The position numbers were made by a program, and so were the translations under genes. This document shows positions 1-64,000 of a DNA stretch of 64,000 bases, in pieces. The stretch covers positions 62,001 to 126,000 of the forward strand of contig JBDXCV010000013.1 of assembly GCA_039980135.1 (NCBI GenBank). Direction: 5' to 3'. The stretch is from Alphaproteobacteria bacterium (GTDB lineage Bacteria; Pseudomonadota; Alphaproteobacteria; UBA6615). Numbering within the stretch: the first letter of the stretch is position 1; each line of letters starts with the position of its first letter. The notes beneath the pieces are model-generated. The model was given only the letters and a program-made list of their open reading frames with translations, searched no databases and had not been told where the DNA came from.

Positions 1-82
1 CCGCCGCAGCCCTTATATGTGCGACGACCTCATCGCGGGAGGCACCTTTCGTCACCTTGAACTGCACGAGTGCCGTAATCAT
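1..82 (-). CDS. YdhR-like monooxygenase-fold protein, N-terminus only
   Basis: Only the first 27 codons lie in the window; the gene runs off the left edge. Reading leftward from an ATG at 82 gives MITALVQFKVTKGASRDEV, whose first ten residues equal those of the neighbouring complete gene (start at 432). This is therefore a tandem paralogue. A GGGAGA ribosome site sits about 7 bases before the ATG. It starts 29 bases after the stop of the complete copy, so the two are probably cotranscribed. The family is small dimeric alpha/beta-barrel proteins related to E. coli YdhR; their substrate is unknown. Confidence 0.7.
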   Translation of the reverse strand, partial: MITALVQFKVTKGASRDEVVAHIRAAA

Positions 83-111
83 CAGCGGCGTCTCCCGTCT
101 TCCCGTCTTCG

Positions 112-432
112 CTAGGCGGCCGTCTTGATCTCGCCGACCTCGTTGTCGACGATCACCGGGGTCTCGAAGATGGTGATGTCCGGATCGACGCCGTAGAGGT
201 TACGAATCGCTTCGCGCCAGGGCCCGCCCTCGGCATAGACCTTTTCGGCGGCATCACGGCTTTCCCAAGTGTAGACACCGCCGCCGACGCCGCGGTCACC
301 ATCGAAAACAAAATTCTTGCGGATCAGGCCCGCCATGCCCTCGAACTTGGGTGCCACATTCTTCATGTTGGTAAAAACTTCGTCGCGTGTGGTGCCGTCT
401 TTCACTTTGAACTGGACAAGTGCCGTGATCAT
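112..432 (-). CDS. YdhR-like putative monooxygenase (dimeric alpha/beta barrel)
   Basis: This encodes 106 residues, the usual size for a single ferredoxin-like alpha/beta-barrel domain. The N-terminal strand ALVQFKV, the central GLIRKNFVFD and the GGGVYTW segment followed by a charged helix resemble the YdhR family of putative monooxygenases. Such proteins are cofactor-free or of unknown reaction, and no catalytic residue can be assigned. AGGAGA about 8 bases before the ATG supports the start. A truncated tandem paralogue follows downstream on the same strand. Family assignment is fairly sure; function is not. Confidence 0.7.
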   Translation of the reverse strand: MITALVQFKVKDGTTRDEVFTNMKNVAPKFEGMAGLIRKNFVFDGDRGVGGGVYTWESRDAAEKVYAEGGPWREAIRNLYGVDPDITIFETPVIVDNEVGEIKTAA

Positions 433-525
433 GGGTGTTGTCTCCTCTGGTTCTCGATAACCGTTTCAAGTCATTTTGCGGCAATCGCCGCGGGCGTACA
501 AGCCGCGCCCATGCCCGGAGCTCAC

Positions 526-1431
526 ATGTTGACTGGACCGAAACCCGGGAAGCCAATTTGGCTGACCGGAAACCTGCAAGGCATGGGTTGGATGCTGTGC
601 ACGGCCATCCTGATCGTGACCATGCACACGATGATCAGGCATCTGGCCGATGAAGGCATGCATCCGTTCGAGATCGGGTTTTTCCGGACGTTTTTCGGTG
701 CCCCGGTTGTCGTGGTCCTGTTGTGGAAATACGGCTGGGGAATCCTGCGGACCGACCAGATCAAGGTGCACGGCATCCGCTCGGTCGGCCATGTGGTTGC
801 GATGATGATGTTTTTCACCGGTCTGACCATGACGCCGTTGGCCACCGCTAACGCGCTGGCGTTTACAGCGCCGTTGTTTGCGGCGGTTCTTGCCGTGGTG
901 ATTCTGGGCGAGGTGTTTCGCTGGCAGCGCTGGGCGGCGCTGATGCTCGGGTTCGCGGGTACGCTCGCGATCATCCGGCCGGGGTTTGTCGACGTCGATA
1001 CCGGCCCGATCATCATTCTGGCATCGTCGGGTATTTGGGGCACGATCCTGATTGTCATCAAGTCGCTCGGGAGGCGGGACGCGACCCCCACCATTGTCAC
1101 CTACATGGTGTTGTTCATGTCGCCGCTGGCGCTGATTCCCGCATTGTTCGTGTGGGAATGGCCGACCTGGGGGCAGTTGGGCATATTGCTGGTCATGGGC
1201 ACGATGGGCACCGTGGCACATCTGACCCTGACCCAGGCGTTGCGCGTAGGCGAGGCGGCGGTCGTAATGCCGATGGATTTCTTCAAACTTATCTGGGCCA
1301 CATTGCTGGGTTTCCTGTTCTTCAGTGAATTGCCGGACATATACACCTGGATCGGCGGCCTGATGATTTTCATCAGTGCGACCTATCTGGCACTGCGTGA
1401 GCGCGCCGAAACGAAACCCCGGGGAACTTGA
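526..1431 (+). CDS. EamA/DMT-superfamily transporter
   Basis: This is an inner-membrane protein of about 301 residues with roughly ten hydrophobic segments in two repeated halves, as in EamA (drug/metabolite transporter) proteins. Features include an early HTMIRHLADEG helix and the characteristic second-half segment ending in LIWATLLGFLFFSELPD. I place the start at the ATG at 526, which has GGAG five bases upstream; an in-frame ATG at 511 would add five residues. Its TGA shares one base with the ATG of the type III polyketide synthase gene, so they are translationally coupled. By context it could export that enzyme's product, but EamA proteins carry many solutes. Confidence 0.88.
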   Translation: MLTGPKPGKPIWLTGNLQGMGWMLCTAILIVTMHTMIRHLADEGMHPFEIGFFRTFFGAPVVVVLLWKYGWGILRTDQIKVHGIRSVGHVVAMMMFFTGLTMTPLATANALAFTAPLFAAVLAVVILGEVFRWQRWAALMLGFAGTLAIIRPGFVDVDTGPIIILASSGIWGTILIVIKSLGRRDATPTIVTYMVLFMSPLALIPALFVWEWPTWGQLGILLVMGTMGTVAHLTLTQALRVGEAAVVMPMDFFKLIWATLLGFLFFSELPDIYTWIGGLMIFISATYLALRERAETKPRGT

Positions 1432-2477
1432 TGAATCAGCGCGCCCATATTTCCGCGGTCGCCACGGCCGTGCCTGCGCATGTGCTTGACCAGAACGAGG
1501 TTGTTGAACGGTCGCGCGAGATATTCGCGCCGGATGTTCCCGGTTTTGAACGTTTCACGGACGCCTATCGGAACGCCGCAATCGAAACGCGCCATTCCTG
1601 TGTTCCGATCGAATGGTATGGGCAGGAACATCCGTTCTCGGAACGCAACGATCTTTACATCGAGCACGCGATCGAGCTCCTGAGCCGGGTCAGCCGGGAT
1701 CTGTTCGCGCAGGCCGGAATAACCGCTGCCGATGTGGATGCGATCGTCGTCGCCTCGACGACCGGTGTCGCGACACCGAGCCTCGATGCGTTGTTGCTGG
1801 AGCGGTTGCCTTTTCGCCGTGACGTACAGCGCCTGCCGATATTCGGCCTCGGCTGTGCCGGCGGTGTCAGCGGGCTGGCCCGGGCTGCTCAGATGGCGAT
1901 GAGTCGACCCGACAGCTGCGTTCTGTACCTTGTCGTGGAGTTGTGCGGCCTGACCTTCCGGGTCAACGACACGTCGAAGAGCAATATCATCGCCACCGCA
2001 CTTTTCGGTGACGGCGCCGCGGGCGCGATTTTGGGTTGCAACCGGCCCGGTCCAGCCGTGACGGGCTGGGGTGAGCACAGCTGGAAAAACTCACTCGATG
2101 TCATGGGGTGGGAAGTGGGCGACGATGGCCTCGGGGTCCTGTTTTCACGCGACATTCCCCATCTGGTCCGCACGCGCCTGCGCGAACCCGCATATGCTTT
2201 CCTCGAAAGCCATGGTTTAGGTCCGCAGGACATCGAGCGACATGCGTGTCATCCCGGCGGCGCGAAAGTGCTCGATGCGCTCGAGGAGGTATACGGCCTG
2301 GCGCCGGGCAGCCTCGTTCTGGCCCGTGATGTTTTGCGCCGGTTCGGGAATATGTCTGCGGCGACGGCCATGTTCGTCCTGGCGGAAACCATGCGCGAGG
2401 GTGAGCCCGGCAACTGGCTGATGACGGCGATGGGCCCTGGCTTCACGGCGTCCTTCGCACTGCTGGAGGCGTCATGA
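1431..2477 (+). CDS. Type III polyketide synthase (chalcone/alkylpyrone synthase family)
   Basis: This 348-residue thiolase-fold enzyme has the full type III PKS triad: Cys142 in GLGCAGG, His274 in CHPGG and Asn307 in FGNMSAAT. The C-terminal MGPGF motif is also present. Such enzymes extend an acyl-CoA starter with malonyl-CoA and cyclise the chain to pyrones or resorcinols. The product here cannot be read from sequence. The ATG at 1431 overlaps the exporter stop; a TTG at 1428 is a less likely start. The gene overlaps the next one, an ICMT-type methyltransferase, by four bases. That pairing resembles Bacillus bpsA-bpsB, which makes alkylpyrones and their methyl ethers. Confidence 0.92.
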   Translation: MNQRAHISAVATAVPAHVLDQNEVVERSREIFAPDVPGFERFTDAYRNAAIETRHSCVPIEWYGQEHPFSERNDLYIEHAIELLSRVSRDLFAQAGITAADVDAIVVASTTGVATPSLDALLLERLPFRRDVQRLPIFGLGCAGGVSGLARAAQMAMSRPDSCVLYLVVELCGLTFRVNDTSKSNIIATALFGDGAAGAILGCNRPGPAVTGWGEHSWKNSLDVMGWEVGDDGLGVLFSRDIPHLVRTRLREPAYAFLESHGLGPQDIERHACHPGGAKVLDALEEVYGLAPGSLVLARDVLRRFGNMSAATAMFVLAETMREGEPGNWLMTAMGPGFTASFALLEAS

Positions 2478-2971
2478 CTGTCTGGTATCTGCTGGTCGGG
2501 TTGATCGTCATTCAGCGCCTGATCGAGCTGGCCATTGCCGGGATCAACACACGCCGTTTGCTGGCCGAAGGTGGCGAGGAAGTCGGGGCAGGGCATTACC
2601 CGCTGATTGTCTTGTTGCATGCGGCCTGGTTTATCAGCCTGCTTGTTTTCGTCCCCGGTGACAGCTTCATCGACCCGATCCTACTGGGCGTGTTCGTACT
2701 GCTGCAACTCGGGCGGGTTTGGGTGCTGACGTCCCTCGGGCGATACTGGACCACCCGGATCATCACGGTGCCCAATGCGCCGTTGGTCCGGCGTGGGCCC
2801 TTTCGTTTCGTTCGTCACCCGAATTATCTGATCGTCGAGGCTGAAATCATCATCGTGCCGATGATCGCGGGAGCTTGGGAGATCGCACTCGTCTTCGGGA
2901 TGGCCAACGCCGCGGTCCTGGCGTTGCGCATCCGTGTCGAAGAGCGCGCACTTGCCGCACGCCGCGCATAG
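2474..2971 (+). CDS. Isoprenylcysteine carboxyl methyltransferase-family membrane protein
   Basis: This 165-residue integral membrane protein has about four to five hydrophobic helices. It ends in the ICMT-family signature: RRGPFRFVRHPNYL followed by a short helix with E and the terminal RIRVEERAL segment, which forms the SAM-binding region in this family. The start overlaps the PKS stop as ATGA. Next to a type III PKS, the best parallel is BpsB of Bacillus, an ICMT-like enzyme that O-methylates alkylpyrones. By inference it methylates the PKS product at the membrane. Protein prenylation is not expected in this organism. Confidence 0.85.
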   Translation: MTVWYLLVGLIVIQRLIELAIAGINTRRLLAEGGEEVGAGHYPLIVLLHAAWFISLLVFVPGDSFIDPILLGVFVLLQLGRVWVLTSLGRYWTTRIITVPNAPLVRRGPFRFVRHPNYLIVEAEIIIVPMIAGAWEIALVFGMANAAVLALRIRVEERALAARRA

Positions 2972-2976
2972 AATTT

Positions 2977-4005
2977 CTACAGAAACGGATCCGGGCGAAC
3001 ACGGATTAGCTGGCGCCCCTTGTTGCGACCCTCGTAGAGCCCGGCCAGTGCCGCGCCCGCATTTTCCAGACCGTCGACGATATCTTCGCGGTACTTGATC
3101 TTCCCGTCACGCACCCATTCAAGCAAATCGACATAGGCATCCGCATACCGGTCGGCGAAGTCGAAACAGATGAACCCCTGCATGCGGATACGATTGACCA
3201 GGAGGTTGCGCTCCGGGCGCAGGCCCGTGGGTTGGGGAATCCATGCGTCCGTCGCTGCGGTACCGCAGATCACGACGCGCCCGTGCAGCTTGATTTGCCC
3301 GAGCGCGATATCAAGGGTCTCGCCGCCCACATTGTCGTAGTAGACATCTATGCCATCCGGACAGGCTTGCCGGATGGCTCCCTCCAGATCGTCGGTCGCC
3401 TTGTAGTCGATGGCCGTGTCGAAACCGAAGACCTCGGTGCACAGCGCGGTTTTCTCGGGGCCGCCGGCGATTCCTATCGTGCGACACCCCTTGATTTTGG
3501 CTATTTGTCCCACCGCACTGCCGACCGCACCCGCCGCCGTGGAAACCAGCACTGTTTCTCCCGATTGTGGCTGCCCGACGGCCAGCAGTCCGAAATACGC
3601 CGTGTAGCCGCTGAGCCCCAGAATACCCAATGTCGTCGATAGGGGGGAGTCGTTCGGGTCGACCTTTCGAAACATTGGATGTTTCGGGTCGGCGACCGCG
3701 TATTCCGCCCAGCCGGTATTGGCGGTCACGACGTCGCCTTCCTTGATGTCGGAATTGTTGGATTCGACCACGACGCCGACACTGAACGAATGCATCGTCG
3801 TGCCTGTCTCGACGCTGGCATAGTTCCGTGCCTTGCTGATCCAGCCTTTCATGCCAGGGTCGGCCGTGACGTAGATATTGTTGATCAGAACTTCGCCGTC
3901 ACCAGGGACGGGCGCGTCTCCCTCAATCAGTTCGAACAGCTCGGGGGTAGGCAGGCCGTTTGCGCGTTCCTTGAGAATGACATGATTGTTGCGATGCTGG
4001 GACAT
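2977..4005 (-). CDS. NADP-dependent zinc-free MDR oxidoreductase (PTGR/CurA type)
   Basis: This 342-residue medium-chain dehydrogenase/reductase is of the leukotriene B4 dehydrogenase / curcumin reductase type. An N-terminal GroES-like domain contains VTADPGMKGWIS. The Rossmann segment is VLVSTAAGAVGSAVGQIAKIKG, and the nucleotide-loop region reads YYDNVGGETLD. It should reduce activated double bonds of ketones or aldehydes using NADPH. The ATG at 4005 has a strong AGGAAGG seven bases upstream; in-frame starts further out lack such spacing. It converges on the methyltransferase gene with a 5-base gap. Confidence 0.88.
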   Translation of the reverse strand: MSQHRNNHVILKERANGLPTPELFELIEGDAPVPGDGEVLINNIYVTADPGMKGWISKARNYASVETGTTMHSFSVGVVVESNNSDIKEGDVVTANTGWAEYAVADPKHPMFRKVDPNDSPLSTTLGILGLSGYTAYFGLLAVGQPQSGETVLVSTAAGAVGSAVGQIAKIKGCRTIGIAGGPEKTALCTEVFGFDTAIDYKATDDLEGAIRQACPDGIDVYYDNVGGETLDIALGQIKLHGRVVICGTAATDAWIPQPTGLRPERNLLVNRIRMQGFICFDFADRYADAYVDLLEWVRDGKIKYREDIVDGLENAGAALAGLYEGRNKGRQLIRVRPDPFL

Positions 4006-4133
4006 TGTCATGCCTTCCTGTTGACGATCGGCGGGGAGCAATCTATGCGGTCGTTGCGTTGCCTATACTGACGATGCGATAGGCTACGGGGCAAACGGAT
4101 AGTTTGCCGTTCGAACGAGGAAACGCAATCGAC

Positions 4134-4637
4134 ATGCGTGCAACGCAGCCAGGCCCACTTTCGAAACGTGCCCAGGGTTTCGATCGCGTATTGGGATTGA
4201 TCCTGGTGGTCTCGCTCGGTGCGCTGGTCGCCGGCCTTTTGTTGCCGGCTATCACGGTCCGGTCTCTTTTCATCTCCCAGGATTTCTCGCTGGTCGAGAG
4301 TGTCCTGGCGTTTCTCGACGACGGCGACTGGTTCCTGTTCGTCATCACCTTCCTGTTCTCTGTCGTGTTTCCGGTGGTGAAAATCGTGACCGGTATCGCG
4401 TTGTGGTTCTTCCTCGACGCCACAAGAGGCTATGCCCGCCCGGTTCTCGGCTGGCTCGCGACATTCTCAAAATGGTCGATGCTCGACGTGTTCATCATTG
4501 CGCTGATCGTGCTCGTTGCCGACGGTCGTCTGCTGTCGAGCGCGGACATCCAGGTGGGCGCGATTGTCTTCTCGGTTGCGGTGCTGGTATCGACGTGGGC
4601 CACGCGGCGCCTGAGCGCGCTCGCCGGCAATACCTGA
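4134..4637 (+). CDS. PqiA-family (paraquat-inducible protein A-like) membrane protein
   Basis: This protein of about 167 residues has four predicted transmembrane helices. It carries the PqiA-domain features PAITV near the first helix, FPVVKI in the second, and FSKWSMLDVFIIALIVL in the third. E. coli PqiA has two such domains plus zinc ribbons; this is a single domain without cysteine motifs, a form common in alphaproteobacteria. PqiA proteins are linked to lipid transport or envelope integrity with MCE proteins, but no MCE gene lies nearby. I favour the ATG at 4134 over an upstream TTG at 4104. Confidence 0.8.
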   Translation: MRATQPGPLSKRAQGFDRVLGLILVVSLGALVAGLLLPAITVRSLFISQDFSLVESVLAFLDDGDWFLFVITFLFSVVFPVVKIVTGIALWFFLDATRGYARPVLGWLATFSKWSMLDVFIIALIVLVADGRLLSSADIQVGAIVFSVAVLVSTWATRRLSALAGNT

Positions 4638-5138
4638 TCAGCGTGCGGGCGTGACCTGAACCGGCGCGTTGCTACCGGCGCCGGGAGTGGCCCCGGACTG
4701 GCGCGGGGCAACGGTGATCGTCGCGATACTGCCGCCGAGGGTCCGGCCTTCGATCTGGACGGTTGCGGCGCGTTCGCCCCGCGTGAACGACAACACGCTG
4801 ATTTCCGCCTGAACACTCATGATCGGCGACCAGCCGAAATTGGGCATTTGCGTTTGATAGAGCGCGAATGTCGGTGTCGCGCCCTGGCCCACATTCAGGA
4901 CGATCCGCCCGGTCCACCGGTCGAGATCGCCGAGGATGAGAGAGCGCTCCACATTCAGCGACGAGTCCGGGGGGATGGGGATGTCCGTCAGCAGGGAGAA
5001 GTTCTTCTCGACGCCCGATGTTCCGTCACCACCCGAGGAGGTGGGCTGCAACCGGGTGCCCTGTGTGCACGCCGCCAAGGCAAACAGTGCCGCGAACACG
5101 AGTACATTCGATCTGAGACTTCGGCGCCTGGAAACCAT
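4638..5138 (-). CDS. Predicted lipoprotein of unknown function
   Basis: This encodes 166 residues. A basic start and hydrophobic stretch end in the lipobox LAAC (cysteine near residue 24), so the mature protein is likely lipid-anchored in the envelope. After a Ser/Gly-rich linker it has one compact domain with the segment DIPIPPDSSLNVERS and a core of alternating beta-strand-like sequence, ending in a Pro/Ala tail. I do not recognise a named family. It is convergent and adjacent to the PqiA-like gene, so a shared envelope role is possible but unsupported. Confidence 0.75.
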   Translation of the reverse strand: MVSRRRSLRSNVLVFAALFALAACTQGTRLQPTSSGGDGTSGVEKNFSLLTDIPIPPDSSLNVERSLILGDLDRWTGRIVLNVGQGATPTFALYQTQMPNFGWSPIMSVQAEISVLSFTRGERAATVQIEGRTLGGSIATITVAPRQSGATPGAGSNAPVQVTPAR

Positions 5139-5207
5139 GGGAAATCCGTATCAACGCGTCGTGAGTCGCGCCAATCGCTGCTTGGTGTGAACAGGATCGA
5201 TTGCCGT

Positions 5208-5558
5208 TCAACCGCTGAATGCATCAAAGGCGGCAAGCGCGTCTGCGCCGTACACCGTTGCGGGGCCGCCGCCCATCTCGATAGCCACGGCAATCGTATC
5301 GCAGATCTCTTCGCGGCTGGCGCCGTGGGCGAGGGCTTGCTTGCTGTGGTAGACGACGCAACCTTCGCATCGCTGCACGATGGCAATGGCCAGCGCCATC
5401 ATTTCCGTCGTCTTGATGGCCAGGGCGGCGGGGGACTGGGCGGCCTGGGTCACGCTGCGATGCCCCCGCATGATACCGGGTGCGGCGCGAAACAGTTCGG
5501 TGGCGCGCGCGTCCTGCGCGTCGGAGATGGCTTGATAATCCTTTGTCGTCGCGGTCAT
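5208..5558 (-). CDS. AhpD-like / carboxymuconolactone decarboxylase-family protein
   Basis: This 116-residue all-helical protein has the AhpD-type redox motif CEGCVVYH around residue 64, followed by HSKQAL and the GASREEICDTIAVA helix typical of the CMD domain. Proteins with this CxxC plus His arrangement act in peroxide defence as thiol reductases or have unknown substrates. It stands alone between a lipoprotein gene and a divergent DMT transporter. Membership of the family is clear; decarboxylase activity is unlikely given the CxxC motif. Confidence 0.85.
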   Translation of the reverse strand: MTATTKDYQAISDAQDARATELFRAAPGIMRGHRSVTQAAQSPAALAIKTTEMMALAIAIVQRCEGCVVYHSKQALAHGASREEICDTIAVAIEMGGGPATVYGADALAAFDAFSG

Positions 5559-5667
5559 TGCAGGCTCCTGTCGTCTGGCTTACATGCGGGTCGGGTTTGT
5601 GCTTTCTGCACCGTGCGCTACTTTGCCGACCCACGTCCAATTTTGCTCCAGAATCGACTGACGACAC

Positions 5668-6552
5668 ATGTCCATGACGACCGACCGTCCTACCGACGCG
5701 CCGTTTCGCGGTGTCCTGATGATGTGCTTCGCGGTGTTCTGTTTCGCGACGATGAACGGGTTCGTCAAGGAATTGCGGGGCCAGGAACTGCCGCTGATAG
5801 AGATCATCTGGGGTCGCTATTTCTTCCACACATTGTTTGTACTGGCGATCTTTCCCCGCAGAATTCCCACGCTCCTGGCCGGCTCAGACAAGGGTCTGCA
5901 GGTGGTCCGCTCGATCCTCGTGTTGGCCGCCACCGCCTGCATGTTCACGGCGGTCGGATTGATGCCTTTGGCCGATGCCGTGGCGATCACATTCATTGCC
6001 CCGTTGCTGATCACCGCATTGTCCGTGCCGCTGCTCAAGGAGCGGGTGGGCCTGCGGCGCTGGATTGCCGTGTTCGTCGGGTTTCTCGGCATGATCGTGA
6101 TCATACGGCCGGGCGGCGGGCTGTTTCAGCTTGCCGCGTTGCTGCCGATCACCGTCACGCTGTTCTATGCGATCTACCAGATCATCACGCGGATGATCAG
6201 CCACCGGACCGATCCGATCAATTCCGTGTTCTATACCGCGATCGTCGGCGGTGTGGTGATGAGCCTGATCGTGCCCTTTTTCTGGCAAACGCCAACGCTT
6301 GAGCAATGGGGCCTGCTTGTCGTTGCGGGCTTCCTTGGCGGACTTGGGCATTGGGCAATCATTCTCGCCTACCAGCGTGCCGAAGCCCCTCTGGTGGCAC
6401 CGTTCGCCTACAGCGAATTGATTTGGGCGTCCCTGATGGGTATCGCGCTGTTCGGTGACTTTCCCGACGTCTGGACCCTGGTTGGTGCCGGGATCATCGC
6501 CATGAGCGGTATCTATATTCTGCGGCGAGAGAGAACGACCAAGGCGCGGTAG
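5668..6552 (+). CDS. EamA/DMT-superfamily transporter
   Basis: This 294-residue inner-membrane protein has about ten helices in two EamA repeats. Typical segments are FRGVLMMCFAVFCFATMNG in the first helix, PLADAVAITFIAPLL in the fourth, and APFAYSELIWASLMG in the second repeat. It is a paralogue of the transporter at 526-1431, but it lies next to an AhpD-like gene rather than a biosynthetic gene. The substrate is unknown; related proteins move amino acids, nucleosides or S-adenosylmethionine. Confidence 0.88.
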   Translation: MSMTTDRPTDAPFRGVLMMCFAVFCFATMNGFVKELRGQELPLIEIIWGRYFFHTLFVLAIFPRRIPTLLAGSDKGLQVVRSILVLAATACMFTAVGLMPLADAVAITFIAPLLITALSVPLLKERVGLRRWIAVFVGFLGMIVIIRPGGGLFQLAALLPITVTLFYAIYQIITRMISHRTDPINSVFYTAIVGGVVMSLIVPFFWQTPTLEQWGLLVVAGFLGGLGHWAIILAYQRAEAPLVAPFAYSELIWASLMGIALFGDFPDVWTLVGAGIIAMSGIYILRRERTTKAR

Positions 6553-6565
6553 TCAGGCGGCGGGG

Positions 6566-7060
6566 CTAGGCCTTCAGGAAGTGCTCGACGAAGACCAGCA
6601 ACATATCCGGCGTGGCACCATCGGTTGCCAGCGGCAGGATGACGTCTTCCGCGCGGATATAGTTGTGATGCGGGCCGACATAGGGCGTCTCGCTGCGCGA
6701 CAGGACACCCGATGATGCGACTTCAACGCAGGAATTGAAGATTCGGCTCGGCGGCGCCATGTGCTCAATCTCGGACATCCAGCTTCCCGTCCAGTCTTCG
6801 GAGAGATGATGGACCACGTTGGTACCAATCAGCCGAAAGCGGAAATCCCAGGGATCATTGCGCACGTCCAGAAGAACGACCTGGGGCAGAAGAGAGGGAA
6901 TGTCGAGGGGATCGATGTCTGATCGTGCAGGCAGACGACCGGCCACGCATTTTGATTTCCAGTAGTTCTCGCCCAGTTCGACGACGCGATTGCGCATCGA
7001 CGGTGGCACATCCGCGCTCAATGCACTTTTTCTTGGTGCCGTATTCGAACTTGCAGCCAT
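6566..7060 (-). CDS. PAS-domain protein (PAS_5 type)
   Basis: This encodes about 164 residues from the ATG at 7060, which has GGGGAAG just upstream; an in-frame ATG at 7108 lacks one. It is a single PAS_5-like domain with the early tyrosine-tryptophan region NYWKSKCVAGRLPAR, the DIPSLLPQVVLLDV strand, the FRFRLIGTNVV core and the late SRSETPYVG strand. These stand-alone PAS proteins are frequent in Rhodospirillales and related groups. They have no output domain and their ligand is unknown. Confidence 0.8.
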   Translation of the reverse strand: MAASSNTAPRKSALSADVPPSMRNRVVELGENYWKSKCVAGRLPARSDIDPLDIPSLLPQVVLLDVRNDPWDFRFRLIGTNVVHHLSEDWTGSWMSEIEHMAPPSRIFNSCVEVASSGVLSRSETPYVGPHHNYIRAEDVILPLATDGATPDMLLVFVEHFLKA

Positions 7061-7300
7061 GCTTCCCCGTACGGGTTCTAATCCCGTTCTCGGGTGCAGT
7101 TTAACCACAGCTATTCAGCTCTGGAAATTTAACTTTCCCGAAATCGCACCTTTCTTAGCACACAATAAATTGAATGCAATAATACCTGTTGGCCAACGCG
7201 ATATGTCCTCGCCGTGGCGGACGAAACTGCTGCCGCCAGTGCCACCACCGCGATACTCCCGTCAGCCAGACAGCAGGGATGCTTCGGGAGGCCTGGAAAG

Positions 7301-7334
7301 CAAAAAGGACCAACCCGGTTGGGGCTGGTCCTTG
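7301..7334 (-). terminator. Intrinsic terminator after tRNA-Asn
   Basis: On the minus strand an 8-bp stem (AAGGACCA pairing with TGGTCCTT) encloses a 13-base loop. The stem is followed directly by a run of five T. It begins five bases after the encoded CCA end of tRNA-Asn, the expected place for its terminator. Confidence 0.8.
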
Positions 7335-7338
7335 GAAT

Positions 7339-7414
7339 TGGCTCCGGCGGTAGGACTCGAACCTACGACCTAGCGGTTAACAGCCGCTTGCTCTACCAAC
7401 TGAGCTACACCGGA
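7339..7414 (-). tRNA. tRNA-Asn (anticodon GTT)
   Basis: This is a 76-base cloverleaf on the minus strand with the CCA end encoded. The acceptor stem is TCCGGTG/CGCCGGA with one G-T pair, the D-arm is AGCTCAGTTGGTAGAGC, the anticodon loop is CTGTTAA, and the T-arm contains GGTTCGAGTCC. The anticodon GTT specifies asparagine. No integrase or target-site repeat flanks it. Confidence 0.95.
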
Positions 7415-7469
7415 TCAGAGGCGCGCGGTTATAGCAAACCCTTCGCGATACGCAAAAGGTGAATCGACA

Positions 7470-8426
7470 TTAGTTGTCGCCAACAATCCAGGTGCCTGTC
7501 TCCCCGGCGATGGCGCGCCCGAGATTTTCCGGATTGGTGATGATGCCCGTGCTGCCGCCGGCTTCGATAAACTCCACGATGGCATCGATCTTCGGTCCCA
7601 TGCTTCCCGCGGGAAACTGCCCGTCTGCCTTGTAGGCGCGGGCTTCTGATACGGTCATCCCGTCGAGCCAGTTTTCATCCGGCTTGCCGAAGTTGACCGC
7701 GACCTTTTCCACTTCCGTCGTGATCACCAGAAACTCCGCGTTGAGCTCGTGGGCCAGCAGGCTTGAGGCGAGGTCCTTGTCGATGACGGCCTCCAGTCCC
7801 TGCAAGTCACCTTTCTCATCGCGGTAAACCGGGATGCCACCGCCGCCGCACGCAATCACGATGTGATTCGCGTCTATCAGGGTCTCGATGGCACCGATAT
7901 CCACGATCGACTGCGGGCGCGGGGAGGCCACCACCCGACGCCAGCCGCGTTCGCCTTCCTCGCGCACGTGCCAGCCATGCTCGAGGGCGTGGGTCCTGGC
8001 GAAATCCTCGCTCATGTGCGAGCCGATGGGCTTGGACGGATTCTTGAAGGCCAAGTCTGCCCGGTCGATCAGCACCTGCGTCACGACGGCGACGGCGTGG
8101 CGTTCAATGCCCCGGCGGCGCATCTCGTTCTGCATGGCGCGCTGAAACATCCAGCCGATCGCACCCTGGGTGTCGGCGCCGGCATAATCCATCGGGACCG
8201 GCGGCACTTCGGCAATTGCAATTTCGGACCGGCGCAGGATGAAACCGACCTGCGGGCCGTTCCCGTGGGTGAGGACCACATCCCAGCCCTGCTCGATCAT
8301 GTCCGCGACATGGCCCACGGTGATAGCCGCGGCGGCGTATTGATCGGGGATCGACTTGTGATCGGCGTCGATGATCAGCGAATTTCCGCCGGCGGCGACG
8401 ACGGCTGTCTTCTGGCGTGGCGGCAT
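7470..8426 (-). CDS. arcC: Carbamate kinase
   Basis: This 318-residue amino-acid-kinase-fold protein has VVAAGGNSL at the N-terminus, LTHGNGPQVG near residue 53, IACGGGGIPV near residue 193 and IDKDLASSLLA near 213. All are hallmark carbamate kinase motifs. It interconverts carbamoyl phosphate plus ADP with carbamate and ATP. The ATG at 8426 has AGGAGG six bases upstream. It is the last gene of the leftward operon with the oxamate carbamoyltransferase subunits, the arrangement also seen in E. coli where the kinase harvests ATP from their product. It probably works in the ATP-forming direction. Confidence 0.95.
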   Translation of the reverse strand: MPPRQKTAVVAAGGNSLIIDADHKSIPDQYAAAAITVGHVADMIEQGWDVVLTHGNGPQVGFILRRSEIAIAEVPPVPMDYAGADTQGAIGWMFQRAMQNEMRRRGIERHAVAVVTQVLIDRADLAFKNPSKPIGSHMSEDFARTHALEHGWHVREEGERGWRRVVASPRPQSIVDIGAIETLIDANHIVIACGGGGIPVYRDEKGDLQGLEAVIDKDLASSLLAHELNAEFLVITTEVEKVAVNFGKPDENWLDGMTVSEARAYKADGQFPAGSMGPKIDAIVEFIEAGGSTGIITNPENLGRAIAGETGTWIVGDN

Positions 8427-8454
8427 GATGCGCCTCCTTCCGAAGCCTCGGAGT

Positions 8455-9858
8455 TCAGTCTGCAATAGTCTCCGCGAGGGCGGTTACGGCGGCCGAGAAA
8501 CATGCGAGCGGGGCATGGGTGATGCCGGCACCAACCTGTCCGATACCGGCCTCGCGGTGCGCGATGCCGGTATTGATCACCGGGGCAATCCCGGTATCGA
8601 CGACCTTTCGGATATCGATACCGGCGGGGGTCGCCATGAAATCCAGTGCCGGCAAGGTGAAGGCGGTATTCCGACCGTAGGTGATGTGGGCCATGCGGCG
8701 CGAGTTGGCCAGCGCATCGGACGCGGTGCCACCGACGAATTGGACGATGGCCGGCGATGCCGCCATGGCGAATGCCCCGATCCCGCATGTTTCCGTGATG
8801 GAACTGTCCCCCAGGTCGGGGTTGGCATCGGCGGTGCTGTAGCCGGGGAAGAACAGCCCGTCGATGATCGACGCCGGTGCCTCGAACCAGCTGTCGCCCA
8901 AGCCGCTGACCCGGATACCGAAATTGACGCCGTTGCGGGCCATGGCCGTCACTAGGCTGGAGCCGGGCACGCCATGTGCGGCGTCGAGCATGGATTTGCA
9001 GGCCGCCATCGACAGATTGAGGAAGAAATGGTCGTTCGAGTTGATGAACGTAACCACATCTGAAAGGGTTTTCGGTTCCAGCCCGGCGTCCAGGGCTGCC
9101 GGAATCAGTCGCTTGATTAAAAGCGCGGAGGCGGCCCCGTTCCGGTTGTGCACCTCGTCGCCCATGTGAAGCGCCTGGGCCATGATCGGCTTGAGTTCGA
9201 GGTCGCCAAGACTTTCGAGTGTCGCGGCCAGCGCCGGGGCGAGCACATCGCGCATCCATTCCAGATGGGCGATGACGTCTGGCGAATTTGCGCCGAACCG
9301 CAAGACCTTGCCGAGGCCCTCGTTGAGGTTCGAGAAGGTCGTGTGATTATGTACCGGGTCCTCGATAACCCAGAGCGGCATCGACGGACTGATGATCCCC
9401 GCCATCGGTCCGACGGCGCCGAAATGGTGACAGGGCGCGAAAGAAATCTCGCCCGACCCGGCCAGGGTTTCGGCCTCGGCTGGTGTCTCGGCCCAGCCTT
9501 CATACACACAAGCGCCGGCGATCGCGCCGCGAACGGGGGCGCACATGTCATCCCAGGTGATCGGCGGCCCCGAATGCAGGATCGTCCGGTCGCCCAGCCC
9601 ATCGAGTACGTCGCGTGCAAACCCCACGCCCCGGAGCGTCGGCTGGGCGGCGAGATAGCGGCCGAAGGCGGTCTGGTTTGCCGCCTCTATCTCGGGCCGG
9701 TTGATCAGGCGGGCGAGTGCGCGTGCGATTTCTTCATCATGCGCCGGCGGCGCCCATTCCACCTCGGCGACGTTTGCGCCGGCATTCCGTATCGGGTCGG
9801 CGAACTGGGCCAGCCCGACATTGATGACCGAAAGCGGTGCGCCAAAAAGATCGCTCAT
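8455..9858 (-). CDS. allG: Oxamate carbamoyltransferase subunit AllG-like (YlbE/YahG, DUF1116)
   Basis: This 467-residue protein is of the DUF1116 family, to which E. coli YlbE (AllG) and YahG belong. Recognisable segments include the start MSDLFGAPLSVINVGL, the central SFAPCHHFGAVGPMAGIISP, NRNGAASALLIKRL and a late GIAPVINTGIAHREAGIGQVGAG. In E. coli the AllFGH complex transfers the carbamoyl group between oxalurate and phosphate, giving oxamate and carbamoyl phosphate. The gene overlaps the upstream allF by four bases and lies 28 bases before arcC. The identity of the carbamoyl donor in this organism is inferred, not shown. Confidence 0.88.
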   Translation of the reverse strand: MSDLFGAPLSVINVGLAQFADPIRNAGANVAEVEWAPPAHDEEIARALARLINRPEIEAANQTAFGRYLAAQPTLRGVGFARDVLDGLGDRTILHSGPPITWDDMCAPVRGAIAGACVYEGWAETPAEAETLAGSGEISFAPCHHFGAVGPMAGIISPSMPLWVIEDPVHNHTTFSNLNEGLGKVLRFGANSPDVIAHLEWMRDVLAPALAATLESLGDLELKPIMAQALHMGDEVHNRNGAASALLIKRLIPAALDAGLEPKTLSDVVTFINSNDHFFLNLSMAACKSMLDAAHGVPGSSLVTAMARNGVNFGIRVSGLGDSWFEAPASIIDGLFFPGYSTADANPDLGDSSITETCGIGAFAMAASPAIVQFVGGTASDALANSRRMAHITYGRNTAFTLPALDFMATPAGIDIRKVVDTGIAPVINTGIAHREAGIGQVGAGITHAPLACFSAAVTALAETIAD

Positions 9859-11378
9859 TTCGTACCCTCCAGGATCGCGGCGGCCGTACGGACCGCCTGG
9901 GCATTGTTATCGGCGAGGCGCACGCCGAGATCGACCATCGCATCGCGCTGACGGGCCAACCCCTGCGGATCGCTGTCGGTGCCGCACACGAACCCGAGCA
10001 GGACGGGCCCGCCGTCGTCATGCTTGGGGACGGCCGACAATGCCGGTGCCATAGCCGCGACGGGATCTTCATGGGCGCCGTGACCAAGCACGATATCGAA
10101 CAGGATCACCCCGGTGCCCGGGTCTTCGCCCTCAGCCATGATCCGGTCATTGCGCAACCGATGGTCGATCATCGGGTGTGGTCGACCGCGGGTGAACAAA
10201 TCGTCGCCCAGATCCAGGATCGTGTGGCCCGCGCTCGTCCAGGGATCGTTGAGAGTCTGGATGCCGACGCTGGATGTGTTCGAATGCACGCCGTCGAGTG
10301 TCGTACCGAGCATCGTCAGCGCCTCATAACAAAAGGTGCCACCGCTATAGAGCGCGCGGAGATAACGGCGATCGTCGTTCAAGCCGGGCAGGGTCGCATC
10401 GATCAATCCGCCTGGTGCGCGCGCGTTGGCGCCGGCGGCCGTAACGGCGAGATGCGCCGCTTCCTCAAGCGTATCAGCAAACGTAACGCCGGTTTTACCG
10501 GCTTTGTCTCGCAGAAGGCCCAACAGACACGCGATGACGGGTTTACCGGTCGCGACAGCATGCTCAAGGACGTCGTTCGCGACATCAGGCGCGGGCGGCT
10601 TCGAGATCAACACAATGACCTTCGTATCCGGGTCGGCCCCGAGCGCCGTGATTGCGCGTTTTGTGGTGATGCCGCCGATCCGGCTGTCCAGATCGCGCCC
10701 GCCTGTTCCAATGGCCTGGGACACACCGCACCCGTCGGCATCGATCAGGCAGGAGACCTGCTGCAATCCGGTACCCGAGGCGGCGACGATCCCGATTTCG
10801 CCGCGCCGCACCACATTGGCGAAGCCGAGAGGCGCGCCATCGATGATCGCGGTGCCGCAATCAGGCCCCATGACCATGAGTCCGGCCTGTTCTGCCTGGG
10901 TTTTGAGCGCAAGTTCGTCATCTATCGAGACGTTGTCGCTGAACATCATGACATTCAGCCCGAGCTGCACCGACTTCATGGCTTCCGCCGCCGCGAATGG
11001 GCCAGGCGTTGCAATCAGCGCGAAGTTCGCCTCCACATTCCCGTCGAGGGCCATCTCGATGCTACGCAATGGCTCGGATGTGACGCCGTTTTCGTCCGCG
11101 ACAATCGGATCGGCCCGGAGTTCAGCCTCGGCGGCATCGAGCGCCGCGGCTAGTGCCGCTTCCGTTTCGGCCTCAACGGCGATGAGTACCTCATTGGGGC
11201 GGGCGCCCGGATCTTCGTGAATCAGGCCTGCCTCGCGCAGCAATTCGAGATTAGCCGCCGTCGCCATGATGCACGAGGCCTGCTTGACGCCGTCGAGAAG
11301 GGTGACGGACGACGAAATCTTCATCAGGGCCACGGAGTCCCTGTACATGTCGGCAATGATGCGTGTTCCCATATTCAT
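9855..11378 (-). CDS. allF: Oxamate carbamoyltransferase subunit AllF-like (FdrA)
   Basis: This 507-residue protein is of the FdrA family, which shares the succinyl-CoA synthetase fold. The N-terminus has YRDSVALMKISS and GVKQASCIMAT. The middle has MVMGPDCGTAIIDG and GIVAASGTGLQQVSCLID, then GTGGRDLDSRIGG. The C-terminal module holds GVILFDIVLGHGAHEDP. The start at 11378 forms an ATGA overlap with the allH stop; an upstream in-frame reading overlaps allH deeply and is rejected. E. coli FdrA is about 555 residues, so this is slightly short. It is required with AllG and AllH for oxamate carbamoyltransferase activity in E. coli. Confidence 0.88.
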   Translation of the reverse strand: MNMGTRIIADMYRDSVALMKISSSVTLLDGVKQASCIMATAANLELLREAGLIHEDPGARPNEVLIAVEAETEAALAAALDAAEAELRADPIVADENGVTSEPLRSIEMALDGNVEANFALIATPGPFAAAEAMKSVQLGLNVMMFSDNVSIDDELALKTQAEQAGLMVMGPDCGTAIIDGAPLGFANVVRRGEIGIVAASGTGLQQVSCLIDADGCGVSQAIGTGGRDLDSRIGGITTKRAITALGADPDTKVIVLISKPPAPDVANDVLEHAVATGKPVIACLLGLLRDKAGKTGVTFADTLEEAAHLAVTAAGANARAPGGLIDATLPGLNDDRRYLRALYSGGTFCYEALTMLGTTLDGVHSNTSSVGIQTLNDPWTSAGHTILDLGDDLFTRGRPHPMIDHRLRNDRIMAEGEDPGTGVILFDIVLGHGAHEDPVAAMAPALSAVPKHDDGGPVLLGFVCGTDSDPQGLARQRDAMVDLGVRLADNNAQAVRTAAAILEGTK

Positions 11379-12349
11379 CGGGGTATTTTCTCTTGCAAGT
11401 AAGGATTGTCGAGTTTGGTGACGACGTGCGCGCACAGTTCTGGCGCGCCGACGGCGAGTCCGCACAGAATTCCGAATGCGGCATCGCGACCCGAGCTGTG
11501 ACCCAGCCGGAACACTCCCGCGAGCCGTGCCGGCAAATTGCCCGCGTGGGACATAATGGCTTCAACGAGGGCTGTCAGCGGAACCGAAAACCGACCCGCC
11601 CCTGCATGTTCGAGGTACGCGCGCGAGACATCAGTGCTGTTACGCGACCGATTGCGTGCGGCCTGCGTAAGGCCCTGAAGAAACTCGATACGGTCCGGTT
11701 TTCGTGAAACCTGCCCGAAGCCCAAAATATATCCGGTCGCGAAATCATCACCGGAAGGTGTCAACCCGGGGCCCATGCCAAGCAATTGCTGCAAACTTGC
11801 CCATGCAACTGGAAGGTCTGCGACAACGCTGGCGTGCATCAGTTCGGGGACGTGCGTGCGGACCCGGCGCACGAGTGCGCGATTGAAAGCGCTGCGCTCT
11901 TCATCCGCGACCAACGCTGCCGCAAAGCCCGCGGGTTCAGGGGTATAGACGAACGATGACCATGCATCGAACCAGCCGGTGGAGAAACGCTTCTGGTTGT
12001 ATTGGGGCTTGTCCTGTCCGTCGTTCTGTCCGTCGCGCCACGGCATGGGGGCGGCACCGCGGAAGTCGAAAGTCAGGTCGGCATTTTGAATTCGCAGTAT
12101 GCCTGCCCGAACAGCCACAGCGCTACCGGGCCGAATACGGCGTGAAAAATCCAGATCCGGCGGTGCGCTTGCCCGCGCCGTGCCCGGGGAAAGCGGTGCC
12201 CCGTCGCGTGCGTCGATGGTGGCGACCGAACGCATATCCCGGTCCGTCCCCAGCACCAGATTGATGACCCTGGGAAACACGCTCATCATTTGCCCCGTTG
12301 CGATTTGCGCGGGGAAACGCGCCGGCATATCGATGACATTGAGGCGCAT
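11375..12349 (-). CDS. allH: Oxamate carbamoyltransferase subunit AllH-like (YlbF, DUF2877)
   Basis: This 324-residue DUF2877 protein has the family signature LLGMGPGLTPSGDDF near residue 190 and a late SHAGNLPARLAGVF segment. E. coli YlbF (AllH) is shorter, about 271 residues; the extra length is mainly N-terminal. It is the third subunit needed for oxamate carbamoyltransferase. The ATG lies two bases after the stop of the biuret-hydrolase-like gene, and its own stop overlaps the allF start. This gives a tightly coupled order isochorismatase-type hydrolase, allH, allF, allG, arcC. Confidence 0.85.
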   Translation of the reverse strand: MRLNVIDMPARFPAQIATGQMMSVFPRVINLVLGTDRDMRSVATIDARDGAPLSPGTARASAPPDLDFSRRIRPGSAVAVRAGILRIQNADLTFDFRGAAPMPWRDGQNDGQDKPQYNQKRFSTGWFDAWSSFVYTPEPAGFAAALVADEERSAFNRALVRRVRTHVPELMHASVVADLPVAWASLQQLLGMGPGLTPSGDDFATGYILGFGQVSRKPDRIEFLQGLTQAARNRSRNSTDVSRAYLEHAGAGRFSVPLTALVEAIMSHAGNLPARLAGVFRLGHSSGRDAAFGILCGLAVGAPELCAHVVTKLDNPYLQEKIPR

Positions 12350-12351
12350 CT

Positions 12352-13035
12352 TCAGGCCCCGGACTGCAGGGCCAGTATGGCGCGCGTTGAATCACTCACC
12401 CAACCGAAGATTCCCCCCTGCGCCTTGATCATTTCCAGCCCGAATTTTTGGAACTCGGGAAAATATGATCCCACGCAATCGGAAAGCACCACGCATTCGT
12501 AGCCGCGGTCGTTCGCCTCGCGCACCGTCGTGTGAACGCAAACCTCCGTGGTGACACCACATACGATCAACGTCGAGATGCCGCGATTCTTCAGGATCAG
12601 ATCCAGGTCGGTTTCATAGAATGCACCCTTGCCAGGCTTGTCGATAACGGGTTCGTTTGCGGCGGGCGCCAGCTCGGGAATGATGTCGTGCCCCGGTTCG
12701 CCACGAACCAGAATGCGTCCCATAGGGCCCGGGTCGCCGATGCCCACTTCAAGTCCACCGCGCAAAAGTTTGCTTGGCGGTGCGTCCGCCAGGTCGGGCC
12801 GATGTCCCTCGCGCGTGTGGATGATCGTCAATCCGGCGATCCGCGCGGCTTCGAGGATTCGGCCGCAAGGTTCGATGGCGGTGCGTAGCAAGGACACATC
12901 ATTGCCAAGCAACTCCCCGAACCCGCCCGGCTCAAGGAAATCGCGTTGCATGTCGATGATGATCAGGGCCGTCGCCGCCGGATCAAACGGCAGGGGGCAG
13001 GGCTCTGCATCGAAAATATGGCTTTTCGTCACCAA
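12352..13035 (-). CDS. biuH: Biuret hydrolase-like cysteine hydrolase (isochorismatase family)
   Basis: This 227-residue cysteine hydrolase has the triad Asp28 (IIIDMQRDF), Lys133 (IDKPGKGAF) and Cys166 (VTTEVC). The spacing between Lys and Cys (33) equals that of characterised biuret hydrolase. From memory, segments such as [31 protein letters not shown] and [10 protein letters not shown] closely match rhizobial BiuH rather than generic isochorismatases. BiuH converts biuret to allophanate and ammonia. A divergent allophanate hydrolase gene 200 bases away fits. It heads the operon with allHFG and arcC. Another ureido or amide substrate cannot be excluded. Confidence 0.78.
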
Positions 13036-13246
13036 TTCGGTCCCCTATGGCGTCCGGTCGCTTTATAACGTGTGCTGATGAGCGTGTGCTGAGTAAGCCG
13101 CGTCAGGCTGTTGACGATAAAACGCTACACCGCACCATTCCGTGTTGGAAAGGTCCGGGGGTGCCCAATTCGACGGCAGCCTGCCGCTGTCAGTGCAAAC
13201 CGCTTTGTTCTTGAACGGAAAAACATCAGGCAATTAGTTGATAAAC

Positions 13247-15034
13247 ATGAATATTATTAAACTTCGTGAGCGATATCTGAGATCCCCCGGTGACGTGGAT
13301 AAAGTGGTCGGCGAAACCCTCGCGCGACTGGACGCGGCCGATGACGGCAACATCTGGATCTCGCGTGTGCCCGACGCGCAAGTCCTGGCGGCAGCGAAAC
13401 GATTGGCCCCTCTGGACCCGGCGGACTTGCCGCTCTTCGGAATTCCATTCGCGGTGAAAGACAATATCGATGTCGCGGGAATGCCGACGACCGCCGGCTG
13501 TCCGGAATTTGCCTATACACCCGACACATCTTCACCGGTCGTCGAGCGCCTGATCGCCGCCGGCGCGATCCTGATGGGCAAGACCAACCTGGATCAGTTC
13601 GCGGCGGGCCTCGTTGGCACGCGTTCGCCATACGGGGCATGCAGCAATGCCTTCGACCCAGCCTATGTTTCCGGCGGGTCCAGTTCGGGCTCGGCCGTCG
13701 CGGTGGCGCGGGGGCTCGTGAGTTTCTCGTTGGGTACGGACACTGCCGGCTCGGGCCGGGTGCCGGCAGCATTCAACAACATCGTCGGCCTCAAACCCTC
13801 ACGCGGCCTGTTGAGCGCACGGGGGGTGGTGCCGGCATGCCGGACGCTCGATTGTATATCGATCTTCGCCAACTGCGCCGCGGATGCGCAGACGGTCCTC
13901 GATGTGGCCGCGGGATTTGACGATCAGGACCCTTATTCACGCGACGAGGCAGAGTTTTCACGAGGTGCGCCGGTCGTTGTCGATGGTGCCCGGGTCGGGG
14001 TCCCGAGGGCCGAGAGCCTTGCGTTCTTTGGCGACGATGCCGCCGAGGCGTTGTTTGCTGCGGCCGTGGAGCGCGCGAAAAACCTGGGTGCGGAGATCGT
14101 CGAGGTCGATCTGGCGCCGTTCCTTGAAGCTGCGCGCCTGCTGTACGAAGGCCCTTGGGTGGCCGAGCGCTATGTGGGTATCCGAGAATTCTTCGATGCG
14201 CATTCGGATGTGGTGCACCCGGTGACGCGCGAAATCGTCGGGGGCGGGGCCAAACCGAGCGCCGCGGACGCCTTCGCGGCGGAATACCGGATGCAGGCAT
14301 TGCGCCGTGTCGTCGAACCCATCTGGAAAAATATCGACGTCATGATGACGCCGACAGCGGGGACCATCTACACGATCGCAGAGCTCGAGGCGGACCCAAT
14401 TCAGCTCAACTCGAACCTCGGCTACTACACCAACTACATGAATTTACTGGATTTGTGTGGCACGGCGGTGCCGGCCGGATTCCTCGACAACGGCTTGCCG
14501 TTCGGCGTCACGCTTGTCGCGCCGGCCTTCCGCGACCGCGCGATCCTGCCGTTGGCCCATGCCATGCACCGGGCCGCCGATACGGGTATGGGGGCGGCGC
14601 GAACGGCGTTGCCTGCCGAAGGGCCGATCTCCACGGATGTCGGCGAAGATATGATGCTGCTCGTCGCGTGTGGTGCCCACATGTCGGGTCTGCCGCTGAA
14701 CCACCAACTGACCGAGCGCGATGCGGTGCTGTTGCGCACGACAAAGTCGTCATCGAATTACCGGTTCTATGCGCTCGAAGCGTTTGAACCGCCGCGCCCG
14801 GGCATGATCCGAACGGAGTCCGGCGGTGTCGCCATCGATGTGGAAGTCTGGGCGATTCCACAGGCAAATTTCGGCAGTTTCATGGCCGGAATTCCCGCGC
14901 CGCTCGGCATCGGTACCGTCGAACTCGAAGACGGATCTCTCGTGAAGGGCTTCATCTGCGAGGCCTATGCGGCAGAAGGGGCCCTGGACATCTCCGACCT
15001 CGGCAGCTGGCGCCGGTATTTGTCCAGCCGCTAA
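13247..15034 (+). CDS. atzF: Allophanate hydrolase
   Basis: This protein of about 595 residues has an amidase-signature domain plus the C-terminal domain specific to allophanate hydrolases, matching AtzF length (about 605). The Ser-cisSer-Lys triad is Lys71 (FAVKDNID), Ser145 (SGGSSSG) and Ser169 (TAGSGRVPA); the 98-residue Lys-Ser spacing equals AtzF. The C-terminal part has NHQLTERDA, TKSSSNYRFYAL and GFICEAYA. It converts allophanate to ammonia and carbon dioxide. A TTG at 13238 with AGG seven bases upstream is a possible alternative start. It is divergent from the biuret hydrolase-like gene, suggesting shared regulation from the 200-base interval. Confidence 0.92.
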   Translation: MNIIKLRERYLRSPGDVDKVVGETLARLDAADDGNIWISRVPDAQVLAAAKRLAPLDPADLPLFGIPFAVKDNIDVAGMPTTAGCPEFAYTPDTSSPVVERLIAAGAILMGKTNLDQFAAGLVGTRSPYGACSNAFDPAYVSGGSSSGSAVAVARGLVSFSLGTDTAGSGRVPAAFNNIVGLKPSRGLLSARGVVPACRTLDCISIFANCAADAQTVLDVAAGFDDQDPYSRDEAEFSRGAPVVVDGARVGVPRAESLAFFGDDAAEALFAAAVERAKNLGAEIVEVDLAPFLEAARLLYEGPWVAERYVGIREFFDAHSDVVHPVTREIVGGGAKPSAADAFAAEYRMQALRRVVEPIWKNIDVMMTPTAGTIYTIAELEADPIQLNSNLGYYTNYMNLLDLCGTAVPAGFLDNGLPFGVTLVAPAFRDRAILPLAHAMHRAADTGMGAARTALPAEGPISTDVGEDMMLLVACGAHMSGLPLNHQLTERDAVLLRTTKSSSNYRFYALEAFEPPRPGMIRTESGGVAIDVEVWAIPQANFGSFMAGIPAPLGIGTVELEDGSLVKGFICEAYAAEGALDISDLGSWRRYLSSR

Positions 15035-15047
15035 CAGGCGTGAATCC

Positions 15048-16010
15048 CTAGATATCCTGGCGGAATTCCTGGGTCGCATCGAGGCGCTGGCGCAGATAGT
15101 CCGCGCCGGTGGTCGGCGGATATTTCGCCGATTGCCCGTCAGCGACACAGGACGGCAGGACGGTGACATCGGCGTCATCGTTCGGATCGAGGAAAAACGC
15201 GATCGAATATCTTTCCTGCTCGGGGATCAGAACCCTGTGCGGGGTCGAGACATACACATCGTTCGTCCAGCGCATCAGGCAATCTCCGATATTGCAGACG
15301 AACGCATTCTCGATATACGGCGCATCGATCCAGCGACCATCGCGCGCCCGGACCTGGAGACCGGCGACCCTGTCAGGCATCAGCAAGGTGATATTGCCAT
15401 AGTCAGTGTGGGCGCCGGCGCCGATCTGTTCGGCGGATTTCGGGATCGAGTTGCCCGGATAGCGCAGCACACGAAGTGTGGCGAGAGGACTGTCGAGCTT
15501 GTCGTCGAAGAAGTCGTCGGTCAAGCCGAGGTCCCGGCAAATCGGGCGGTGAAGCTGGCATCCGAGCGCCCACACGGCGTCGAAGTATGCCAGCATCGTC
15601 TCTCTGAATCCCGGCAATGCAGGCCACTGGTTCAGTCCGCGAAACGGTTTTCCCGCCAGGACATCCGGGTGGTCCGGTGCCAGTTCGAGACCGATATTGT
15701 AGGTCTCCTTGAGATCCCCGGGCTTGTTTTCGTCCAGCTTTTCCCCCTCGAACGGCACATATCCGCGATTGTGCGGCGACTTCGCCATCGAGACATCCAT
15801 TTTATCGTCCAGCGGCAGGGCGAAGAATGCTTTCGCAATGTCGAAGGTATGCCCAATGAGCGCGGGCTCGATGCCGTGGCCCGTGACATAGAAAAATCCG
15901 ATACCACGGCATGCGGCGCCCAGTTCCGTCGCCAATGCATCGATGGCATCGGAATCGTCTCCGGCGAGGGCCGATACATCGATGATCGGAATTTCAGTCG
16001 TATCGGTCAT
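15048..16010 (-). CDS. 2-oxoglutarate/Fe(II) oxygenase, isopenicillin N synthase family
   Basis: This 320-residue protein has an N-terminal DIOX_N-like region (IPIIDVSAL, then CRGIGFFYVTGHGI) and the double-stranded beta-helix core. Iron ligands are His201 and Asp203 (GAHTDYG) and His258 (STPHRV). The oxoglutarate-binding Arg267-x-Ser269 lies in RYSIAFF. It overlaps the upstream aldolase gene by four bases and ends the leftward run of catabolic genes. The substrate is unknown. It differs clearly from the tandem pair at 32-34 kb, being shorter and with a different core around the HxD motif. Confidence 0.87.
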   Translation of the reverse strand: MTDTTEIPIIDVSALAGDDSDAIDALATELGAACRGIGFFYVTGHGIEPALIGHTFDIAKAFFALPLDDKMDVSMAKSPHNRGYVPFEGEKLDENKPGDLKETYNIGLELAPDHPDVLAGKPFRGLNQWPALPGFRETMLAYFDAVWALGCQLHRPICRDLGLTDDFFDDKLDSPLATLRVLRYPGNSIPKSAEQIGAGAHTDYGNITLLMPDRVAGLQVRARDGRWIDAPYIENAFVCNIGDCLMRWTNDVYVSTPHRVLIPEQERYSIAFFLDPNDDADVTVLPSCVADGQSAKYPPTTGADYLRQRLDATQEFRQDI

Positions 16011-16795
16011 TTGACATCGTAACCGCGGACCCGATCGACCGTGCTCGCGGCGGCATTGATGAGGAAGCTCAGATCCTGACCCGACAGCACGAAGCGGACG
16101 CCCATCGAGATATATTTTTCCTGAAGTTCAGGAACCGGCACACCGCCCATGCCCATCCATTTGCCGTGTTTCTTGCAGGCCGCCGCGACGGTTTTGTAGT
16201 TCGCCTCGATTTTTTCGTGGCCGACCTGGCCCGGGATACCCGATGCCGCGGCCAGATCGTTGGTCCCGATCAGGACGATATCGACGCCTTCGACGGCTGC
16301 AATTTCGTCGGCCTGCGCGATTGCAGCGGGCGTCTCCAGCATGACGATGACGAGCATGGCTTCGTTCATCGCCTTCATCGCCGACGTCATGTCCTTGTTG
16401 GCAAAGCCGAACTGGGGCAAGCCACCCACGACGCCGCGTGAACCTTCGGGGGCGTAATGCAGATGTTCGACGATCTCGCGGGCCTCATCCGGGCTTTCGC
16501 ATTGCGGCATGATGATGCCCAGCGCGCCGCCATCCAAAGCGCGTGCGGCCATCGCCAACTCGCCGCGCGGCACACGCACCAGCGGCGCGATACCCGCGCT
16601 CAGAGCAGCGCATGAAATCTGGGCGGTCTGGTCGAGGCTCAGGGGACCGTGCTCCAGGTCGATGAACAGCCAATCCATGCCGGCGGTTTTCATCATGCTG
16701 GCGATGTCGGCGCTGCGCGCCAGGCGAACTCCCATGCCGATCGAGATATCGCCGGCTTCGAGACGTTCGCGTGCAGAGTTGCGTAAATTAGGCAT
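16007..16795 (-). CDS. HpcH/HpaI-family class II aldolase
   Basis: This 262-residue TIM-barrel protein has the family segments MDWLFIDLEHGPLS, APLVRVPRGE, GIIMPQCESPDEA and VMLETPAAIAQADEIAAVEGVD. The usual GPxDLS loop reads GTNDLAAASG, a modest deviation that may affect substrate or metal binding. Members cleave 2-keto-4-hydroxy acids to pyruvate and an aldehyde. It overlaps the next gene, a 2OG oxygenase, by ATGA. Context suggests breakdown of a hydroxy- or ketoacid, but the substrate cannot be named. Confidence 0.85.
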   Translation of the reverse strand: MPNLRNSARERLEAGDISIGMGVRLARSADIASMMKTAGMDWLFIDLEHGPLSLDQTAQISCAALSAGIAPLVRVPRGELAMAARALDGGALGIIMPQCESPDEAREIVEHLHYAPEGSRGVVGGLPQFGFANKDMTSAMKAMNEAMLVIVMLETPAAIAQADEIAAVEGVDIVLIGTNDLAAASGIPGQVGHEKIEANYKTVAAACKKHGKWMGMGGVPVPELQEKYISMGVRFVLSGQDLSFLINAAASTVDRVRGYDVK

Positions 16796-16832
16796 GTTGG
16801 GAACCTTTCAAGGAGTTAAGTAAAGAAAACCG

Positions 16833-17702
16833 TCAGCTGACGCGGAGCGTATCGGCGCCGGGCTGATAGGTTGTGTTTCGTTGCTCGGGATTGCGATTGA
16901 CCAGAGGGCGCCGATACAGCGGATGACGCAGACTGCGAACCTCATGCTCAACTTCGAAAACGGGTTTGCCGTTGTCTGGATCGACGATGTCCACGAAACG
17001 GTATTCATGCTGGTCGGTTTCCATCGTGATCAGCCCGCGTTCGCGCAGGCGCTGATAGGGACCGGAAAAGTCGGCGAAATATACCTGGATATGATGGCCG
17101 TCGTACTTGGCCTGACGTCCAGGTTTCTCCCGGAAAACAAGTTCCTGATCCGGGCCGGAGCACACGAACGCGGCCGGCGCACCGTCGAACTTTCCGGTGC
17201 GCGCGGGCGCGCCGATAATCTCCGCATAGAATCTCTTGATCGGGTCCGCAGTGCCTTTCGGCACATCGAAACAGACATACGGAATGCCATGCCGCATTTT
17301 CCCGAAGCGTTTGCCGGCCGGATAACAGCGGAACTGGTTGCCCCACGGGCAGGTGGCATCAATCCGTCCCCGCTCGCGCTTGAATTTGAACTTGGTTCCC
17401 TTGAGAGCTTTGCGCTGGTTCTCAAGCCGGCCGGCGAGACGGTCGAAGTCGTTGATCACAAGGGCCGTGTGCCCGCGCAACACCTGCGTCCCGCGTGTGG
17501 GCAGGTGAAATTGTTCGCGCCCGATATTGACCCACATGAGATCGGTGCCGGTCATCAGGTAGGGGTCGCGGGTCAGGCCAAGGCCGCTCACGTAGAATGA
17601 TGTCGCCAGCGTTTGATCGGGCACGAGCAGGTTGACATGTTCGAGGCTGGCAATATTGCCGACATCTTCTGTCGTGCGGTCGTACATCACTGTCTTGGTC
17701 AA
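16833..17702 (-). CDS. VOC-superfamily (glyoxalase/dioxygenase-like) protein
   Basis: This protein of about 290 residues has two VOC modules. The first begins ASLEHVNLLVPD and runs past FHLPTRG; the second begins GIPYVCFDVPKG and ends DIVDPDNGKPVFEVEHEVR. Metal-binding candidates are the His in EHVNL, HIQVYF and the terminal Glu of FEVEHE. The start is uncertain: TTG at 17702 has AGGA eight bases upstream, while ATG at 17687 has none. Its 5' end nearly abuts the cyclase gene stop. It may be a ring-cleavage dioxygenase or lyase in the same pathway. Confidence 0.72.
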   Translation of the reverse strand: MTKTVMYDRTTEDVGNIASLEHVNLLVPDQTLATSFYVSGLGLTRDPYLMTGTDLMWVNIGREQFHLPTRGTQVLRGHTALVINDFDRLAGRLENQRKALKGTKFKFKRERGRIDATCPWGNQFRCYPAGKRFGKMRHGIPYVCFDVPKGTADPIKRFYAEIIGAPARTGKFDGAPAAFVCSGPDQELVFREKPGRQAKYDGHHIQVYFADFSGPYQRLRERGLITMETDQHEYRFVDIVDPDNGKPVFEVEHEVRSLRHPLYRRPLVNRNPEQRNTTYQPGADTLRVS

Positions 17703-17706
17703 GATT

Positions 17707-18399
17707 CTAATCCTCGAAAATGGCAACGGCGCGAATGGGGCTTGCCGTACCGCCCTTGATTTTTAACGGAAATCCCGCGAACCGGAAACGTCCTTTGCCG
17801 ACCAGCTGATCCAGGTTCATCAGGCATTCCATATGGGTGATGCCGCGTTCGGCACAGGCCAGATGCGCCAGGTAGTTCGGCTCGCCTTCGGGGGCGGGGC
17901 TGACCGTCTCGACACCGAACATCTTGATCTTCCGGTCCGCGAGCCAATGCACCGCCGGAACCGACAGGCCGGGAAAATTATGGACATAGTCCGGCGACCC
18001 GAAAAGCCGGTTGTGGATGCCCATATGGATCATCACCGTGTCGCCGGGTTTGATCACTTCGCCCGATGCTGCCAGTGCGGCTTCCATGTCCTCGACGCTT
18101 GCCTCGTAATTGTTCGGAACATCACCAAAATCCAGGCAGATAGCTTCGGTATAGAAATCCTCCAGGGGGACTTCATCGATGGACGGTGCGCCGGGCGCCG
18201 GATTGAAATGCACCGGCGCGTCCACATGCGTGCAGGAATGGTCGCTCATGGTGATCGACAGGGATTTCGACGTGAATTCGGTGTTGCCGGCGCGTTTGAT
18301 CTCCGAATGGTCATTCCAGACCGTGATGATCACCGGCGGATGATTTGGATGGGCCGGCGCGCGATGGTGAATCTCACGGCTCAGGTCGATGATGTGCAT
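17707..18399 (-). CDS. Cyclase-family metal hydrolase (kynurenine formamidase-like)
   Basis: This 230-residue protein is of the putative cyclase family. The metal-binding motif HxDAPxH is intact as THVDAPVHF near residue 59, preceded by SDHSC. The segments GDTVMIHMG and FGVETVSPAP also fit. Members hydrolyse N-formylkynurenine, isatin or similar ring amides or lactones with zinc or manganese. It sits just upstream of the VOC gene on the same strand, in a run that also holds a GMC oxidoreductase, an aldolase and an oxygenase. The actual substrate is unknown. Confidence 0.87.
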   Translation of the reverse strand: MHIIDLSREIHHRAPAHPNHPPVIITVWNDHSEIKRAGNTEFTSKSLSITMSDHSCTHVDAPVHFNPAPGAPSIDEVPLEDFYTEAICLDFGDVPNNYEASVEDMEAALAASGEVIKPGDTVMIHMGIHNRLFGSPDYVHNFPGLSVPAVHWLADRKIKMFGVETVSPAPEGEPNYLAHLACAERGITHMECLMNLDQLVGKGRFRFAGFPLKIKGGTASPIRAVAIFED

Positions 18400-18479
18400 G
18401 GCTGGTTCCCCCTGACGTGACCGCCCGGCATCGAACGGTCATGCTTGTCACACGATTATGACACTTCCAACGCTCGTTC

Positions 18480-20102
18480 CTAAACAGAAGCGGCGGGCAG
18501 GGGCGTTTTCCCTAGAATCATATCGGCGGCCTTCTCCGCGATCATGATCGTCGCGGCATTCGTGTTGGCGGAGTGCGACGTCGGGATGACCGATGCGTCG
18601 ATGACGCGCAGCCCGTCGATGCCGTGAACCTTGAGTTCGTCTGAGACCACAGCGGCGGGATCATGGGGCGGGCCCATTTTGCATGTTCCCATAAGGTGAA
18701 AGATCGTGGTGCCGCGCTGACGGGCGAAGTCGAGAAGCTCGTCATCGCTTTGTGCCGCGTCGCCGGGCGATGTCTCGTGCACATACCATTGCGCCAGTTC
18801 GGGGGTCCGGAGCATGCGGCGTGCCAAGCGCATGCCGTCGAGCAGGAGACGCCGGTCCGCCTCGGCATCCAGATAGTTCGGTTGGATCAGCGGCTTGTCG
18901 CGGGTGTCGGCACTTTGCGCGCGCACATGGCCGCGGCTTTCCGGGCGCATGGGCCACACCCCGGCTGTCATGCCGGGGAAATCATCGAGCTCATAGACCG
19001 CCGTTTCCTTGTAGCTGGCGGGTGCGAAGATGACCTGCAGATCGGGCTGATCCAGTGCCGGGCGGGATTTGCACAGCGCCAGCGCAATGCCGGGCGACTG
19101 GGCAAGAACCCCCTTGCGGAGCAGGCCGTATTTGATGGCTTCGACCGCGAGCGACAGGCCACGAGTACTTTCATTGATGGTTTTTACACCCTGCAACTGT
19201 GCGGCAATGCGGACGCCGAAGTGATCGGACAGGTTTTCGCCCACGCCCGCCAGCGCACGAACCGGGGCGACGCCGATACGCTGCAAAAGCTCTGCGGGAC
19301 CCACGCCGGAGACCTGCAGAATCTGCGGCGACGCGATCGCACCTGCGGCCAGGAGTATTTCGCGGTTCGCGCGCATCTCATGATCTTGATCTGCCCGGCG
19401 GTACCGGACGGCGGAGGCTCTTCGGCCCTCGAAGAGTATTTCGCGGACTTGTGCATGCGTCACGACGGTCAGGTTTGCTCGGCTGCGTGCAGGTTTCAGA
19501 AATGCACGCGCGGCACTCACCCGGCGCCCGTTCAAAATCGTGCGCTGGAAGTATCCGACGCCCTCCTGAACCGCGCCGTTGTAATCGAGCCCACGCGGGA
19601 TGCCGAGATTGACCACACCCTCGATGAACGCATCCGACACGGGGTCACGTCGGTCCACATCGGTGACTGCGAGTTCGCCGTCACGGCCACGGTATGTGTC
19701 GTCGCCTTCGCCGATGCGCCGTTCGCTGCGTTTGAAATAAGGCAGCACATCGGCAAAGCCCCAACCGCGATTACCCAACTGTGCCCAGGTATCGAAATCC
19801 ATCCGCTGGCCACGGTTGTAGATATGGCCGTTGATTGAGCTGGAGCCGCCCAGGGCCTTGCCACGGGGGGTGACGATGGCGCGCCCGGCGGTACCCGTAC
19901 TCGGTTCGGTTTCATACAACCAGTTCAGCCGCGGGTTCGAGAGCGTCTTGATAAACCCGGCAGGCATGTGAATGAAGGGATTGCGATCCGGCCCTCCCGC
20001 TTCGAGCAGGCAGATGCTGGCACCGGACGCCGACAGCCTGTTGGCCAGGACCGAGCCGGCGGAACCGGCACCAATGATGATGTAGTCGAAATCCTGACGC
20101 AT
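18480..20102 (-). CDS. GMC-family FAD-dependent oxidoreductase (choline dehydrogenase-like)
   Basis: This 540-residue flavoenzyme has an N-terminal dinucleotide-binding motif IIIGAGSAGSVLANRL and then LLEAGG. The GMC signature GGSSSINGHIYNRG lies near residue 85 and AAGAIASPQILQVSGVG near 255. The C-terminal active-site region is FHLMGTCKMG followed by DASVIPTSHSANTNAA, with the paired His and Asn. It oxidises an alcohol to an aldehyde or ketone. BetA-type regulators or betaine genes are absent, so choline is not a supported substrate. It lies 80 bases upstream of the cyclase gene on the same strand. Confidence 0.92.
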   Translation of the reverse strand: MRQDFDYIIIGAGSAGSVLANRLSASGASICLLEAGGPDRNPFIHMPAGFIKTLSNPRLNWLYETEPSTGTAGRAIVTPRGKALGGSSSINGHIYNRGQRMDFDTWAQLGNRGWGFADVLPYFKRSERRIGEGDDTYRGRDGELAVTDVDRRDPVSDAFIEGVVNLGIPRGLDYNGAVQEGVGYFQRTILNGRRVSAARAFLKPARSRANLTVVTHAQVREILFEGRRASAVRYRRADQDHEMRANREILLAAGAIASPQILQVSGVGPAELLQRIGVAPVRALAGVGENLSDHFGVRIAAQLQGVKTINESTRGLSLAVEAIKYGLLRKGVLAQSPGIALALCKSRPALDQPDLQVIFAPASYKETAVYELDDFPGMTAGVWPMRPESRGHVRAQSADTRDKPLIQPNYLDAEADRRLLLDGMRLARRMLRTPELAQWYVHETSPGDAAQSDDELLDFARQRGTTIFHLMGTCKMGPPHDPAAVVSDELKVHGIDGLRVIDASVIPTSHSANTNAATIMIAEKAADMILGKTPLPAASV

Positions 20103-20136
20103 TTCTCAATCCCTGTCGCGAGATGGGCGAAACAGC

Positions 20137-21297
20137 CTACCGGCCTCGCCCAAGATCTTCGATAATCTTGGAGGTGACCAGCCTGGAAATTCGATGGTCG
20201 GCATGCGTTTCGTCAATCAAGATGCGGAAATCGCCGCCCTTCGGTGTGTTCGACACGGCGTCGCGGACAATGTCCGCGTAGAGTTGGCTCCGCACACCGT
20301 TGAAGCAGCATCGATCATAGCGGTTGAATATTTGCGTCTGACGGCGACCGTCTCCCGACGCACCGAGGACGAACATTTCCAGATGGTTCGCGATCTCAAG
20401 GAGCGGCGCGTATGAAGGTGGGCCGTCGGGCATGATCTCTTGTCCCCGACGCATGTAGTTGGGGTAAACGCCCGAGATCACGTAACTGCGCTCGATATCC
20501 GAATCGAGCGCGGCCATCAGCATCGCGAAGAACCCGCCCATGGAAAAACCGACGACGTCGACGGATGCGTAACGCGCCCGACCTCGTGCATAGTTCAGGG
20601 CACCGAGTATGGGGCGAAGGTGATAGCGCAGTGGCCTGTCAAAATGGGACATCTCATGGAAGATGTTCGATTTCCGGTTCTGCCGGGCATGGGCCAGGAT
20701 TCCATCCTGATCGGAATCGACGAATGCCAGCGTTCCCCCATGCCCCAGTGCATTCAACGCAATGACGTCAAAACCCGCATCGAGCATCCCGGAAAGAAAA
20801 TGGGAGACATGATCGATCGGGTCCCCAAACCCGTGGTGATAGACCACCAGCCGCCCGTTGCCATTTGCCGCGCGGACAAAATAGGGGTTCGACGTCAGAG
20901 CCAGCCCTAGATCGAAATGCAGGCGGGTGACCGCCGTGCCCGCCGGCAGTTCGCCGAGCACACCGTCATCGCCGATTGTTACGTCGTCGGGCGCCTCGAC
21001 AACCGGCGTGCCATTGCCACCCCAAATCATCCGCATCAATCGTGCGCGGGTGACATCCGGGGTGCCGACAGTTTCCGGATCGATCATGGCGGCCGCGTCG
21101 ATCCGTTTCAGGGCGGGATCTATTCTTTCATAGAGGAAGGGATCGGGCGCCTTCAGACGACGATAGACAACACGGGTCGGGTCATAATGGTGGATCGCCA
21201 CTTCGACCGCGCCGGCCAGCAAGCCGATGGCGAGGATGGTCAGGCCCAATCTGCGCCAGGTCTTTTTCGATCCGAATGCTTGTGGCACGAACGGCAC
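20137..21297 (-). CDS. Membrane-anchored alpha/beta hydrolase
   Basis: This encodes 386 residues. A basic start and one hydrophobic helix (LGLTILAIGLLAGAVEVAI) suggest a membrane anchor with the catalytic domain outside. The hydrolase core has the oxyanion region YHHGFGD, the nucleophile elbow GFSMGG (Ser near residue 240) and a plausible catalytic His in DETHADHR near the C-terminus. It resembles carboxylesterases or lipases, with no close relative recognised. It lies 34 bases upstream of the GMC oxidoreductase gene on the same strand, so it may start that operon. Confidence 0.8.
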   Translation of the reverse strand: MPFVPQAFGSKKTWRRLGLTILAIGLLAGAVEVAIHHYDPTRVVYRRLKAPDPFLYERIDPALKRIDAAAMIDPETVGTPDVTRARLMRMIWGGNGTPVVEAPDDVTIGDDGVLGELPAGTAVTRLHFDLGLALTSNPYFVRAANGNGRLVVYHHGFGDPIDHVSHFLSGMLDAGFDVIALNALGHGGTLAFVDSDQDGILAHARQNRKSNIFHEMSHFDRPLRYHLRPILGALNYARGRARYASVDVVGFSMGGFFAMLMAALDSDIERSYVISGVYPNYMRRGQEIMPDGPPSYAPLLEIANHLEMFVLGASGDGRRQTQIFNRYDRCCFNGVRSQLYADIVRDAVSNTPKGGDFRILIDETHADHRISRLVTSKIIEDLGRGR

Positions 21298-21521
21298 GAT
21301 ATTCTTCTCGGGCAGTGACGCGCCTCGTTCGAATTATTCTCGGCTGTGGTGCAGGGTGCATCGCGAGAATGGAACGGGGCTCAACAGAATCTGCAGAGTC
21401 TCGATCTCGTCCGGCAGATACGAAGAACGTAGCATTCCGATTTTCGAAAATGAAACAGGCAGCCGCGACCGGACGAATAGGCTGCTCGGTGGAGGAATCA
21501 ACGAACCCGAAGCGGGGAAAA

Positions 21522-21595
21522 TGGAGGCCCGGGCCGGAATCGAACCGACGTACAAGGATTTGCAGTCCTCTGCATAACCACTCTGCCACCGGGCC
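21522..21595 (-). tRNA. tRNA-Cys (anticodon GCA)
   Basis: This is a 74-base cloverleaf on the minus strand with encoded CCA. The acceptor stem is GGCCCGG/CCGGGCC, the D-arm GGCAGAGTGG, the anticodon loop CTGCAAA and the T-arm GGTTCGAATCC. The GCA anticodon specifies cysteine. It is a monocistronic gene between the hydrolase and the PIMT-like gene. Confidence 0.95.
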
Positions 21596-21692
21596 GGTCC
21601 GAGAGCGCAATTCAGCGACGGCGCTTCATATCCCAGAATTGCGCATGGATTGGAAGGCCCCAACCGAATATCTGTGGTGGGGTTTGTACGAT

Positions 21693-21720
21693 TGTTTTGC
21701 GGCGGACCGGTATTTATAAG
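21693..21720 (+). promoter_or_regulatory. Candidate sigma-70 promoter for the PIMT-like/tolC genes
   Basis: A TATAAG -10 element (five of six matches) lies at 21715, with a weak TTGTTT -35 element 16 bases upstream. The predicted transcript start falls about 10 to 35 bases before either possible start codon of the PIMT-like gene. Confidence 0.35.
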
Positions 21721-21762
21721 TTTCAGGGCCTCAGATGAATGACGAGAACGGGTCTTCCGACG

Positions 21763-22425
21763 ATGAGTGATTTCGAAACAGCACGCCGCAACATGGTGGA
21801 TGGTCAGCTCCGTCCCACCAAGGTCACGGACATCCGCATTCTCGATGCGATGGGTGCGCTGCCGAGGGAGATGTTCGTGGACAAGTCGCATCAGGGCATT
21901 GCCTATGTCGATGAAGATATCGAGATCGCACCGGGCCGCCACATGATGGAACCGGTGGTCCTGGCGCGGCTCGTGCAGGCACTCGATATCCGCGCGACGG
22001 ATTCGGTGCTCGTGATCGGTGCCGGGACGGGGTACGACACGGCACTGATCGGAATGCTGGCCGGACCCGTGGTCGCTGTGGAGTCCGATCCGGAGCTTGT
22101 CGAGACCGCCTCGATGCTGATCAACCATCTCGGGATCGATAATGTGGCCGTCGTCGAAGCGCCACTGGCCGAGGGCTATGCCGCGCAGGCGCCGTATGAT
22201 CTGGTGTTTGTGGGCGGTTCAATACCGGAAGTGCCGGCGATGATCGCCGAGCAGGTCGCACCCGGCGGGCGTGTTGTCGCGGTTATCGGTGGGGCCGAAA
22301 ATGGTCTTCTGGGGCGCGCCTGTGTCATGACCCGGATTGATCAGGGTCTTTCGGGGCGTCCTATTTTCGATGCCGGGACCCGTCCGCTCCCGGGCTTCGA
22401 GGCCGCTGCGGAATTTGTATTCTAA
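21763..22425 (+). CDS. PIMT-like SAM-dependent methyltransferase
   Basis: This protein of about 220 residues has a protein-isoaspartate methyltransferase fold. The start MSDFETARRNMVDGQLRP is typical of the alphaproteobacterial version next to tolC. The SAM motif is VLVIGAGTGYDTAL, and the pre-motif HMMEPVVLARL corresponds to the substrate-binding loop of PIMT. The in-frame ATG at 21739 would add eight residues. Canonical Pcm is encoded separately at 48912. This divergent copy probably has a different target, and its constant link to tolC suggests an envelope or export role (inference). Confidence 0.8.
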   Translation: MSDFETARRNMVDGQLRPTKVTDIRILDAMGALPREMFVDKSHQGIAYVDEDIEIAPGRHMMEPVVLARLVQALDIRATDSVLVIGAGTGYDTALIGMLAGPVVAVESDPELVETASMLINHLGIDNVAVVEAPLAEGYAAQAPYDLVFVGGSIPEVPAMIAEQVAPGGRVVAVIGGAENGLLGRACVMTRIDQGLSGRPIFDAGTRPLPGFEAAAEFVF

Positions 22426-22479
22426 GTTTGCATTTGGGCGGGCGCTCGGGCACCTTGCCGTTGCATTTTACGCATGTGT

Positions 22480-22493
22480 GCCAACATGTTGGC
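22480..22493. promoter_or_regulatory. Perfect 14-bp palindrome upstream of tolC
   Basis: The sequence GCCAACATGTTGGC is a perfect inverted repeat, 37 bases before the tolC start codon and inside the 105-base gap after the PIMT-like gene. The position suits an operator bound by a dimeric repressor, but no regulator gene is adjacent and the binder is unknown. Confidence 0.4.
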
Positions 22494-22530
22494 GACACCG
22501 GACTCTAACATTCGAGAAGAGTTTTCAGGC

Positions 22531-23907
22531 ATGAACCTAAGGTATGGATTGAGCGCCGTCGCGGTACTGGCCTTTCTGGGCGTCGGCGTAACCTCCGCCG
22601 ACGCGGAAAACCTGCGTGAGGCGCTGGCACAGACCTACGAAACCAATCCCGACCTCGCCTCGGAGCGGGCGGGGCTGCGCGCGACCGACGAAAGTGTGCC
22701 ACAGGCGCTGTCGAACTGGCGCCCGGAAGTCGAAATCGATTCCTCATACGGGCTGCGCAAGCGCGATCGCGATTTCAACAGCGCGGCGCCCGACCTCGAG
22801 AATACGGATCAGGTCCAGTCGATCTCCCTGGGCATTTCGCAAAATCTGTTTCGCGGGTTCCGGACCCTCGCCGAATCCGATTCGGCGCGAAATCGCGTGG
22901 CGGCCGGGCGCGCGGGGCTGATCGACACCGAGCAGACAATCCTGCTCGAGGCCGTCACCGCCTATATCAATGTCGTCCGGGACCGGGTGATACTGTCGTT
23001 GCGTGAAAACAACGTGCGCGTGCTCGAGCAGGAACGCCAGGCGACGGCAGACCGTTTCGAGGTGGGTGAGTTGACCCGCACGGATGTTGCGCAAGCGGAC
23101 AGCCGGCTGGCGGATGCCGTCTCTCAGCGCACGCAGGCCCGTGGCGACCTGAACTCTTCGAACGCCGACTATGTCGAAGTCATCGGAACGGTGCCGGGAG
23201 ATCTCGTGCGCCCGGCATTGCCCGCCGGCCTGCCGTCTTCCGAGGAAGACGCGGTTCAGCAGGCAAAGACGAACAATCCGGCGGTCGTCGCCCAGGACTT
23301 CAACGAACGTGCCGACAGGGACCGGGTTGACCTGGTGGCGGGCGAGCTGCTGCCGACACTGTCCCTGGATGGCGAACTCGAGAAGAACAAGGATGTGCTC
23401 GGGTCGGACACGGTTACGACTGAACAATCGGTGACCTTGAACCTGACCGTGCCGCTGTATCAGGCCGGGGATGTTTACTCGCGTGTTCGCGAGGCCAAGC
23501 AGTCTGCGAACCAATCGCTTCTGGCGCTGGCCGAGGAAGAACGACAGGCACAGGAAGCCGCGCGCCAGAGCTGGGCAGATCTGACCTCGGCATCGTCGCG
23601 AATCGTTTCCGGGGAGGCGGAAGTCGCGGCCCAGGAAATCGCCTTCGAGGGAGTTCAGCAGGAAGCCCAGGTCGGCTCCCGGACCGTTCTCGATGTGCTG
23701 GATGCGGAGCAGGAACTTCTCGATTCGCGCGTGGATCTCGTCGTCGCACAGCGTGATGAGATTGTCGCGGCGTATCGACTGCTTCAGGCGATAGGTCGGT
23801 TGACGGCCGAAGATCTGGATTTGCCCGTTGCGATTTACGACCCGAACCGGAATTTCCGGGATGTCGAGGACAGGCTCTTCGGGTCCGATATCGCGGACGA
23901 GGACTGA
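22531..23907 (+). CDS. tolC: TolC-family outer membrane channel protein
   Basis: This encodes 458 residues from the ATG at 22531, giving a clean signal peptide (hydrophobic core AVAVLAFLGVGV, cleavage after SADA). The mature protein has two OEP repeats with long helices: LREALAQTYETNPDL, then ISQNLFRGFRTLAESDSARNRV in the first and TVPLYQAGDVYSRVREAKQ in the second. The C-terminal TVLDVLDAEQELLDSRVDLV is a strong TolC hallmark. It forms the outer-membrane exit duct for type I secretion and efflux pumps. No pump genes are adjacent, so it is probably the shared general TolC. Confidence 0.93.
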   Translation: MNLRYGLSAVAVLAFLGVGVTSADAENLREALAQTYETNPDLASERAGLRATDESVPQALSNWRPEVEIDSSYGLRKRDRDFNSAAPDLENTDQVQSISLGISQNLFRGFRTLAESDSARNRVAAGRAGLIDTEQTILLEAVTAYINVVRDRVILSLRENNVRVLEQERQATADRFEVGELTRTDVAQADSRLADAVSQRTQARGDLNSSNADYVEVIGTVPGDLVRPALPAGLPSSEEDAVQQAKTNNPAVVAQDFNERADRDRVDLVAGELLPTLSLDGELEKNKDVLGSDTVTTEQSVTLNLTVPLYQAGDVYSRVREAKQSANQSLLALAEEERQAQEAARQSWADLTSASSRIVSGEAEVAAQEIAFEGVQQEAQVGSRTVLDVLDAEQELLDSRVDLVVAQRDEIVAAYRLLQAIGRLTAEDLDLPVAIYDPNRNFRDVEDRLFGSDIADED

Positions 23908-23955
23908 TAATCCAGTCTCAACACGCAATAGCACCACGATGGCTGCGTTTTGACT

Positions 23956-23977
23956 GGCCCGGACTCGCCCGGGTTTC
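23956..23977 (+). terminator. Possible weak terminator after tolC
   Basis: A CCCGG stem pairs with CCGGG across a short loop, about 50 bases after the tolC stop, and is followed by TTTCT. The T-tract is short, so termination would be partial. Confidence 0.3.
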
Positions 23978-24026
23978 TAGTGTGCGTTTAGTTGTCATTA
24001 ACCAATTTCTGCGGTCATAGGCGACC

Positions 24027-24596
24027 ATGAGCGATACAAACGCCGATCAGCAAGAACCGTCGATGGAGGAAATCCTCGCGTCGATCCGTCGAATTATTTC
24101 GGAGGATGGCGAAGAGGAAGGTGATGGAGACGTCACCGTTGCCGATTCCGACGATGAAGCGCCGCCTGTCGAGGCGGTAAACGACGACTCCGACGAGGCC
24201 GAGGAAATGCCAGAGGACGATATCGATGACGACATCCTCGAGCTGACCGATGTGATCGACGACGGGGAGGCCGCGGAGCCCGAGCCTGAGCCGGAACCCG
24301 CGCCGGAGCCAGAACCGGAACCCGAGCCGGAACCCGAACCGGTTGAAGAAATCCTTGTCGCGGACGACAAAATTGTCTCCGACGAGGTCGAGGAGGTCAG
24401 CGCGGCGTCCATGTCCGGCCTGACCGCAGCGCTCGCCGCAAATGCGGCCATCGGCGACGGCAACCAAACGCTCGAGCAGCTGGTGAAGGATGTCTTGCGA
24501 CCGGTCCTGAAGCAGTGGCTCGACGACAATTTGCCCGAGATCGTCGACCGTATCGTCCAGGAAGAAGTTGAGCGTATCGCCAAGCGCGCCAAGTAA
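24027..24596 (+). CDS. popZ: PopZ-family pole-organising protein (DUF2497)
   Basis: This 189-residue protein has the three-part PopZ layout. A short N-terminal helix, EPSMEEILASIRRIISED, is followed by a long acidic Pro/Glu-rich linker (roughly residues 35 to 115, with a Glu-Pro repeat) and a C-terminal helical oligomerisation region, LEQLVKDVLRPVLKQWLDDNL to VERIAKRAK. PopZ assembles polar condensates that anchor the chromosome origin through ParB and recruit cell-cycle proteins. Position just before valS is typical of alphaproteobacteria. The linker is low-complexity and its length varies between species. Confidence 0.9.
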   Translation: MSDTNADQQEPSMEEILASIRRIISEDGEEEGDGDVTVADSDDEAPPVEAVNDDSDEAEEMPEDDIDDDILELTDVIDDGEAAEPEPEPEPAPEPEPEPEPEPEPVEEILVADDKIVSDEVEEVSAASMSGLTAALAANAAIGDGNQTLEQLVKDVLRPVLKQWLDDNLPEIVDRIVQEEVERIAKRAK

Positions 24597-24754
24597 GGCT
24601 GGCTCCGTTCAGATTTGATTTGTTGTCGTTGGCTGCCCGAAGGGTCTAGCCGCGACGCGTCGGCTTCGCTAAACACCCATCGCTGAACAACAGTGCGGAT
24701 CGCGCCGTTGCGATCAGCTGCGATCATCCGCGACCGATGCAAAGCCAAGTGACC

Positions 24755-27493
24755 ATGACGAATCTCGAGAAGACATACGCGCCCGCCGAAATTGAGTCGC
24801 GTCTCTATGATCAGTGGGAGGCCGCCGGTGCCTTCGCCTGCGGTCGCACGGAGAATGCGACCTACACGATCGTCATACCGCCGCCCAATGTGACGGGCAG
24901 CCTGCATATGGGCCATGCCCTCAACAACACGTTACAGGACTTGCTGGTCCGCTGGCGGCGCATGCAGGGCTACGACACGCTGTGGCAACCGGGAACGGAC
25001 CATGCCGGCATCGCGACCCAGATGCTGGTCGAGCGCCAGCTCGCCGAAGATGGCATCCGGCTCGACCGGGGCCGCGCGCTGGAAGACGCAAACGAAGATC
25101 TGATCGGGCGCGAGGAATTCCTCGAAAAGGTCTGGGCGTGGAAGGAAGAGTCCGGCGGCACGATCATCAACCAGCTCATGCGGCTGGGCGCCTCATGCGA
25201 TTGGTCGCGCGAGCGCTTCACCATGGACGAGGGCCTTTCGAAGGCCGTCCTCAAGGTCTTCGTTGAACTGCACAGCCAGGGGTTGATCTTCAAGGACAAG
25301 CGCCTTGTGAACTGGGACCCGAAGCTGCACACAGCCATCTCGGATCTCGAAGTCGTGCAGAAAGAGGTGGACAGCCATCTCTGGTATTTCCGTTATCCGA
25401 TCGAGGGCGAACCCGACCGTTTCGTGACGGTTGCAACGACGCGTCCGGAAACCATGCTGGGCGATACAGGCGTTGCGGTGCATCCGGACGATGAGCGCTT
25501 CCAGGACATCATCGGCAAGAATGCGATCCTGCCGATCGCCGGTCGCAAGATCAAAATCGTCGCCGACAGCTATGCGGACCCGGAGCAGGGCTCGGGCGCA
25601 GTGAAAATCACGCCGGCCCATGACTTCAACGATTTCGAGGTCGGCCGCCGCTCCGGGTTGGGCATGATCAATGTGTTCGATGCCTCGGCCATGGTTGCCA
25701 TCGACACCGACGAGTTCCGCACGGATACAGAAGACTCGGACTGGGGCGATCCGGATGCCGCAATTACCGCCTATAACGGGCTCGATCGGTTCGAGGCGCG
25801 CGAGAAGATCGTCGCCGAGATGGAAACACGCGGACTGGTCGCCGAGATCGAGGCGAACCGGCACATGGTGCCGTTTGGTGATCGCTCCGATGTGGTGATC
25901 GAGCCCTGGCTGACAGACCAATGGTATGTGGATGCGGAGACTCTCGCAAAGCCGGCCATCGCCGCGGTGGAGAAGGGCGACACGAAGTTTGTGCCGGAGA
26001 ACTGGTCGAAGACCTATTTCGAGTGGTTGCGAAACATTCAGCCCTGGTGCATCTCGCGCCAGCTCTGGTGGGGCCACCAGATTCCCGCATGGTACGGCCC
26101 CGATGACGAAATCTTCGTTGCCGAAAGCGAGGAAGCCGCAATGGCTGCCGCCGAGGCCCATTACGGCAAGGCAGTTCTGCTCACCCGCGACCCGGACGTG
26201 CTCGATACCTGGTTCTCGTCGGCGCTCTGGCCGTTCTCCACCATGGGATGGCCCGATGAGACCCCCGAGGTTGCGCGTTATTATCCGACCAGCGTCCTGA
26301 TCACGGGCTTCGACATCATCTTCTTCTGGGTCGCCCGGATGATGATGTTCGGTCTGCATTTCATGGATGAGGTTCCGTTCGCCGACGTCTATATCCACGC
26401 GCTTGTCCGCGACGAGAAGGGTGCGAAGATGTCCAAGTCCAAGGGCAACGTCATGGACCCGCTCGAGGTGATCGACGAGTTCGGGGCGGACGCGCTGCGC
26501 TTCACGCTCACGTCGATGGCGGCCATGGGCCGCGACATCAAGCTGGCCAACAACCGGGTTCAGGGCTACCGGAATTTCGGCACCAAGCTCTGGAACGCCG
26601 CGCGATTCTGTCAGATGAACGAGTGCGCCGCACCGGGCCCGGACTTCGACCCGGCCAATGTCGAACTGACGCTCAACAAATGGATCACCAGCGGGGTGGC
26701 AGAAACGACGGCCGCGGTAACCCAGGCACTCGAGGAGTATCGCTTCGATCAGGCAGCCGGCGCGATCTACCAGTTCACCTGGCACACCTTCTGCGACTGG
26801 TATGTCGAGTTCGCCAAGCCAGTCTTCCAGGGTGACGACGAAGCGGCGAAGGCCGAGACCCGTGCGGTGGCCGGATGGACACTGCAGCAGATCCTGCGAA
26901 TTCTGCACCCGTTCATGCCGTTCATCACCGAGGAGTTGTGGCAGCATTTCGGCGATGATGAAGGCATGCTGATCCACGCCGCATGGCCAGCCAACGACAT
27001 CGCGCCGGTGGACGCCGATGCCAAGGCCGAGCTCGACTGGGTGGTGCAATTCATCACCGAAGTACGCGCGGTGCGCAACGAAGTGAATGTGCCGGGCGGC
27101 GCGAAAATTCCGGCGATCCTGCGCGATGCTTCCGAAGAGACGCTGGCGCGCCTGGGGCGCAACCGCGATCAGATTCTGCGGCTCGCGCGTCTGGAGGATG
27201 TCGCGGTCGGCGCGGACCTGCCCGAGGGTGCGGTCCAGATCGTGCTCAACGAGGCGACGCTGGCGTTGCCGCTGGCCGACATCATCGATTTGGGGGCCGA
27301 GCGCGCCCGGCTGGCGAGGGAGATCGCCAAGCAGGACAAGGAGATTTCAGGCATCGACAAGAAGCTGGCGAACGAGAAGTTCCTCGCCAATGCACCGGAA
27401 GCGGTGGTCGCCGAACAGCATGAGCGCCGCGCCGATGCGGCCGACGCAAAATCCAAGCTCAAAGGCGCTCTCGAACGTTTGAGTGGTGCCTGA
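24755..27493 (+). CDS. valS: Valyl-tRNA synthetase
   Basis: This class I synthetase has about 912 residues. The HIGH motif appears as PPNVTGSLHMGHALNN near residue 45 and the KMSKS loop as KGAKMSKSKGN near residue 560. The editing (CP1) domain contains TTRPETMLGDTGVAVHPDD. The C-terminal coiled-coil arm (ARLAREIAKQDKEISG onward) is complete. It charges tRNA-Val and edits threonine. ATG at 24755 gives MTNLEKTY, matching the usual start; ATG at 24737 is possible. No T-box or obvious leader precedes it. Confidence 0.97.
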   Translation: MTNLEKTYAPAEIESRLYDQWEAAGAFACGRTENATYTIVIPPPNVTGSLHMGHALNNTLQDLLVRWRRMQGYDTLWQPGTDHAGIATQMLVERQLAEDGIRLDRGRALEDANEDLIGREEFLEKVWAWKEESGGTIINQLMRLGASCDWSRERFTMDEGLSKAVLKVFVELHSQGLIFKDKRLVNWDPKLHTAISDLEVVQKEVDSHLWYFRYPIEGEPDRFVTVATTRPETMLGDTGVAVHPDDERFQDIIGKNAILPIAGRKIKIVADSYADPEQGSGAVKITPAHDFNDFEVGRRSGLGMINVFDASAMVAIDTDEFRTDTEDSDWGDPDAAITAYNGLDRFEAREKIVAEMETRGLVAEIEANRHMVPFGDRSDVVIEPWLTDQWYVDAETLAKPAIAAVEKGDTKFVPENWSKTYFEWLRNIQPWCISRQLWWGHQIPAWYGPDDEIFVAESEEAAMAAAEAHYGKAVLLTRDPDVLDTWFSSALWPFSTMGWPDETPEVARYYPTSVLITGFDIIFFWVARMMMFGLHFMDEVPFADVYIHALVRDEKGAKMSKSKGNVMDPLEVIDEFGADALRFTLTSMAAMGRDIKLANNRVQGYRNFGTKLWNAARFCQMNECAAPGPDFDPANVELTLNKWITSGVAETTAAVTQALEEYRFDQAAGAIYQFTWHTFCDWYVEFAKPVFQGDDEAAKAETRAVAGWTLQQILRILHPFMPFITEELWQHFGDDEGMLIHAAWPANDIAPVDADAKAELDWVVQFITEVRAVRNEVNVPGGAKIPAILRDASEETLARLGRNRDQILRLARLEDVAVGADLPEGAVQIVLNEATLALPLADIIDLGAERARLAREIAKQDKEISGIDKKLANEKFLANAPEAVVAEQHERRADAADAKSKLKGALERLSGA

Positions 27494-27531
27494 TACGATC
27501 GGATTTTGGTCACTTCACCGGAGCCTGATCG

Positions 27532-28134
27532 ATGCCGCATATACCCGCACTCAAGCGCGAAGACCTGCCGGAGCTTGAAGATTATTTCCTGCGTTCGGAC
27601 GACCGCATGGGGTTCGTTACGAACGCGCAGCTGACGATGGCCCACCGGCCGCCGATCTTCAAAGCCTTCGTCGAACTGGCCGCTGCGACGTTCCAGGAAT
27701 ACGGCAATGTCACGCCCGGGTTGAAGGCGCTGGTCGGAAACATTGCCAGCAAGACCGCCGGCTGCAGCTACTGCATGTCCCATACGGCGTCGAACGCCAT
27801 GCGCCCGGGCTACGACACCGACGAGGCCAAGGTTGCGGCGGTCTGGGAATATGAGACCAACCCGATGTTTTCGGACGCGGAGCGCGCCGCGCTGGAATTT
27901 GCTCAGTGTGCGGCTTCGGTGCCGAACCTCGTGACGGCGGATCACATTGCGCGGCTGCGCGAACATTTCACGGACGCGGAAATCGTAGAGATCAACGCGG
28001 TCGTTGCCTTCTACGGTTTCCTCAACCGCTGGAACGACAGCATGGCCACAGAGCTGGAAGGCGACATGCGCGACATCGGCGAGCGGTTGCTCGGCGACAA
28101 GGGCTGGACCGTCGGCAAGCACGCGGCCGAATAA
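27532..28134 (+). CDS. AhpD-like peroxidase-related protein (CMD family)
   Basis: This 200-residue helical protein has the redox motif CSYCMSHTASNA near residue 80, preceded by GNIASKTAG, and a following helix-rich region ending NRWNDSMATELE. The CxxC-x-x-His pattern is typical of AhpD-like thiol peroxidase-related proteins. It differs from the shorter AhpD-like protein at 5208 in having a second helical half. It sits between valS and ilvD, 38 bases after valS. IlvD carries an oxidant-sensitive Fe-S cluster, but a functional link is only a guess. Confidence 0.82.
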   Translation: MPHIPALKREDLPELEDYFLRSDDRMGFVTNAQLTMAHRPPIFKAFVELAAATFQEYGNVTPGLKALVGNIASKTAGCSYCMSHTASNAMRPGYDTDEAKVAAVWEYETNPMFSDAERAALEFAQCAASVPNLVTADHIARLREHFTDAEIVEINAVVAFYGFLNRWNDSMATELEGDMRDIGERLLGDKGWTVGKHAAE

Positions 28135-28233
28135 CACACCCGCGAATCTGGTCAGGTCCCACCGTCGCGGTTATGCTCCGCGGCGAACTCTCATTTATGG
28201 GCATCTGCCCGCATCAGACGAAGGAAACAGGTC

Positions 28234-29970
28234 ATGGACGGCAACACACCCGGCGGCGAGTGGGACAAATCGAAACTGCCGAGCCGCCACGTCTCGGTCG
28301 GCAATACCAGCGCACCGCATCGCGCGTTTTATTACGCGATGGGCATGACCGATGAGGAGATCAGGCAGCCCTTCGTCGGCGTCGTGACCACCTGGAACGA
28401 AGCAGCACCTTGTAACATCGCCCTGTCGCGTCAGGCCCAGGCGGCCAAGGAAGGCGTGCGCAAGGCGGGCGGCACGCCGCGCGAGTTCACGACCATCACC
28501 GTGACCGACGGCATCGCCATGGGCCATGACGGCATGCGCTCGTCGCTGGTCAGCCGCGAGGTGATCGCGGATTCGACCGAGCTGACCGTGCGCGGCCATT
28601 CCTATGATGCGCTCGTCGGGCTCGCGGGCTGCGACAAGTCGCTGCCCGGCCTGATGATGGCGATGATCCGGCTCAATGTGCCGTCGGTGTTCATGTATGG
28701 CGGCTCCATCCTGCCGGGCAAGTTCAAGGGCAAGGACGTCACCATCATCGACGTGTTCGAGGGTGTTGGGGCGAATGCCGCCGGCGCCATGTCCGACGAA
28801 GACCTGCTCGAGCTCGAATGCGCGGCCTGCCCGTCGGCGGGTGCGTGCGGCGGCCAGTTCACGGCCAACACCATGGCCTGCGTATCCGAGGCGATTGGTC
28901 TGGCACTGCCCCACTCGGCAGGAGCGCCGGCGGTCTACGAGACGCGCGACGACTATGCGGTCGCCAGCGGCAAGGCCGTGATGGAGTTGATCAAGAACCA
29001 GCTTCGCCCGCGCGATATCGTGACGCGCAAGGCGTTCGAGAACGCGGCGGCCATCGTGGCCGCGACCGGCGGATCGACAAATGCCGGCCTGCATTTGCCG
29101 GCAATGGCGGCCGAGGCGGGGATCGACTTCGATCTCATGGATGTCTGCGAAATCTTCCGCAAGACGCCCTACATCGCCGACCTCAAGCCGGGCGGGAAGT
29201 ATGTCGCCAAGGACATGTATGACATCGGCGGCGTTGGCCAGGTCATCAAGCAGCTGCTCGACGGCGGCTACATGCATGGCGACTGCATCACGGTCACGGG
29301 CAAGACCCTGGCCGAAAACTACGCCGACGTGGAACTGCCGGAGGGCCAGGACGTCGTGCGGCCGATCACCAACCCGATCTCGACCACCGGCGGTGTTGTC
29401 GGCCTGATGGGCAATCTCGCCCCGCAGGGCGCCATCGTGAAGATCGCCGGACTGGAGAAAATCCAGTTCACCGGTCCGGCCCGCGTGTTCGAGCGGGAGG
29501 AAGACTGCCTGCAGGCAGTGCTCAACCGTGAATATGAGGAAGGCGACGTGCTGGTCATCCGCAACGAGGGGCCGAAGGGCGGCCCGGGCATGCGCGAGAT
29601 GCTGTCCACGACGGGCGCGCTCTACGGCCAGGGCATGGGCGACAAGGTGGCACTGATCACCGACGGGCGCTTCTCCGGCGGCACGCGCGGCTTCTGCATC
29701 GGCCATGTGGGACCCGAGGCCGCGGTCGGCGGCCCGATCGGGCTGCTCAAGGACGGCGACACGATCATCATCGATGCCGAGGCGGGTACCTTGTTGGTCG
29801 ATCTGTCGGACGATGAACTGGATTCACGCCGCAAGGACTGGAAGCCCCACGAGAACAACTACCAGGCGGGCACCTTGTGGAAATACGCCCAGACGGTGGG
29901 CGATGCGCGATACGGCGCGATCACACATCCGGGAGCGAAGGCCGAAACCCACGTCTATGCCGACCTTTAG
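28234..29970 (+). CDS. ilvD: Dihydroxy-acid dehydratase
   Basis: This 578-residue IlvD/Edd-family enzyme has Fe-S cluster cysteines in APCN (near residue 55), AGCDKSLPG (near 130) and [16 protein letters not shown] (near 203). Later motifs are [14 protein letters not shown] and a C-terminal [24 protein letters not shown] with the catalytic Ser. It makes branched-chain 2-oxo acids for Val, Leu and Ile synthesis from dihydroxy acids. Some IlvD homologues act on sugar acids, but context gives no support for that. A ribosome site AAGGAA lies about 9 bases before the ATG. Confidence 0.93.
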
Positions 29971-30006
29971 GTGTTAGGGTCGCATCGCTAACAGCGGGAG
30001 ACCGAT

Positions 30007-30438
30007 ATGCTGCGCCGTTTGTTCGAAGGCTTGATCATGCTGGTGGTCGTCTGGGCGTTCCTGAACAGAATCGATTCCGGCATCGTTTCGGTCGTGATCT
30101 TGGTCGGTGCGGTGATCGCGCTCACTGCGTGGCGTATCCGCAACGTCTGGCAGCGTTACCAGATGCATCTGTTCGTGCAATCGCGCGCCCGTTCGGGCGA
30201 AAAACCGGCCGCGAACGCCGCCGTCGAGAACGAGATGCTGGCATTGCGCGGCCAGCAGCACGGCCGCGGTGTCGAACTGACCTTCTGGACCGGTTTCGTC
30301 ATGGGCGGCGCCATGACCCTCGACGCCCCGAACCCGGCCCATGCGGGTGACATGTACGATCTGGACAGCGTCGGCGGGGCCGACAGCGGCGGTGATATCG
30401 GCGGCAGTATCGGCGGCGGCCTCGGCGGAGACATGTAG
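30007..30438 (+). CDS. Small membrane protein with glycine-rich tail, unknown function
   Basis: This encodes 143 residues. Two hydrophobic helices near the N-terminus (LIMLVVVWAFL and IVSVVILVGAVIALTAW) are followed by a basic, Gln-rich soluble region and a short hydrophobic FWTGFVMGGAMTL. The tail is very Gly/Asp-rich with repeated GGD and GGS units. Such tails are usual at the end of TPM-domain membrane proteins, and the next gene, 12 bases on, encodes a TPM protein that lacks one. I do not recognise the domain itself. Confidence 0.65.
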   Translation: MLRRLFEGLIMLVVVWAFLNRIDSGIVSVVILVGAVIALTAWRIRNVWQRYQMHLFVQSRARSGEKPAANAAVENEMLALRGQQHGRGVELTFWTGFVMGGAMTLDAPNPAHAGDMYDLDSVGGADSGGDIGGSIGGGLGGDM

Positions 30439-30449
30439 CCAGCACGGAC

Positions 30450-31076
30450 GTGTTCAAACGAATACGAAATATTGCAGTTGCCGTCGCGCTCATTGGCGTG
30501 TGCGCAAATGCGAGTTTCGCACAATCGTCGTTTCCTGAAATGTCCGGTGCGGTCGTGGATGCTGCCGGGTTGCTTTCACCGCGAGACGAAGCAAATCTGA
30601 CGGCACTTCTGGAACATCATGAAACCGTCACGGGCGGACGGGTGATTGTTACCACGGTGCCCGACCTCGGTGGCCGGTCGATTGAGGCCTATGGCGCCGA
30701 TCTCGCCCATCACTGGAACATCTCGAAATATCCAAACAGCGCGATCTTGCTTGTCGCTGAAGCGGAGAGGCGTGTGCGACTGGAGTTCGGCCCCCCGGTG
30801 CGCGGCACCATGATCGACGTGCGCTCGAGCCAGATGGTCCAGCGGGTGATCCTGCCGGCCTTCCGCGCCGGGCGGTTCGACATCGGGCTGGAGACCGGCC
30901 TGGGTGAATTGTTTGTCATGCTGGAGGAGGGGGTCGAGCAGGCGTCCGACGAGGCCCGCCATCTGTCCGAGCTCATTGTCGACAAGCGGATGCTGTTGCC
31001 TGCGGGGATGTTGGCGCTGTTGCTGGTCCTATGCGTGCTTGGACGCAGGCCGTGCGGGCGATTGCGTTCACGATAA
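30450..31076 (+). CDS. TPM-domain exported membrane protein
   Basis: This encodes 208 residues from a GTG start. A signal peptide (cleavage after ANASFA) is followed by a TPM domain: GAVVDAAGLLSPRDEANLTALLEHHE, then VIVTTVPDLGG, SAILLVAEAERRVRLEFG and the helix RFDIGLETGLGELF. One transmembrane helix lies near the end (AGMLALLLVLCVLG), then a basic tail. TPM proteins are implicated in photosystem repair in plants and in unknown envelope processes in bacteria. It appears to be cotranscribed with the upstream Gly-rich-tail membrane protein. Confidence 0.85.
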   Translation: MFKRIRNIAVAVALIGVCANASFAQSSFPEMSGAVVDAAGLLSPRDEANLTALLEHHETVTGGRVIVTTVPDLGGRSIEAYGADLAHHWNISKYPNSAILLVAEAERRVRLEFGPPVRGTMIDVRSSQMVQRVILPAFRAGRFDIGLETGLGELFVMLEEGVEQASDEARHLSELIVDKRMLLPAGMLALLLVLCVLGRRPCGRLRSR

Positions 31077-31094
31077 TTACTAGTTACCAACACC

Positions 31095-31184
31095 GTCATG
31101 CCCGCACTTGTTGCGTGCGGGCATCCACGTCTCTAAGCCACGTAAAGCGACCACGTGGATGGCCGGATCGAGTCCGACCATGAC
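31095..31184. repeat. Composite palindromic intergenic repeat (REP/BIME-like), copy 1
   Basis: About 90 bases are bounded by GTCATG and CATGAC. Each end forms its own hairpin (GCCCGCAC/GTGCGGGC at the left, GGCCGGA/TCCGACC at the right), and the internal CCACGT/ACGTGG segments also pair. The same architecture recurs at 61661-61739. It lies in the convergent gap after the TPM gene and may act as a bidirectional terminator or mRNA stabiliser. Confidence 0.7.
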
Positions 31185-31202
31185 GAATTATAAGAGATGT
31201 AG

Positions 31203-31223
31203 GGGCGGGTCTGTGACCCGCCC
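31203..31223. repeat. GGGCGGGT/ACCCGCCC hairpin, intergenic
   Basis: An 8-bp perfect stem, GGGCGGGT pairing with ACCCGCCC around a CTGTG loop, lies 16 bases beyond the stop of the NIPSNAP gene. No T-run follows on either strand, so it looks like a palindromic repeat unit rather than a standard terminator. Confidence 0.5.
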
Positions 31224-31238
31224 GCAACCGTTGTGAAA

Positions 31239-31562
31239 CTACTGAACGGAAGATTTCTTGTTCGGCACGATCCGCTGGACCTGGATCTTCTCCCGGTCGA
31301 TCAGCTTGCCCACGCGCGGCGAGATTTCATTCACCCAGTGAGGGTCTTCGTACACGGCCTTGTAGAGCCGCACGCGTTCCTTCTCGGAGTTGAACCGGCG
31401 CATCCAGACGAAAACGGAATCGTCGGTCTCGCCGTGCCATGAGCCGCAGATCACCATGCCCTTGCCGATCTGGAAGGGGGCGATCTCCTCGTCGAAGATC
31501 TTCAGCCAGTCCTTCATCTTGTTGCGGCGGATCTTGTATTGCCGGAGTTCGAAAAACGCCAT
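31239..31562 (-). CDS. NIPSNAP-family protein
   Basis: This 107-residue single-domain protein has a dimeric alpha/beta-barrel fold. It begins FFELRQYKIRRNKM, the usual NIPSNAP first strand and helix, then has GSWHGETDDSVFVWMRRFNS and the helix EKERVRLYKAVYEDPHW. The molecular role of NIPSNAP proteins in bacteria is unknown. It is the last gene of a leftward set with a small membrane protein and two 2OG oxygenases. An AGGAG ribosome site lies ahead of the ATG. Confidence 0.85.
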   Translation of the reverse strand: MAFFELRQYKIRRNKMKDWLKIFDEEIAPFQIGKGMVICGSWHGETDDSVFVWMRRFNSEKERVRLYKAVYEDPHWVNEISPRVGKLIDREKIQVQRIVPNKKSSVQ

Positions 31563-31663
31563 TTGATAGGTCTCCTCGGAGTTGGATTATTCTGTTTATC
31601 GTTGCCCGAAACTATAAGCCGAACATGCCGGTGGTCACCACCGCTGCGGCGCGGATCACACCG

Positions 31664-32068
31664 TCAATTGAACCCGAGTAGCACCGGCCCGGCAAAGGCC
31701 TGAATGAAGCTCGCGACCAGCAGCATCACGTAGAACGGCGCCAGCGCGCCGACGATCGTCGGCTCCAGGATCCTGCGGAACTGAGACTTCGGGCGGGTGT
31801 CGTCCGTAGTCTGGAAGGCACAATAAATCACCGGATAGGTCATCAGAACCAGGACGAACAATCCGCCGTTGATCAGGACCGCACGCGTGACCTGGAGCGC
31901 CATCGACGGGCTGTCGGGCCAGGTCAGGAACAGGAACATGCCGATCGCGAAAACCCAGAAGGCGATCCCGTAGGCGATCAGAGAGGTGCGGTAGCCCCGC
32001 CTGCCGAGATACAGGTCGAGAATGAACCGGAGATAGCGATTTGAGGGGTTGATGGGAGTCCGTCTCAT
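31664..32068 (-). CDS. Small integral membrane protein, unknown function
   Basis: This encodes about 134 residues. After a basic start (MRRTPINPSNRYLRFILDLYLGR) there are three to four hydrophobic helices: TSLIAYGIAFWVFAIGMFLFL, VLINGGLFVLVLMTYPVIY and IVGALAPFYVMLLVASFIQAFAG. I start it at the ATG at 32068, because longer readings would run through the oxygenase gene upstream. I recognise no family. It lies 33 bases downstream of the oxygenase gene and before a NIPSNAP gene, so it is probably part of that transcript. Confidence 0.65.
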   Translation of the reverse strand: MRRTPINPSNRYLRFILDLYLGRRGYRTSLIAYGIAFWVFAIGMFLFLTWPDSPSMALQVTRAVLINGGLFVLVLMTYPVIYCAFQTTDDTRPKSQFRRILEPTIVGALAPFYVMLLVASFIQAFAGPVLLGFN

Positions 32069-32100
32069 GCAGGCAGCGCGTCGTCGAGCATGACGTGCAC

Positions 32101-33165
32101 TCAGGCCGAGACGTTGTTGTCGTCGGAGACCTTGAGCTTGCCGTAATGGGTGTAGGACCGCTTCATGTACCAGTCGAAATATTCCCAATAGGTCATGGGT
32201 TCGTATTGCGGCGGGTTGTCGGCGCTCACGCAGGTCGGCAGGCAATCGCCCGGCGTGTCGAAGCCGGGATTGACGAAACAGGCAAACGAATAGCGATCAT
32301 TCTCCGTCGGTGGCACCACCCGGTGGGGCGTTGCGCGGAACCGGTTGTTGGTCCAGCGTTCGAAGAAGTAGCCCATGTTCACCATCACCGCGTCGTCGGG
32401 CAGGTCGGGCCAGAACCAGGTCTCGCCGTCGGCATCGAGAATCTGGATGCCTTCCTCCTTCGCCGGGGGCAGGTAAGTATTGAAACCTGTGTCGCAATGG
32501 GCGTTCGAGCCCATTTCGCCGTCGTCCAGATCGTTCTTGGGGCCGTATTTTGCCACCCGGAAATACGTGTAGCTCTGCTCGAAGAACGGGTTGAAGAAGT
32601 CGGCCTCCAGCTCCAGCGAACGCGCCCAGACCGGCAGCATGGATTTTCCCAATTCGGTAATCCGCGCCATGTAGTTCTGCGCCGTCGCCTTGAAGCCGGG
32701 CACCACGTCTTCCGGCAGCCACGGGCAGGCGCCGTAGAATTTCTTGCCGGCGATCACGTCGGGATGGTCGGCAGGATAATCCGTGGCGAGCACCAGGCAC
32801 TCGACCGTGTTCAGCTTCTTCGACTGGTGAAACTTCGAATGGGTCGTCAGGCCGCCGCGCGCCGGGACATATCCCTTCTGATCCTGGGTGACCTTTACCT
32901 GCATTTTGGTCTCGAGCGGCAGATCGTGGAATTGCCTGGCGGCGTCGTGCATGCCGCCGATCAACTCGGGCTCGAGGCCGTGATTGACGATACACAGGAA
33001 GCCCAGGCTCTCCCAGACGTCGCGCCACTGGCCGGCGACTTCCTCGATCGCGGTGGCGTCACCCAAACGCGCCTTGCCCACATCGATGACGGGCAGTGCC
33101 TTGCGCGGCACATCGCGCACAGAGCGCGCAAACTCGGATTCGTTGGTGTCTTGGGCGAGTGACAT
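32101..33165 (-). CDS. 2-oxoglutarate/Fe(II) oxygenase, isopenicillin N synthase family (copy A)
   Basis: This 354-residue enzyme has iron ligands His223 and Asp225 (NAHCDTGF) and His281 (ATPHRVV), with Arg291-x-Ser293 (RYSFACF) for 2-oxoglutarate. The N-terminal substrate region has PVIDVGKARL and LGFLCIVNHGLEPEL. An upstream paralogue (start at 34300) aligns without gaps over the first 300 residues at about 79 per cent identity, so this is a recent tandem duplication. The C-terminal 50 residues differ. Members oxidise small molecules such as peptides, flavonoids or ethylene precursors; the substrate is unknown. Confidence 0.9.
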   Translation of the reverse strand: MSLAQDTNESEFARSVRDVPRKALPVIDVGKARLGDATAIEEVAGQWRDVWESLGFLCIVNHGLEPELIGGMHDAARQFHDLPLETKMQVKVTQDQKGYVPARGGLTTHSKFHQSKKLNTVECLVLATDYPADHPDVIAGKKFYGACPWLPEDVVPGFKATAQNYMARITELGKSMLPVWARSLELEADFFNPFFEQSYTYFRVAKYGPKNDLDDGEMGSNAHCDTGFNTYLPPAKEEGIQILDADGETWFWPDLPDDAVMVNMGYFFERWTNNRFRATPHRVVPPTENDRYSFACFVNPGFDTPGDCLPTCVSADNPPQYEPMTYWEYFDWYMKRSYTHYGKLKVSDDNNVSA

Positions 33166-33253
33166 GCGGATCTCCCTTTGGCGGTCAGTATAACGCCGGG
33201 CGCCTAAGACGCACCAGACGCCGTCCGTCAGGCCGTGACGATATGGTCGCTGG

Positions 33254-34300
33254 TCAACTCGAACTTTCCGCAGGTGGAATTAGATACCTGTTTTTTTGGT
33301 AGTAGCTGTCGAAGTATTCCCAATGGTTCAACGGCTCATGTCGCGGCGGATTGTCGGGCCCGACGCAGGTCGGCAGCGTCTCGCCAATCGTGTCGAAGCT
33401 CGGGCTGACGAAGCAGGCAAGGGAATATCGGTCGTTCTCCGTCGGCGGCACCACCCGGTGCGGTGTGGCGCGGAAGCGTTTGTTGGTCCAGCGCTCGAAG
33501 AAGTAGCCCATATTCACGATCACGGCGTCTTCGGGTACTTCGGGCCAGAACCAGGTCTTGTTGTCCGCATCGAGAATCTGGAGTCCCGGTTCCCGGGCCG
33601 GCGGCAAGTAGGTGCTGAAGCCCGTGTCGCAATGCGCGTTGGCGCCGAGTTCGCCATCGTCGAGATCAGGTTTGCGCGCATATTTGGCCACGCGGAAGTA
33701 GGTGTAGCTGTTTACGAAATAGGGCGCAAAGAAGTCTGCCTCCAGTTCGAGCGATCGCGCCCAGACGGGCAGCATCGATTTGCCGAGTTCCGTGATCCGC
33801 GCCATGTAGTTCGTCGCCGTGGCCCGGAATCCGGGGAGCACGTCTTCCGGCAGCCAGGGGTTCGGCCCATAGAACCGCTTGCCTGCGCGTACGTCGGGAT
33901 GATCGGCGGGATAGTCTGTGGCAAGGACGAGGCACTCGACCGTGGTCGGCGTCTTCGATTTGTGAAATTTCGAAGCGGGCGAGATTGTCGTTTTCGCAGG
34001 ATTGTAGCCTTTCTGGTCATCGGTGATTCGGACCTGCATCTTGGTCTCGAGCGGCAGGTCGTGGAACCGTTTCGCCGCCTCGGTCATGCCGTCAATCAGT
34101 TCCGGCTCGAGGCCGTGATTGACGATCGCGAGGAAACCGAGATTCTCCCAGACATCGCGCCACTGGCCCGCCACGGCCTCGACGGCGTCCAGGTCACTCA
34201 GACGCGCCTTGCCCACATCGATGACGGGAATGGGCCTGCGCGGCACGTCGCGGACGGATTTGGCGAATTCAGTTTTGTTGGTGTCTTGGGCGAGTGACAT
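33254..34300 (-). CDS. 2-oxoglutarate/Fe(II) oxygenase, isopenicillin N synthase family (copy B)
   Basis: This 348-residue enzyme is the near-duplicate of the downstream gene, with identical positions for His223, Asp225, His281, Arg291 and Ser293. The two differ most at residues 91 to 120 (GYNPAKTTISPAS here) and at the C-terminus, where this copy ends NRYLIPPAESSS. Both regions commonly line the substrate entrance of this fold, so the copies may have split in specificity. An 88-base gap separates them. Both keep the same start, MSLAQDTN, but the leaders differ. Confidence 0.9.
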   Translation of the reverse strand: MSLAQDTNKTEFAKSVRDVPRRPIPVIDVGKARLSDLDAVEAVAGQWRDVWENLGFLAIVNHGLEPELIDGMTEAAKRFHDLPLETKMQVRITDDQKGYNPAKTTISPASKFHKSKTPTTVECLVLATDYPADHPDVRAGKRFYGPNPWLPEDVLPGFRATATNYMARITELGKSMLPVWARSLELEADFFAPYFVNSYTYFRVAKYARKPDLDDGELGANAHCDTGFSTYLPPAREPGLQILDADNKTWFWPEVPEDAVIVNMGYFFERWTNKRFRATPHRVVPPTENDRYSLACFVSPSFDTIGETLPTCVGPDNPPRHEPLNHWEYFDSYYQKNRYLIPPAESSS

Positions 34301-34331
34301 GGTTATCCCCTTGTCGTTTTTGACTATAGCT

Positions 34332-35120
34332 TCAGGCCGTCAACTCGCACCATACGGGCGTGTGATCCGACGCCTTGGTCTTGCCGCGTGGTCCCTTGTC
34401 GATCTCGCAGGCGACCAGCCGGTCGGCGGCCTGGGGCGACAGTAAGAGATGGTCGATGCGAATGCCGTTATCCTTCTGCCAGGCGCCGGCCTGATAATCC
34501 CAGAACGAGTAAACATGCTGCTCGTTGTGCAAGGTGCGCCAGGCTTCCGTATATCCGAGATTCAGTAAGGTGCGGAACTTGGCGCGGGTTTCGGGCTTGA
34601 ACAGCGCGTCTTCGGCCCAGGCGGCGGGGTCGTAGCAATCGCCGTCGGCGGGGATGACGTTGTAGTCGCCACCGAGCACCACGGGCGCCTCATTGTGCAG
34701 CAGGGATGCGGCCCGTTGTGCGAGGCGGTCCATCCATTGGAGTTTGTAGGGATACTTGTCCGTGTCGACCGGGTTGCCGTTGGGCAGGTAGATCGACGCG
34801 ACACGTACGCTGTCGTCGCCAGCCTCGACCCAGGCCTCCACGTAGCGCGCCTGTTCGTCGGCGTCGTCACTGGGCAGGCCGGTTGTCACGTCACTCAGCG
34901 GATGTTTCGAGAGGATGGCCACGCCGTTGTAGCTCTTCTGGCCGTGGATGGCGCAATTGTAGCCGCGCTCCTCAATCTCCATGACCGGGAAGTTCTCATC
35001 GACGGTCTTGATCTCCTGCAGCAGCGCCACGTCGGGCTTTGCCTCCTCAAGCCAGTCGAGGACGTTGGGCAGGCGCGCCTTGATCGAATTGACGTTCCAG
35101 GTGGCAATTTTGAGAGACAT
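34332..35120 (-). CDS. xthA: Exodeoxyribonuclease III
   Basis: This 262-residue EEP-fold nuclease starts with LKIATWNVNSIKARLPN and has the catalytic ALLQEIKT (Glu34), then YNGVAILSK, GDYNVIPADGDCYDP and the terminal KASDHTPVWCEL with the catalytic Asp-His pair. It cleaves DNA 5' to abasic sites during base-excision repair and removes 3' blocking groups. The length is normal for the family. It is 31 bases downstream of the oxygenase copy B start, read in the same direction. Confidence 0.95.
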   Translation of the reverse strand: MSLKIATWNVNSIKARLPNVLDWLEEAKPDVALLQEIKTVDENFPVMEIEERGYNCAIHGQKSYNGVAILSKHPLSDVTTGLPSDDADEQARYVEAWVEAGDDSVRVASIYLPNGNPVDTDKYPYKLQWMDRLAQRAASLLHNEAPVVLGGDYNVIPADGDCYDPAAWAEDALFKPETRAKFRTLLNLGYTEAWRTLHNEQHVYSFWDYQAGAWQKDNGIRIDHLLLSPQAADRLVACEIDKGPRGKTKASDHTPVWCELTA

Positions 35121-35179
35121 GGTGAAGACCGGTTTGGGGAGTGTCGGGCCAGTCTAATGCGTGCCGCCCATGTTGCACA

Positions 35180-36028
35180 TCACCGCTGTGCCGCTTTGCC
35201 GATGAATTCGGTGATCAACTCAATGACCAACTCATCCTGACCGCCGAAACCGTGGGGATACTTCCCGATGCAGGCCTTGAGGCCTTTGACGCCGCTGTTT
35301 GCGGCCGGACCGCCCGCGACCATGACAAGCTCTTCCAGTGCGCCATTCGTACGGGACAGAATGTCACGCGCCTTTTCCGGCGGTGTGCGGATACACGCAT
35401 CGCTTTCATGGGCGACGACGAGGAGGGGCCGATGGATGTTGCCGAGGGCCATGTCGAAAACGGTCTGCGCGGCCCAGGCCTTCCGTCCACCCACGAACCC
35501 CGACGTGATCGGCGAGAACAGGATGACGCCATCCGGCGCGAATATGCCCGCGAGGTTCGCCGCGGCATTGACGGCGGAGATCGTGCCGCGGCTCGATCCA
35601 ATGATGAAAACCGGCAGGGCCGTTCGGCCGCGGACGTCCGCGACGATTGCACCCAGGTCGTCGGCGTGATCTTCGGTTGTGCGAAATCCACCCAGACCGT
35701 CGCCGGTCAGATGGTCCGACGGCGTATCGACCAGGGCTGTAACAAACCCCGCCTTCCGGAGAGCGGCGACGTTGCGAGTGAGGGTGTTGCCCTCGAGGTA
35801 TCGCGCACAGCCATTTTCATCGAGATCGAGCGCGCCGCCACCACCGGGCAGGAGCACGAGTGCGGCAATCGGCGTCGCCCCGTTTTCGACGACGCCGTAG
35901 CTGTAAGACTGGGCTTTGCCGTCGCGAATATCGACCGTATAGCGCAGGCCACAGGTATCATCGGCCGTTGCCGGTACTGACAAGGACGCCGCAAAGGCGA
36001 TCGCAAGCGATGCGAAAATAGTTCTCAT
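35180..36028 (-). CDS. Exported alpha/beta hydrolase
   Basis: This 282-residue protein has a signal peptide (IFASLAIAFAASLSVPATA). The hydrolase core includes the oxyanion region VLLPGGGG, the nucleophile elbow GSSRGT (Ser near residue 145), an acid candidate in VVAHESDACI and a His in YPHGFGGQDE. Four cysteines could form two disulfides, consistent with a periplasmic location. The substrate is unknown. It is upstream of xthA on the same strand but separated by 59 bases. Confidence 0.78.
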   Translation of the reverse strand: MRTIFASLAIAFAASLSVPATADDTCGLRYTVDIRDGKAQSYSYGVVENGATPIAALVLLPGGGGALDLDENGCARYLEGNTLTRNVAALRKAGFVTALVDTPSDHLTGDGLGGFRTTEDHADDLGAIVADVRGRTALPVFIIGSSRGTISAVNAAANLAGIFAPDGVILFSPITSGFVGGRKAWAAQTVFDMALGNIHRPLLVVAHESDACIRTPPEKARDILSRTNGALEELVMVAGGPAANSGVKGLKACIGKYPHGFGGQDELVIELITEFIGKAAQR

Positions 36029-36101
36029 GAGAACACTATTTCACGATCGCGGCTCGGCGGAAAAGCCGGACCGGACCAATGGAGAAAATCGGAAGAGGGG
36101 C

Positions 36102-36479
36102 CTAGTAGACCGAGAAGGACGAGCCGCAGCCACAGGACGACGTGGCATTCGGGTTCTCCAGGGTGAAGTGGTTGCCGCCCAGGGATTCGACAAAATTGAG
36201 CACGCTGCCGTCGATGAACTCGAGCGAGGCATCGTCGACCACGACTTTCACGCCCTCGGTCTCGAAGGTCTTGTCGTCGTCCTTGATCTCGTCGTCAAAA
36301 TCGAACCCGTAGGTGAACCCGGAGCAACCGCCGCCATTGACGACGATGCGCAGCATCAGCCCGTCGCGCGCCTCGGCCTCGAACAGGCCGGTCAGCTGCG
36401 CAATCGCGCTTTCGCTCAGGCCAACGCCTTTCGGCGCGGAGTCGGAGGGTGCTGTTGTCGTGTCGCTCATGTCTGACAT
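36102..36479 (-). CDS. erpA: Iron-sulfur cluster insertion protein ErpA
   Basis: This 125-residue A-type Fe-S carrier has the three conserved cysteines in GGGCSGFTYGF and SSCGCGSSFSV. The acidic FDDEIKDDDK stretch and an N-terminal 20-residue Ser/Thr extension are typical of alphaproteobacterial ErpA. It passes clusters to target enzymes such as IspG/IspH and respiratory proteins. It is divergent from dgt, as in many alphaproteobacteria. The second in-frame ATG, nine bases in, is an alternative start. Confidence 0.92.
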   Translation of the reverse strand: MSDMSDTTTAPSDSAPKGVGLSESAIAQLTGLFEAEARDGLMLRIVVNGGGCSGFTYGFDFDDEIKDDDKTFETEGVKVVVDDASLEFIDGSVLNFVESLGGNHFTLENPNATSSCGCGSSFSVY

Positions 36480-36499
36480 TTCATCCTAACGATATCAGC

Positions 36500-36527
36500 T
36501 ATTTAGTCATGTCACGGGGTTTGTCAA
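36500..36527 (-). promoter_or_regulatory. Sigma-70-type promoter for erpA
   Basis: Reading leftward, a perfect TTGACA -35 element (36527-36522) is followed after 16 bases by TAAATA at 36505-36500. The predicted start of transcription is only about 15 bases before the erpA ATG, leaving a short leader with a TAGGA ribosome site. Confidence 0.45.
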
Positions 36528-36569
36528 TTTTCCGTTGCAATAAGGGTGCGCACACGTACCTTGCCGAAC

Positions 36570-37796
36570 ATGCCCGCAACACCCGCAGACCTGAGGCTCT
36601 CGCCCGCCGGACCCGAACATTTCGGCGCCGTGCTGGCGCCCTATGCCTGCGACCCGCTGGCCACGCGCGGGCGCCTGCACGACGAAGCTGAAAGCGGTTA
36701 TCGCAGCTGCTACCAGCGCGACCGCGACCGGATCATCCATTCGTCAGCCTTCCGACGCCTGAAGCACAAGACCCAAGTCTTCGTCTATCACGAGGGAGAC
36801 TATTACCGGACCCGGCTGACCCATTCGCTGGAAGTGGCGCAGATTGCGCGCACGGTGGCGCGCGCGCTGGGGCTGAACGAGGATATCGCCGAGGCGCTGG
36901 CGCTGGCCCATGATTTCGGCCACACGCCGTTCGGTCATGCCGGCGAAGATGCGCTCGACGCGGCGATGGCGCCGTTCGGCGGGTTCGACCACAACGCCCA
37001 GACACTGCGTATCCTGACCAAGCTTGAGGAGCGCTATCCCACCTTCGACGGGCTCAACCTGACCTGGGAGACGCTCGAAGGCGTGGTCAAGCATAACGGA
37101 CCGCTGACCGGCCACCATGCCGACAGCGACCGGGCGTTGCCGGCCGCCATCCAGGAATACGTTGCCGACCATGATCTCGAACTCGACACCTACGCGGGGG
37201 CAGAAGCCCAGGTGGCCGCGATTTCCGACGATATTGCCTACAACAGCCACGATATCGACGACGGGTTGCGGGCCGGGCTGTTCGATCTGGAAGAATTGGC
37301 GGATGTTCCTCTGGTCGGGCCGGCGTTCAAGGCGGTGATGGACGAACATGGCGATCTCGACCGGCCACGCCTCATTCATGCGGGCATCAGTCAGATCATC
37401 GGCACCATGGTCTCGGATGTGCTGGCCGAGACCCGCCGGCGCATCGGCGATGCCGATCCGGGCTCTCCGGAGGAAGTTAGGGCGCTGGATCACCCGGTGG
37501 TCGCGTTTTCCCCGGAAATCCAGGAATCCGATCGCGCGGTGAAATCCTACCTCTACGAGAACATGTACCGGCATCACCGGGTAAACCGCATGACCTCCAA
37601 GGCGCGGCGGGTTGTGTCCGAGATGTTCGAGCTGCTGTTCCACGAACCGGAGTTGTTGCCCACCGAATGGCGCGCCCGGGCCGAGGCCAGGGACGAGGCG
37701 GGGCGTGCCCGGATGATCGCCGACTACATCGCCGGCATGACCGATCGCTACGCGCTTGAGTTGCACCGAAAATTGTTTGATCCGGAAGTTCTTTGA
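36570..37796 (+). CDS. dgt: Deoxyguanosine triphosphate triphosphohydrolase-like protein
   Basis: This protein of about 408 residues is of the HD-domain dNTPase family. The motifs are [35 protein letters not shown] (His of the HD site), the HD pair in [16 protein letters not shown], and [15 protein letters not shown] (Asp). It hydrolyses dGTP or other dNTPs to nucleoside and triphosphate, controlling dNTP pools. ATG at 36570 is preferred over a GTG at 36546. The stop shares a base with the argS ATG, so the genes are coupled. Confidence 0.92.
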
Positions 37797-39553
37797 TGAA
37801 TGTTTTCAGTGCCTTCAAGGCAATTGTTGAATCGGAAATTGATTCTCTCGTGGCCGACGGCACCCTGCCCGAGGGGACCGACGTCGCGCGGGTGAGTGTC
37901 GACCCGCCGCGCGATGCAAGCCATGGCGATCTGGCGACCAACGCCGCGATGGTGCTGGCCAAGCCGGCGGGGTTGAAACCGCGCGATCTCGCCGAGACCC
38001 TGGCCGAACGGTTGCGGGCCCGGGATTCCATCGAATCCGTCGATGTCGCCGGGCCTGGCTTCATCAATTTGCGGCTGCATGACGAATACTGGCGCGACCT
38101 GCTGCGCGATATCCTCGCGGCGGGGGAGGCCTACGGTGCGAGCGAAATGGGGCAGGGGGGCCCGGTCAACATCGAATATGTCTCCGCAAACCCGACCGGC
38201 CCGCTGCATGTGGGCCATGCCCGGGGTGCCGTGGTGGGCGACGTGCTGGCGTCCTTGCTCGCCAAGGCCGGATACGCGGTGACCCGTGAATATTACATCA
38301 ACGATGCGGGCTCCCAGGTCGATGTGCTCGCGCGGTCCGCTTACCTGCGCTATCGCGAGGCGCTCGGCGACGCCATTGGTGAGATACCCGAAGGCCTCTA
38401 TCCCGGCGACTATCTTGTGCCGGTGGGGCAGGCGATCGCCGAACGCGACGGTGACAAGTGGCACGGCCGTGATGAAAGCGACTGGCTCCCGGAGTTCCGG
38501 GCATTTTCCGTTGCGGCGATGATGGACCTGATCCGCGATGACCTGGAGGTTCTGAACATCCGGCACGATGAATTCTCGTCCGAACGCGCGCTCGTCGAGG
38601 CGGGCGGCGTGGATGCCGTCATGCAGACGCTCGAAGGCGAGGGGTTGATCTATGAGGGCACGCTCGAGCCCCCCAAGGGCAAGCTGCCGGACGATTGGGA
38701 AGAGCGACCCCAGACGCTGTTCCGCGCCAGTGATTTCGGGGACGACACGGACAGGCCGCTGAAGAAGTCAGACGGTTCCTGGACCTATTTTGCCAGTGAC
38801 CTGGCCTATCATCAGGATAAGTACCGGCGCGGCTTTTCGAACCTGATCGATGTCTGGGGCGCGGACCATGGCGGTTACGTCAAGCGGGTCGGCGCCGGGG
38901 TGAAGGCGCTGACCGGCGGTGCGGCCGAAATCGATGTGAAGCTCTGCCAGATGGTTCGGCTGCTCGAAGACGGTGAGCCGGCCAAGATGTCCAAGCGCTC
39001 GGGCAATTTCGTCACCCTGCGTGATCTCGCGGACGCCGTAGGCAAGGATGTCATCCGCTTCATCATGCTGACCCGCAAGAATGATGCGCCGCTGGATTTC
39101 GACCTGGTCAAGGTACGCGAACAGAGCCGCGACAATCCGGTTTTCTATGTTCAGTACGCCCACGCCCGCACCCATTCCGTCGCGCGAATGGCGGCAGAAG
39201 CTTTTCCGGGCGTCGATTTCAGCGTGGAAGCGCTGCGGGACGCCGATCTCGGTCGCTTGACCGACTCAGACGAGCTTGCGTTGATCCGGCTACTGGCGGC
39301 ATGGCCCCGCACCGTGGAAGGCGCGGCCGAGGCCCATGAGCCACATCGCTTGGCGTTTTACCTCTACGACCTTGCCGCGGCGTTCCACGCACTCTGGAGC
39401 AAGGCCCGCGGAGAGCCGGGTCTGCGGTTTGTCGTTGCCGACGATGTGGACGTAACGCGTGCCCGCATGGCGCTGGTTCTGGCTGTCCGGGCCGTGGTCG
39501 CGTCGGGACTGGCCGTGATGGGGGTGACCCCGGTCGACGAATTGCGCGAATGA
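37796..39553 (+). CDS. argS: Arginyl-tRNA synthetase
   Basis: This 585-residue class I synthetase has the N-terminal Add1 domain ([18 protein letters not shown]), the HIGH motif in [16 protein letters not shown] near residue 140, and a KMSKR motif with a basic final residue ([14 protein letters not shown] near 400). The C-terminal DALR anticodon-binding domain ends at about residue 585. ATG at 37796 follows the dgt stop directly (TGATG), rather than the TTG one codon earlier. It charges tRNA-Arg, which the fold requires for amino-acid activation. Confidence 0.97.
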
Positions 39554-39560
39554 GGCATTG

Positions 39561-40487
39561 ATGAGCGATCCAGAGATTATCGGCCCGGGCGATATTTACA
39601 TGGAACCGCGGCGTGGCATGGGGCCGCTCGCCAAGATATTCGCCGTCACCGCCATTGCGATCGGTGTGGTCGCGCTCGCGGGCGTCGTCTGGTTTGCCTA
39701 CAAGCAGGGAATTCGTTCGGGCGCGGAGGACGCAGCACCGGTTATCTCGGCCAGCGAAGACCCCATCAAGCGGGCACCCAAGGACCCTGGCGGCCTCGAT
39801 ATTCCCGATCAGGATAAACTGGTCTTCGGGCGATTGGCCCCTGGCCAAATTCAGGAGCCGGTCGAGCGGCTGTTGCCCCCGCCGGAGGAACCCGCCGAAC
39901 GCCCGCCGGCGCCTGTCGTTGAAACACCAGTTGTTGAAACACCAGTTGTTGAAACACCGGTTGTCGAAACGCCGGTCGTCGAAACACCGACGGCTGAAAC
40001 GCAGCCCGGTGAAGCTCCGTCCGCCGAAGCACCGGTCGCAGAAGCGCCGGCCGAAGCACCCGATGTGACGGTTTCGGCAGAACCGGCACCACCTGCGCCG
40101 GCGCCACCCGCACCCGCAGCGACGGTCGCACCGCCGCCGCCACCGCCGGTCGTTGCCGCCAACCCGCCCGCGACGCCGCCCGCACCTGCTCCGGAGGCCG
40201 CGCCAAAGCCCGCACCCAAGGTCGCGACGACGCCATCCAGTGGCGGTTGGCGCATTCAATTGGCCGCCGTTTCGAGTCAGGATCGCGCGCACACGGAATG
40301 GGATCGGATAAAGAACCGCAATACCGACCTGCTCGGTTCGCTCGACCTCAACGTCCAGAGCGTGAAACTCGACCGGGGCACGTTTTTCCGCATTCAGGCG
40401 GGACCGCTGTCCGATCGGGCCGCCGCCAGCGGCCTCTGCGGACAGTTGAAGAGCCGCAATCAGGATTGCCTCATCGTTGCGCCCTGA
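39561..40487 (+). CDS. SPOR-domain membrane protein
   Basis: This protein of about 308 residues has one transmembrane helix near residues 22 to 46 (IFAVTAIAIGVVALAGVVWFAY), a long Pro/Glu/Ala-rich periplasmic linker, and a C-terminal SPOR domain (GWRIQLAAVSSQ through FFRIQAGPLSDRAAASGLC). SPOR domains bind denuded septal peptidoglycan, so this is a likely division-associated protein. The linker starts with five tandem VVETP units. A TGAGG ribosome site six bases before the ATG fixes the start. Position between argS and nagZ is conserved in alphaproteobacteria. Confidence 0.9.
   Translation: MSDPEIIGPGDIYMEPRRGMGPLAKIFAVTAIAIGVVALAGVVWFAYKQGIRSGAEDAAPVISASEDPIKRAPKDPGGLDIPDQDKLVFGRLAPGQIQEPVERLLPPPEEPAERPPAPVVETPVVETPVVETPVVETPVVETPTAETQPGEAPSAEAPVAEAPAEAPDVTVSAEPAPPAPAPPAPAATVAPPPPPPVVAANPPATPPAPAPEAAPKPAPKVATTPSSGGWRIQLAAVSSQDRAHTEWDRIKNRNTDLLGSLDLNVQSVKLDRGTFFRIQAGPLSDRAAASGLCGQLKSRNQDCLIVAP
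39915..39989 (+). repeat. 15-bp tandem repeat (five copies) in the SPOR-protein linker
   Basis: Five in-frame 15-base units encode VVETP each time. The first copies are nearly identical in DNA (gttgttgaaacacca) and later ones drift at third positions. Such a run can expand or contract by slippage, changing linker length without a frameshift. Confidence 0.85.
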
Positions 40488-40502
40488 ACGGCGTTTGCCC
40501 GC

Positions 40503-41522
40503 ATGACGACAGCCAACGCGGTCATCTTCGGCATCTCCGGCACCAGTCTGACGACCGACGAGCGCGCCTTCCTGCGTGATGCCGATCCGCTCGGGTTTAT
40601 CCTGTTTGCCCGCAATTGCACGGATGCAGCCGAAATCCGCGCGCTGACCGCGGAACTGCGCGAGACAGTTGGACGCGACGATGCGCCGGTCCTGATCGAT
40701 CAGGAAGGGGGACGGGTCATGCGGCTGCGCCCGCCCGACTGGCCATTCGCACCGGCGGCGCGAGACATCGCGGACCTCTACGAGCGCGATCTGGCGCAGG
40801 GCACCATGGCGGCGGAGAATGTCGGGCGGATGTTCGGCGCCGTGCTGGTCGATCTCGGGATCGATGTCGATTGCGCGCCGGTCCTCGACCTCGGTCTGCC
40901 CGAGACAACGGCGGCGATCGGAAACCGCGCCTACGCGGCCGTCCCCGAAACGGTCGCCATGCTGGGCGGGGCAATGGCGCGGGGGCTGATGCGCGAAGGC
41001 TGTCTGCCGGTGATCAAGCATCTGCCGGGCCACGGCCGGGGCGCGGTCGACAGTCACAAGGAACTGCCGCGGGTCGACGCCGACCTCGCGACGCTGCGCC
41101 AGGAGGATTTCGCGGCCTTCCGGTCCCTCAACCATTTACCGCTCGGGATGTCGGCGCATGTTGTGTATTCCGCGATCGACCCCGAACGGGCCGGCACGGT
41201 CTCTCCGACGGTGATCGAGACCCTCATACGTGGCGAGATCGGTTTCGACGGGTTTCTGTTTACCGATGATATCTCGATGGAAGCGCTGAGCGGGACCGTG
41301 GCAACGCGCGCTGAAGCGGCACTCAGCGCCGGATGTGATGCGGTTCTGCATTGCTCCGGCGTACTTCCCGAGATGATCGAGGTGGCCGGGGCTGTGGACA
41401 GCCTGTCACGATCGGCTGATCGGCGCTGGACACGGGCACGGGCCGCGCGTCAGAAAGCCGAAGGTGCGGACGTCCTGGATCTCGCCGAGACCCTCGCCGC
41501 GCAATTCGAGAACGGGACCTGA
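40503..41522 (+). CDS. nagZ: Beta-N-acetylhexosaminidase NagZ
   Basis: This 339-residue family 3 glycoside hydrolase has the NagZ signature IKHLPGHGRGAVDSHKELPRVD near residue 178, which holds the Asp-His general acid/base dyad. The catalytic nucleophile Asp lies in FTDDISMEAL near 258. It also has LIDQEGGRVMRL and VDCAPVLDLG. It removes GlcNAc from muropeptides during peptidoglycan recycling in the cytoplasm. It has no signal peptide, as expected. It follows the SPOR gene by 15 bases. Confidence 0.94.
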   Translation: MTTANAVIFGISGTSLTTDERAFLRDADPLGFILFARNCTDAAEIRALTAELRETVGRDDAPVLIDQEGGRVMRLRPPDWPFAPAARDIADLYERDLAQGTMAAENVGRMFGAVLVDLGIDVDCAPVLDLGLPETTAAIGNRAYAAVPETVAMLGGAMARGLMREGCLPVIKHLPGHGRGAVDSHKELPRVDADLATLRQEDFAAFRSLNHLPLGMSAHVVYSAIDPERAGTVSPTVIETLIRGEIGFDGFLFTDDISMEALSGTVATRAEAALSAGCDAVLHCSGVLPEMIEVAGAVDSLSRSADRRWTRARAARQKAEGADVLDLAETLAAQFENGT

Positions 41523-41526
41523 TCAC

Positions 41527-42210
41527 GTGAACATCGACGATATCCTGTTCCTGGCGTCCATCTGGGTGATTCCGGTGCTGCTCGCCATCACGCTGCACGA
41601 GGCCGCGCACGGCTGGGCCGCATCGAAGCTCGGCGACGACACCGCGCTGCGCATGGGCCGGGTGACCTTCAACCCGCTGGCCCATATCGATCCCTTCGGA
41701 ACCATCATCCTGCCGGGTATGCTGATCGCCGCCGGCGGCATCCTGTTCGGCTGGGCAAAGCCGGTTCCGGTCAATTTTGGCCGACTCGGCCACCCGCGAC
41801 GCGACATGGTGCTGGTCGCGGCCGCCGGTCCGGCAATCAATATTGGGCTCGCAATCGCTTCTGCCATCGCACTGCATCTGCTGCCATTCATGGGTCCGAC
41901 CTTCGGCGAATGGCTTGGGCGGAATCTTATTAATTCCATCAATATCAATCTGTTACTGGCAATATTTAACATGATGCCATTGCCGCCACTCGATGGGGGC
42001 CGGGTTGCCGTCGGCATCCTGCCGCGGCCGCTTGCCATCCAGCTCGCGCGTTTGGAACGCTACGGTTTGTTTATTCTCATCGGGCTGATCTTTATCCTGC
42101 CGATACTGGGACGGCAGCTCGGGACCGACCTCAACATATTCCGTTGGCTCGTTCTCGGACCGCTTGAGTTCCTGCGTGGGGTGTTACTGCATGGCGTCGG
42201 CCTGATATGA
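41527..42210 (+). CDS. Site-2-protease family (M50) membrane zinc protease
   Basis: This protein of about 227 residues is of the S2P/M50B family, with the zinc motif HEAAH in ITLHEAAHGWAASKLG near residue 23 and the third-ligand motif in MMPLPPLDGG near 155. Five to six hydrophobic helices surround these. A GTG at 41527 just after the nagZ stop gives the natural N-terminus (VNIDDILFLAS); longer readings overlap nagZ. It lacks the PDZ domain of RseP. These small S2P proteins have unknown substrates. The stop overlaps the scpA start (ATGA). Confidence 0.9.
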   Translation: MNIDDILFLASIWVIPVLLAITLHEAAHGWAASKLGDDTALRMGRVTFNPLAHIDPFGTIILPGMLIAAGGILFGWAKPVPVNFGRLGHPRRDMVLVAAAGPAINIGLAIASAIALHLLPFMGPTFGEWLGRNLINSININLLLAIFNMMPLPPLDGGRVAVGILPRPLAIQLARLERYGLFILIGLIFILPILGRQLGTDLNIFRWLVLGPLEFLRGVLLHGVGLI

Positions 42211-43082
42211 GCGAAACCAGCGAATCCAGCGAGAGCTTCGAGCAACCTGTTCCCGACCATATGGCCGCGCGGGCGGTGCAGGATGGTGATGCGTCCGACT
42301 ATGCGCTCGTGGTCAATCTCGAGGGTTTTGAAGGTCCGCTCGATCTTTTGCTGGCGCTCGCGCGGGACCAAAAGGTCGATCTGACGAAGATTTCGGTTCT
42401 GGCGCTCGCCGAGCAGTATCTCGAATTCATCCATTCGGCCCGCAAGTTGCGGCTTGAGATCGCCGCCGACTATCTTGTGATGGCGGCATGGCTCGCTTAT
42501 CTGAAATCCAGACTGCTGCTGCCCGCCGAAGAGACCGACGAGAACGAGCCGACCGCTGCAGAGATGGCGGCCGCTCTGCAGTATCAACTGCAGCGGATCG
42601 AGGCGATGCGCAACGCGGCCGAGACCCTGTTTGCCCGGCCATTACTTGGCCGCGATGTTTTCGACCGCGGTGCTCCGGAAGGCATCCGGGTGATCACACA
42701 CCCGGTCTATGAGGCGTCTCTGTTCGAGATGCTGGACGCGTATGGCGCGATTAGCCGCCGTGGCAAGGCCGAAACGCTCACGATCCAGCAGTTTGAACTG
42801 TTCTCCATGGACGATGCGCTGGGCCGCCTGCGCGGCGTGCTGGGCCACGCGCCGGAATGGGCGACCCTGTTGAGTTTTCTGCCCGAAGGCCTGCACGAAG
42901 GATTGCCCAAACGGGCAGCAATCGCCGCAACCTTTGCCGCGAGCCTCGAACTGGTGCGTGATGGACATGCGCAGATCCGCCAGGACAGCCGTTTCGGCCC
43001 GATTTTCTTCCGACGCCGGCCCGAGGACGACCACTCCACCCCAGCGAACGAAGGGGACGAATCCCGTGACGATCAATCCTGA
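42207..43082 (+). CDS. scpA: Segregation and condensation protein ScpA
   Basis: This 291-residue kleisin has the conserved N-terminal LVVNLEGFEGPLDLLLALARDQKVDLTKIS (a typical ScpA signature), AADYLVMAAWLAYLKSRLLLP and the helix-rich C-terminal SLFEMLDAY region. It bridges SMC heads together with ScpB to condense and segregate chromosomes. It begins in the S2P stop and its end overlaps scpB by 17 bases. The N-terminal 25 residues form a Ser/Glu-rich extension. Confidence 0.94.
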   Translation: MSETSESSESFEQPVPDHMAARAVQDGDASDYALVVNLEGFEGPLDLLLALARDQKVDLTKISVLALAEQYLEFIHSARKLRLEIAADYLVMAAWLAYLKSRLLLPAEETDENEPTAAEMAAALQYQLQRIEAMRNAAETLFARPLLGRDVFDRGAPEGIRVITHPVYEASLFEMLDAYGAISRRGKAETLTIQQFELFSMDDALGRLRGVLGHAPEWATLLSFLPEGLHEGLPKRAAIAATFAASLELVRDGHAQIRQDSRFGPIFFRRRPEDDHSTPANEGDESRDDQS

Positions 43083-43770
43083 ACTGGAACCGGACGAACA
43101 CACCGAGTTGTTGCGTCTGGCCGAAGCCGTTCTCTTCGCGGCGGTCGAGCCTCTCGACGAAGCGTCGATTGCGGCACAGATGCCGAAGGGGACCGATATC
43201 CCGGCATTGCTGGATGAATTGCGCCGACTTTATGCCGGCCGTGGTGTAAACCTGATCAGTGTGGCGGGAAAATGGGTGCTCCGCACTGCGCCGGACCTTG
43301 CCGACAAGCTCAAAATCGAGCGCGAGTCCCAGCGGCGCCTGTCACGCGCCGCCCATGAAACCCTCGCCGTGATTGCCTATCACCAACCGGTGACCCGGCC
43401 CGAAATCGAGGAAATTCGTGGTGTTAGCCTGAGCAAGGGCACAATGGATGCGCTGTTCGAGGCGAACTGGATCAAACCGGGGCGGCGCCGGAATTCACCT
43501 GGTCAACCGCTGACATGGGGGACAACAGAGGCATTCCTGTCCCATTTCGGGCTCGAAAGCGTCAAGGACCTGCCGGGTATCCAGGAGCTTAAATCGGCCG
43601 GATTGATCGATTCCCGTCCCGCGGTCAGCATCTATGCGTCCTCGGCGCAAAGCGACGAGCTTCCCTTCGATTCCATGACGGGTCAGGACGAAGGCGAGAC
43701 CGAGATGGACGAACCGCTCGAGGTCGAGAACGAGAGCGATGGCAGGATCGGCGACGAAACCGGCACCTGA
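43066..43770 (+). CDS. scpB: Segregation and condensation protein ScpB
   Basis: This encodes 234 residues from a GTG at 43066, with AAGGGG nine bases upstream; longer in-frame readings cross scpA. Winged-helix repeats include RLAEAVLFAAVEPLDEASIA, AAHETLAVIAYHQPVTRPEIEEIRGV and PLTWGTTEAFLSHFGLESVKDLPGI, which is canonical ScpB. The last 45 residues are acidic and probably disordered. It pairs with ScpA on SMC. Confidence 0.93.
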   Translation: MTINPELEPDEHTELLRLAEAVLFAAVEPLDEASIAAQMPKGTDIPALLDELRRLYAGRGVNLISVAGKWVLRTAPDLADKLKIERESQRRLSRAAHETLAVIAYHQPVTRPEIEEIRGVSLSKGTMDALFEANWIKPGRRRNSPGQPLTWGTTEAFLSHFGLESVKDLPGIQELKSAGLIDSRPAVSIYASSAQSDELPFDSMTGQDEGETEMDEPLEVENESDGRIGDETGT

Positions 43771-43800
43771 AGACATTGGGCGCGAGCACTCGGTTGCGAC

Positions 43801-43815
43801 TGAGAACCGTTTTCA
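43801..43815 (+). promoter_or_regulatory. Possible Fur-type iron box upstream of the ABC ATPase gene
   Basis: TGAGAACCGTTTTCA forms an inverted repeat with one mismatch and matches 10 of 14 defined positions of the 7-1-7 Fur consensus TGATAATNATTATCA. It is 85 bases before an iron-type ABC ATPase gene, a sensible place for iron repression. The match is imperfect, and alphaproteobacteria use Fur/Mur and Irr variants, so this is only suggestive. Confidence 0.35.
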
Positions 43816-43899
43816 ATAGGCTCCTCCGACTTTCGCGAAACCGGTCAATCCGGCCGACACCGGACGCGATCCCTGAAAGCTGGCCCTTGAAATCGGAAA

Positions 43900-44976
43900 A
43901 TGGCGCGCGAACTTAACGACCTGGCCCTCGAACATGTAACGCACCGGTTCGACAGCATAATCGCCGTCGATGACGTCGGCCTGACGGTTGGCGCGGGTGA
44001 AGTGGTTTGCCTTGTCGGCCCATCGGGTTGCGGCAAGACAACCCTGTTGCGCGTGGCCGCCGGGCTGGAGCCTTTGCAGCAGGGCCGGGTCCTGATCGGT
44101 GGTGAGGTCATGGCGGACGGGCGCGTTTCGGTGCCGCCCGAAGACCGCAATGTCGGCCTCGTATTCCAGGACTATGCGTTGTTTCCCCATCTGACGGTTC
44201 GCGGAAATATCGCCTTCGGCCTCAAACATCTCTCATCGGCACGCCGCGACGAACAGGTCGCACGCGCCCTTGAGCGGACGGGAATGTCAGGCTATGCCTC
44301 GATCTATCCGCATCAACTGTCAGGGGGCCAGCAGCAACGCGTGGCGCTGGCGCGGGCATTGGCACCACGTCCGCGCATCGTCCTGCTCGATGAACCGTTT
44401 TCGGGCCTTGATGTGTCGTTGCGGCACCGGGTCCGCGATCAGGCGGCGGAAATCCTGCGGGACGCCGGTATCGCGACGCTGATGGTGACCCATGATCCCG
44501 AAGAGGCGATGTACCTGGCGGACAGGATCGCCGTCATGGACCAGGGCAAGCTCCGGCAGGTCGGAACGCCGGACGAAATCTATCTCGAACCGGCAAACGC
44601 CTTCGTTGCCGCATTCTTTGGCGATGTGAACCGCTTTGGCGGGCAGGTAACGACGGGACAGGTCCATATTCCGCTCGGGCCGGTGCCCACAAACGGACAT
44701 GCGGAGGGGCAGGATGTCGAGGTCCTGATCCGGCCAGAGGCCCTGAGCATTTCCATGAACGGAACAAACGAAGCGCCTCAAAGCGTTGCGGGATCGGTCG
44801 TTGCGTCCCGTTTTCTGGGCCGCAGCAGCCTGATCGACGTCCGTCTTGGGGATGGCGCAGCGACGACAGTGCGTATTCATATGGCAGGCAGAGTGCTGCC
44901 GGAAACGGGTGCCGCCGTGTCCGTGGTGCGCGATGATGCGCAGACCTATGTCTTTGCAACGCCCGAACGCGAATAA
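43900..44976 (+). CDS. ABC transporter ATP-binding protein, Fe3+ (FbpC-like) type
   Basis: This 358-residue ATPase has Walker A GPSGCGKTTLLR near residue 43, the Q-loop in VFQDYALFPHLTV, the signature LSGGQQQRVALARAL, Walker B IVLLDEPFSGLD and the H-loop VTHDPEEAMYLADRI. A C-terminal TOBE-like domain begins near FFGDVNRFGG, typical of FbpC/CysA-type subunits. The FFGDVNRF wording favours the ferric iron group over sulfate or spermidine. No permease or binding-protein gene is adjacent, so its membrane partner must be elsewhere. Confidence 0.88.
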   Translation: MARELNDLALEHVTHRFDSIIAVDDVGLTVGAGEVVCLVGPSGCGKTTLLRVAAGLEPLQQGRVLIGGEVMADGRVSVPPEDRNVGLVFQDYALFPHLTVRGNIAFGLKHLSSARRDEQVARALERTGMSGYASIYPHQLSGGQQQRVALARALAPRPRIVLLDEPFSGLDVSLRHRVRDQAAEILRDAGIATLMVTHDPEEAMYLADRIAVMDQGKLRQVGTPDEIYLEPANAFVAAFFGDVNRFGGQVTTGQVHIPLGPVPTNGHAEGQDVEVLIRPEALSISMNGTNEAPQSVAGSVVASRFLGRSSLIDVRLGDGAATTVRIHMAGRVLPETGAAVSVVRDDAQTYVFATPERE

Positions 44977-45022
44977 CACTGCGAACGCAACGCTGTAGGG
45001 CGCAAAACCCTGTGACTGCCCA

Positions 45023-45051
45023 TTGCAGGCGGAATCCCTTTCTGCGATAGT
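45023..45051 (+). promoter_or_regulatory. Candidate sigma-70 promoter for tatABC
   Basis: TTGCAG at 45023 and GATAGT at 45046 are separated by 17 bases and match the consensus hexamers at four positions each. The -10 element is 58 bases before the tatA start at 45109. Confidence 0.35.
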
Positions 45052-45108
45052 CCCGCCAAATGGCCCCGGACGCCCGGGGCTTGGAAATATTCACTGGAGC
45101 ACATGTAT

Positions 45109-45342
45109 ATGGGCACGTTTTCAATCTGGCACTGGCTCATTGTCCTCGTTGTTGTGCTGGTCCTTTTCGGCGGACGCGGCAAGATCCCCAGCCTTATGGG
45201 CGACGTCGCCAAAGGCATTAAATCCTTCAAAAGCAATATGAAGGACGAGGGTGCGAATGCTGAATCGAGCAAACTCGAGGATGACTCCACGTCAACGACG
45301 ACCACAACTGCTGCGCGCGAAGACGAAACGGCCAAGAGCTAG
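45109..45342 (+). CDS. tatA: Twin-arginine translocase subunit TatA
   Basis: This 77-residue protein has a short N-terminal transmembrane helix ([17 protein letters not shown]), the hinge [22 protein letters not shown] and a hydrophilic Ser/Thr-rich tail. ATG at 45109 has GGAG nine bases upstream; the ATG six bases earlier is too close to it. TatA polymers form the protein-conducting element for folded Tat substrates. It is first in tatABC. Confidence 0.94.
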
Positions 45343-45398
45343 TTCGACGCGTACGCGAATGCCAGACTCAAGTCTGGCTCTGAACGGACCCCGCGATC

Positions 45399-45932
45399 AT
45401 GTTTGATATCGGCTGGCCAGAGCTGTTGCTGGTGATGGTCATCGCCTTGATAGTGATCGGCCCCAAGGAACTGCCCAACGCGATACGCACGGTCATGATG
45501 GTCGTGCGCAAATTGCGCGGCGCGGCGCGCGAGTTCCAAAGCGGTCTCGACGATATCGCGAGGGAATCCGGCCTCGACGATGTCAAACGGCAGATCGGCG
45601 ACATCGACTTCCAAGACCCGAATGAAACGCTGAAGAACATCGCGGAATCGGACGAGGATTTGCTTGGTCTGAATGACGACCCCGACTTGCCGGCGGGCCG
45701 TCGTGCCGGCAACAGCATTCTCGATAGCGATTCGACCTACACGCCGCCGGAAGACAACGAACCGCCCCATGGTGATGCGGCCGGTCCGTTTGACACGACG
45801 TCGGCCACCGCAACAGCCGAAACGAAAGCCGATACGCCGGAACCGGCACCGGCGGAGCAAACATCTGATGTGAGCGCCGATAAGGGTTCGGGCGATGCGG
45901 CGAAACCGGCGAAGACCGGCGACACGACATGA
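45399..45932 (+). CDS. tatB: Twin-arginine translocase subunit TatB
   Basis: This 177-residue protein begins MFDIGWPELLLVMVIALIVIG, with the conserved Glu in the membrane helix, then PKELPNAIRTVMMVVRKLRG. A long amphipathic region and an acidic Pro/Ala-rich tail follow. TatB forms the signal-peptide receptor with TatC. The stop overlaps the tatC start by four bases. Confidence 0.95.
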   Translation: MFDIGWPELLLVMVIALIVIGPKELPNAIRTVMMVVRKLRGAAREFQSGLDDIARESGLDDVKRQIGDIDFQDPNETLKNIAESDEDLLGLNDDPDLPAGRRAGNSILDSDSTYTPPEDNEPPHGDAAGPFDTTSATATAETKADTPEPAPAEQTSDVSADKGSGDAAKPAKTGDTT

Positions 45933-46765
45933 CGTCAGATGCCCAGGAGCCCCAGGATACCGAGACAGGCGAACACGCGGAAACCGGTCTCGACGACCAG
46001 AAGATGTCGCTCATCGAACATCTGACCGAGCTTCGTCGCCGCCTGATGTATGCGGCGATCGCGTTTGTTGCCGTGTTTCTGATCTGCTTCTATTTTTCCG
46101 ACACCTTCTTCAATTTCCTGGTCGAGCCGCTGGCCTCGGTCTGGAGCGGAAACGACCGGCGGCTGATCTTCACGGCCTTGCACGAGAAGTTCTTCACCAA
46201 CATCAAGGTCGCGTTCTTCATGGCGGCATTTCTGTCGTTCCCGATTTTCGCTGTGCAGATCTGGATGTTCGTCGCACCCGGTCTCTACAAGAACGAGAAG
46301 GGCGCGTTCCTGCCGTTCCTGATCGCGACGCCGTTCCTGTTCTTCGGCGGCGGCGCCTTCGTCTACTACATCGTGATGCCCGTTGCCTGGCAGTTCTTCA
46401 CGAGTTTCGAACAGTTGGCCACCGGTTCGGGCGGGCTGCCGATCGAGTTGGAACCCAAGGTCAACGAATACCTCTCCCTCGTTATGCGCCTGATCTTCGC
46501 ATTCGGGTTAAGCTTCGAATTGCCGGTCGTGTTGTCGCTTCTGGCCAAGGTCGGGATCGTCACGGCGGATGGGCTGAAGAAGAAACGCCGCTATGCGATT
46601 GTCGTCGCTTTCGTCGCCGCTGCGGTCTTGACGCCGCCGGACCCGCTTAGTCAGCTGGCGCTCGCGATCCCGATCATCGTTCTCTACGAAATTTCGATCT
46701 ACTGCGCGATCCTGATCGGTCGGCGGAAAGATCGCGATGCGGCAGAAGCCGAAGCCGACGGCTAA
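45929..46765 (+). CDS. tatC: Twin-arginine translocase subunit TatC
   Basis: This 278-residue protein has six transmembrane helices. The conserved cytoplasmic start reads SLIEHLTELRRRLMYA. The first periplasmic loop has FTALHEKFFTNIKVAFFMAAFLSFP with the conserved Glu, and VRLIFAFGLSFELPVV-like and TPPDPLSQLALAIPI segments are both present. It recognises twin-arginine signal peptides. The N-terminal 28 residues form an acidic extension, and the tail is short and charged. Confidence 0.96.
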   Translation: MTSDAQEPQDTETGEHAETGLDDQKMSLIEHLTELRRRLMYAAIAFVAVFLICFYFSDTFFNFLVEPLASVWSGNDRRLIFTALHEKFFTNIKVAFFMAAFLSFPIFAVQIWMFVAPGLYKNEKGAFLPFLIATPFLFFGGGAFVYYIVMPVAWQFFTSFEQLATGSGGLPIELEPKVNEYLSLVMRLIFAFGLSFELPVVLSLLAKVGIVTADGLKKKRRYAIVVAFVAAAVLTPPDPLSQLALAIPIIVLYEISIYCAILIGRRKDRDAAEAEADG

Positions 46766-46776
46766 GCCCGCAAAAC

Positions 46777-46806
46777 TGGACGCGATTCGCCCGGAGTCCC
46801 TATAAG
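46777..46806 (+). promoter_or_regulatory. Candidate sigma-70 promoter for serS
   Basis: A TATAAG -10 element at 46801 (five of six matches) sits 18 bases after a TGGACG -35-like element. It ends 29 bases before the serS ATG, so serS and the following overlapping genes may start their own transcript despite the short gap after tatC. Confidence 0.4.
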
Positions 46807-46835
46807 TGCGCGACCTTTAGTTCGGCGGATTTTCC

Positions 46836-48122
46836 ATGTTCGACCTCAGATGGATTCGTGAGCATCCCGATGCCTTCGACGGCAGCCTGATCCGGCGTGG
46901 CGATCTGCCATTGTCGGCACAGGTTCTCGATCTCGACGCGCAACGTCGCGACGCGCAAACACGCCTGCAGGAGATGCAGGAGCGGCGCAACGCGGCCTCG
47001 AAGTCGATCGGCGCTGCGATGCAGAATGGTCGGAAGGACGAGGCCGAAACGCTCAAGGCCGAGGTCGGGGACATCAAGGGCCGGATGGAGGATGTCGAGG
47101 CTGAAGAGAAAGCGGCCGCCGACGCGCTGAACGCGTTGTTGTCGGGAATCCCCAATGTCCTGGACGACGATGTGCCCGAAGGCGCCGACGAAGACGATAA
47201 CCGGGAAATCCGGACCGTCGGTGAGATTCCGGATCTGGGATTTGAGGCCAGGGAGCATTTCGACATCGGTGAGGCGCTTGGCCTGATGGATTTCGAGACC
47301 GCGGCGGAATTGTCGGGGTCGCGGTTTGTCATTCTCAAGGGCGCGCTCGCGCGCATGGAGCGCGCGCTGGCGGATTTCATGCTCGATATCCACACCGACG
47401 AATATGGCTACACCGAGATCAGTCCGCCGCTGCTCGTGCGTAATGATGTCCTCTTTGGCACGGGCCAGTTGCCGAAATTTGCCGACGATCTTTTCCGGAC
47501 CGAAGACGGTCGCTGGCTGATCCCGACGGCGGAGGTACCGCTCACCAACATGGTGGCCGGCAAGATTCTCGAAGAATCGGAATTGCCCGTTCGCGTCACG
47601 GCGCACACGTCATGCTTCCGGGCCGAAGCCGGTGCCGCCGGCCGGGACACGCGCGGCATGCTGCGGCAGCACCAGTTCTACAAGGTCGAACTCGTGTCCG
47701 TCGTGGCCCCCGGCGAGTCAGAAGCCGAACTCGACCGGATGACCGGTTGCGCGGAGGAAGTCCTGAATCGTCTCGGCCTGCCGTACCGCCTCGTGGTCCT
47801 GTGCAGCGGCGACACCGGTTTCGGCGCTGCCAAGACCCATGACATCGAGGTCTGGATGCCGGGGCAGGCGACCTTTCGCGAGATTTCAAGCTGCTCCAAC
47901 ACCCGTGCCTTCCAGGCACGCCGGATGAATGCGCGTTACAGGCCGGCCGGCGAGGGGCAGGGACCTGAACATGTCCACACCCTCAACGGCTCCGGCGTCG
48001 CCGTGGGGCGCGCGCTGATCGCCATCCTTGAAAATTACCAGAATGAGGACGGCTCGGTGACGGTGCCCGACGCGCTCCGTCCCTACATGGCCGGACTCGA
48101 AGTGATCCGCGCCGATGTTTGA
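46836..48122 (+). CDS. serS: Seryl-tRNA synthetase
   Basis: This 428-residue class II synthetase begins [15 protein letters not shown] and has the long N-terminal antiparallel coiled coil (residues 25 to 100, which binds tRNA-Ser) and the motif 2/3 regions [25 protein letters not shown] and [22 protein letters not shown]. It charges serine and precharges tRNA-Sec. It is complete and of normal length, and overlaps surE by eight bases. Confidence 0.97.
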
Positions 48123-48915
48123 ATTCCCCAGGCGGACGGGCAAGCTGCGCATCCTGATTTCGAATGACGACGGGGTTCGTGCACCGGGCATCAAGGTGTT
48201 GCACCGTATCGCGCGTGAACTCAGTGACGATGTCTGGATTTGTGCCCCCGCCGAGGAACAGAGCGGCGCGGGACATTCCCTGACCCTGCGCTACCCGATC
48301 TGGCTGCGGCGATTGTCGGCCCGGCGCTATGCGGTCGATGGCACGCCGACAGACAGTGTGCTCGTCGGCATTCACCAGACCCTGAAGGACCACAAGCCCG
48401 ACCTCGTCCTGTCGGGGGTCAATCGCGGTAGCAACATGGGTGAGTTCATCACCTATTCGGGGACCTGTGCAGCGGCCATGGAAGCGACGATTCTCGGTGT
48501 ACCGGCCATCGCGCTCAGCCAGCAGACCGATTTCGATCGCAGCTTCACCCACTGGTCGACGGCCGAGCAGCATGCGCCGGGCGTGATCCGCAAGCTGTTG
48601 CGCACCGGCTGGCCCGAACGAACATTCATCAACATCAACTTCCCCGATTGCCTGCCCGAAGATGTGGCCGGTGTCGAAATCACCGAGCAGGGGACCCGCC
48701 CGATGGGGGATTCTCTGGTCGAGAGTCGGCATCCACGCGGCGGGCGATACTTCTGGGTTGGCGCGCTACCCACACATGCAAAGGGCAAGAAGGGTACCGA
48801 CCTTGCGGCCGTGGAGGCGAAATGCATCTCGGTCACGCCGGTCGATCTGAACTTTACGAACAAACGCGCCATGAAGCCGCTCGCCGAAGCCTTCAAGGGA
48901 TACCGCAAGCGATGA
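48115..48915 (+). CDS. surE: 5'-nucleotidase SurE
   Basis: This 266-residue protein has the SurE metal site in [16 protein letters not shown] (residues 14 to 17) and the conserved [27 protein letters not shown] segment, followed by PAIALSQ. It hydrolyses nucleoside 5' monophosphates and short polyphosphate, and is a classical partner of pcm in stress survival. The start lies in the serS stop region and the end overlaps pcm as ATGA. Confidence 0.95.
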
Positions 48916-49559
48916 GTACGCCGGCGCATCGCGCACGCCTCGTTCTGGCACTCCGCAGCGCGGGTATCACCGACACGAAGGCGTTGTCCGCGATCGAGAA
49001 TGTGCCGCGCGAAATGTTCGTACCCGACGCGTTTCAGGACCGCGCCTACGAGGACACCGCGTTACCCATCGGGTACGGTCAGACCCTGAGCCAGCCGCTC
49101 GTGGTGGCGACGATGATCCAGGGGTTGGCACTCGGGGGGCGCGAGAAGTTGCTCGAGGTGGGCACGGGTTCGGGCTACCACGCCGCAATTTTGTCCCATT
49201 TGTGTCGCCGGGTGTACACGATCGAGCGCCACAGACCGCTCCTGGCCGAAGCGCAGGCGCGGTTCGAGGCGCTCGGCCTGAGCAACGTGGTAAGCATGGC
49301 AGGGGACGGCATGAAGGGATGGCCCGAACAGGCTCCGTTCGATCGGATCAGCGTAACGGCGGCGGGTGATGCGCCGCCACCGCAGCTCCTCGATCAGCTG
49401 AAGATCGGCGGCATCATGATCATGCCGGTTGGCGGTCAAAACCGAGTCCAGCACCTTGTCCGTTACCGCCGCACCGAGACAGCCGTCGAAAGCGAAACAT
49501 TAATGGAGGTGCGGTTCGTACCGCTGTTGCCGGGGGTTGCCGAGGCTGCGGGAGCCTGA
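48912..49559 (+). CDS. pcm: Protein-L-isoaspartate O-methyltransferase
   Basis: This 215-residue PIMT has VPREMFVPDAFQDRAYEDTALPIGYGQTLSQP, the canonical substrate loop, then the SAM motif LLEVGTGSGYHAAIL and the YTIERHRPL segment. It repairs isoaspartyl residues in ageing proteins. ATG at 48912 overlaps the surE stop; longer readings pass through surE. This is the true Pcm, in contrast to the divergent PIMT-like protein beside tolC. Confidence 0.95.
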   Translation: MSTPAHRARLVLALRSAGITDTKALSAIENVPREMFVPDAFQDRAYEDTALPIGYGQTLSQPLVVATMIQGLALGGREKLLEVGTGSGYHAAILSHLCRRVYTIERHRPLLAEAQARFEALGLSNVVSMAGDGMKGWPEQAPFDRISVTAAGDAPPPQLLDQLKIGGIMIMPVGGQNRVQHLVRYRRTETAVESETLMEVRFVPLLPGVAEAAGA

Positions 49560-49561
49560 CC

Positions 49562-50515
49562 ATGTCGCTGGCGAAATCCCGCAACACCAGTTTGCACACG
49601 CCCATATGGCTCGTTCTCGCCGCCGCGATACTTGCGGCCTGTGCGGGCCCCGGCGGCAGAGCCGAAATCATCGACCGGAGCTACCAGAACGACAACCGCG
49701 GCGCGGCCCCGGCCGGTGCCTATGTCGTGCGGCGCGGGGACACGGTCTACGGGGTCGCTCAACGCAACGGCGTGTCGACCCGGGCCCTGATCGACTGGAA
49801 CCGGCTGCGTCCGCCCTATCTGCTTGTGCCTGGCCAGGCGCTTCAACTCCCCCAGAGCCGCAACTACACGGTACAGCGCGGCGATTCCGTCTACGCCATC
49901 TCCCGTCGTTTCGGGATCGATATGACGACCATCGTCCGGCTCAACAACATCCCGTCGCCCTACACGATTCATGTGGGCCAGCGCCTGCAACTTCCCGCGA
50001 ACGCGGGCCCGGGAACGCAGGCCGCAAGCGCGCCCGCTGCCGCGTCCGCACCTGCGAATCCATCCGGCGCGAGTCCGTCAGCCAAACCCTTGCCGCCGGC
50101 TCAGGTCACAACGGTGCCGCGACCGCCGGCACGCGCCGGCGACGGTTTCGTCTGGCCGGTCGAGGGGCGGGTGATCTCGTCATTCGGGTCCAAAACCGGG
50201 GGGCGGCACAATGACGGGGTCAACATAGCCGCACCGTCCGGGGCCCCGGTGCGCGCCGCCGAGAATGGTGTGGTTGCCTATGCGGGCAAGGAAATTCGCG
50301 GATTTGGCAATCTGTTGCTGATCAAGCATGACGGCGGATTGATCACCGCCTACGCCCATGCGGATTCGCTGCTGGTCGGGCGCGGCGATGTCGTCACCCG
50401 CGGCCAGGTCATTGCCAAGGTCGGCAAGACCGGCGGCGTGGACAATCCGCAGCTTCATTTCGAAGTTCGGCGGGGTACGAAAGCTGTCGACCCCGGACAG
50501 TTCCTGCCGAGTTAG
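49562..50515 (+). CDS. nlpD: NlpD-like LysM/degenerate-LytM lipoprotein
   Basis: This 317-residue protein has the lipobox LAAC (Cys27), LysM domains at about 52-97 and 101-145, an Ala/Pro linker, and a LytM (M23) domain from about 196 to 315. Zinc ligands are altered: the HxGxD motif reads NDGVN (Asn217, Asn221) and the HxH motif reads QLH (Gln297). The domain is thus probably not a peptidase but an activator of a cell-wall amidase, like E. coli NlpD and EnvC. It sits two bases after pcm, the gene order seen in many proteobacteria. Confidence 0.88.
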   Translation: MSLAKSRNTSLHTPIWLVLAAAILAACAGPGGRAEIIDRSYQNDNRGAAPAGAYVVRRGDTVYGVAQRNGVSTRALIDWNRLRPPYLLVPGQALQLPQSRNYTVQRGDSVYAISRRFGIDMTTIVRLNNIPSPYTIHVGQRLQLPANAGPGTQAASAPAAASAPANPSGASPSAKPLPPAQVTTVPRPPARAGDGFVWPVEGRVISSFGSKTGGRHNDGVNIAAPSGAPVRAAENGVVAYAGKEIRGFGNLLLIKHDGGLITAYAHADSLLVGRGDVVTRGQVIAKVGKTGGVDNPQLHFEVRRGTKAVDPGQFLPS

Positions 50516-50521
50516 GACCGG

Positions 50522-51397
50522 TCAGTCGCGCAAGTCGATCGGCTTGCCCAGCCGGCCCGCGACTTCCTGCACAAACTGCCATGCGACACGGCCCGAACGC
50601 GATCCGCGCGTGACCGACCATTCCTTGGCGTCGGCCCGCAGCTGATCCGGCGCGATGTCGAGGTCGAAATGCTCGCAGTAGGCCAGCACCATTGCGAAGA
50701 ATGTGTCCTGGTTTATGTTGTGGAAACCCAGCCAGAGCCCGAACCGGTCTGACAGGGAGACTTTCTCCTCGACGGCTTCGGACGGGTTGATGGCGGTCGA
50801 ACGCTCATTTTCCATCATGTCGCGCGGCAAGAGGTGACGCCGGTTGGACGTCGCATAGAATACGACATTCTCGGGCCGGCCCTCGATACCGCCTTCCAGC
50901 ACGGCCTTGAGGGATTTGTAGCTGCTGTCGGAATTGTCGAAACTCAGATCGTCGCAGAACAGGATCGCCTGGCGGCCACTCTCGCGCAGTATCGACAACA
51001 ACGCGGGCAGGGACTGGATGTCTTCGCGATGGATTTCCACCAGCAGCAGGCCGTTTTCGGCCTCGGCATTGATTTCGGCATGGGCCGCCTTCACCAGACT
51101 GGACTTGCCGGTACCGCGCGCGCCCCAGAGCAGCGCATTGTTCGCGGGCAGGCCGTTGGCGAAACGCCGGGTGTTCTCGATCAGCGTGTCCGCCTGGTCG
51201 TCGATGCCCTTCAAGAGACCCAGCGGCACCCGGTTGACGGCCGGGACCGGCTCCAGATGCCCGCTGTCGGGACCGTCCGCGTGCCAGACATAGGCGTCGG
51301 CATCCGACAGGTCGGTCGTCGCTGCCGGGACAGGGGCAATACGGTCCAGCGCGTCGGCTATGCGCGTCAGCAACGGGCCTAAATTCTGTTCTTCCAT
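50522..51397 (-). CDS. DUF815-family AAA+ ATPase
   Basis: This 291-residue AAA+ protein has Walker A in LLWGARGTGKSSLVKA near residue 92 and Walker B in AILFCDDLSFD near 146. The DUF815 signatures VFYATSNRRHLLPRDMMEN (sensor 1) and EKVSLSDRFGLWLGFH (arginine finger region) follow. The C-terminal SGRVAWQFVQEVAG fits. Its cellular role is unknown. It converges on nlpD with a 6-base gap and is divergent from yajC. Confidence 0.9.
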   Translation of the reverse strand: MEEQNLGPLLTRIADALDRIAPVPAATTDLSDADAYVWHADGPDSGHLEPVPAVNRVPLGLLKGIDDQADTLIENTRRFANGLPANNALLWGARGTGKSSLVKAAHAEINAEAENGLLLVEIHREDIQSLPALLSILRESGRQAILFCDDLSFDNSDSSYKSLKAVLEGGIEGRPENVVFYATSNRRHLLPRDMMENERSTAINPSEAVEEKVSLSDRFGLWLGFHNINQDTFFAMVLAYCEHFDLDIAPDQLRADAKEWSVTRGSRSGRVAWQFVQEVAGRLGKPIDLRD

Positions 51398-51559
51398 GGG
51401 AATTCGTTCCGTAGTTTTGGGCTCAAACGGTTGGCCACGAAAAGCGGGCGGAACCTAAGCCCCGGCACGATGCCGGTCAACGGCGTTCACATTTTTGGGT
51501 TTCATGGGACCGGAGCGGCATTGTGCCGTGATTTCAATGCATTTTGCTGTAAGCCTTCA

Positions 51560-51587
51560 TTGCAATTCGATCCCGCGTCGCTATCAT
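51560..51587 (+). promoter_or_regulatory. Sigma-70-type promoter for yajC-secDF
   Basis: TTGCAA at 51560 and TATCAT at 51582 (five of six matches) are separated by 16 bases. The -10 element ends 34 bases before the yajC ATG, leaving a leader with a GGAGGGG ribosome site. Confidence 0.45.
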
Positions 51588-51621
51588 CCGGCGACTTCGA
51601 GACAAGCGCCCTGGAGGGGAC

Positions 51622-52047
51622 ATGTTCATTACGCCAGCCTATGCACAGGGGCTTGGTGGAGGCGATGCCTTCACATCGTTCCTGCCGATCATCCTGATAT
51701 TTGTGGTTTTCTATTTTCTGCTCATTCGCCCCCAACAGCGCAAGATGAAGCAACACCGGGCGATGCTCGGCCAGGTCAAACGCGGGGACCGCGTACTGAC
51801 CGGCGGCGGCATCATTGGTACCGTAACCAAGGTCAAGGACGAGACCGACGAGGTGACGGTCGAAATCTCGGACGGTGTGAAGGTGGAAATCCTTCGCGGC
51901 ACGATCTCCGACGTCTTCACTTCGACGCCGAACACAGGTGGTGGGCAGACGCCGGGCAAGGGTGGTCCGACGGTCGTCGGTCCTGCGGCCAATGACCAGA
52001 AATCCGGTGGCGGCCTTCTCGGCGGCCTCTTCGGCGGTCGCAAGTAA
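51622..52047 (+). CDS. yajC: Preprotein translocase accessory subunit YajC
   Basis: This 141-residue protein has one membrane helix (FLPIILIFVVFYFLLIRPQQRK) with the conserved RPQQ end, then a small soluble domain with GDRVLTGGGIIGTVTKV. The C-terminal tail is Gly/Pro-rich and longer than in E. coli YajC (110 residues). YajC joins SecDF in the Sec holo-translocon. It is first in yajC-secD-secF. Confidence 0.94.
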   Translation: MFITPAYAQGLGGGDAFTSFLPIILIFVVFYFLLIRPQQRKMKQHRAMLGQVKRGDRVLTGGGIIGTVTKVKDETDEVTVEISDGVKVEILRGTISDVFTSTPNTGGGQTPGKGGPTVVGPAANDQKSGGGLLGGLFGGRK

Positions 52048-52083
52048 ATCACCGCAAGCACCTAACCGGAAGGACCCGCCAGG

Positions 52084-53658
52084 ATGGTCAATTATCCCCG
52101 TTGGGCGATTGTCGTGACAATCGTGATCGCGCTGCTCGGCCTCATCTACGCTTCGCCGAACTTCTTTCCGCAAGCGGATGAGGCTGTCGAGGCGTCCGGG
52201 GTTCTGCCTTCCCAGCGCATGAATTTGGGGCTCGACCTCCAGGGCGGCTCATCATTGCTGTTGTCGGTGGGCGTGGACACGGCCATTCGCGAAACCCTCG
52301 AATCTGTTGAGTCGACGGTCCGCCGTGAACTACGGCAACGGGGGTCGCGCATCGGGTATTCCGGCTTGCGTGTCGAGGGGAAGGCCATCGCGTTTACCTT
52401 GCGCGATGCCGCGGACGCCGAGGCAGCCCGTGACCGGCTTCGCAATCTCGAAGACGGATTCGAACTCGAGGTTACCGACGATGTGAACTTTCGTCTCGTG
52501 ATGTCGGAAGATGCCGAAGCGGCAAGACGTCAAAGCGCGGTCGAACAATCCATCGAGATCGTGCGCCGCCGCGTGGACGAAACCGGTGTGGCGGAACCCG
52601 TCATCCAACAACAGGGCCAGGACAGGATTTTGGTTCAGTTGCCGGGTATCAAGGATCCGGAGCGGATCAAGCGTTTGCTTGGCCAAACGGCGAAGCTGAA
52701 TTTCCATATGCTGGATGAATCCGTTTCCATCCAGGAAGCCGAAAACGGCAATCTGCCGGCGGGGTCGATGCTGCTCTTCAGCCCGGAAGAAGAAGGCCGC
52801 ATTCCCTATGTCGTCCGGCGAACGGTCGAGGTGGCCGGCGATCGTCTGGTCGACGCGCAACCGACCTTCCAGGACGGGCAACCCATCGTATCCTTCCGGT
52901 TCGACGCCGCCGGCGGTCGGCGCTTCGGGGAGTTGACGGCCGAGAATGTCGGCCGGCGTCTCGCCATCGTGCTCGACCGTGAGGTCGTCAGCGCGCCGCG
53001 CATTCAGACGGCCATTCTCGGCGGCAGCGGTATCATCACGGGCCGTTTCACGGTGCAGGAGGTCAACGACCTGTCGCTCGTCCTCCGGGCTGGTGCCTTG
53101 CCAGCACCGCTCACGGTGCTCGAGGAACGCACGGTCGGGCCGGGCCTCGGTGCGGATTCCATTGAAGCCGGAAAGATCGCCAGCATCATCGGACTGGCCG
53201 CCGTGGTGGTCTTCATCATCGTCAGCTACGGGCTGTTCGGCCTGATGGCGGCGATCGCGCTGTTGTTCAACCTGTCGCTGATCGTCGCGTTGCTCTCGGT
53301 CCTCCAGGCGACACTCACCTTGCCGGGCATCGCGGGGATCGTGTTGACCATCGGCATGGCGGTCGATGCGAACGTGCTCATACTCGAGCGGATCAAGGAA
53401 GAGGTACGCAACGGGCGGACGCCGATCTCGGCAATCGATGCCGGTTACAGGCGCGCGCTGACGACGATCATCGATTCGAACCTCACGACCCTAATCGCGG
53501 CGATCTTGCTGTTTCAGTTCGGCACGGGGCCGATCAAGGGGTTTGCGGTGACACTGTCCATCGGGATCATCACGTCCATGTTCACGGCCATGATGCTGAC
53601 CCGCCTTTTCATTGTCGTCTGGCTTCGTCGCCGGCGACCGCAAACCCTGCCGATCTAG
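52084..53658 (+). CDS. secD: Protein translocase subunit SecD
   Basis: This 524-residue RND-type protein has six membrane helices. The first precedes LGLDLQGGSSLLLSV, the conserved D1 motif. The periplasmic P1 region extends through QQQGQDRILVQLPGI, and the membrane core carries GAKALP-like RAGALPAPLTVLEERTVGP and GMAVDANVLILERIKEE, whose Asp conducts protons in SecDF. It uses the proton gradient to complete export. It lies 36 bases after yajC. Confidence 0.96.
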   Translation: MVNYPRWAIVVTIVIALLGLIYASPNFFPQADEAVEASGVLPSQRMNLGLDLQGGSSLLLSVGVDTAIRETLESVESTVRRELRQRGSRIGYSGLRVEGKAIAFTLRDAADAEAARDRLRNLEDGFELEVTDDVNFRLVMSEDAEAARRQSAVEQSIEIVRRRVDETGVAEPVIQQQGQDRILVQLPGIKDPERIKRLLGQTAKLNFHMLDESVSIQEAENGNLPAGSMLLFSPEEEGRIPYVVRRTVEVAGDRLVDAQPTFQDGQPIVSFRFDAAGGRRFGELTAENVGRRLAIVLDREVVSAPRIQTAILGGSGIITGRFTVQEVNDLSLVLRAGALPAPLTVLEERTVGPGLGADSIEAGKIASIIGLAAVVVFIIVSYGLFGLMAAIALLFNLSLIVALLSVLQATLTLPGIAGIVLTIGMAVDANVLILERIKEEVRNGRTPISAIDAGYRRALTTIIDSNLTTLIAAILLFQFGTGPIKGFAVTLSIGIITSMFTAMMLTRLFIVVWLRRRRPQTLPI

Positions 53659-53668
53659 GGGAAGTATC

Positions 53669-54637
53669 GTGCGTCTAAGTATCGTTCCCGCAAATACCAA
53701 TTTTGATTTCGTCGGCCGGCGCCGGCTGGCCTACCCGTTGTCGGCCTTGCTGATCATCCTCTCGATCGGGGCGTTTCTGGTCCAGGGCCTGAATTTCGGG
53801 ATCGATTTCCGCGGCGGCATCCTGGTCGAGATCAAGACCGAAGGTCCGGCCAACGTCGCCGAATTGCGGGCCACGGTCGGTGGTCTCGGGTTGGGAGAGG
53901 TGCAGGTTCAGGAATTTGGTGCACCCGACGACGTGCTGATCCGTATTCAGCAGCAGGACGGCGAAGAATCGGAACAACTTCAGGCAATCAATATTCTCAA
54001 GGACGCGCTTGGAGAACAGGTCTCGGAATATCGCCGGACCGAATTCGTCGGGCCGACGGTCGGGGCCGAACTCATCAGTTCGGCCATCTGGGCGGTCGTC
54101 CTCGCGATCGGCGCTATCCTGATCTACATCTGGTTTCGTTTCGAATGGCAGTTCGGCGTGGGGGCTGTGGTCGCGCTGACCCATGACGTGCTCACCACGA
54201 TCGGCCTGTTCGCGTTCACCCAACTGGAGTTCAACCTGGCGACCGTGGCCGCGATTCTGACCATCGCCGGTTATTCGATCAACGACACGGTCGTTATCTA
54301 TGACCGGGTGCGCGAAGAACTGCGCCGCTACAAGAAACTGGACATGCCGGCGGTGCTCAATCTGGCGGTCAACCGCACCCTGTCGCGTACCTTCATGACG
54401 AGTATCACGACGCTGATTGCGCTGGTGGCGCTGGCCATTTTCGGCGGATCGATCATCCGAGATTTCGCCTACGCGATGATCTGGGGCGTGATTATCGGCA
54501 CCTATTCGTCGGTGTTCATCGCGGTACCGGTTCTGCTCGCGCTCAACCTGAGCCGCGAAAGCCTGTCGGCGGGCCTGGACGAGAGCGAAGAGGCGGAACA
54601 GGACGCGTCAGCGGAAGACACGCCTGCCGACAAGTAG
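53669..54637 (+). CDS. secF: Protein translocase subunit SecF
   Basis: This encodes 322 residues from a GTG at 53669 that has AGGGGAAG just upstream; a longer in-frame reading overlaps secD. It has six helices, LNFGIDFRGGILVEIKT after the first, RRTEFVGPTVGAEL before the second, and GYSINDTVVIYDRVREELRR, the SecF signature containing the membrane Asp. The tail is acidic. It forms the SecDF complex with the preceding gene product. Confidence 0.95.
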   Translation: MRLSIVPANTNFDFVGRRRLAYPLSALLIILSIGAFLVQGLNFGIDFRGGILVEIKTEGPANVAELRATVGGLGLGEVQVQEFGAPDDVLIRIQQQDGEESEQLQAINILKDALGEQVSEYRRTEFVGPTVGAELISSAIWAVVLAIGAILIYIWFRFEWQFGVGAVVALTHDVLTTIGLFAFTQLEFNLATVAAILTIAGYSINDTVVIYDRVREELRRYKKLDMPAVLNLAVNRTLSRTFMTSITTLIALVALAIFGGSIIRDFAYAMIWGVIIGTYSSVFIAVPVLLALNLSRESLSAGLDESEEAEQDASAEDTPADK

Positions 54638-54638
54638 G

Positions 54639-55028
54639 ATGCCGGCCGAACCGACACCGCCGCCGAGCGCCTATCAGGTCGTCGAACGCTATGGCGCCGG
54701 CAAGTTCCGGATTTCGGGACAGGCATACCAAAGCTCGGTTCTGGTATTCCCCGAACGGACGATCGCATGGCCGGTCGCCGATTTTTCTGACATCGACGCC
54801 GCCGCGTTGGCGCCGGTCCTGGCCGAATCCCAGGCCTCGGACGGCATCGAATTGCTGCTGCTGGGGTGCGGGCCGCGCATGGCACTGGTGAACCAGGCGT
54901 TGCGGGCACCGCTGCGCGCGGCAGGGATTGTCATCGAACCGATGGACACCGGGGCCGCCGCGCGCACGTTCAACCTGCTTTTGTCGGAAGACAGGCGGGT
55001 TGCCGCCGCGTTGATCGTGCTGCCGTAG
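54639..55028 (+). CDS. Mth938-domain protein (NDUFAF3-like)
   Basis: This 129-residue protein has the Mth938/DUF498 fold: VVERYGAGKFRISGQAYQSSVLVFPER, then LLLLGCGPRMALVNQALRAPLRAAGIVIEPMDTGAAARTFNLLLSEDRRVAAALI. The mitochondrial member of the family, NDUFAF3, is a complex I assembly factor. It starts two bases after the secF stop, the usual alphaproteobacterial position. The bacterial function is untested; a role in complex I assembly or in membrane protein export is inference. Confidence 0.88.
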   Translation: MPAEPTPPPSAYQVVERYGAGKFRISGQAYQSSVLVFPERTIAWPVADFSDIDAAALAPVLAESQASDGIELLLLGCGPRMALVNQALRAPLRAAGIVIEPMDTGAAARTFNLLLSEDRRVAAALIVLP

Positions 55029-55080
55029 AGCGGGCCTCGCAGGCGTCAGACAGCAGAATCATCATGCGTGAACGCCAACG

Positions 55081-55104
55081 AAAACGGGGCCCCGAAGGGC
55101 CCCG
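55081..55104 (-). terminator. Strong intrinsic terminator (CGAA tetraloop)
   Basis: CGGGGCCC pairs perfectly over eight bases with GGGCCCCG around a four-base loop. On the minus strand it is followed by TTTTCG, so it ends the leftward PuuD-like gene 25 bases away. On the plus strand it may also reduce read-through from the secDF operon. Confidence 0.75.
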
Positions 55105-55128
55105 TAAACTTTGACTGTAGTCTATCGA

Positions 55129-55635
55129 TCAGAACGGCGGATTTTGTGCCGCAATCATGCCGTAGAGCATGGGGATCGAAAGCAGTGTGTTGGTGCGTGA
55201 GAACAGCATCGCCTTGCGGGCCGACTTCGGCTTCGCTTCGGCCGGTGCATCCACGATGCCCAGCGCGATCTTCTGATTTGGCCAGATCACGAACCAGACA
55301 TTGAAGGCCATGATGAGGCCGAACCACATCGCAATGCCGATCATCGCGCTGACAAAGCTGCCGTCGGTCAGACCGATGGCGAGCCAGCTGCCCAGCGTGC
55401 CCTGCATCCATGCGAGGATGAGGCCAAACAGGACCGTCGATGCCGCGCCCCAGCGAAACCAGAACAGGACCGCCGGCGCAATATGCTTGCCGATGGCCGG
55501 TTTCATCTCGTCGGGAATTTTCGGCATGGTCGGCACCTGGACAAAGTTCAGGTACCAGAGAAGCCCGATCCACATGACGCCGCTAATGACGTGCAGCACA
55601 CGAATCAGATGTAACAGGAAAGGATCGAATTCCAT
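55129..55635 (-). CDS. PuuD N-terminal-like (Urate_ox_N) membrane protein
   Basis: This 168-residue membrane protein has about four helices. LLHLIRVLHVISGVMWIGLLWYLNFVQVP at the start and MAFNVWFVIWPNQK later match the membrane domain of urate hydroxylase PuuD, including the His residues near the first helix. Full PuuD has about twice as many helices plus a cytochrome c domain, both missing here, so urate oxidation cannot be assumed. An AAGGGAG ribosome site is eight bases before the ATG. A 31-residue membrane protein gene lies 21 bases upstream. Confidence 0.75.
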   Translation of the reverse strand: MEFDPFLLHLIRVLHVISGVMWIGLLWYLNFVQVPTMPKIPDEMKPAIGKHIAPAVLFWFRWGAASTVLFGLILAWMQGTLGSWLAIGLTDGSFVSAMIGIAMWFGLIMAFNVWFVIWPNQKIALGIVDAPAEAKPKSARKAMLFSRTNTLLSIPMLYGMIAAQNPPF

Positions 55636-55656
55636 TTTTGTATCTCCCTTCCGCGC

Positions 55657-55752
55657 CTAACTGGCGATCGCTTGAGCAACGAGCACCATGATGACGGTCA
55701 GCACGACCCCCAGCACGACAGTCATATGCAGTGATTCCAATGGGTTTTTCAT
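55657..55752 (-). CDS. 31-residue single-helix membrane protein
   Basis: This short frame starts at an ATG preceded by a strong AGAGGGGG ribosome site about seven bases upstream. It encodes 31 residues with a polar start (MKNPLESLHM) and one hydrophobic helix (TVVLGVVLTVIMVLVAQAIA). The stop is 21 bases before the start of the PuuD-like gene, with its own ribosome site, so the two look like one transcript. I know no family. The strong ribosome site, hydrophobic pattern and spacing argue for a real gene. Confidence 0.6.
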   Translation of the reverse strand: MKNPLESLHMTVVLGVVLTVIMVLVAQAIAS

Positions 55753-55853
55753 AGTATCCCCCTCTGCAAGAACCCGAATCGGACTATAGCAAATTCATTG
55801 CGCCGATCCTACGCGAGACACGAAATACCCGATCAGCGCGGGTGAGGGTGCCC

Positions 55854-56696
55854 ATGAGCCACACGGCGAGCGAACGATATTGTCTGGATGAGGTGCGCCG
55901 GCACGACCATGACCGGTACCTGACGGCGCTGTTTCTGCCGGCGGATCGTCGCGCGGCGGCCCTGGCACTCTATGCGTTCAATCTGGAAATTGCCCGCACC
56001 CGGGAGATCGTCAGCGAACCCCTGCTGGGTCAGATCCGGCTGCAATGGTGGCGCGAGACGATCGAGGGAATATTCGAAGGTACGCCGCGCGAGCACCCGG
56101 TCGTGGACGCACTGGATGTCGCCATCCGCCTGCATGATCTGCCCCGTGACCGGATCGAGGCGATGATCGACGCCCGCGAGGCCGATCTCGACGATGCGCC
56201 GCCAGGCGATCTCCACACACTCGAAACCTATGCCCGGGAAACATCCGGGGCGTTGTCGGCACTCGTCATGCGTTGTCTTGCGGGCAGCAATGATACCGCT
56301 CTTGACGCCGCGCGGCTCGCCGGCACCGCGTGGGCGATCATCGGGCTGGCGCGCGCGGTGGGCTTTCATGCCCAGACCCAACGTCTCTACATTCCCGAAG
56401 ATTTACTCAGCGAATACGAAGTCGAGCGACGGCGGCTGTTCGATCTCAAACCATCGGCGGGGCTGAACCGGGCCATCGAAGTCATGATCATGCGCGCGGA
56501 TGAACTGTTGCATGAGGCACGTTCATGTTCGGGAGATATTCCGAAAACCGCACGTCGCGGGCTGTTGCTGGGCGTCCTCGGGGACCGGCACATCGCTGCC
56601 ATTCGAAAGGCCGGGTTTGATCCCTTTGCCATTCCGGCCGCGCACCCCCCGCCGGCGATTCGGCTCGCCTGGGCCGCGTGGCGCGGCAGATACTAG
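55854..56696 (+). CDS. Squalene/phytoene synthase-fold protein (NDUFAF6-like)
   Basis: This protein of about 280 residues has the all-helical isoprenoid synthase fold: CLDEVRRHDHDRYLTALFLP, then ALYAFNLEIARTREIV, GQIRLQWWRE and TAWAIIGLARAVG. The catalytic Asp-rich motifs of true synthases are changed: the first (DELVD in phytoene synthase) reads EIART here. That matches the NDUFAF6 group of complex I assembly factors rather than an enzyme. ATG at 55854 has GAGGGTG six bases before; a GTG at 55842 is less likely. It lies close to the NDUFAF3-like gene. Confidence 0.82.
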   Translation: MSHTASERYCLDEVRRHDHDRYLTALFLPADRRAAALALYAFNLEIARTREIVSEPLLGQIRLQWWRETIEGIFEGTPREHPVVDALDVAIRLHDLPRDRIEAMIDAREADLDDAPPGDLHTLETYARETSGALSALVMRCLAGSNDTALDAARLAGTAWAIIGLARAVGFHAQTQRLYIPEDLLSEYEVERRRLFDLKPSAGLNRAIEVMIMRADELLHEARSCSGDIPKTARRGLLLGVLGDRHIAAIRKAGFDPFAIPAAHPPPAIRLAWAAWRGRY

Positions 56697-56702
56697 CAAT
56701 CG

Positions 56703-57128
56703 CTATGCCGGATCAGGCGGCCCCTTGAGTTCGACGATGTTGCCCTCGGGGTCTTTCAGATAAACGCTCGGCCCGGTGCCTTCGGCACCATAGCGTGGAC
56801 CTTCCTCGACGATCTCGATGCCATGTTCCGCAATATAGGCGTGCAGTGCGGCATCGTCGAAATGATCGATCTGAATGGCGAAGTGATCGAGATTGCGGCC
56901 CTCCACACCCGGCGCCGCGCCGCCTTTCAGGCCCAGTACGCCATCAACGGTGATCAGATCGATCAGATGGCGGCCTGCGCGCAGTTGCAGCAGGTCGGCT
57001 TCCTTGTTGTGCCGGTCGACGGTGCAGCCGAGCAGATCGCAATAGAAATGGGTCATGGCATCCAGATCGACACACCGTATAACCAGATGATCGAGACCTA
57101 TCATCGAGAAGGGGGCGTTCGAGGTCAT
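56703..57128 (-). CDS. VOC-family protein (glyoxalase-like)
   Basis: This 141-residue single VOC module pair contains IGLDHLVIRCVDLDAMTHFYCDLLGC at the start, LDHFAIQIDHFDDAALHAYI in the middle and the terminal GPSVYLKDPEGNIVELKG. The candidate metal ligands are His in LDHLV, His in LDHFA and Glu in NIVEL, all present, so a metal-dependent lyase or dioxygenase is possible. The substrate is unknown. It overlaps the upstream methyltransferase by four bases. Confidence 0.87.
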   Translation of the reverse strand: MTSNAPFSMIGLDHLVIRCVDLDAMTHFYCDLLGCTVDRHNKEADLLQLRAGRHLIDLITVDGVLGLKGGAAPGVEGRNLDHFAIQIDHFDDAALHAYIAEHGIEIVEEGPRYGAEGTGPSVYLKDPEGNIVELKGPPDPA

Positions 57129-57769
57129 ATGTCACCCTTTCTTCGTGCCCTAAGACGAATAACGACGGCCGGGCCGCCATGGCGTTCACTCGCCGGCAGC
57201 TCGGTCTTGAATGTCTCAAGATACTCGATGTCGAGAAGATCATCGAAATCGGCGCGTAGCCCGTCTTCCGTGAACATCATGCGTGTGTCTTTCGGTCCGC
57301 CCTTGCCGTAGCCCAGATGATCGGGTGTGAAACCTTCCAGCAACATGAGGCCACCCGGCTTGAGTGTCTGCGCCAACTTGCGATGCACCGCTGTGCTGTC
57401 GCCGGGACCGACATGCAGGAATGCGAGCACGACGACGTCGAACTTCTCTGCCGGTACTTCCCAATCACGCAGATCGGCTACTTCCGATTTTATCGTGACA
57501 CCGCGCGACGCTGCGAGATTCTGTGCTTTCTCGACTCCCACCGGTGAGGCGTCCACACTCGTGACACGGAGGCCGCGTTCGGCCAGCCAGACGCCGTTGC
57601 GCCCTTCGCCGTCGCCTGGCAGAAATGCCGCCATCCCCGGTTTCAGGAGTTTGCTGTTTTCTGCAAGCCACTGGTTCGGCTCCTTCCCGAAGACAAGGTC
57701 ATCGCTGACATAACGCTCGTCCCAGAAATCTCCGGGTCTGTCTCGAGGGTGGGACGGGTCGCGCGCCAA
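57125..57769 (-). CDS. Class I SAM-dependent methyltransferase
   Basis: This methyltransferase has about 214 residues. It has FWDERYVSDDLVFGKEPNQWLAEN, the SAM motif region AAFLPGDGEGRNGVWLAERG, then VTSVDASPVGVEKAQ and FDVVVLAFLHVGP. It resembles the TehB/thiopurine methyltransferase-like group of small-molecule methylases. A TTG at 57769 just after the trmFO stop is my start; an ATG at 57805 would read 36 bases into trmFO without a ribosome site. The substrate is unknown. Confidence 0.78.
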   Translation of the reverse strand: MARDPSHPRDRPGDFWDERYVSDDLVFGKEPNQWLAENSKLLKPGMAAFLPGDGEGRNGVWLAERGLRVTSVDASPVGVEKAQNLAASRGVTIKSEVADLRDWEVPAEKFDVVVLAFLHVGPGDSTAVHRKLAQTLKPGGLMLLEGFTPDHLGYGKGGPKDTRMMFTEDGLRADFDDLLDIEYLETFKTELPASERHGGPAVVIRLRARRKGDI

Positions 57770-57771
57770 GA

Positions 57772-59157
57772 CTATTCCGCTGCCACGGGTGTGTCGCTGA
57801 ACCATACTGCGATATCGGATAACGCACGACGCGACATCAGTCGCCGGCGTTCCTTCTTGCGTTCCTTGCGTTTGATATCTGCCAGCGCGCCGTCTTCCAG
57901 CGGCGGGATCAATCCGAAGTTCACGTTCATCGGCTGGAACGTTTCGTCATCCGCACCGCCGGTCACATGGGCCAGCAGCGCACCATGGGCGGTCGTGTCC
58001 GGCGGCGGTGTGACCGGTTCACCCTGGCGCTCGGCGGCGGCGAAGCGTCCGGCGAGCAGCCCCATGGCCGCGCTCTCCACATAGCCCTCGACGCCGGTGA
58101 CCTGACCGGCGAAACGCATTCGGGGTTGCGCCTTGAGCCGCAGGGTCCCGTCGAGCAGGCGCGGCGAGTTCATGAAGGTGTTGCGGTGAATGCCGCCAAG
58201 CCGCGCGAACTCCGCGTTCTCCAGGCCCGGGATCGTCTTGAATATCTCCTGCTGGGGGCCGTAGCGCAGCTTGGTCTGGAAACCGACCATGTTGAAAAGC
58301 GTGCCCAGCGCGTTGTCCTGGCGCAACTGGACCACCGCATGGGCGCGGCCGCCGGTACGCGGGTCGGTGAGCCCGACCGGTTTCATGGGGCCGAAGCGCA
58401 ATGTGTCGCGCCCGCGCGACGCCATCACCTCGATCGGCAGACAACCCTCGAAATACGGTGTGTTTTTCTCCCATTCATGGAAATCGACCTTGTCGGCGAC
58501 CAGCAGGGCATCGATGAAGCCCTCGAACTGGGTCTCGTCCATGGGGCAATTGATGTAGTCCTTTCCGGTGCCGCCCGGGCCCGGCTTGTCGTAGCGCGAC
58601 TGAAACCAGGCGATATCCATATCGATACTGTCGGCATGAACGATCGGCGCGATCGCGTCGAAGAAGGCGAGGTTTTCCTCGCCCGTCAGGTCGATGATCG
58701 CCGTACTCAGATCCGGCGAAGTGAGGGGCCCCGTCGCGACGATGACATTGTCCCAATCGGCCGGTGGCAGGCCGGCGACCTCGCCACGTTCCACTTCAAT
58801 CAACGGATGATCGGCGATGGCCGCGCTGACCTGTGCGGCGAAGGCTTCGCGATCAACGGCAAGCGCGCTGCCGGCGGGTACCCGGTTCGCATCCGCGGCC
58901 GCAATGATAAGCGAGCCCATGATACGCATCTCGGCATGCAGGATACCGACCGCGTTTCCTTCGGCATCGTCGGACCGGAACGAGTTGGAGCAGACCAGCT
59001 CCGCCAACTGGTCGGTCTGATGGGCATCCGTCGACCGGTCGGGTCGCATTTCATGCAGGATCACGGGCACCTGCGCCCGCGCCAATTGCCATGCGGCCTC
59101 GCTGCCCGCGAGGCCGCCGCCCACCACATGTACCGGCGATATGTTCGTATTGCTCAT
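57772..59157 (-). CDS. trmFO: Methylenetetrahydrofolate-tRNA-(uracil-5-)-methyltransferase TrmFO
   Basis: This 461-residue FAD-dependent enzyme has the dinucleotide motif [18 protein letters not shown], then [25 protein letters not shown] and [20 protein letters not shown], and [20 protein letters not shown] near the C-terminus. All are TrmFO-specific and distinguish it from GidA/MnmG. It forms ribothymidine at position 54 of tRNAs using methylenetetrahydrofolate. It is complete; the 5' gap to the next divergent gene is about 130 bases. Confidence 0.94.
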
Positions 59158-59286
59158 GGGTCAGGACATAGCGATCCGGGCGGGCGAAGGCAATTGCGCC
59201 CTGCACACGGCAACCGCATCGTGATTTGACGCCGTGCCCGACCGGTGCAACGGTTTCGGCTCCAACGCACATGCGGGAGACATCCG

Positions 59287-60096
59287 ATGCGTAAACTCGG
59301 ACTCATGGCAATTTTCGCGGTTCCCTTTCTTGCAGGCGCACTGGCAACGTCACCGTTGCACGCAGACCCGCAAATGCTCGGCGTCATCCAGACGGCGTCG
59401 GCCGTCCCGCTGCACTGCGCGGATGGCAAATGCACCGCTGAACTGTCCTCGATCTGCCTCCACGAAGAGCGTGCGACACCGACTTCCGGCCACCCCTATA
59501 CCGCCTTGAACGCGGAAGCAATCACGGTCACGGGGACCCGCGCCGACGGGAGCCAGATCTCGCTTGACGCGGCCGATGTGCTCAAATTCGCCGCGTCTCG
59601 GGGGTTTCACACCGTGCGTGTCGATGTACCCGATAAGGTCCGCCATGCTCATGGGCTCGTCGCGCTCGCGGTGAAGGTCGACGCGCCCCTGACCCTCGTT
59701 CCGGAAAAAACCGGTGCCGACAGCGGCGATCCCCTGACTGCAGCCGACATCCAGCTCGGTGCCGGGCCCATGCGCGCGACAGCGGCCGCCATTGTCGACC
59801 GGAACGGCGACGCGATGCATGCGGGGCAGATTCTTGCGCGATTGGTCGATGCCCTGCCGCGTCACGGACGCGCCGGGACCGACGCCCGTGCGACCCTCTG
59901 GGACACCGCGGCCGTCAACCATATCCCCAGCCATTCCCGGACCGGCGTCCATACGGCGCGCACGGCCTACAACCGTTGTTATCGCCAGACCCGGATTGGT
60001 GATAAGAACTTGCGCGGCTGCCTCGCCGAGGCCCATGACGGGATGGTCCTCGACCTGAACGAGAAGTACTGGGACGCGGTGAAGGCCGGCAGTTGA
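59287..60096 (+). CDS. Exported protein of unknown function
   Basis: This encodes 269 residues from the ATG at 59287, with GGGAG seven bases upstream. The signal peptide (LGLMAIFAVPFLAGALATSPLHA) is clear. The mature part has a Cys pair near residues 44 and 49 (LHCADGKCTAEL) and two further cysteines near the end (NRCYRQ and RGCLAEAH), so disulfides are likely in the periplasm. No known domain is recognised. It stands alone, divergent from trmFO and before a palindromic repeat. Confidence 0.78.
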   Translation: MRKLGLMAIFAVPFLAGALATSPLHADPQMLGVIQTASAVPLHCADGKCTAELSSICLHEERATPTSGHPYTALNAEAITVTGTRADGSQISLDAADVLKFAASRGFHTVRVDVPDKVRHAHGLVALAVKVDAPLTLVPEKTGADSGDPLTAADIQLGAGPMRATAAAIVDRNGDAMHAGQILARLVDALPRHGRAGTDARATLWDTAAVNHIPSHSRTGVHTARTAYNRCYRQTRIGDKNLRGCLAEAHDGMVLDLNEKYWDAVKAGS

Positions 60097-60110
60097 TCAA
60101 GCCGAGCCGC

Positions 60111-60225
60111 TTCGAGACGCGCATCTTCAATGCACGCCTCAGCATTATGTTTATGAATGCAGGCACCTGCTCCTGAAATCGGCGATTCTCACCCTGAGGA
60201 GCGGGCGAAGCCTGCGTCCCGAAGG
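60111..60225. repeat. Imperfect inverted repeat in intergenic region
   Basis: A left arm at 60111-60145 (starting TTCGAGACGC and ending CCTCAGCAT) and a right arm at 60191-60225 (starting ACCCTGAGGA and ending CCCGAAGGA) are imperfect reverse complements, separated by 45 bases. It fills most of the gap between the exported-protein gene and the flavin oxidoreductase gene. It resembles dispersed CTTCGAGAC/CCTCAGGAT elements common in alphaproteobacterial genomes. Confidence 0.6.
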
Positions 60226-60273
60226 AGCCTGGCAACGCTGTCCCGTGCTTCTGTACTTCGCTAGGTTGTTTCC

Positions 60274-61338
60274 ATGAAATTCGGATTATTCATGCTGCCC
60301 TGTTACCGCGAGGGCGTCGCTCCGTCTTTGGCTGACTTCTACGACGAGATGTCTGAACTCGTCGCGGTCGCGGATAGCACAGGCTGGGCGCGGCTCTGGA
60401 TCTCGGAACATCACTTCCATTATTACGGCGGTGCGGCACCAAATCCGGCGGTCCAGCTCGCGGCATGGGCGCGCGAGACCAGCAAAATCCGGCTCGGGCC
60501 GGCGATCTCGCTGACCCCGCTGCGCAACCCGTTACATATCGCCGAAGACTACGCTGTCGTCGATCAGCTCTCGGGCGGCCGGCTGGATTTCGGAATCGGG
60601 CGTGGCTATCTGCTCCATGAATTCGCGGGGCACAATCTCGACCCCGATGAAGTCAGCGCGATGCGCGAAGAGGGGTTTGAGATCATTCGGCGTGCGTGGT
60701 CCGGAGAGACGTTCGAGCATCACGGCGCGCATTACAGTTTTCCCAGACTGAAGGTCCACCCGGTGCCCCTGCAGGAGAATGTGCCGGTCTGGGTGGCCGC
60801 GTCGCGTACCCGCGACAGTTTCGAGTGGGCCGGTCGCAACGGCTTCAACGTGATGATGAACCAGTATCCGATCTCGCCCGAGGACGCGCGGGAGCGCTTC
60901 GGCTGGTATCTGGATGCCTGGAAAGGCGCCGGACACCCCAAAGGCGGCCACGAAGCGATGATGTCGGTGTTCCTGCACATCGCCGACAGCGAAGAAGAGG
61001 CCGTCACGGAGGCCAAACGCGCGGTGCAGGAACACGCCAACCTGTTCCGGCTGCTGTTCTCGGGCGATCAGTGGAACGAAGACTATGCGGGCGACGAGAG
61101 CGTCTTCGAATTCCTCGCGCCCGACGGGGATATTAACAAGATGTTCCGCGAACGCACCTGCATCGGCACGCCCGATCAGATCATTGAGCGCATCGAGCGC
61201 TACCGCGACTGGGGTTTCACTGAGATGTCGTTCATCGTGCGCACGGGCGAACTCAGTCAGGACAAGGCGCTGCGGACCATGGAACGCTTCAACAACGAGG
61301 TGGCGCCGGCGTTTCGCGGAAAGCAGGCTGCGGAGTAG
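60274..61338 (+). CDS. LLM-class flavin-dependent oxidoreductase (luciferase-like)
   Basis: This 354-residue TIM-barrel flavoprotein has KFGLFMLPCYREG at the start, WISEHHFHYYGGAAPNP near residue 50 (the conserved His pair), GRLDFGIGRGYLLHEFAG and the C-terminal GTPDQIIERIERYRDWG. Such enzymes are FMNH2- or F420-dependent monooxygenases acting on alkanals, sulfonates or aromatic amines. No flavin reductase gene is nearby, so electrons must come from elsewhere. The substrate is unknown. Confidence 0.9.
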   Translation: MKFGLFMLPCYREGVAPSLADFYDEMSELVAVADSTGWARLWISEHHFHYYGGAAPNPAVQLAAWARETSKIRLGPAISLTPLRNPLHIAEDYAVVDQLSGGRLDFGIGRGYLLHEFAGHNLDPDEVSAMREEGFEIIRRAWSGETFEHHGAHYSFPRLKVHPVPLQENVPVWVAASRTRDSFEWAGRNGFNVMMNQYPISPEDARERFGWYLDAWKGAGHPKGGHEAMMSVFLHIADSEEEAVTEAKRAVQEHANLFRLLFSGDQWNEDYAGDESVFEFLAPDGDINKMFRERTCIGTPDQIIERIERYRDWGFTEMSFIVRTGELSQDKALRTMERFNNEVAPAFRGKQAAE

Positions 61339-61344
61339 GGCGCC

Positions 61345-61632
61345 TTACATGCCCTCGACGAAGATCACGCGGTCGTTCGCCGCCTTGAGGCGCAGCGGCA
61401 ACACAGCCTGATATTCCGGCGAATTGTACCAGGTGCGCGCGGCATCCATGTTCTCGAATTCGAGAATCACGATCCGCTTTGACGCCCAGCCGCCCTCGAC
61501 GGTGTCGATGGTCGAGGTGGCGGCCAGAAGCTTCGCACCATACTGCTCAAGCGTCGCCGGCACCTTTTCCAGATAATCGTCCATCAGGGACGTGTCGTGG
61601 ATATCGGCATCGAAGATCGCATAAGCAGACAT
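61345..61632 (-). CDS. DUF1330-family protein (copy 1)
   Basis: This 95-residue dimeric alpha/beta-barrel protein contains SAYAIFDADIHD at the start, ATLEQYGAKLLA and the family hallmark TWYNSPEYQAVLPLR. The ATG at 61632 has GGAGGA about eight bases upstream; longer readings enter the repeat. It is 46 per cent identical (44 of 95 ungapped positions) to the next protein and convergent with the flavin oxidoreductase gene. Function is unknown. Confidence 0.88.
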   Translation of the reverse strand: MSAYAIFDADIHDTSLMDDYLEKVPATLEQYGAKLLAATSTIDTVEGGWASKRIVILEFENMDAARTWYNSPEYQAVLPLRLKAANDRVIFVEGM

Positions 61633-61660
61633 GGCCCGGTCCTCCATTCCCTTCCGGCTC

Positions 61661-61739
61661 GTCATGCGCGGACTTGATCCGCGCATCTCTGTTGTTCACC
61701 CGCGGCGAAAGAGATGCCCGGGTCGAGCCCGGGCATGAC
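61661..61739. repeat. Composite palindromic intergenic repeat (REP/BIME-like), copy 2
   Basis: About 79 bases are bounded by GTCATG and CATGAC, with a GCGCGGA/TCCGCGC hairpin at the left and a GCCCGGG/CCCGGGC hairpin at the right. ATCTCT and AGAGAT are paired internally. It has the same plan as the element at 31095-31184. It lies exactly between the two tandem DUF1330 genes. Confidence 0.75.
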
Positions 61740-61758
61740 TATACTTTGCTATTGCGGC

Positions 61759-62046
61759 CTAAAGCCCCGGCACCAGGACGAGGCTGTCGGTCGCGGCGAC
61801 CTGCCGCAGGGGAATGATCTCCTGATACTCCGGCGAATTGTACCAGCCCTTGGCGGCATCCGCGTCGGGGAACTCGAGAAGCACGACACGTGCGGGATCC
61901 CAGGTGCCTTCAAGGCTCTCGGTGTCGGTGCTCGACGCGATAGGTTTGCCGCCATGGGCCTTGAGGGTCGCGCCGACTTTCTCGGCATAGGCCTTGAAGG
62001 CCTCGGGGTCATGAACGTTTGCGTCGACGACGATGTATGCAGGCAT
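61759..62046 (-). CDS. DUF1330-family protein (copy 2)
   Basis: This 95-residue protein has PAYIVVDANVHDPEAFKAYAEKV and GWYNSPEYQEIIPLR, the DUF1330 hallmark, with no gaps relative to copy 1. The conserved WYNSPEYQ and the invariant D, E and R positions point to a retained binding site. The two copies probably arose by an older duplication. An AGAGA ribosome-like site precedes the ATG. Function is unknown; relatives occur near many oxidoreductases, as here. Confidence 0.87.
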   Translation of the reverse strand: MPAYIVVDANVHDPEAFKAYAEKVGATLKAHGGKPIASSTDTESLEGTWDPARVVLLEFPDADAAKGWYNSPEYQEIIPLRQVAATDSLVLVPGL

Positions 62047-62159
62047 GTTTCTCTCCAGTTTTGTTATGATTCCCGCGCACCTTAGATGCGCATGGTGAAA
62101 TCCGCGAATCTTCCCGGAAAGAAATGTTGCGCCAAATGGTCATGACCGAAGGAGCATCC

Positions 62160-63080
62160 ATGATGCAGCACCTCCGTTTCTTTCTGGCTTCGGTCGCCTG
62201 CCTCTGGTTCGCAGGCACTGCAGCAGCCGACGACATCCCGATGATCGACGCCCACAGTCAGATTGAATTGGATGTCGATATCGACTTCGTCATCGCGCAA
62301 ATGGACAAGGCCGGTGTGGCACGAACCATCCTTTCGACCCGCGGACGTTTCCCGCCCAACGTGCTGGCGACGTATGCGCGACGATTCCCCGACCGCATCA
62401 CGGCCGCCGTCCGCACCAAGGGCAACATATTCACGAATAACTCACCCAAGTTCCGCAAGTTCTTCAACGCGCAAGTTTCCATGCCGGAATACACCGCGAT
62501 GGCCGAAGTGATCCTCTGGCACGCGAAGAAAGGCCACATGGCGCCCGAGCAGATCACTTCCATAAACACTCCTCAGGCGCAGATGGCACTCCGGACCGCA
62601 GTGGAACGCGGCTGGCCGTTCATCTTTCACTATGAGTTCGCAGCGGCGGGCGACGCGCGAGGCACGATCGTCGCGGAGATGGAGGAGACATTACGGGCCC
62701 ATCCCGATCATCCGTTCGCGCTTATCCATATGGGACAGTTGGACGCCGCGGCCGCCGCGCGCCTGTTGGCCGCCCACGGGAACCTGCATTTCATGGTGTC
62801 CCACGCGAACCCCATTGCCTCGGCGGTATCGGGACAACCCTGGACGGAGATGTTCGACGGCGATTCCTTGTCGAAAGAGTGGCGTGAAGTGATCGAGAAT
62901 CATCCCGACCGTTTCGTCCTCAACTTCGACAACGTCTTTCCCGACCATTGGGGGAATTTCTATCTGAAGCAGGCGGCATTGTGGCAGGGAGTTCTCAACC
63001 AACTCCCACCGGAAATCGGTCACGCAATCGGTCACGGCAACGCGGAACGGCTCTGGAAGCTGCCGAAAGTGGGCAGTTAG
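62160..63080 (+). CDS. Exported amidohydrolase-fold protein with altered metal motif
   Basis: This protein of about 306 residues has a signal peptide ([19 protein letters not shown]), then the start of an amidohydrolase-2 TIM barrel, [12 protein letters not shown]. The usual metal motif HxH reads HSQ, so one ligand is lost. Later His residues occur in FHYEF, LIHMGQ and VSHANP, and an Asp in [15 protein letters not shown] precedes the ATG at 62160, with a second ATG next to it. It may bind one metal or none. The stop overlaps the convergent uvrA stop. Confidence 0.78.
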
Positions 63081-64000
63081 GCGCGTTTCTTCGTCTTCTT
63101 CGCCAGTGACGGCAAGTAGGGGGCGAGGAAGTCGCCCGTGAAGCTGCGTTCGACCGCGCAGATATCTTCCGGCGTTCCGGTCGCGACAATCTCGCCGCCC
63201 TTGTCGCCGCCCTCGGGGCCGAGATCGATGATCCAGTCGGCGGTCTTGATGACTTCGAGATTATGCTCGATCACCACCACTGTGTTGCCGGTGTCGACCA
63301 GGGCCTGAAGAACCTCGAGCAGCTTGCGCACATCGTGATAGTGGAGGCCGGTGGTCGGCTCATCGAGAATATAGAGCGTCTTGCCCGTGGCCCGGCGTGA
63401 CAGCTCCTTGGCGAGCTTCACCCGCTGGGCTTCACCGCCCGACAGAGTGGTGGCGGCCTGACCGACCTTGATGTAGCTGAGGCCGACCCGTTCCAGCGTT
63501 TCCAGCTTGTCCCTGATCGATGGCACCGCCTTGAAGAATTCGCGGCCTTCCTCGACCGTCATGTCGAGCACGTCGGCGATGGATTTGTCCCGATAGAGGA
63601 TTTCCAGGGTTTCGCGGTTGTAGCGTTTGCCGTGACACACATCGCACTCGACATACACATCGGGCAGGAAATGCATCTCGATCTTGATGACGCCGTCGCC
63701 CTGACACGCCTCGCAGCGCCCGCCCTTCACATTGAACGAGAAGCGACCCGGCTTGTAGCCGCGGGCCTTGGATTCCGGCAGGCCGGTGAACCAGTCCCGG
63801 ATCGGCGTGAAAGCCCCGGTGTAGGTCGCCGGGTTGGAGCGCGGGGTGCGGCCGATGGGCGACTGGTCGATGTCGATGACCTTGTCGAGAAAATCCAGGC
63901 CCTCGATGGCCTTATGGGCACCGGGGGCGGGGCGTGAGCCGTAGATGTGCCGGGCGGCGGCGTTGTACAGCGTGTCGAGTACCAGGGTGGACTTGCCCGA
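63077..64000 (-). CDS. uvrA: Excinuclease ABC subunit A, C-terminal part
   Basis: The last 308 codons of uvrA are present; the 5' part is cut by the right edge. The segment begins in the second Walker A ([12 protein letters not shown]), then has the zinc-finger [16 protein letters not shown] and [10 protein letters not shown], the ABC signature [18 protein letters not shown] and Walker [18 protein letters not shown]. It ends in a Lys-rich tail. UvrA recognises DNA damage and loads UvrB in nucleotide-excision repair. Confidence 0.97.

Follow-up and report, generated by a model that had tools for sequence, protein, structure and literature searches.

The window, that is, the whole 64,000-nucleotide stretch of DNA analysed here, carries near its start a gene for an EamA/DMT-family membrane transporter (hereafter DMT), followed on the same strand by genes for a type III polyketide synthase (PKS) and an ICMT-family methyltransferase that overlap their predecessors. 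The question raised by this locus is whether the three genes form a single unit that makes a lipid and moves it across the membrane, as proposed in the earlier note on this DNA, or a biosynthetic pair located behind a transporter that belongs elsewhere. The analysis described below divides that proposal: the PKS-ICMT pair, likely making a methylated alkylpyrone or alkylresorcinol, stands, whereas the inclusion of the DMT in the pathway, as the carrier of the lipid, does not. The nearest named relatives of the source genome are metagenome-assembled Rhodospirillaceae bacteria, and a contig scan with a single protein as the query reached three close relatives only.

Overlapping genes of the locus

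The TGA stop codon of the DMT gene (1429-1431) shares a single base with the ATG of the PKS gene (1431), and the PKS stop codon (2475-2477) and the ICMT start codon (ATG at 2474) form a four-base overlap (ATGA). These overlaps had been described in the earlier note, and they are borne out, together with the coordinates and the intactness of the three genes, by the open reading frames and the Pfam matches (Table 1). The DMT start at 526 is favored over an in-frame ATG at 511 because a ribosome-binding-like motif, CCGGAG, is located directly 5' of 526, and because relatives have a similar motif before the homologous start, the ATG at 511 being unconserved. In intact pairwise comparisons, dN/dS is 0.07-0.12 for the DMT, 0.03-0.10 for the PKS, and 0.06-0.14 for the ICMT, so that all three genes look functional. 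Given these values (0.03-0.14 overall) and the recurrence of both overlaps in other genomes (64 of 80 loci for PKS/ICMT and 10 of 12 for DMT/PKS; see below), the three-gene arrangement goes beyond chance.

Table 1 Features at and around the three-gene locus (positions in the window)
Feature	Position	Strand	Remarks
YdhR-family small protein	112..432	-	divergent from DMT; Pfam ydhR barely above cut-off; adjoins DMT in 16/16 block genomes
EamA/DMT-family membrane transporter (DMT)	526..1431	+	301 aa; Pfam EamA 107 bits
Type III PKS, Pks11-like	1431..2477	+	348 aa; Pfam Chal_sti_synt_N 76 bits, Chal_sti_synt_C 49 bits
ICMT-family integral-membrane methyltransferase	2474..2971	+	165 aa; Pfam ICMT 97.5 bits
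ADH_N_2 oxidoreductase	2977..4014	-	named by Pfam; faces three-gene unit; block gene, kept in PKS-less G001 and G007/G015/G019
Lipoprotein-like conserved gene	4641-5138	-	no Pfam match
Second EamA gene	5668-6552	+	~30% identical to DMT; syntenic and conserved, marking the block's downstream end

The PKS-ICMT pair in Alphaproteobacteria

The PKS has the thiolase fold and the Cys-His-Asn triad of type III PKSs. Its AlphaFold model (pLDDT 95.5) best matches, among PDB structures, Pks11 of Mycobacterium tuberculosis (4jap; TM 0.92, ~34% identity), which is also the nearest protein by phmmer (E 8.5e-59, with the next different protein at 2.4e-37) and the nearest solved structure in a profile search (E 9e-86). 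The triad, C142-H274-N307, previously noticed as intact in this one protein, is identical in 80 of the 80 alphaproteobacterial homologs, and so is W227, which aligns with W230 of Pks11. Resorcinol formation in ArsB requires a tryptophan in this position, which is kept in SrsA, FtpA, Pks10, and Pks11 (PMC5916927); with W227 at the Pks11 W230/ArsB position, the PKS shares this residue with the alkylresorcinol-forming enzymes. DpgA (dihydroxyphenylacetyl-CoA synthase) was rejected as an identity for this protein, which scores 142.5 bits against the NCBIfam equivalog cut-off of 425.

The methyltransferase belongs to the ICMT family by its PF04140 score, which is above the cut-off, its Ma-ICMT-like fold (model pLDDT 93.6; top PDB match Ma-ICMT, 4a2n, TM 0.60), and its RHPxY motif. 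Residues H115-P116-N117-Y118 and the C-terminal R152 and E156 do not vary among the alphaproteobacterial homologs; the earlier note had recognized the C-terminal ICMT signature. A true protein-S-isoprenylcysteine methyltransferase was considered and rejected, the score being 24.1 bits compared to the cut-off of 160 for NCBIfam NF040696. The ICMT-family protein probably O-methylates the PKS product; each of the two proteins is the sole match of its own Pfam family within the source genome.

Scored at E <= 1e-60, the PKS is carried by 72 of the 385 sampled genomes of the class. Among the 81 PKS loci inspected, one is at a contig edge, which leaves 80 testable loci; in 79 of these, the ICMT gene is found on the same strand no more than 60 bases downstream of the PKS gene, and in 64, a four-base overlap is possible. 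The pair is thus both old and tight. The methyltransferase gene directly 3' of the PKS gene on the same strand is the arrangement of the BpsAB and SrsAB units, and the PKS-ICMT pair is probably a functional unit of this described kind, widespread in Alphaproteobacteria; the overlaps further suggest that the two genes are co-transcribed. At one locus (G397, L103:5043-6086), a single TAA splits the PKS frame, which could reflect a pseudogene or an assembly error.

Outside the DMT-linked clade described below, neither a transporter nor an FAD monooxygenase recurs among the 134 genes that immediately flank the pair; the commonest family among these neighbors is DUF502 (16 genes), the rest being scattered. 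In several other alphaproteobacterial families, the pair lies beside a DUF502-recG-like housekeeping neighborhood (L042, L043, L044, L047, L049, and others). This recurrent neighborhood presumably has the composition DUF502-recG-sdhE-mfd, the last three genes being named from the look of their sequences and not from Pfam.

The transporter and its conserved gene block

The DMT contains two PF00892 stretches, as expected of the EamA/DMT family, and no PDB entry was found to match it in sequence. In one clade of the source genome's family, an EamA gene is located directly upstream of the pair in 12 of the 12 genomes, and in 10 of these, an ATG overlaps the DMT stop codon by one or four bases. The DMT-linked PKSs form a single clade (SH-aLRT 91). 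At the other 69 loci, 64 of which include at least 1.5 kb of upstream sequence, no EamA gene was found within 5 kb of the pair, where the sequence reached. Thus, the neighborhood survey of alphaproteobacterial PKS and ICMT genes, the check suggested in the earlier note, places the coupled transporter in one clade only.

Within this family, the DMT is embedded in a block of genes in the order malonyl-CoA decarboxylase, SDR, small membrane protein, quinone-oxidoreductase-like protein, YdhR, DMT, PKS-ICMT (where present), and ADH_N_2 oxidoreductase, followed, with some variation, by a PqiA-like protein, a CMD protein, and the second EamA gene. All 16 block-bearing genomes encode the DMT, and 12 of them encode the PKS and ICMT. 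Judging by gene order and retention, the DMT belongs to this older conserved block and not to the biosynthetic pair, and the YdhR gene adjoining it is, likewise, a block gene outside the pair.

Several other features of the block were observed. The second EamA gene was considered and set aside: at only ~30% identity to the DMT, it is a separate gene. A third, distinct EamA gene (L064:3938-4840, L065:6290-7192, L037:3435-4337) comes after the DMT in genus g2, which lacks the PKS, and, in the PKS-bearing G012, beyond the ICMT gene. Two YdhR-family genes lie in tandem on the minus strand, divergent from the DMT (L076:6765-7432, corresponding to 1-82 and 112-432 of the window); the tandem is found also in G001, and most relatives have a single YdhR gene. 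The malonyl-CoA decarboxylase gene of the block is just 5' of the window (L076:2633-4063, G000:C13:57633-59063); the encoded enzyme consumes the PKS extender unit, yet PKS-less relatives retain this gene as well.

The four block-bearing genomes that lack the pair are the most informative with regard to the role of the DMT. In G001, from the same genus as the source genome, the gene order is that of the window, with the PKS and ICMT genes absent, and the block genes are mostly 79-85% identical to those of the window or its congeners. A PKS start still overlaps the DMT stop codon in this genome, followed by ~29 PKS codons (55% identical), and the remnant, in an alignment made by eye, runs straight into the final codons of the ICMT gene and on into the oxidoreductase gene that faces the unit; we estimate the deletion at roughly 1.4 kb. 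The assemblies are drafts, and this scar is located inside a contig, away from the edge. The DMT of G001 is intact and 82% identical, with a dN/dS of 0.09-0.10, the same as in the PKS-bearing congeners. In G007, G015, and G019, which represent a second genus, the block and the DMT are kept and the pair is absent, the DMT being followed by unrelated sequence and then by another EamA gene. The remainder of each of these four genomes yielded no PKS homolog. In the block tree and the DMT tree alike, both PKS-less groups are nested among PKS carriers, although several forks are weakly supported, so that two separate loss events explain the pattern most simply. Eight further genomes of the family, several of them incomplete, are without the block, and the search for malonyl-CoA decarboxylase in these was run without a positive control; in G005, G008, G010, G017, G022, and G023, most of which are incomplete assemblies, both the DMT and the PKS are absent, but close orthologs of the tested block genes are mostly missing too, so that this joint absence carries little weight as evidence of co-loss.

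Conservation analysis therefore separates the transporter from the pair, with the DMT kept in 4 of the 16 block genomes in which the PKS and ICMT are gone, the outcome that the earlier note had named in advance as telling against its reading. Obligate membership of the DMT in the pathway was rejected on the ground that PKS-less relatives retain it under purifying selection; nor does the DMT show the joint gain and loss with biosynthetic genes that is expected of a dedicated exporter. Because the DMT is kept after the loss of the lipid genes, it is probably not the dedicated exporter of the lipid, and the comparisons of genomes suggest that it has no role in lipid transport. The claim that the DMT moves the lipid thus loses its footing, given that the transporter outlives the pair in two lineages and that an EamA gene accompanies the pair at 0 of the 69 other loci. 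We regard as quite unlikely the alternative in which the DMT became a dedicated partner through a single recruitment, so that the three genes form an export unit with the DMT exporting or flipping a methylated alkylpyrone or alkylresorcinol: the strict adjacency (12 of 12), the single origin of the linkage, and the frequent start-stop overlap are what such a unit would show, but the same two losses and the 69 loci speak against it, as does the nature of the known EamA substrates, which so far are mostly small polar metabolites and not C15+ lipids. It is very doubtful that an ancestral, separable DMT was secondarily co-opted in the twelve linked genomes to export or flip a methylated phenolic lipid; if it was, this EamA protein would be the first of the DMT family to carry a type III PKS lipid. 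In genomes with both, export of the product by a DMT of broad range is still conceivable. In the literature searched, we found no report that places an EamA gene in a type III PKS unit, and the few search hits with both terms came from genome surveys. The more general implication is that gene overlap need not imply pathway membership: a translationally coupled transporter survives the loss of the biosynthetic genes 3' of it.

Proposed product and comparison with known systems

The reading that we favor, and consider likely, is that the BpsAB/SrsAB-like PKS-ICMT pair makes an O-methylated alkylresorcinol or alkylpyrone and is coupled behind a resident DMT that is not a dedicated exporter. The Pks11-like fold, the resorcinol tryptophan, and the ICMT fold all agree with the methylated product that the earlier note had anticipated for a pair of the BpsAB type. 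Against this reading, the identity of the PKS to Pks11 is only ~34%, and the overlap of a start codon with the DMT stop codon, kept in 10 of 12 genomes, is compatible with joint regulation of the three genes. For the substrate, the product, the position of methylation, and the membrane location of the product, we infer the following scheme. With malonyl-CoA as the extender, the PKS would lengthen a long-chain acyl starter and cyclize the chain, giving an alkylresorcinol (or alkylresorcylic acid), an alkylpyrone, or both; the membrane-embedded ICMT-like enzyme would methylate this product with SAM, and the methylated lipid would stay within the membrane or close to it. Among uncultured marine Rhodospirillaceae-like bacteria, one lineage has the pair, translationally coupled, behind the resident DMT, which would supply it with a transcription and translation context. 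To our knowledge, no PKS of this alphaproteobacterial clade has been assigned a product, and in the literature searched, none is reported for the PKS-ICMT module.

Two alternatives concern the fate of the product. The methoxy-alkylresorcinol could be a lipoquinone precursor that is oxidized by an unlinked oxidase to a membrane electron carrier, similarly to the mycobacterial Pks10 quinones; in that case, PKS10 belongs to a three-gene operon, and its product is O-methylated and oxidized to quinones (PMC5916927). W227 is consistent with the resorcinol chemistry that this requires, and the SI isolate codes of two named congeners, which we read as Saanich Inlet, point to a low-oxygen site, but an FAD monooxygenase recurs neither in the 134 flanking genes of the class nor in the block of the window, and we deem this end product unlikely; it would refine the final step of the favored reading and leave the PKS-ICMT part uncontradicted. 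A diffusible signal or an antimicrobial pyrone, in place of a structural lipid, is an unlikely product of the pair: the Bacillus two-gene PKS/methyltransferase operon is a precedent (PMC5686519), and Bacillus alkylpyrones are reported to affect sporulation and biofilm, but the unvarying tryptophan indicates resorcinol-type cyclization, and a recurrent linked exporter is absent. If the favored reading of a methylated membrane lipid holds, the survey makes the PKS and ICMT a compact lipid module whose two genes are almost never apart in Alphaproteobacteria, and work on one member could then assign a product to many.

Among the known systems, BpsB and SrsB are members of the ICMT family. The bpsA-bpsB genes of Bacillus subtilis comprise a two-gene operon responsible for alkylpyrones, with alkylresorcinols as minor products, and for a methylated form (PMC5686519); like the pair described here, they combine a type III PKS with a methyltransferase, a likeness drawn from the published description and not from sequence, and the difference is the EamA gene located upstream in one clade. 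SrsA-SrsB(-SrsC) of Streptomyces griseus, also likened by literature description, include a PKS and an O-methyltransferase, SrsB, which acts on alkylresorcylic acid according to a title cited in PMC5916927; the resorcinol tryptophan is common to both systems, but no SrsC-like hydroxylase adjoins the pair here. Mycobacterial Pks11, the solved structure nearest to the PKS (34% identity, TM 0.92, W230 equivalent to W227), is itself encoded among type I PKS genes, and Pks10, the product of which is O-methylated, is itself in the three-gene operon that leads to quinones. Clusters of a type III PKS, a methyltransferase, and an FAD monooxygenase are described in Acetobacteraceae, their products and those of relatives in Rhodospirillales being given as unknown; these share the PKS and methyltransferase with the present locus but add the monooxygenase, and a DMT goes unmentioned in the portion of that source available (PMC8776678). 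The hierridin hidABC cluster and those of Planctomycetota, in which a type III PKS and a methyltransferase yield alkylresorcinols (PMC8086630, PMC10896814), differ in gene order and include an oxidoreductase, and resemble the alphaproteobacterial pair at the level of the PKS combined with a methyltransferase.
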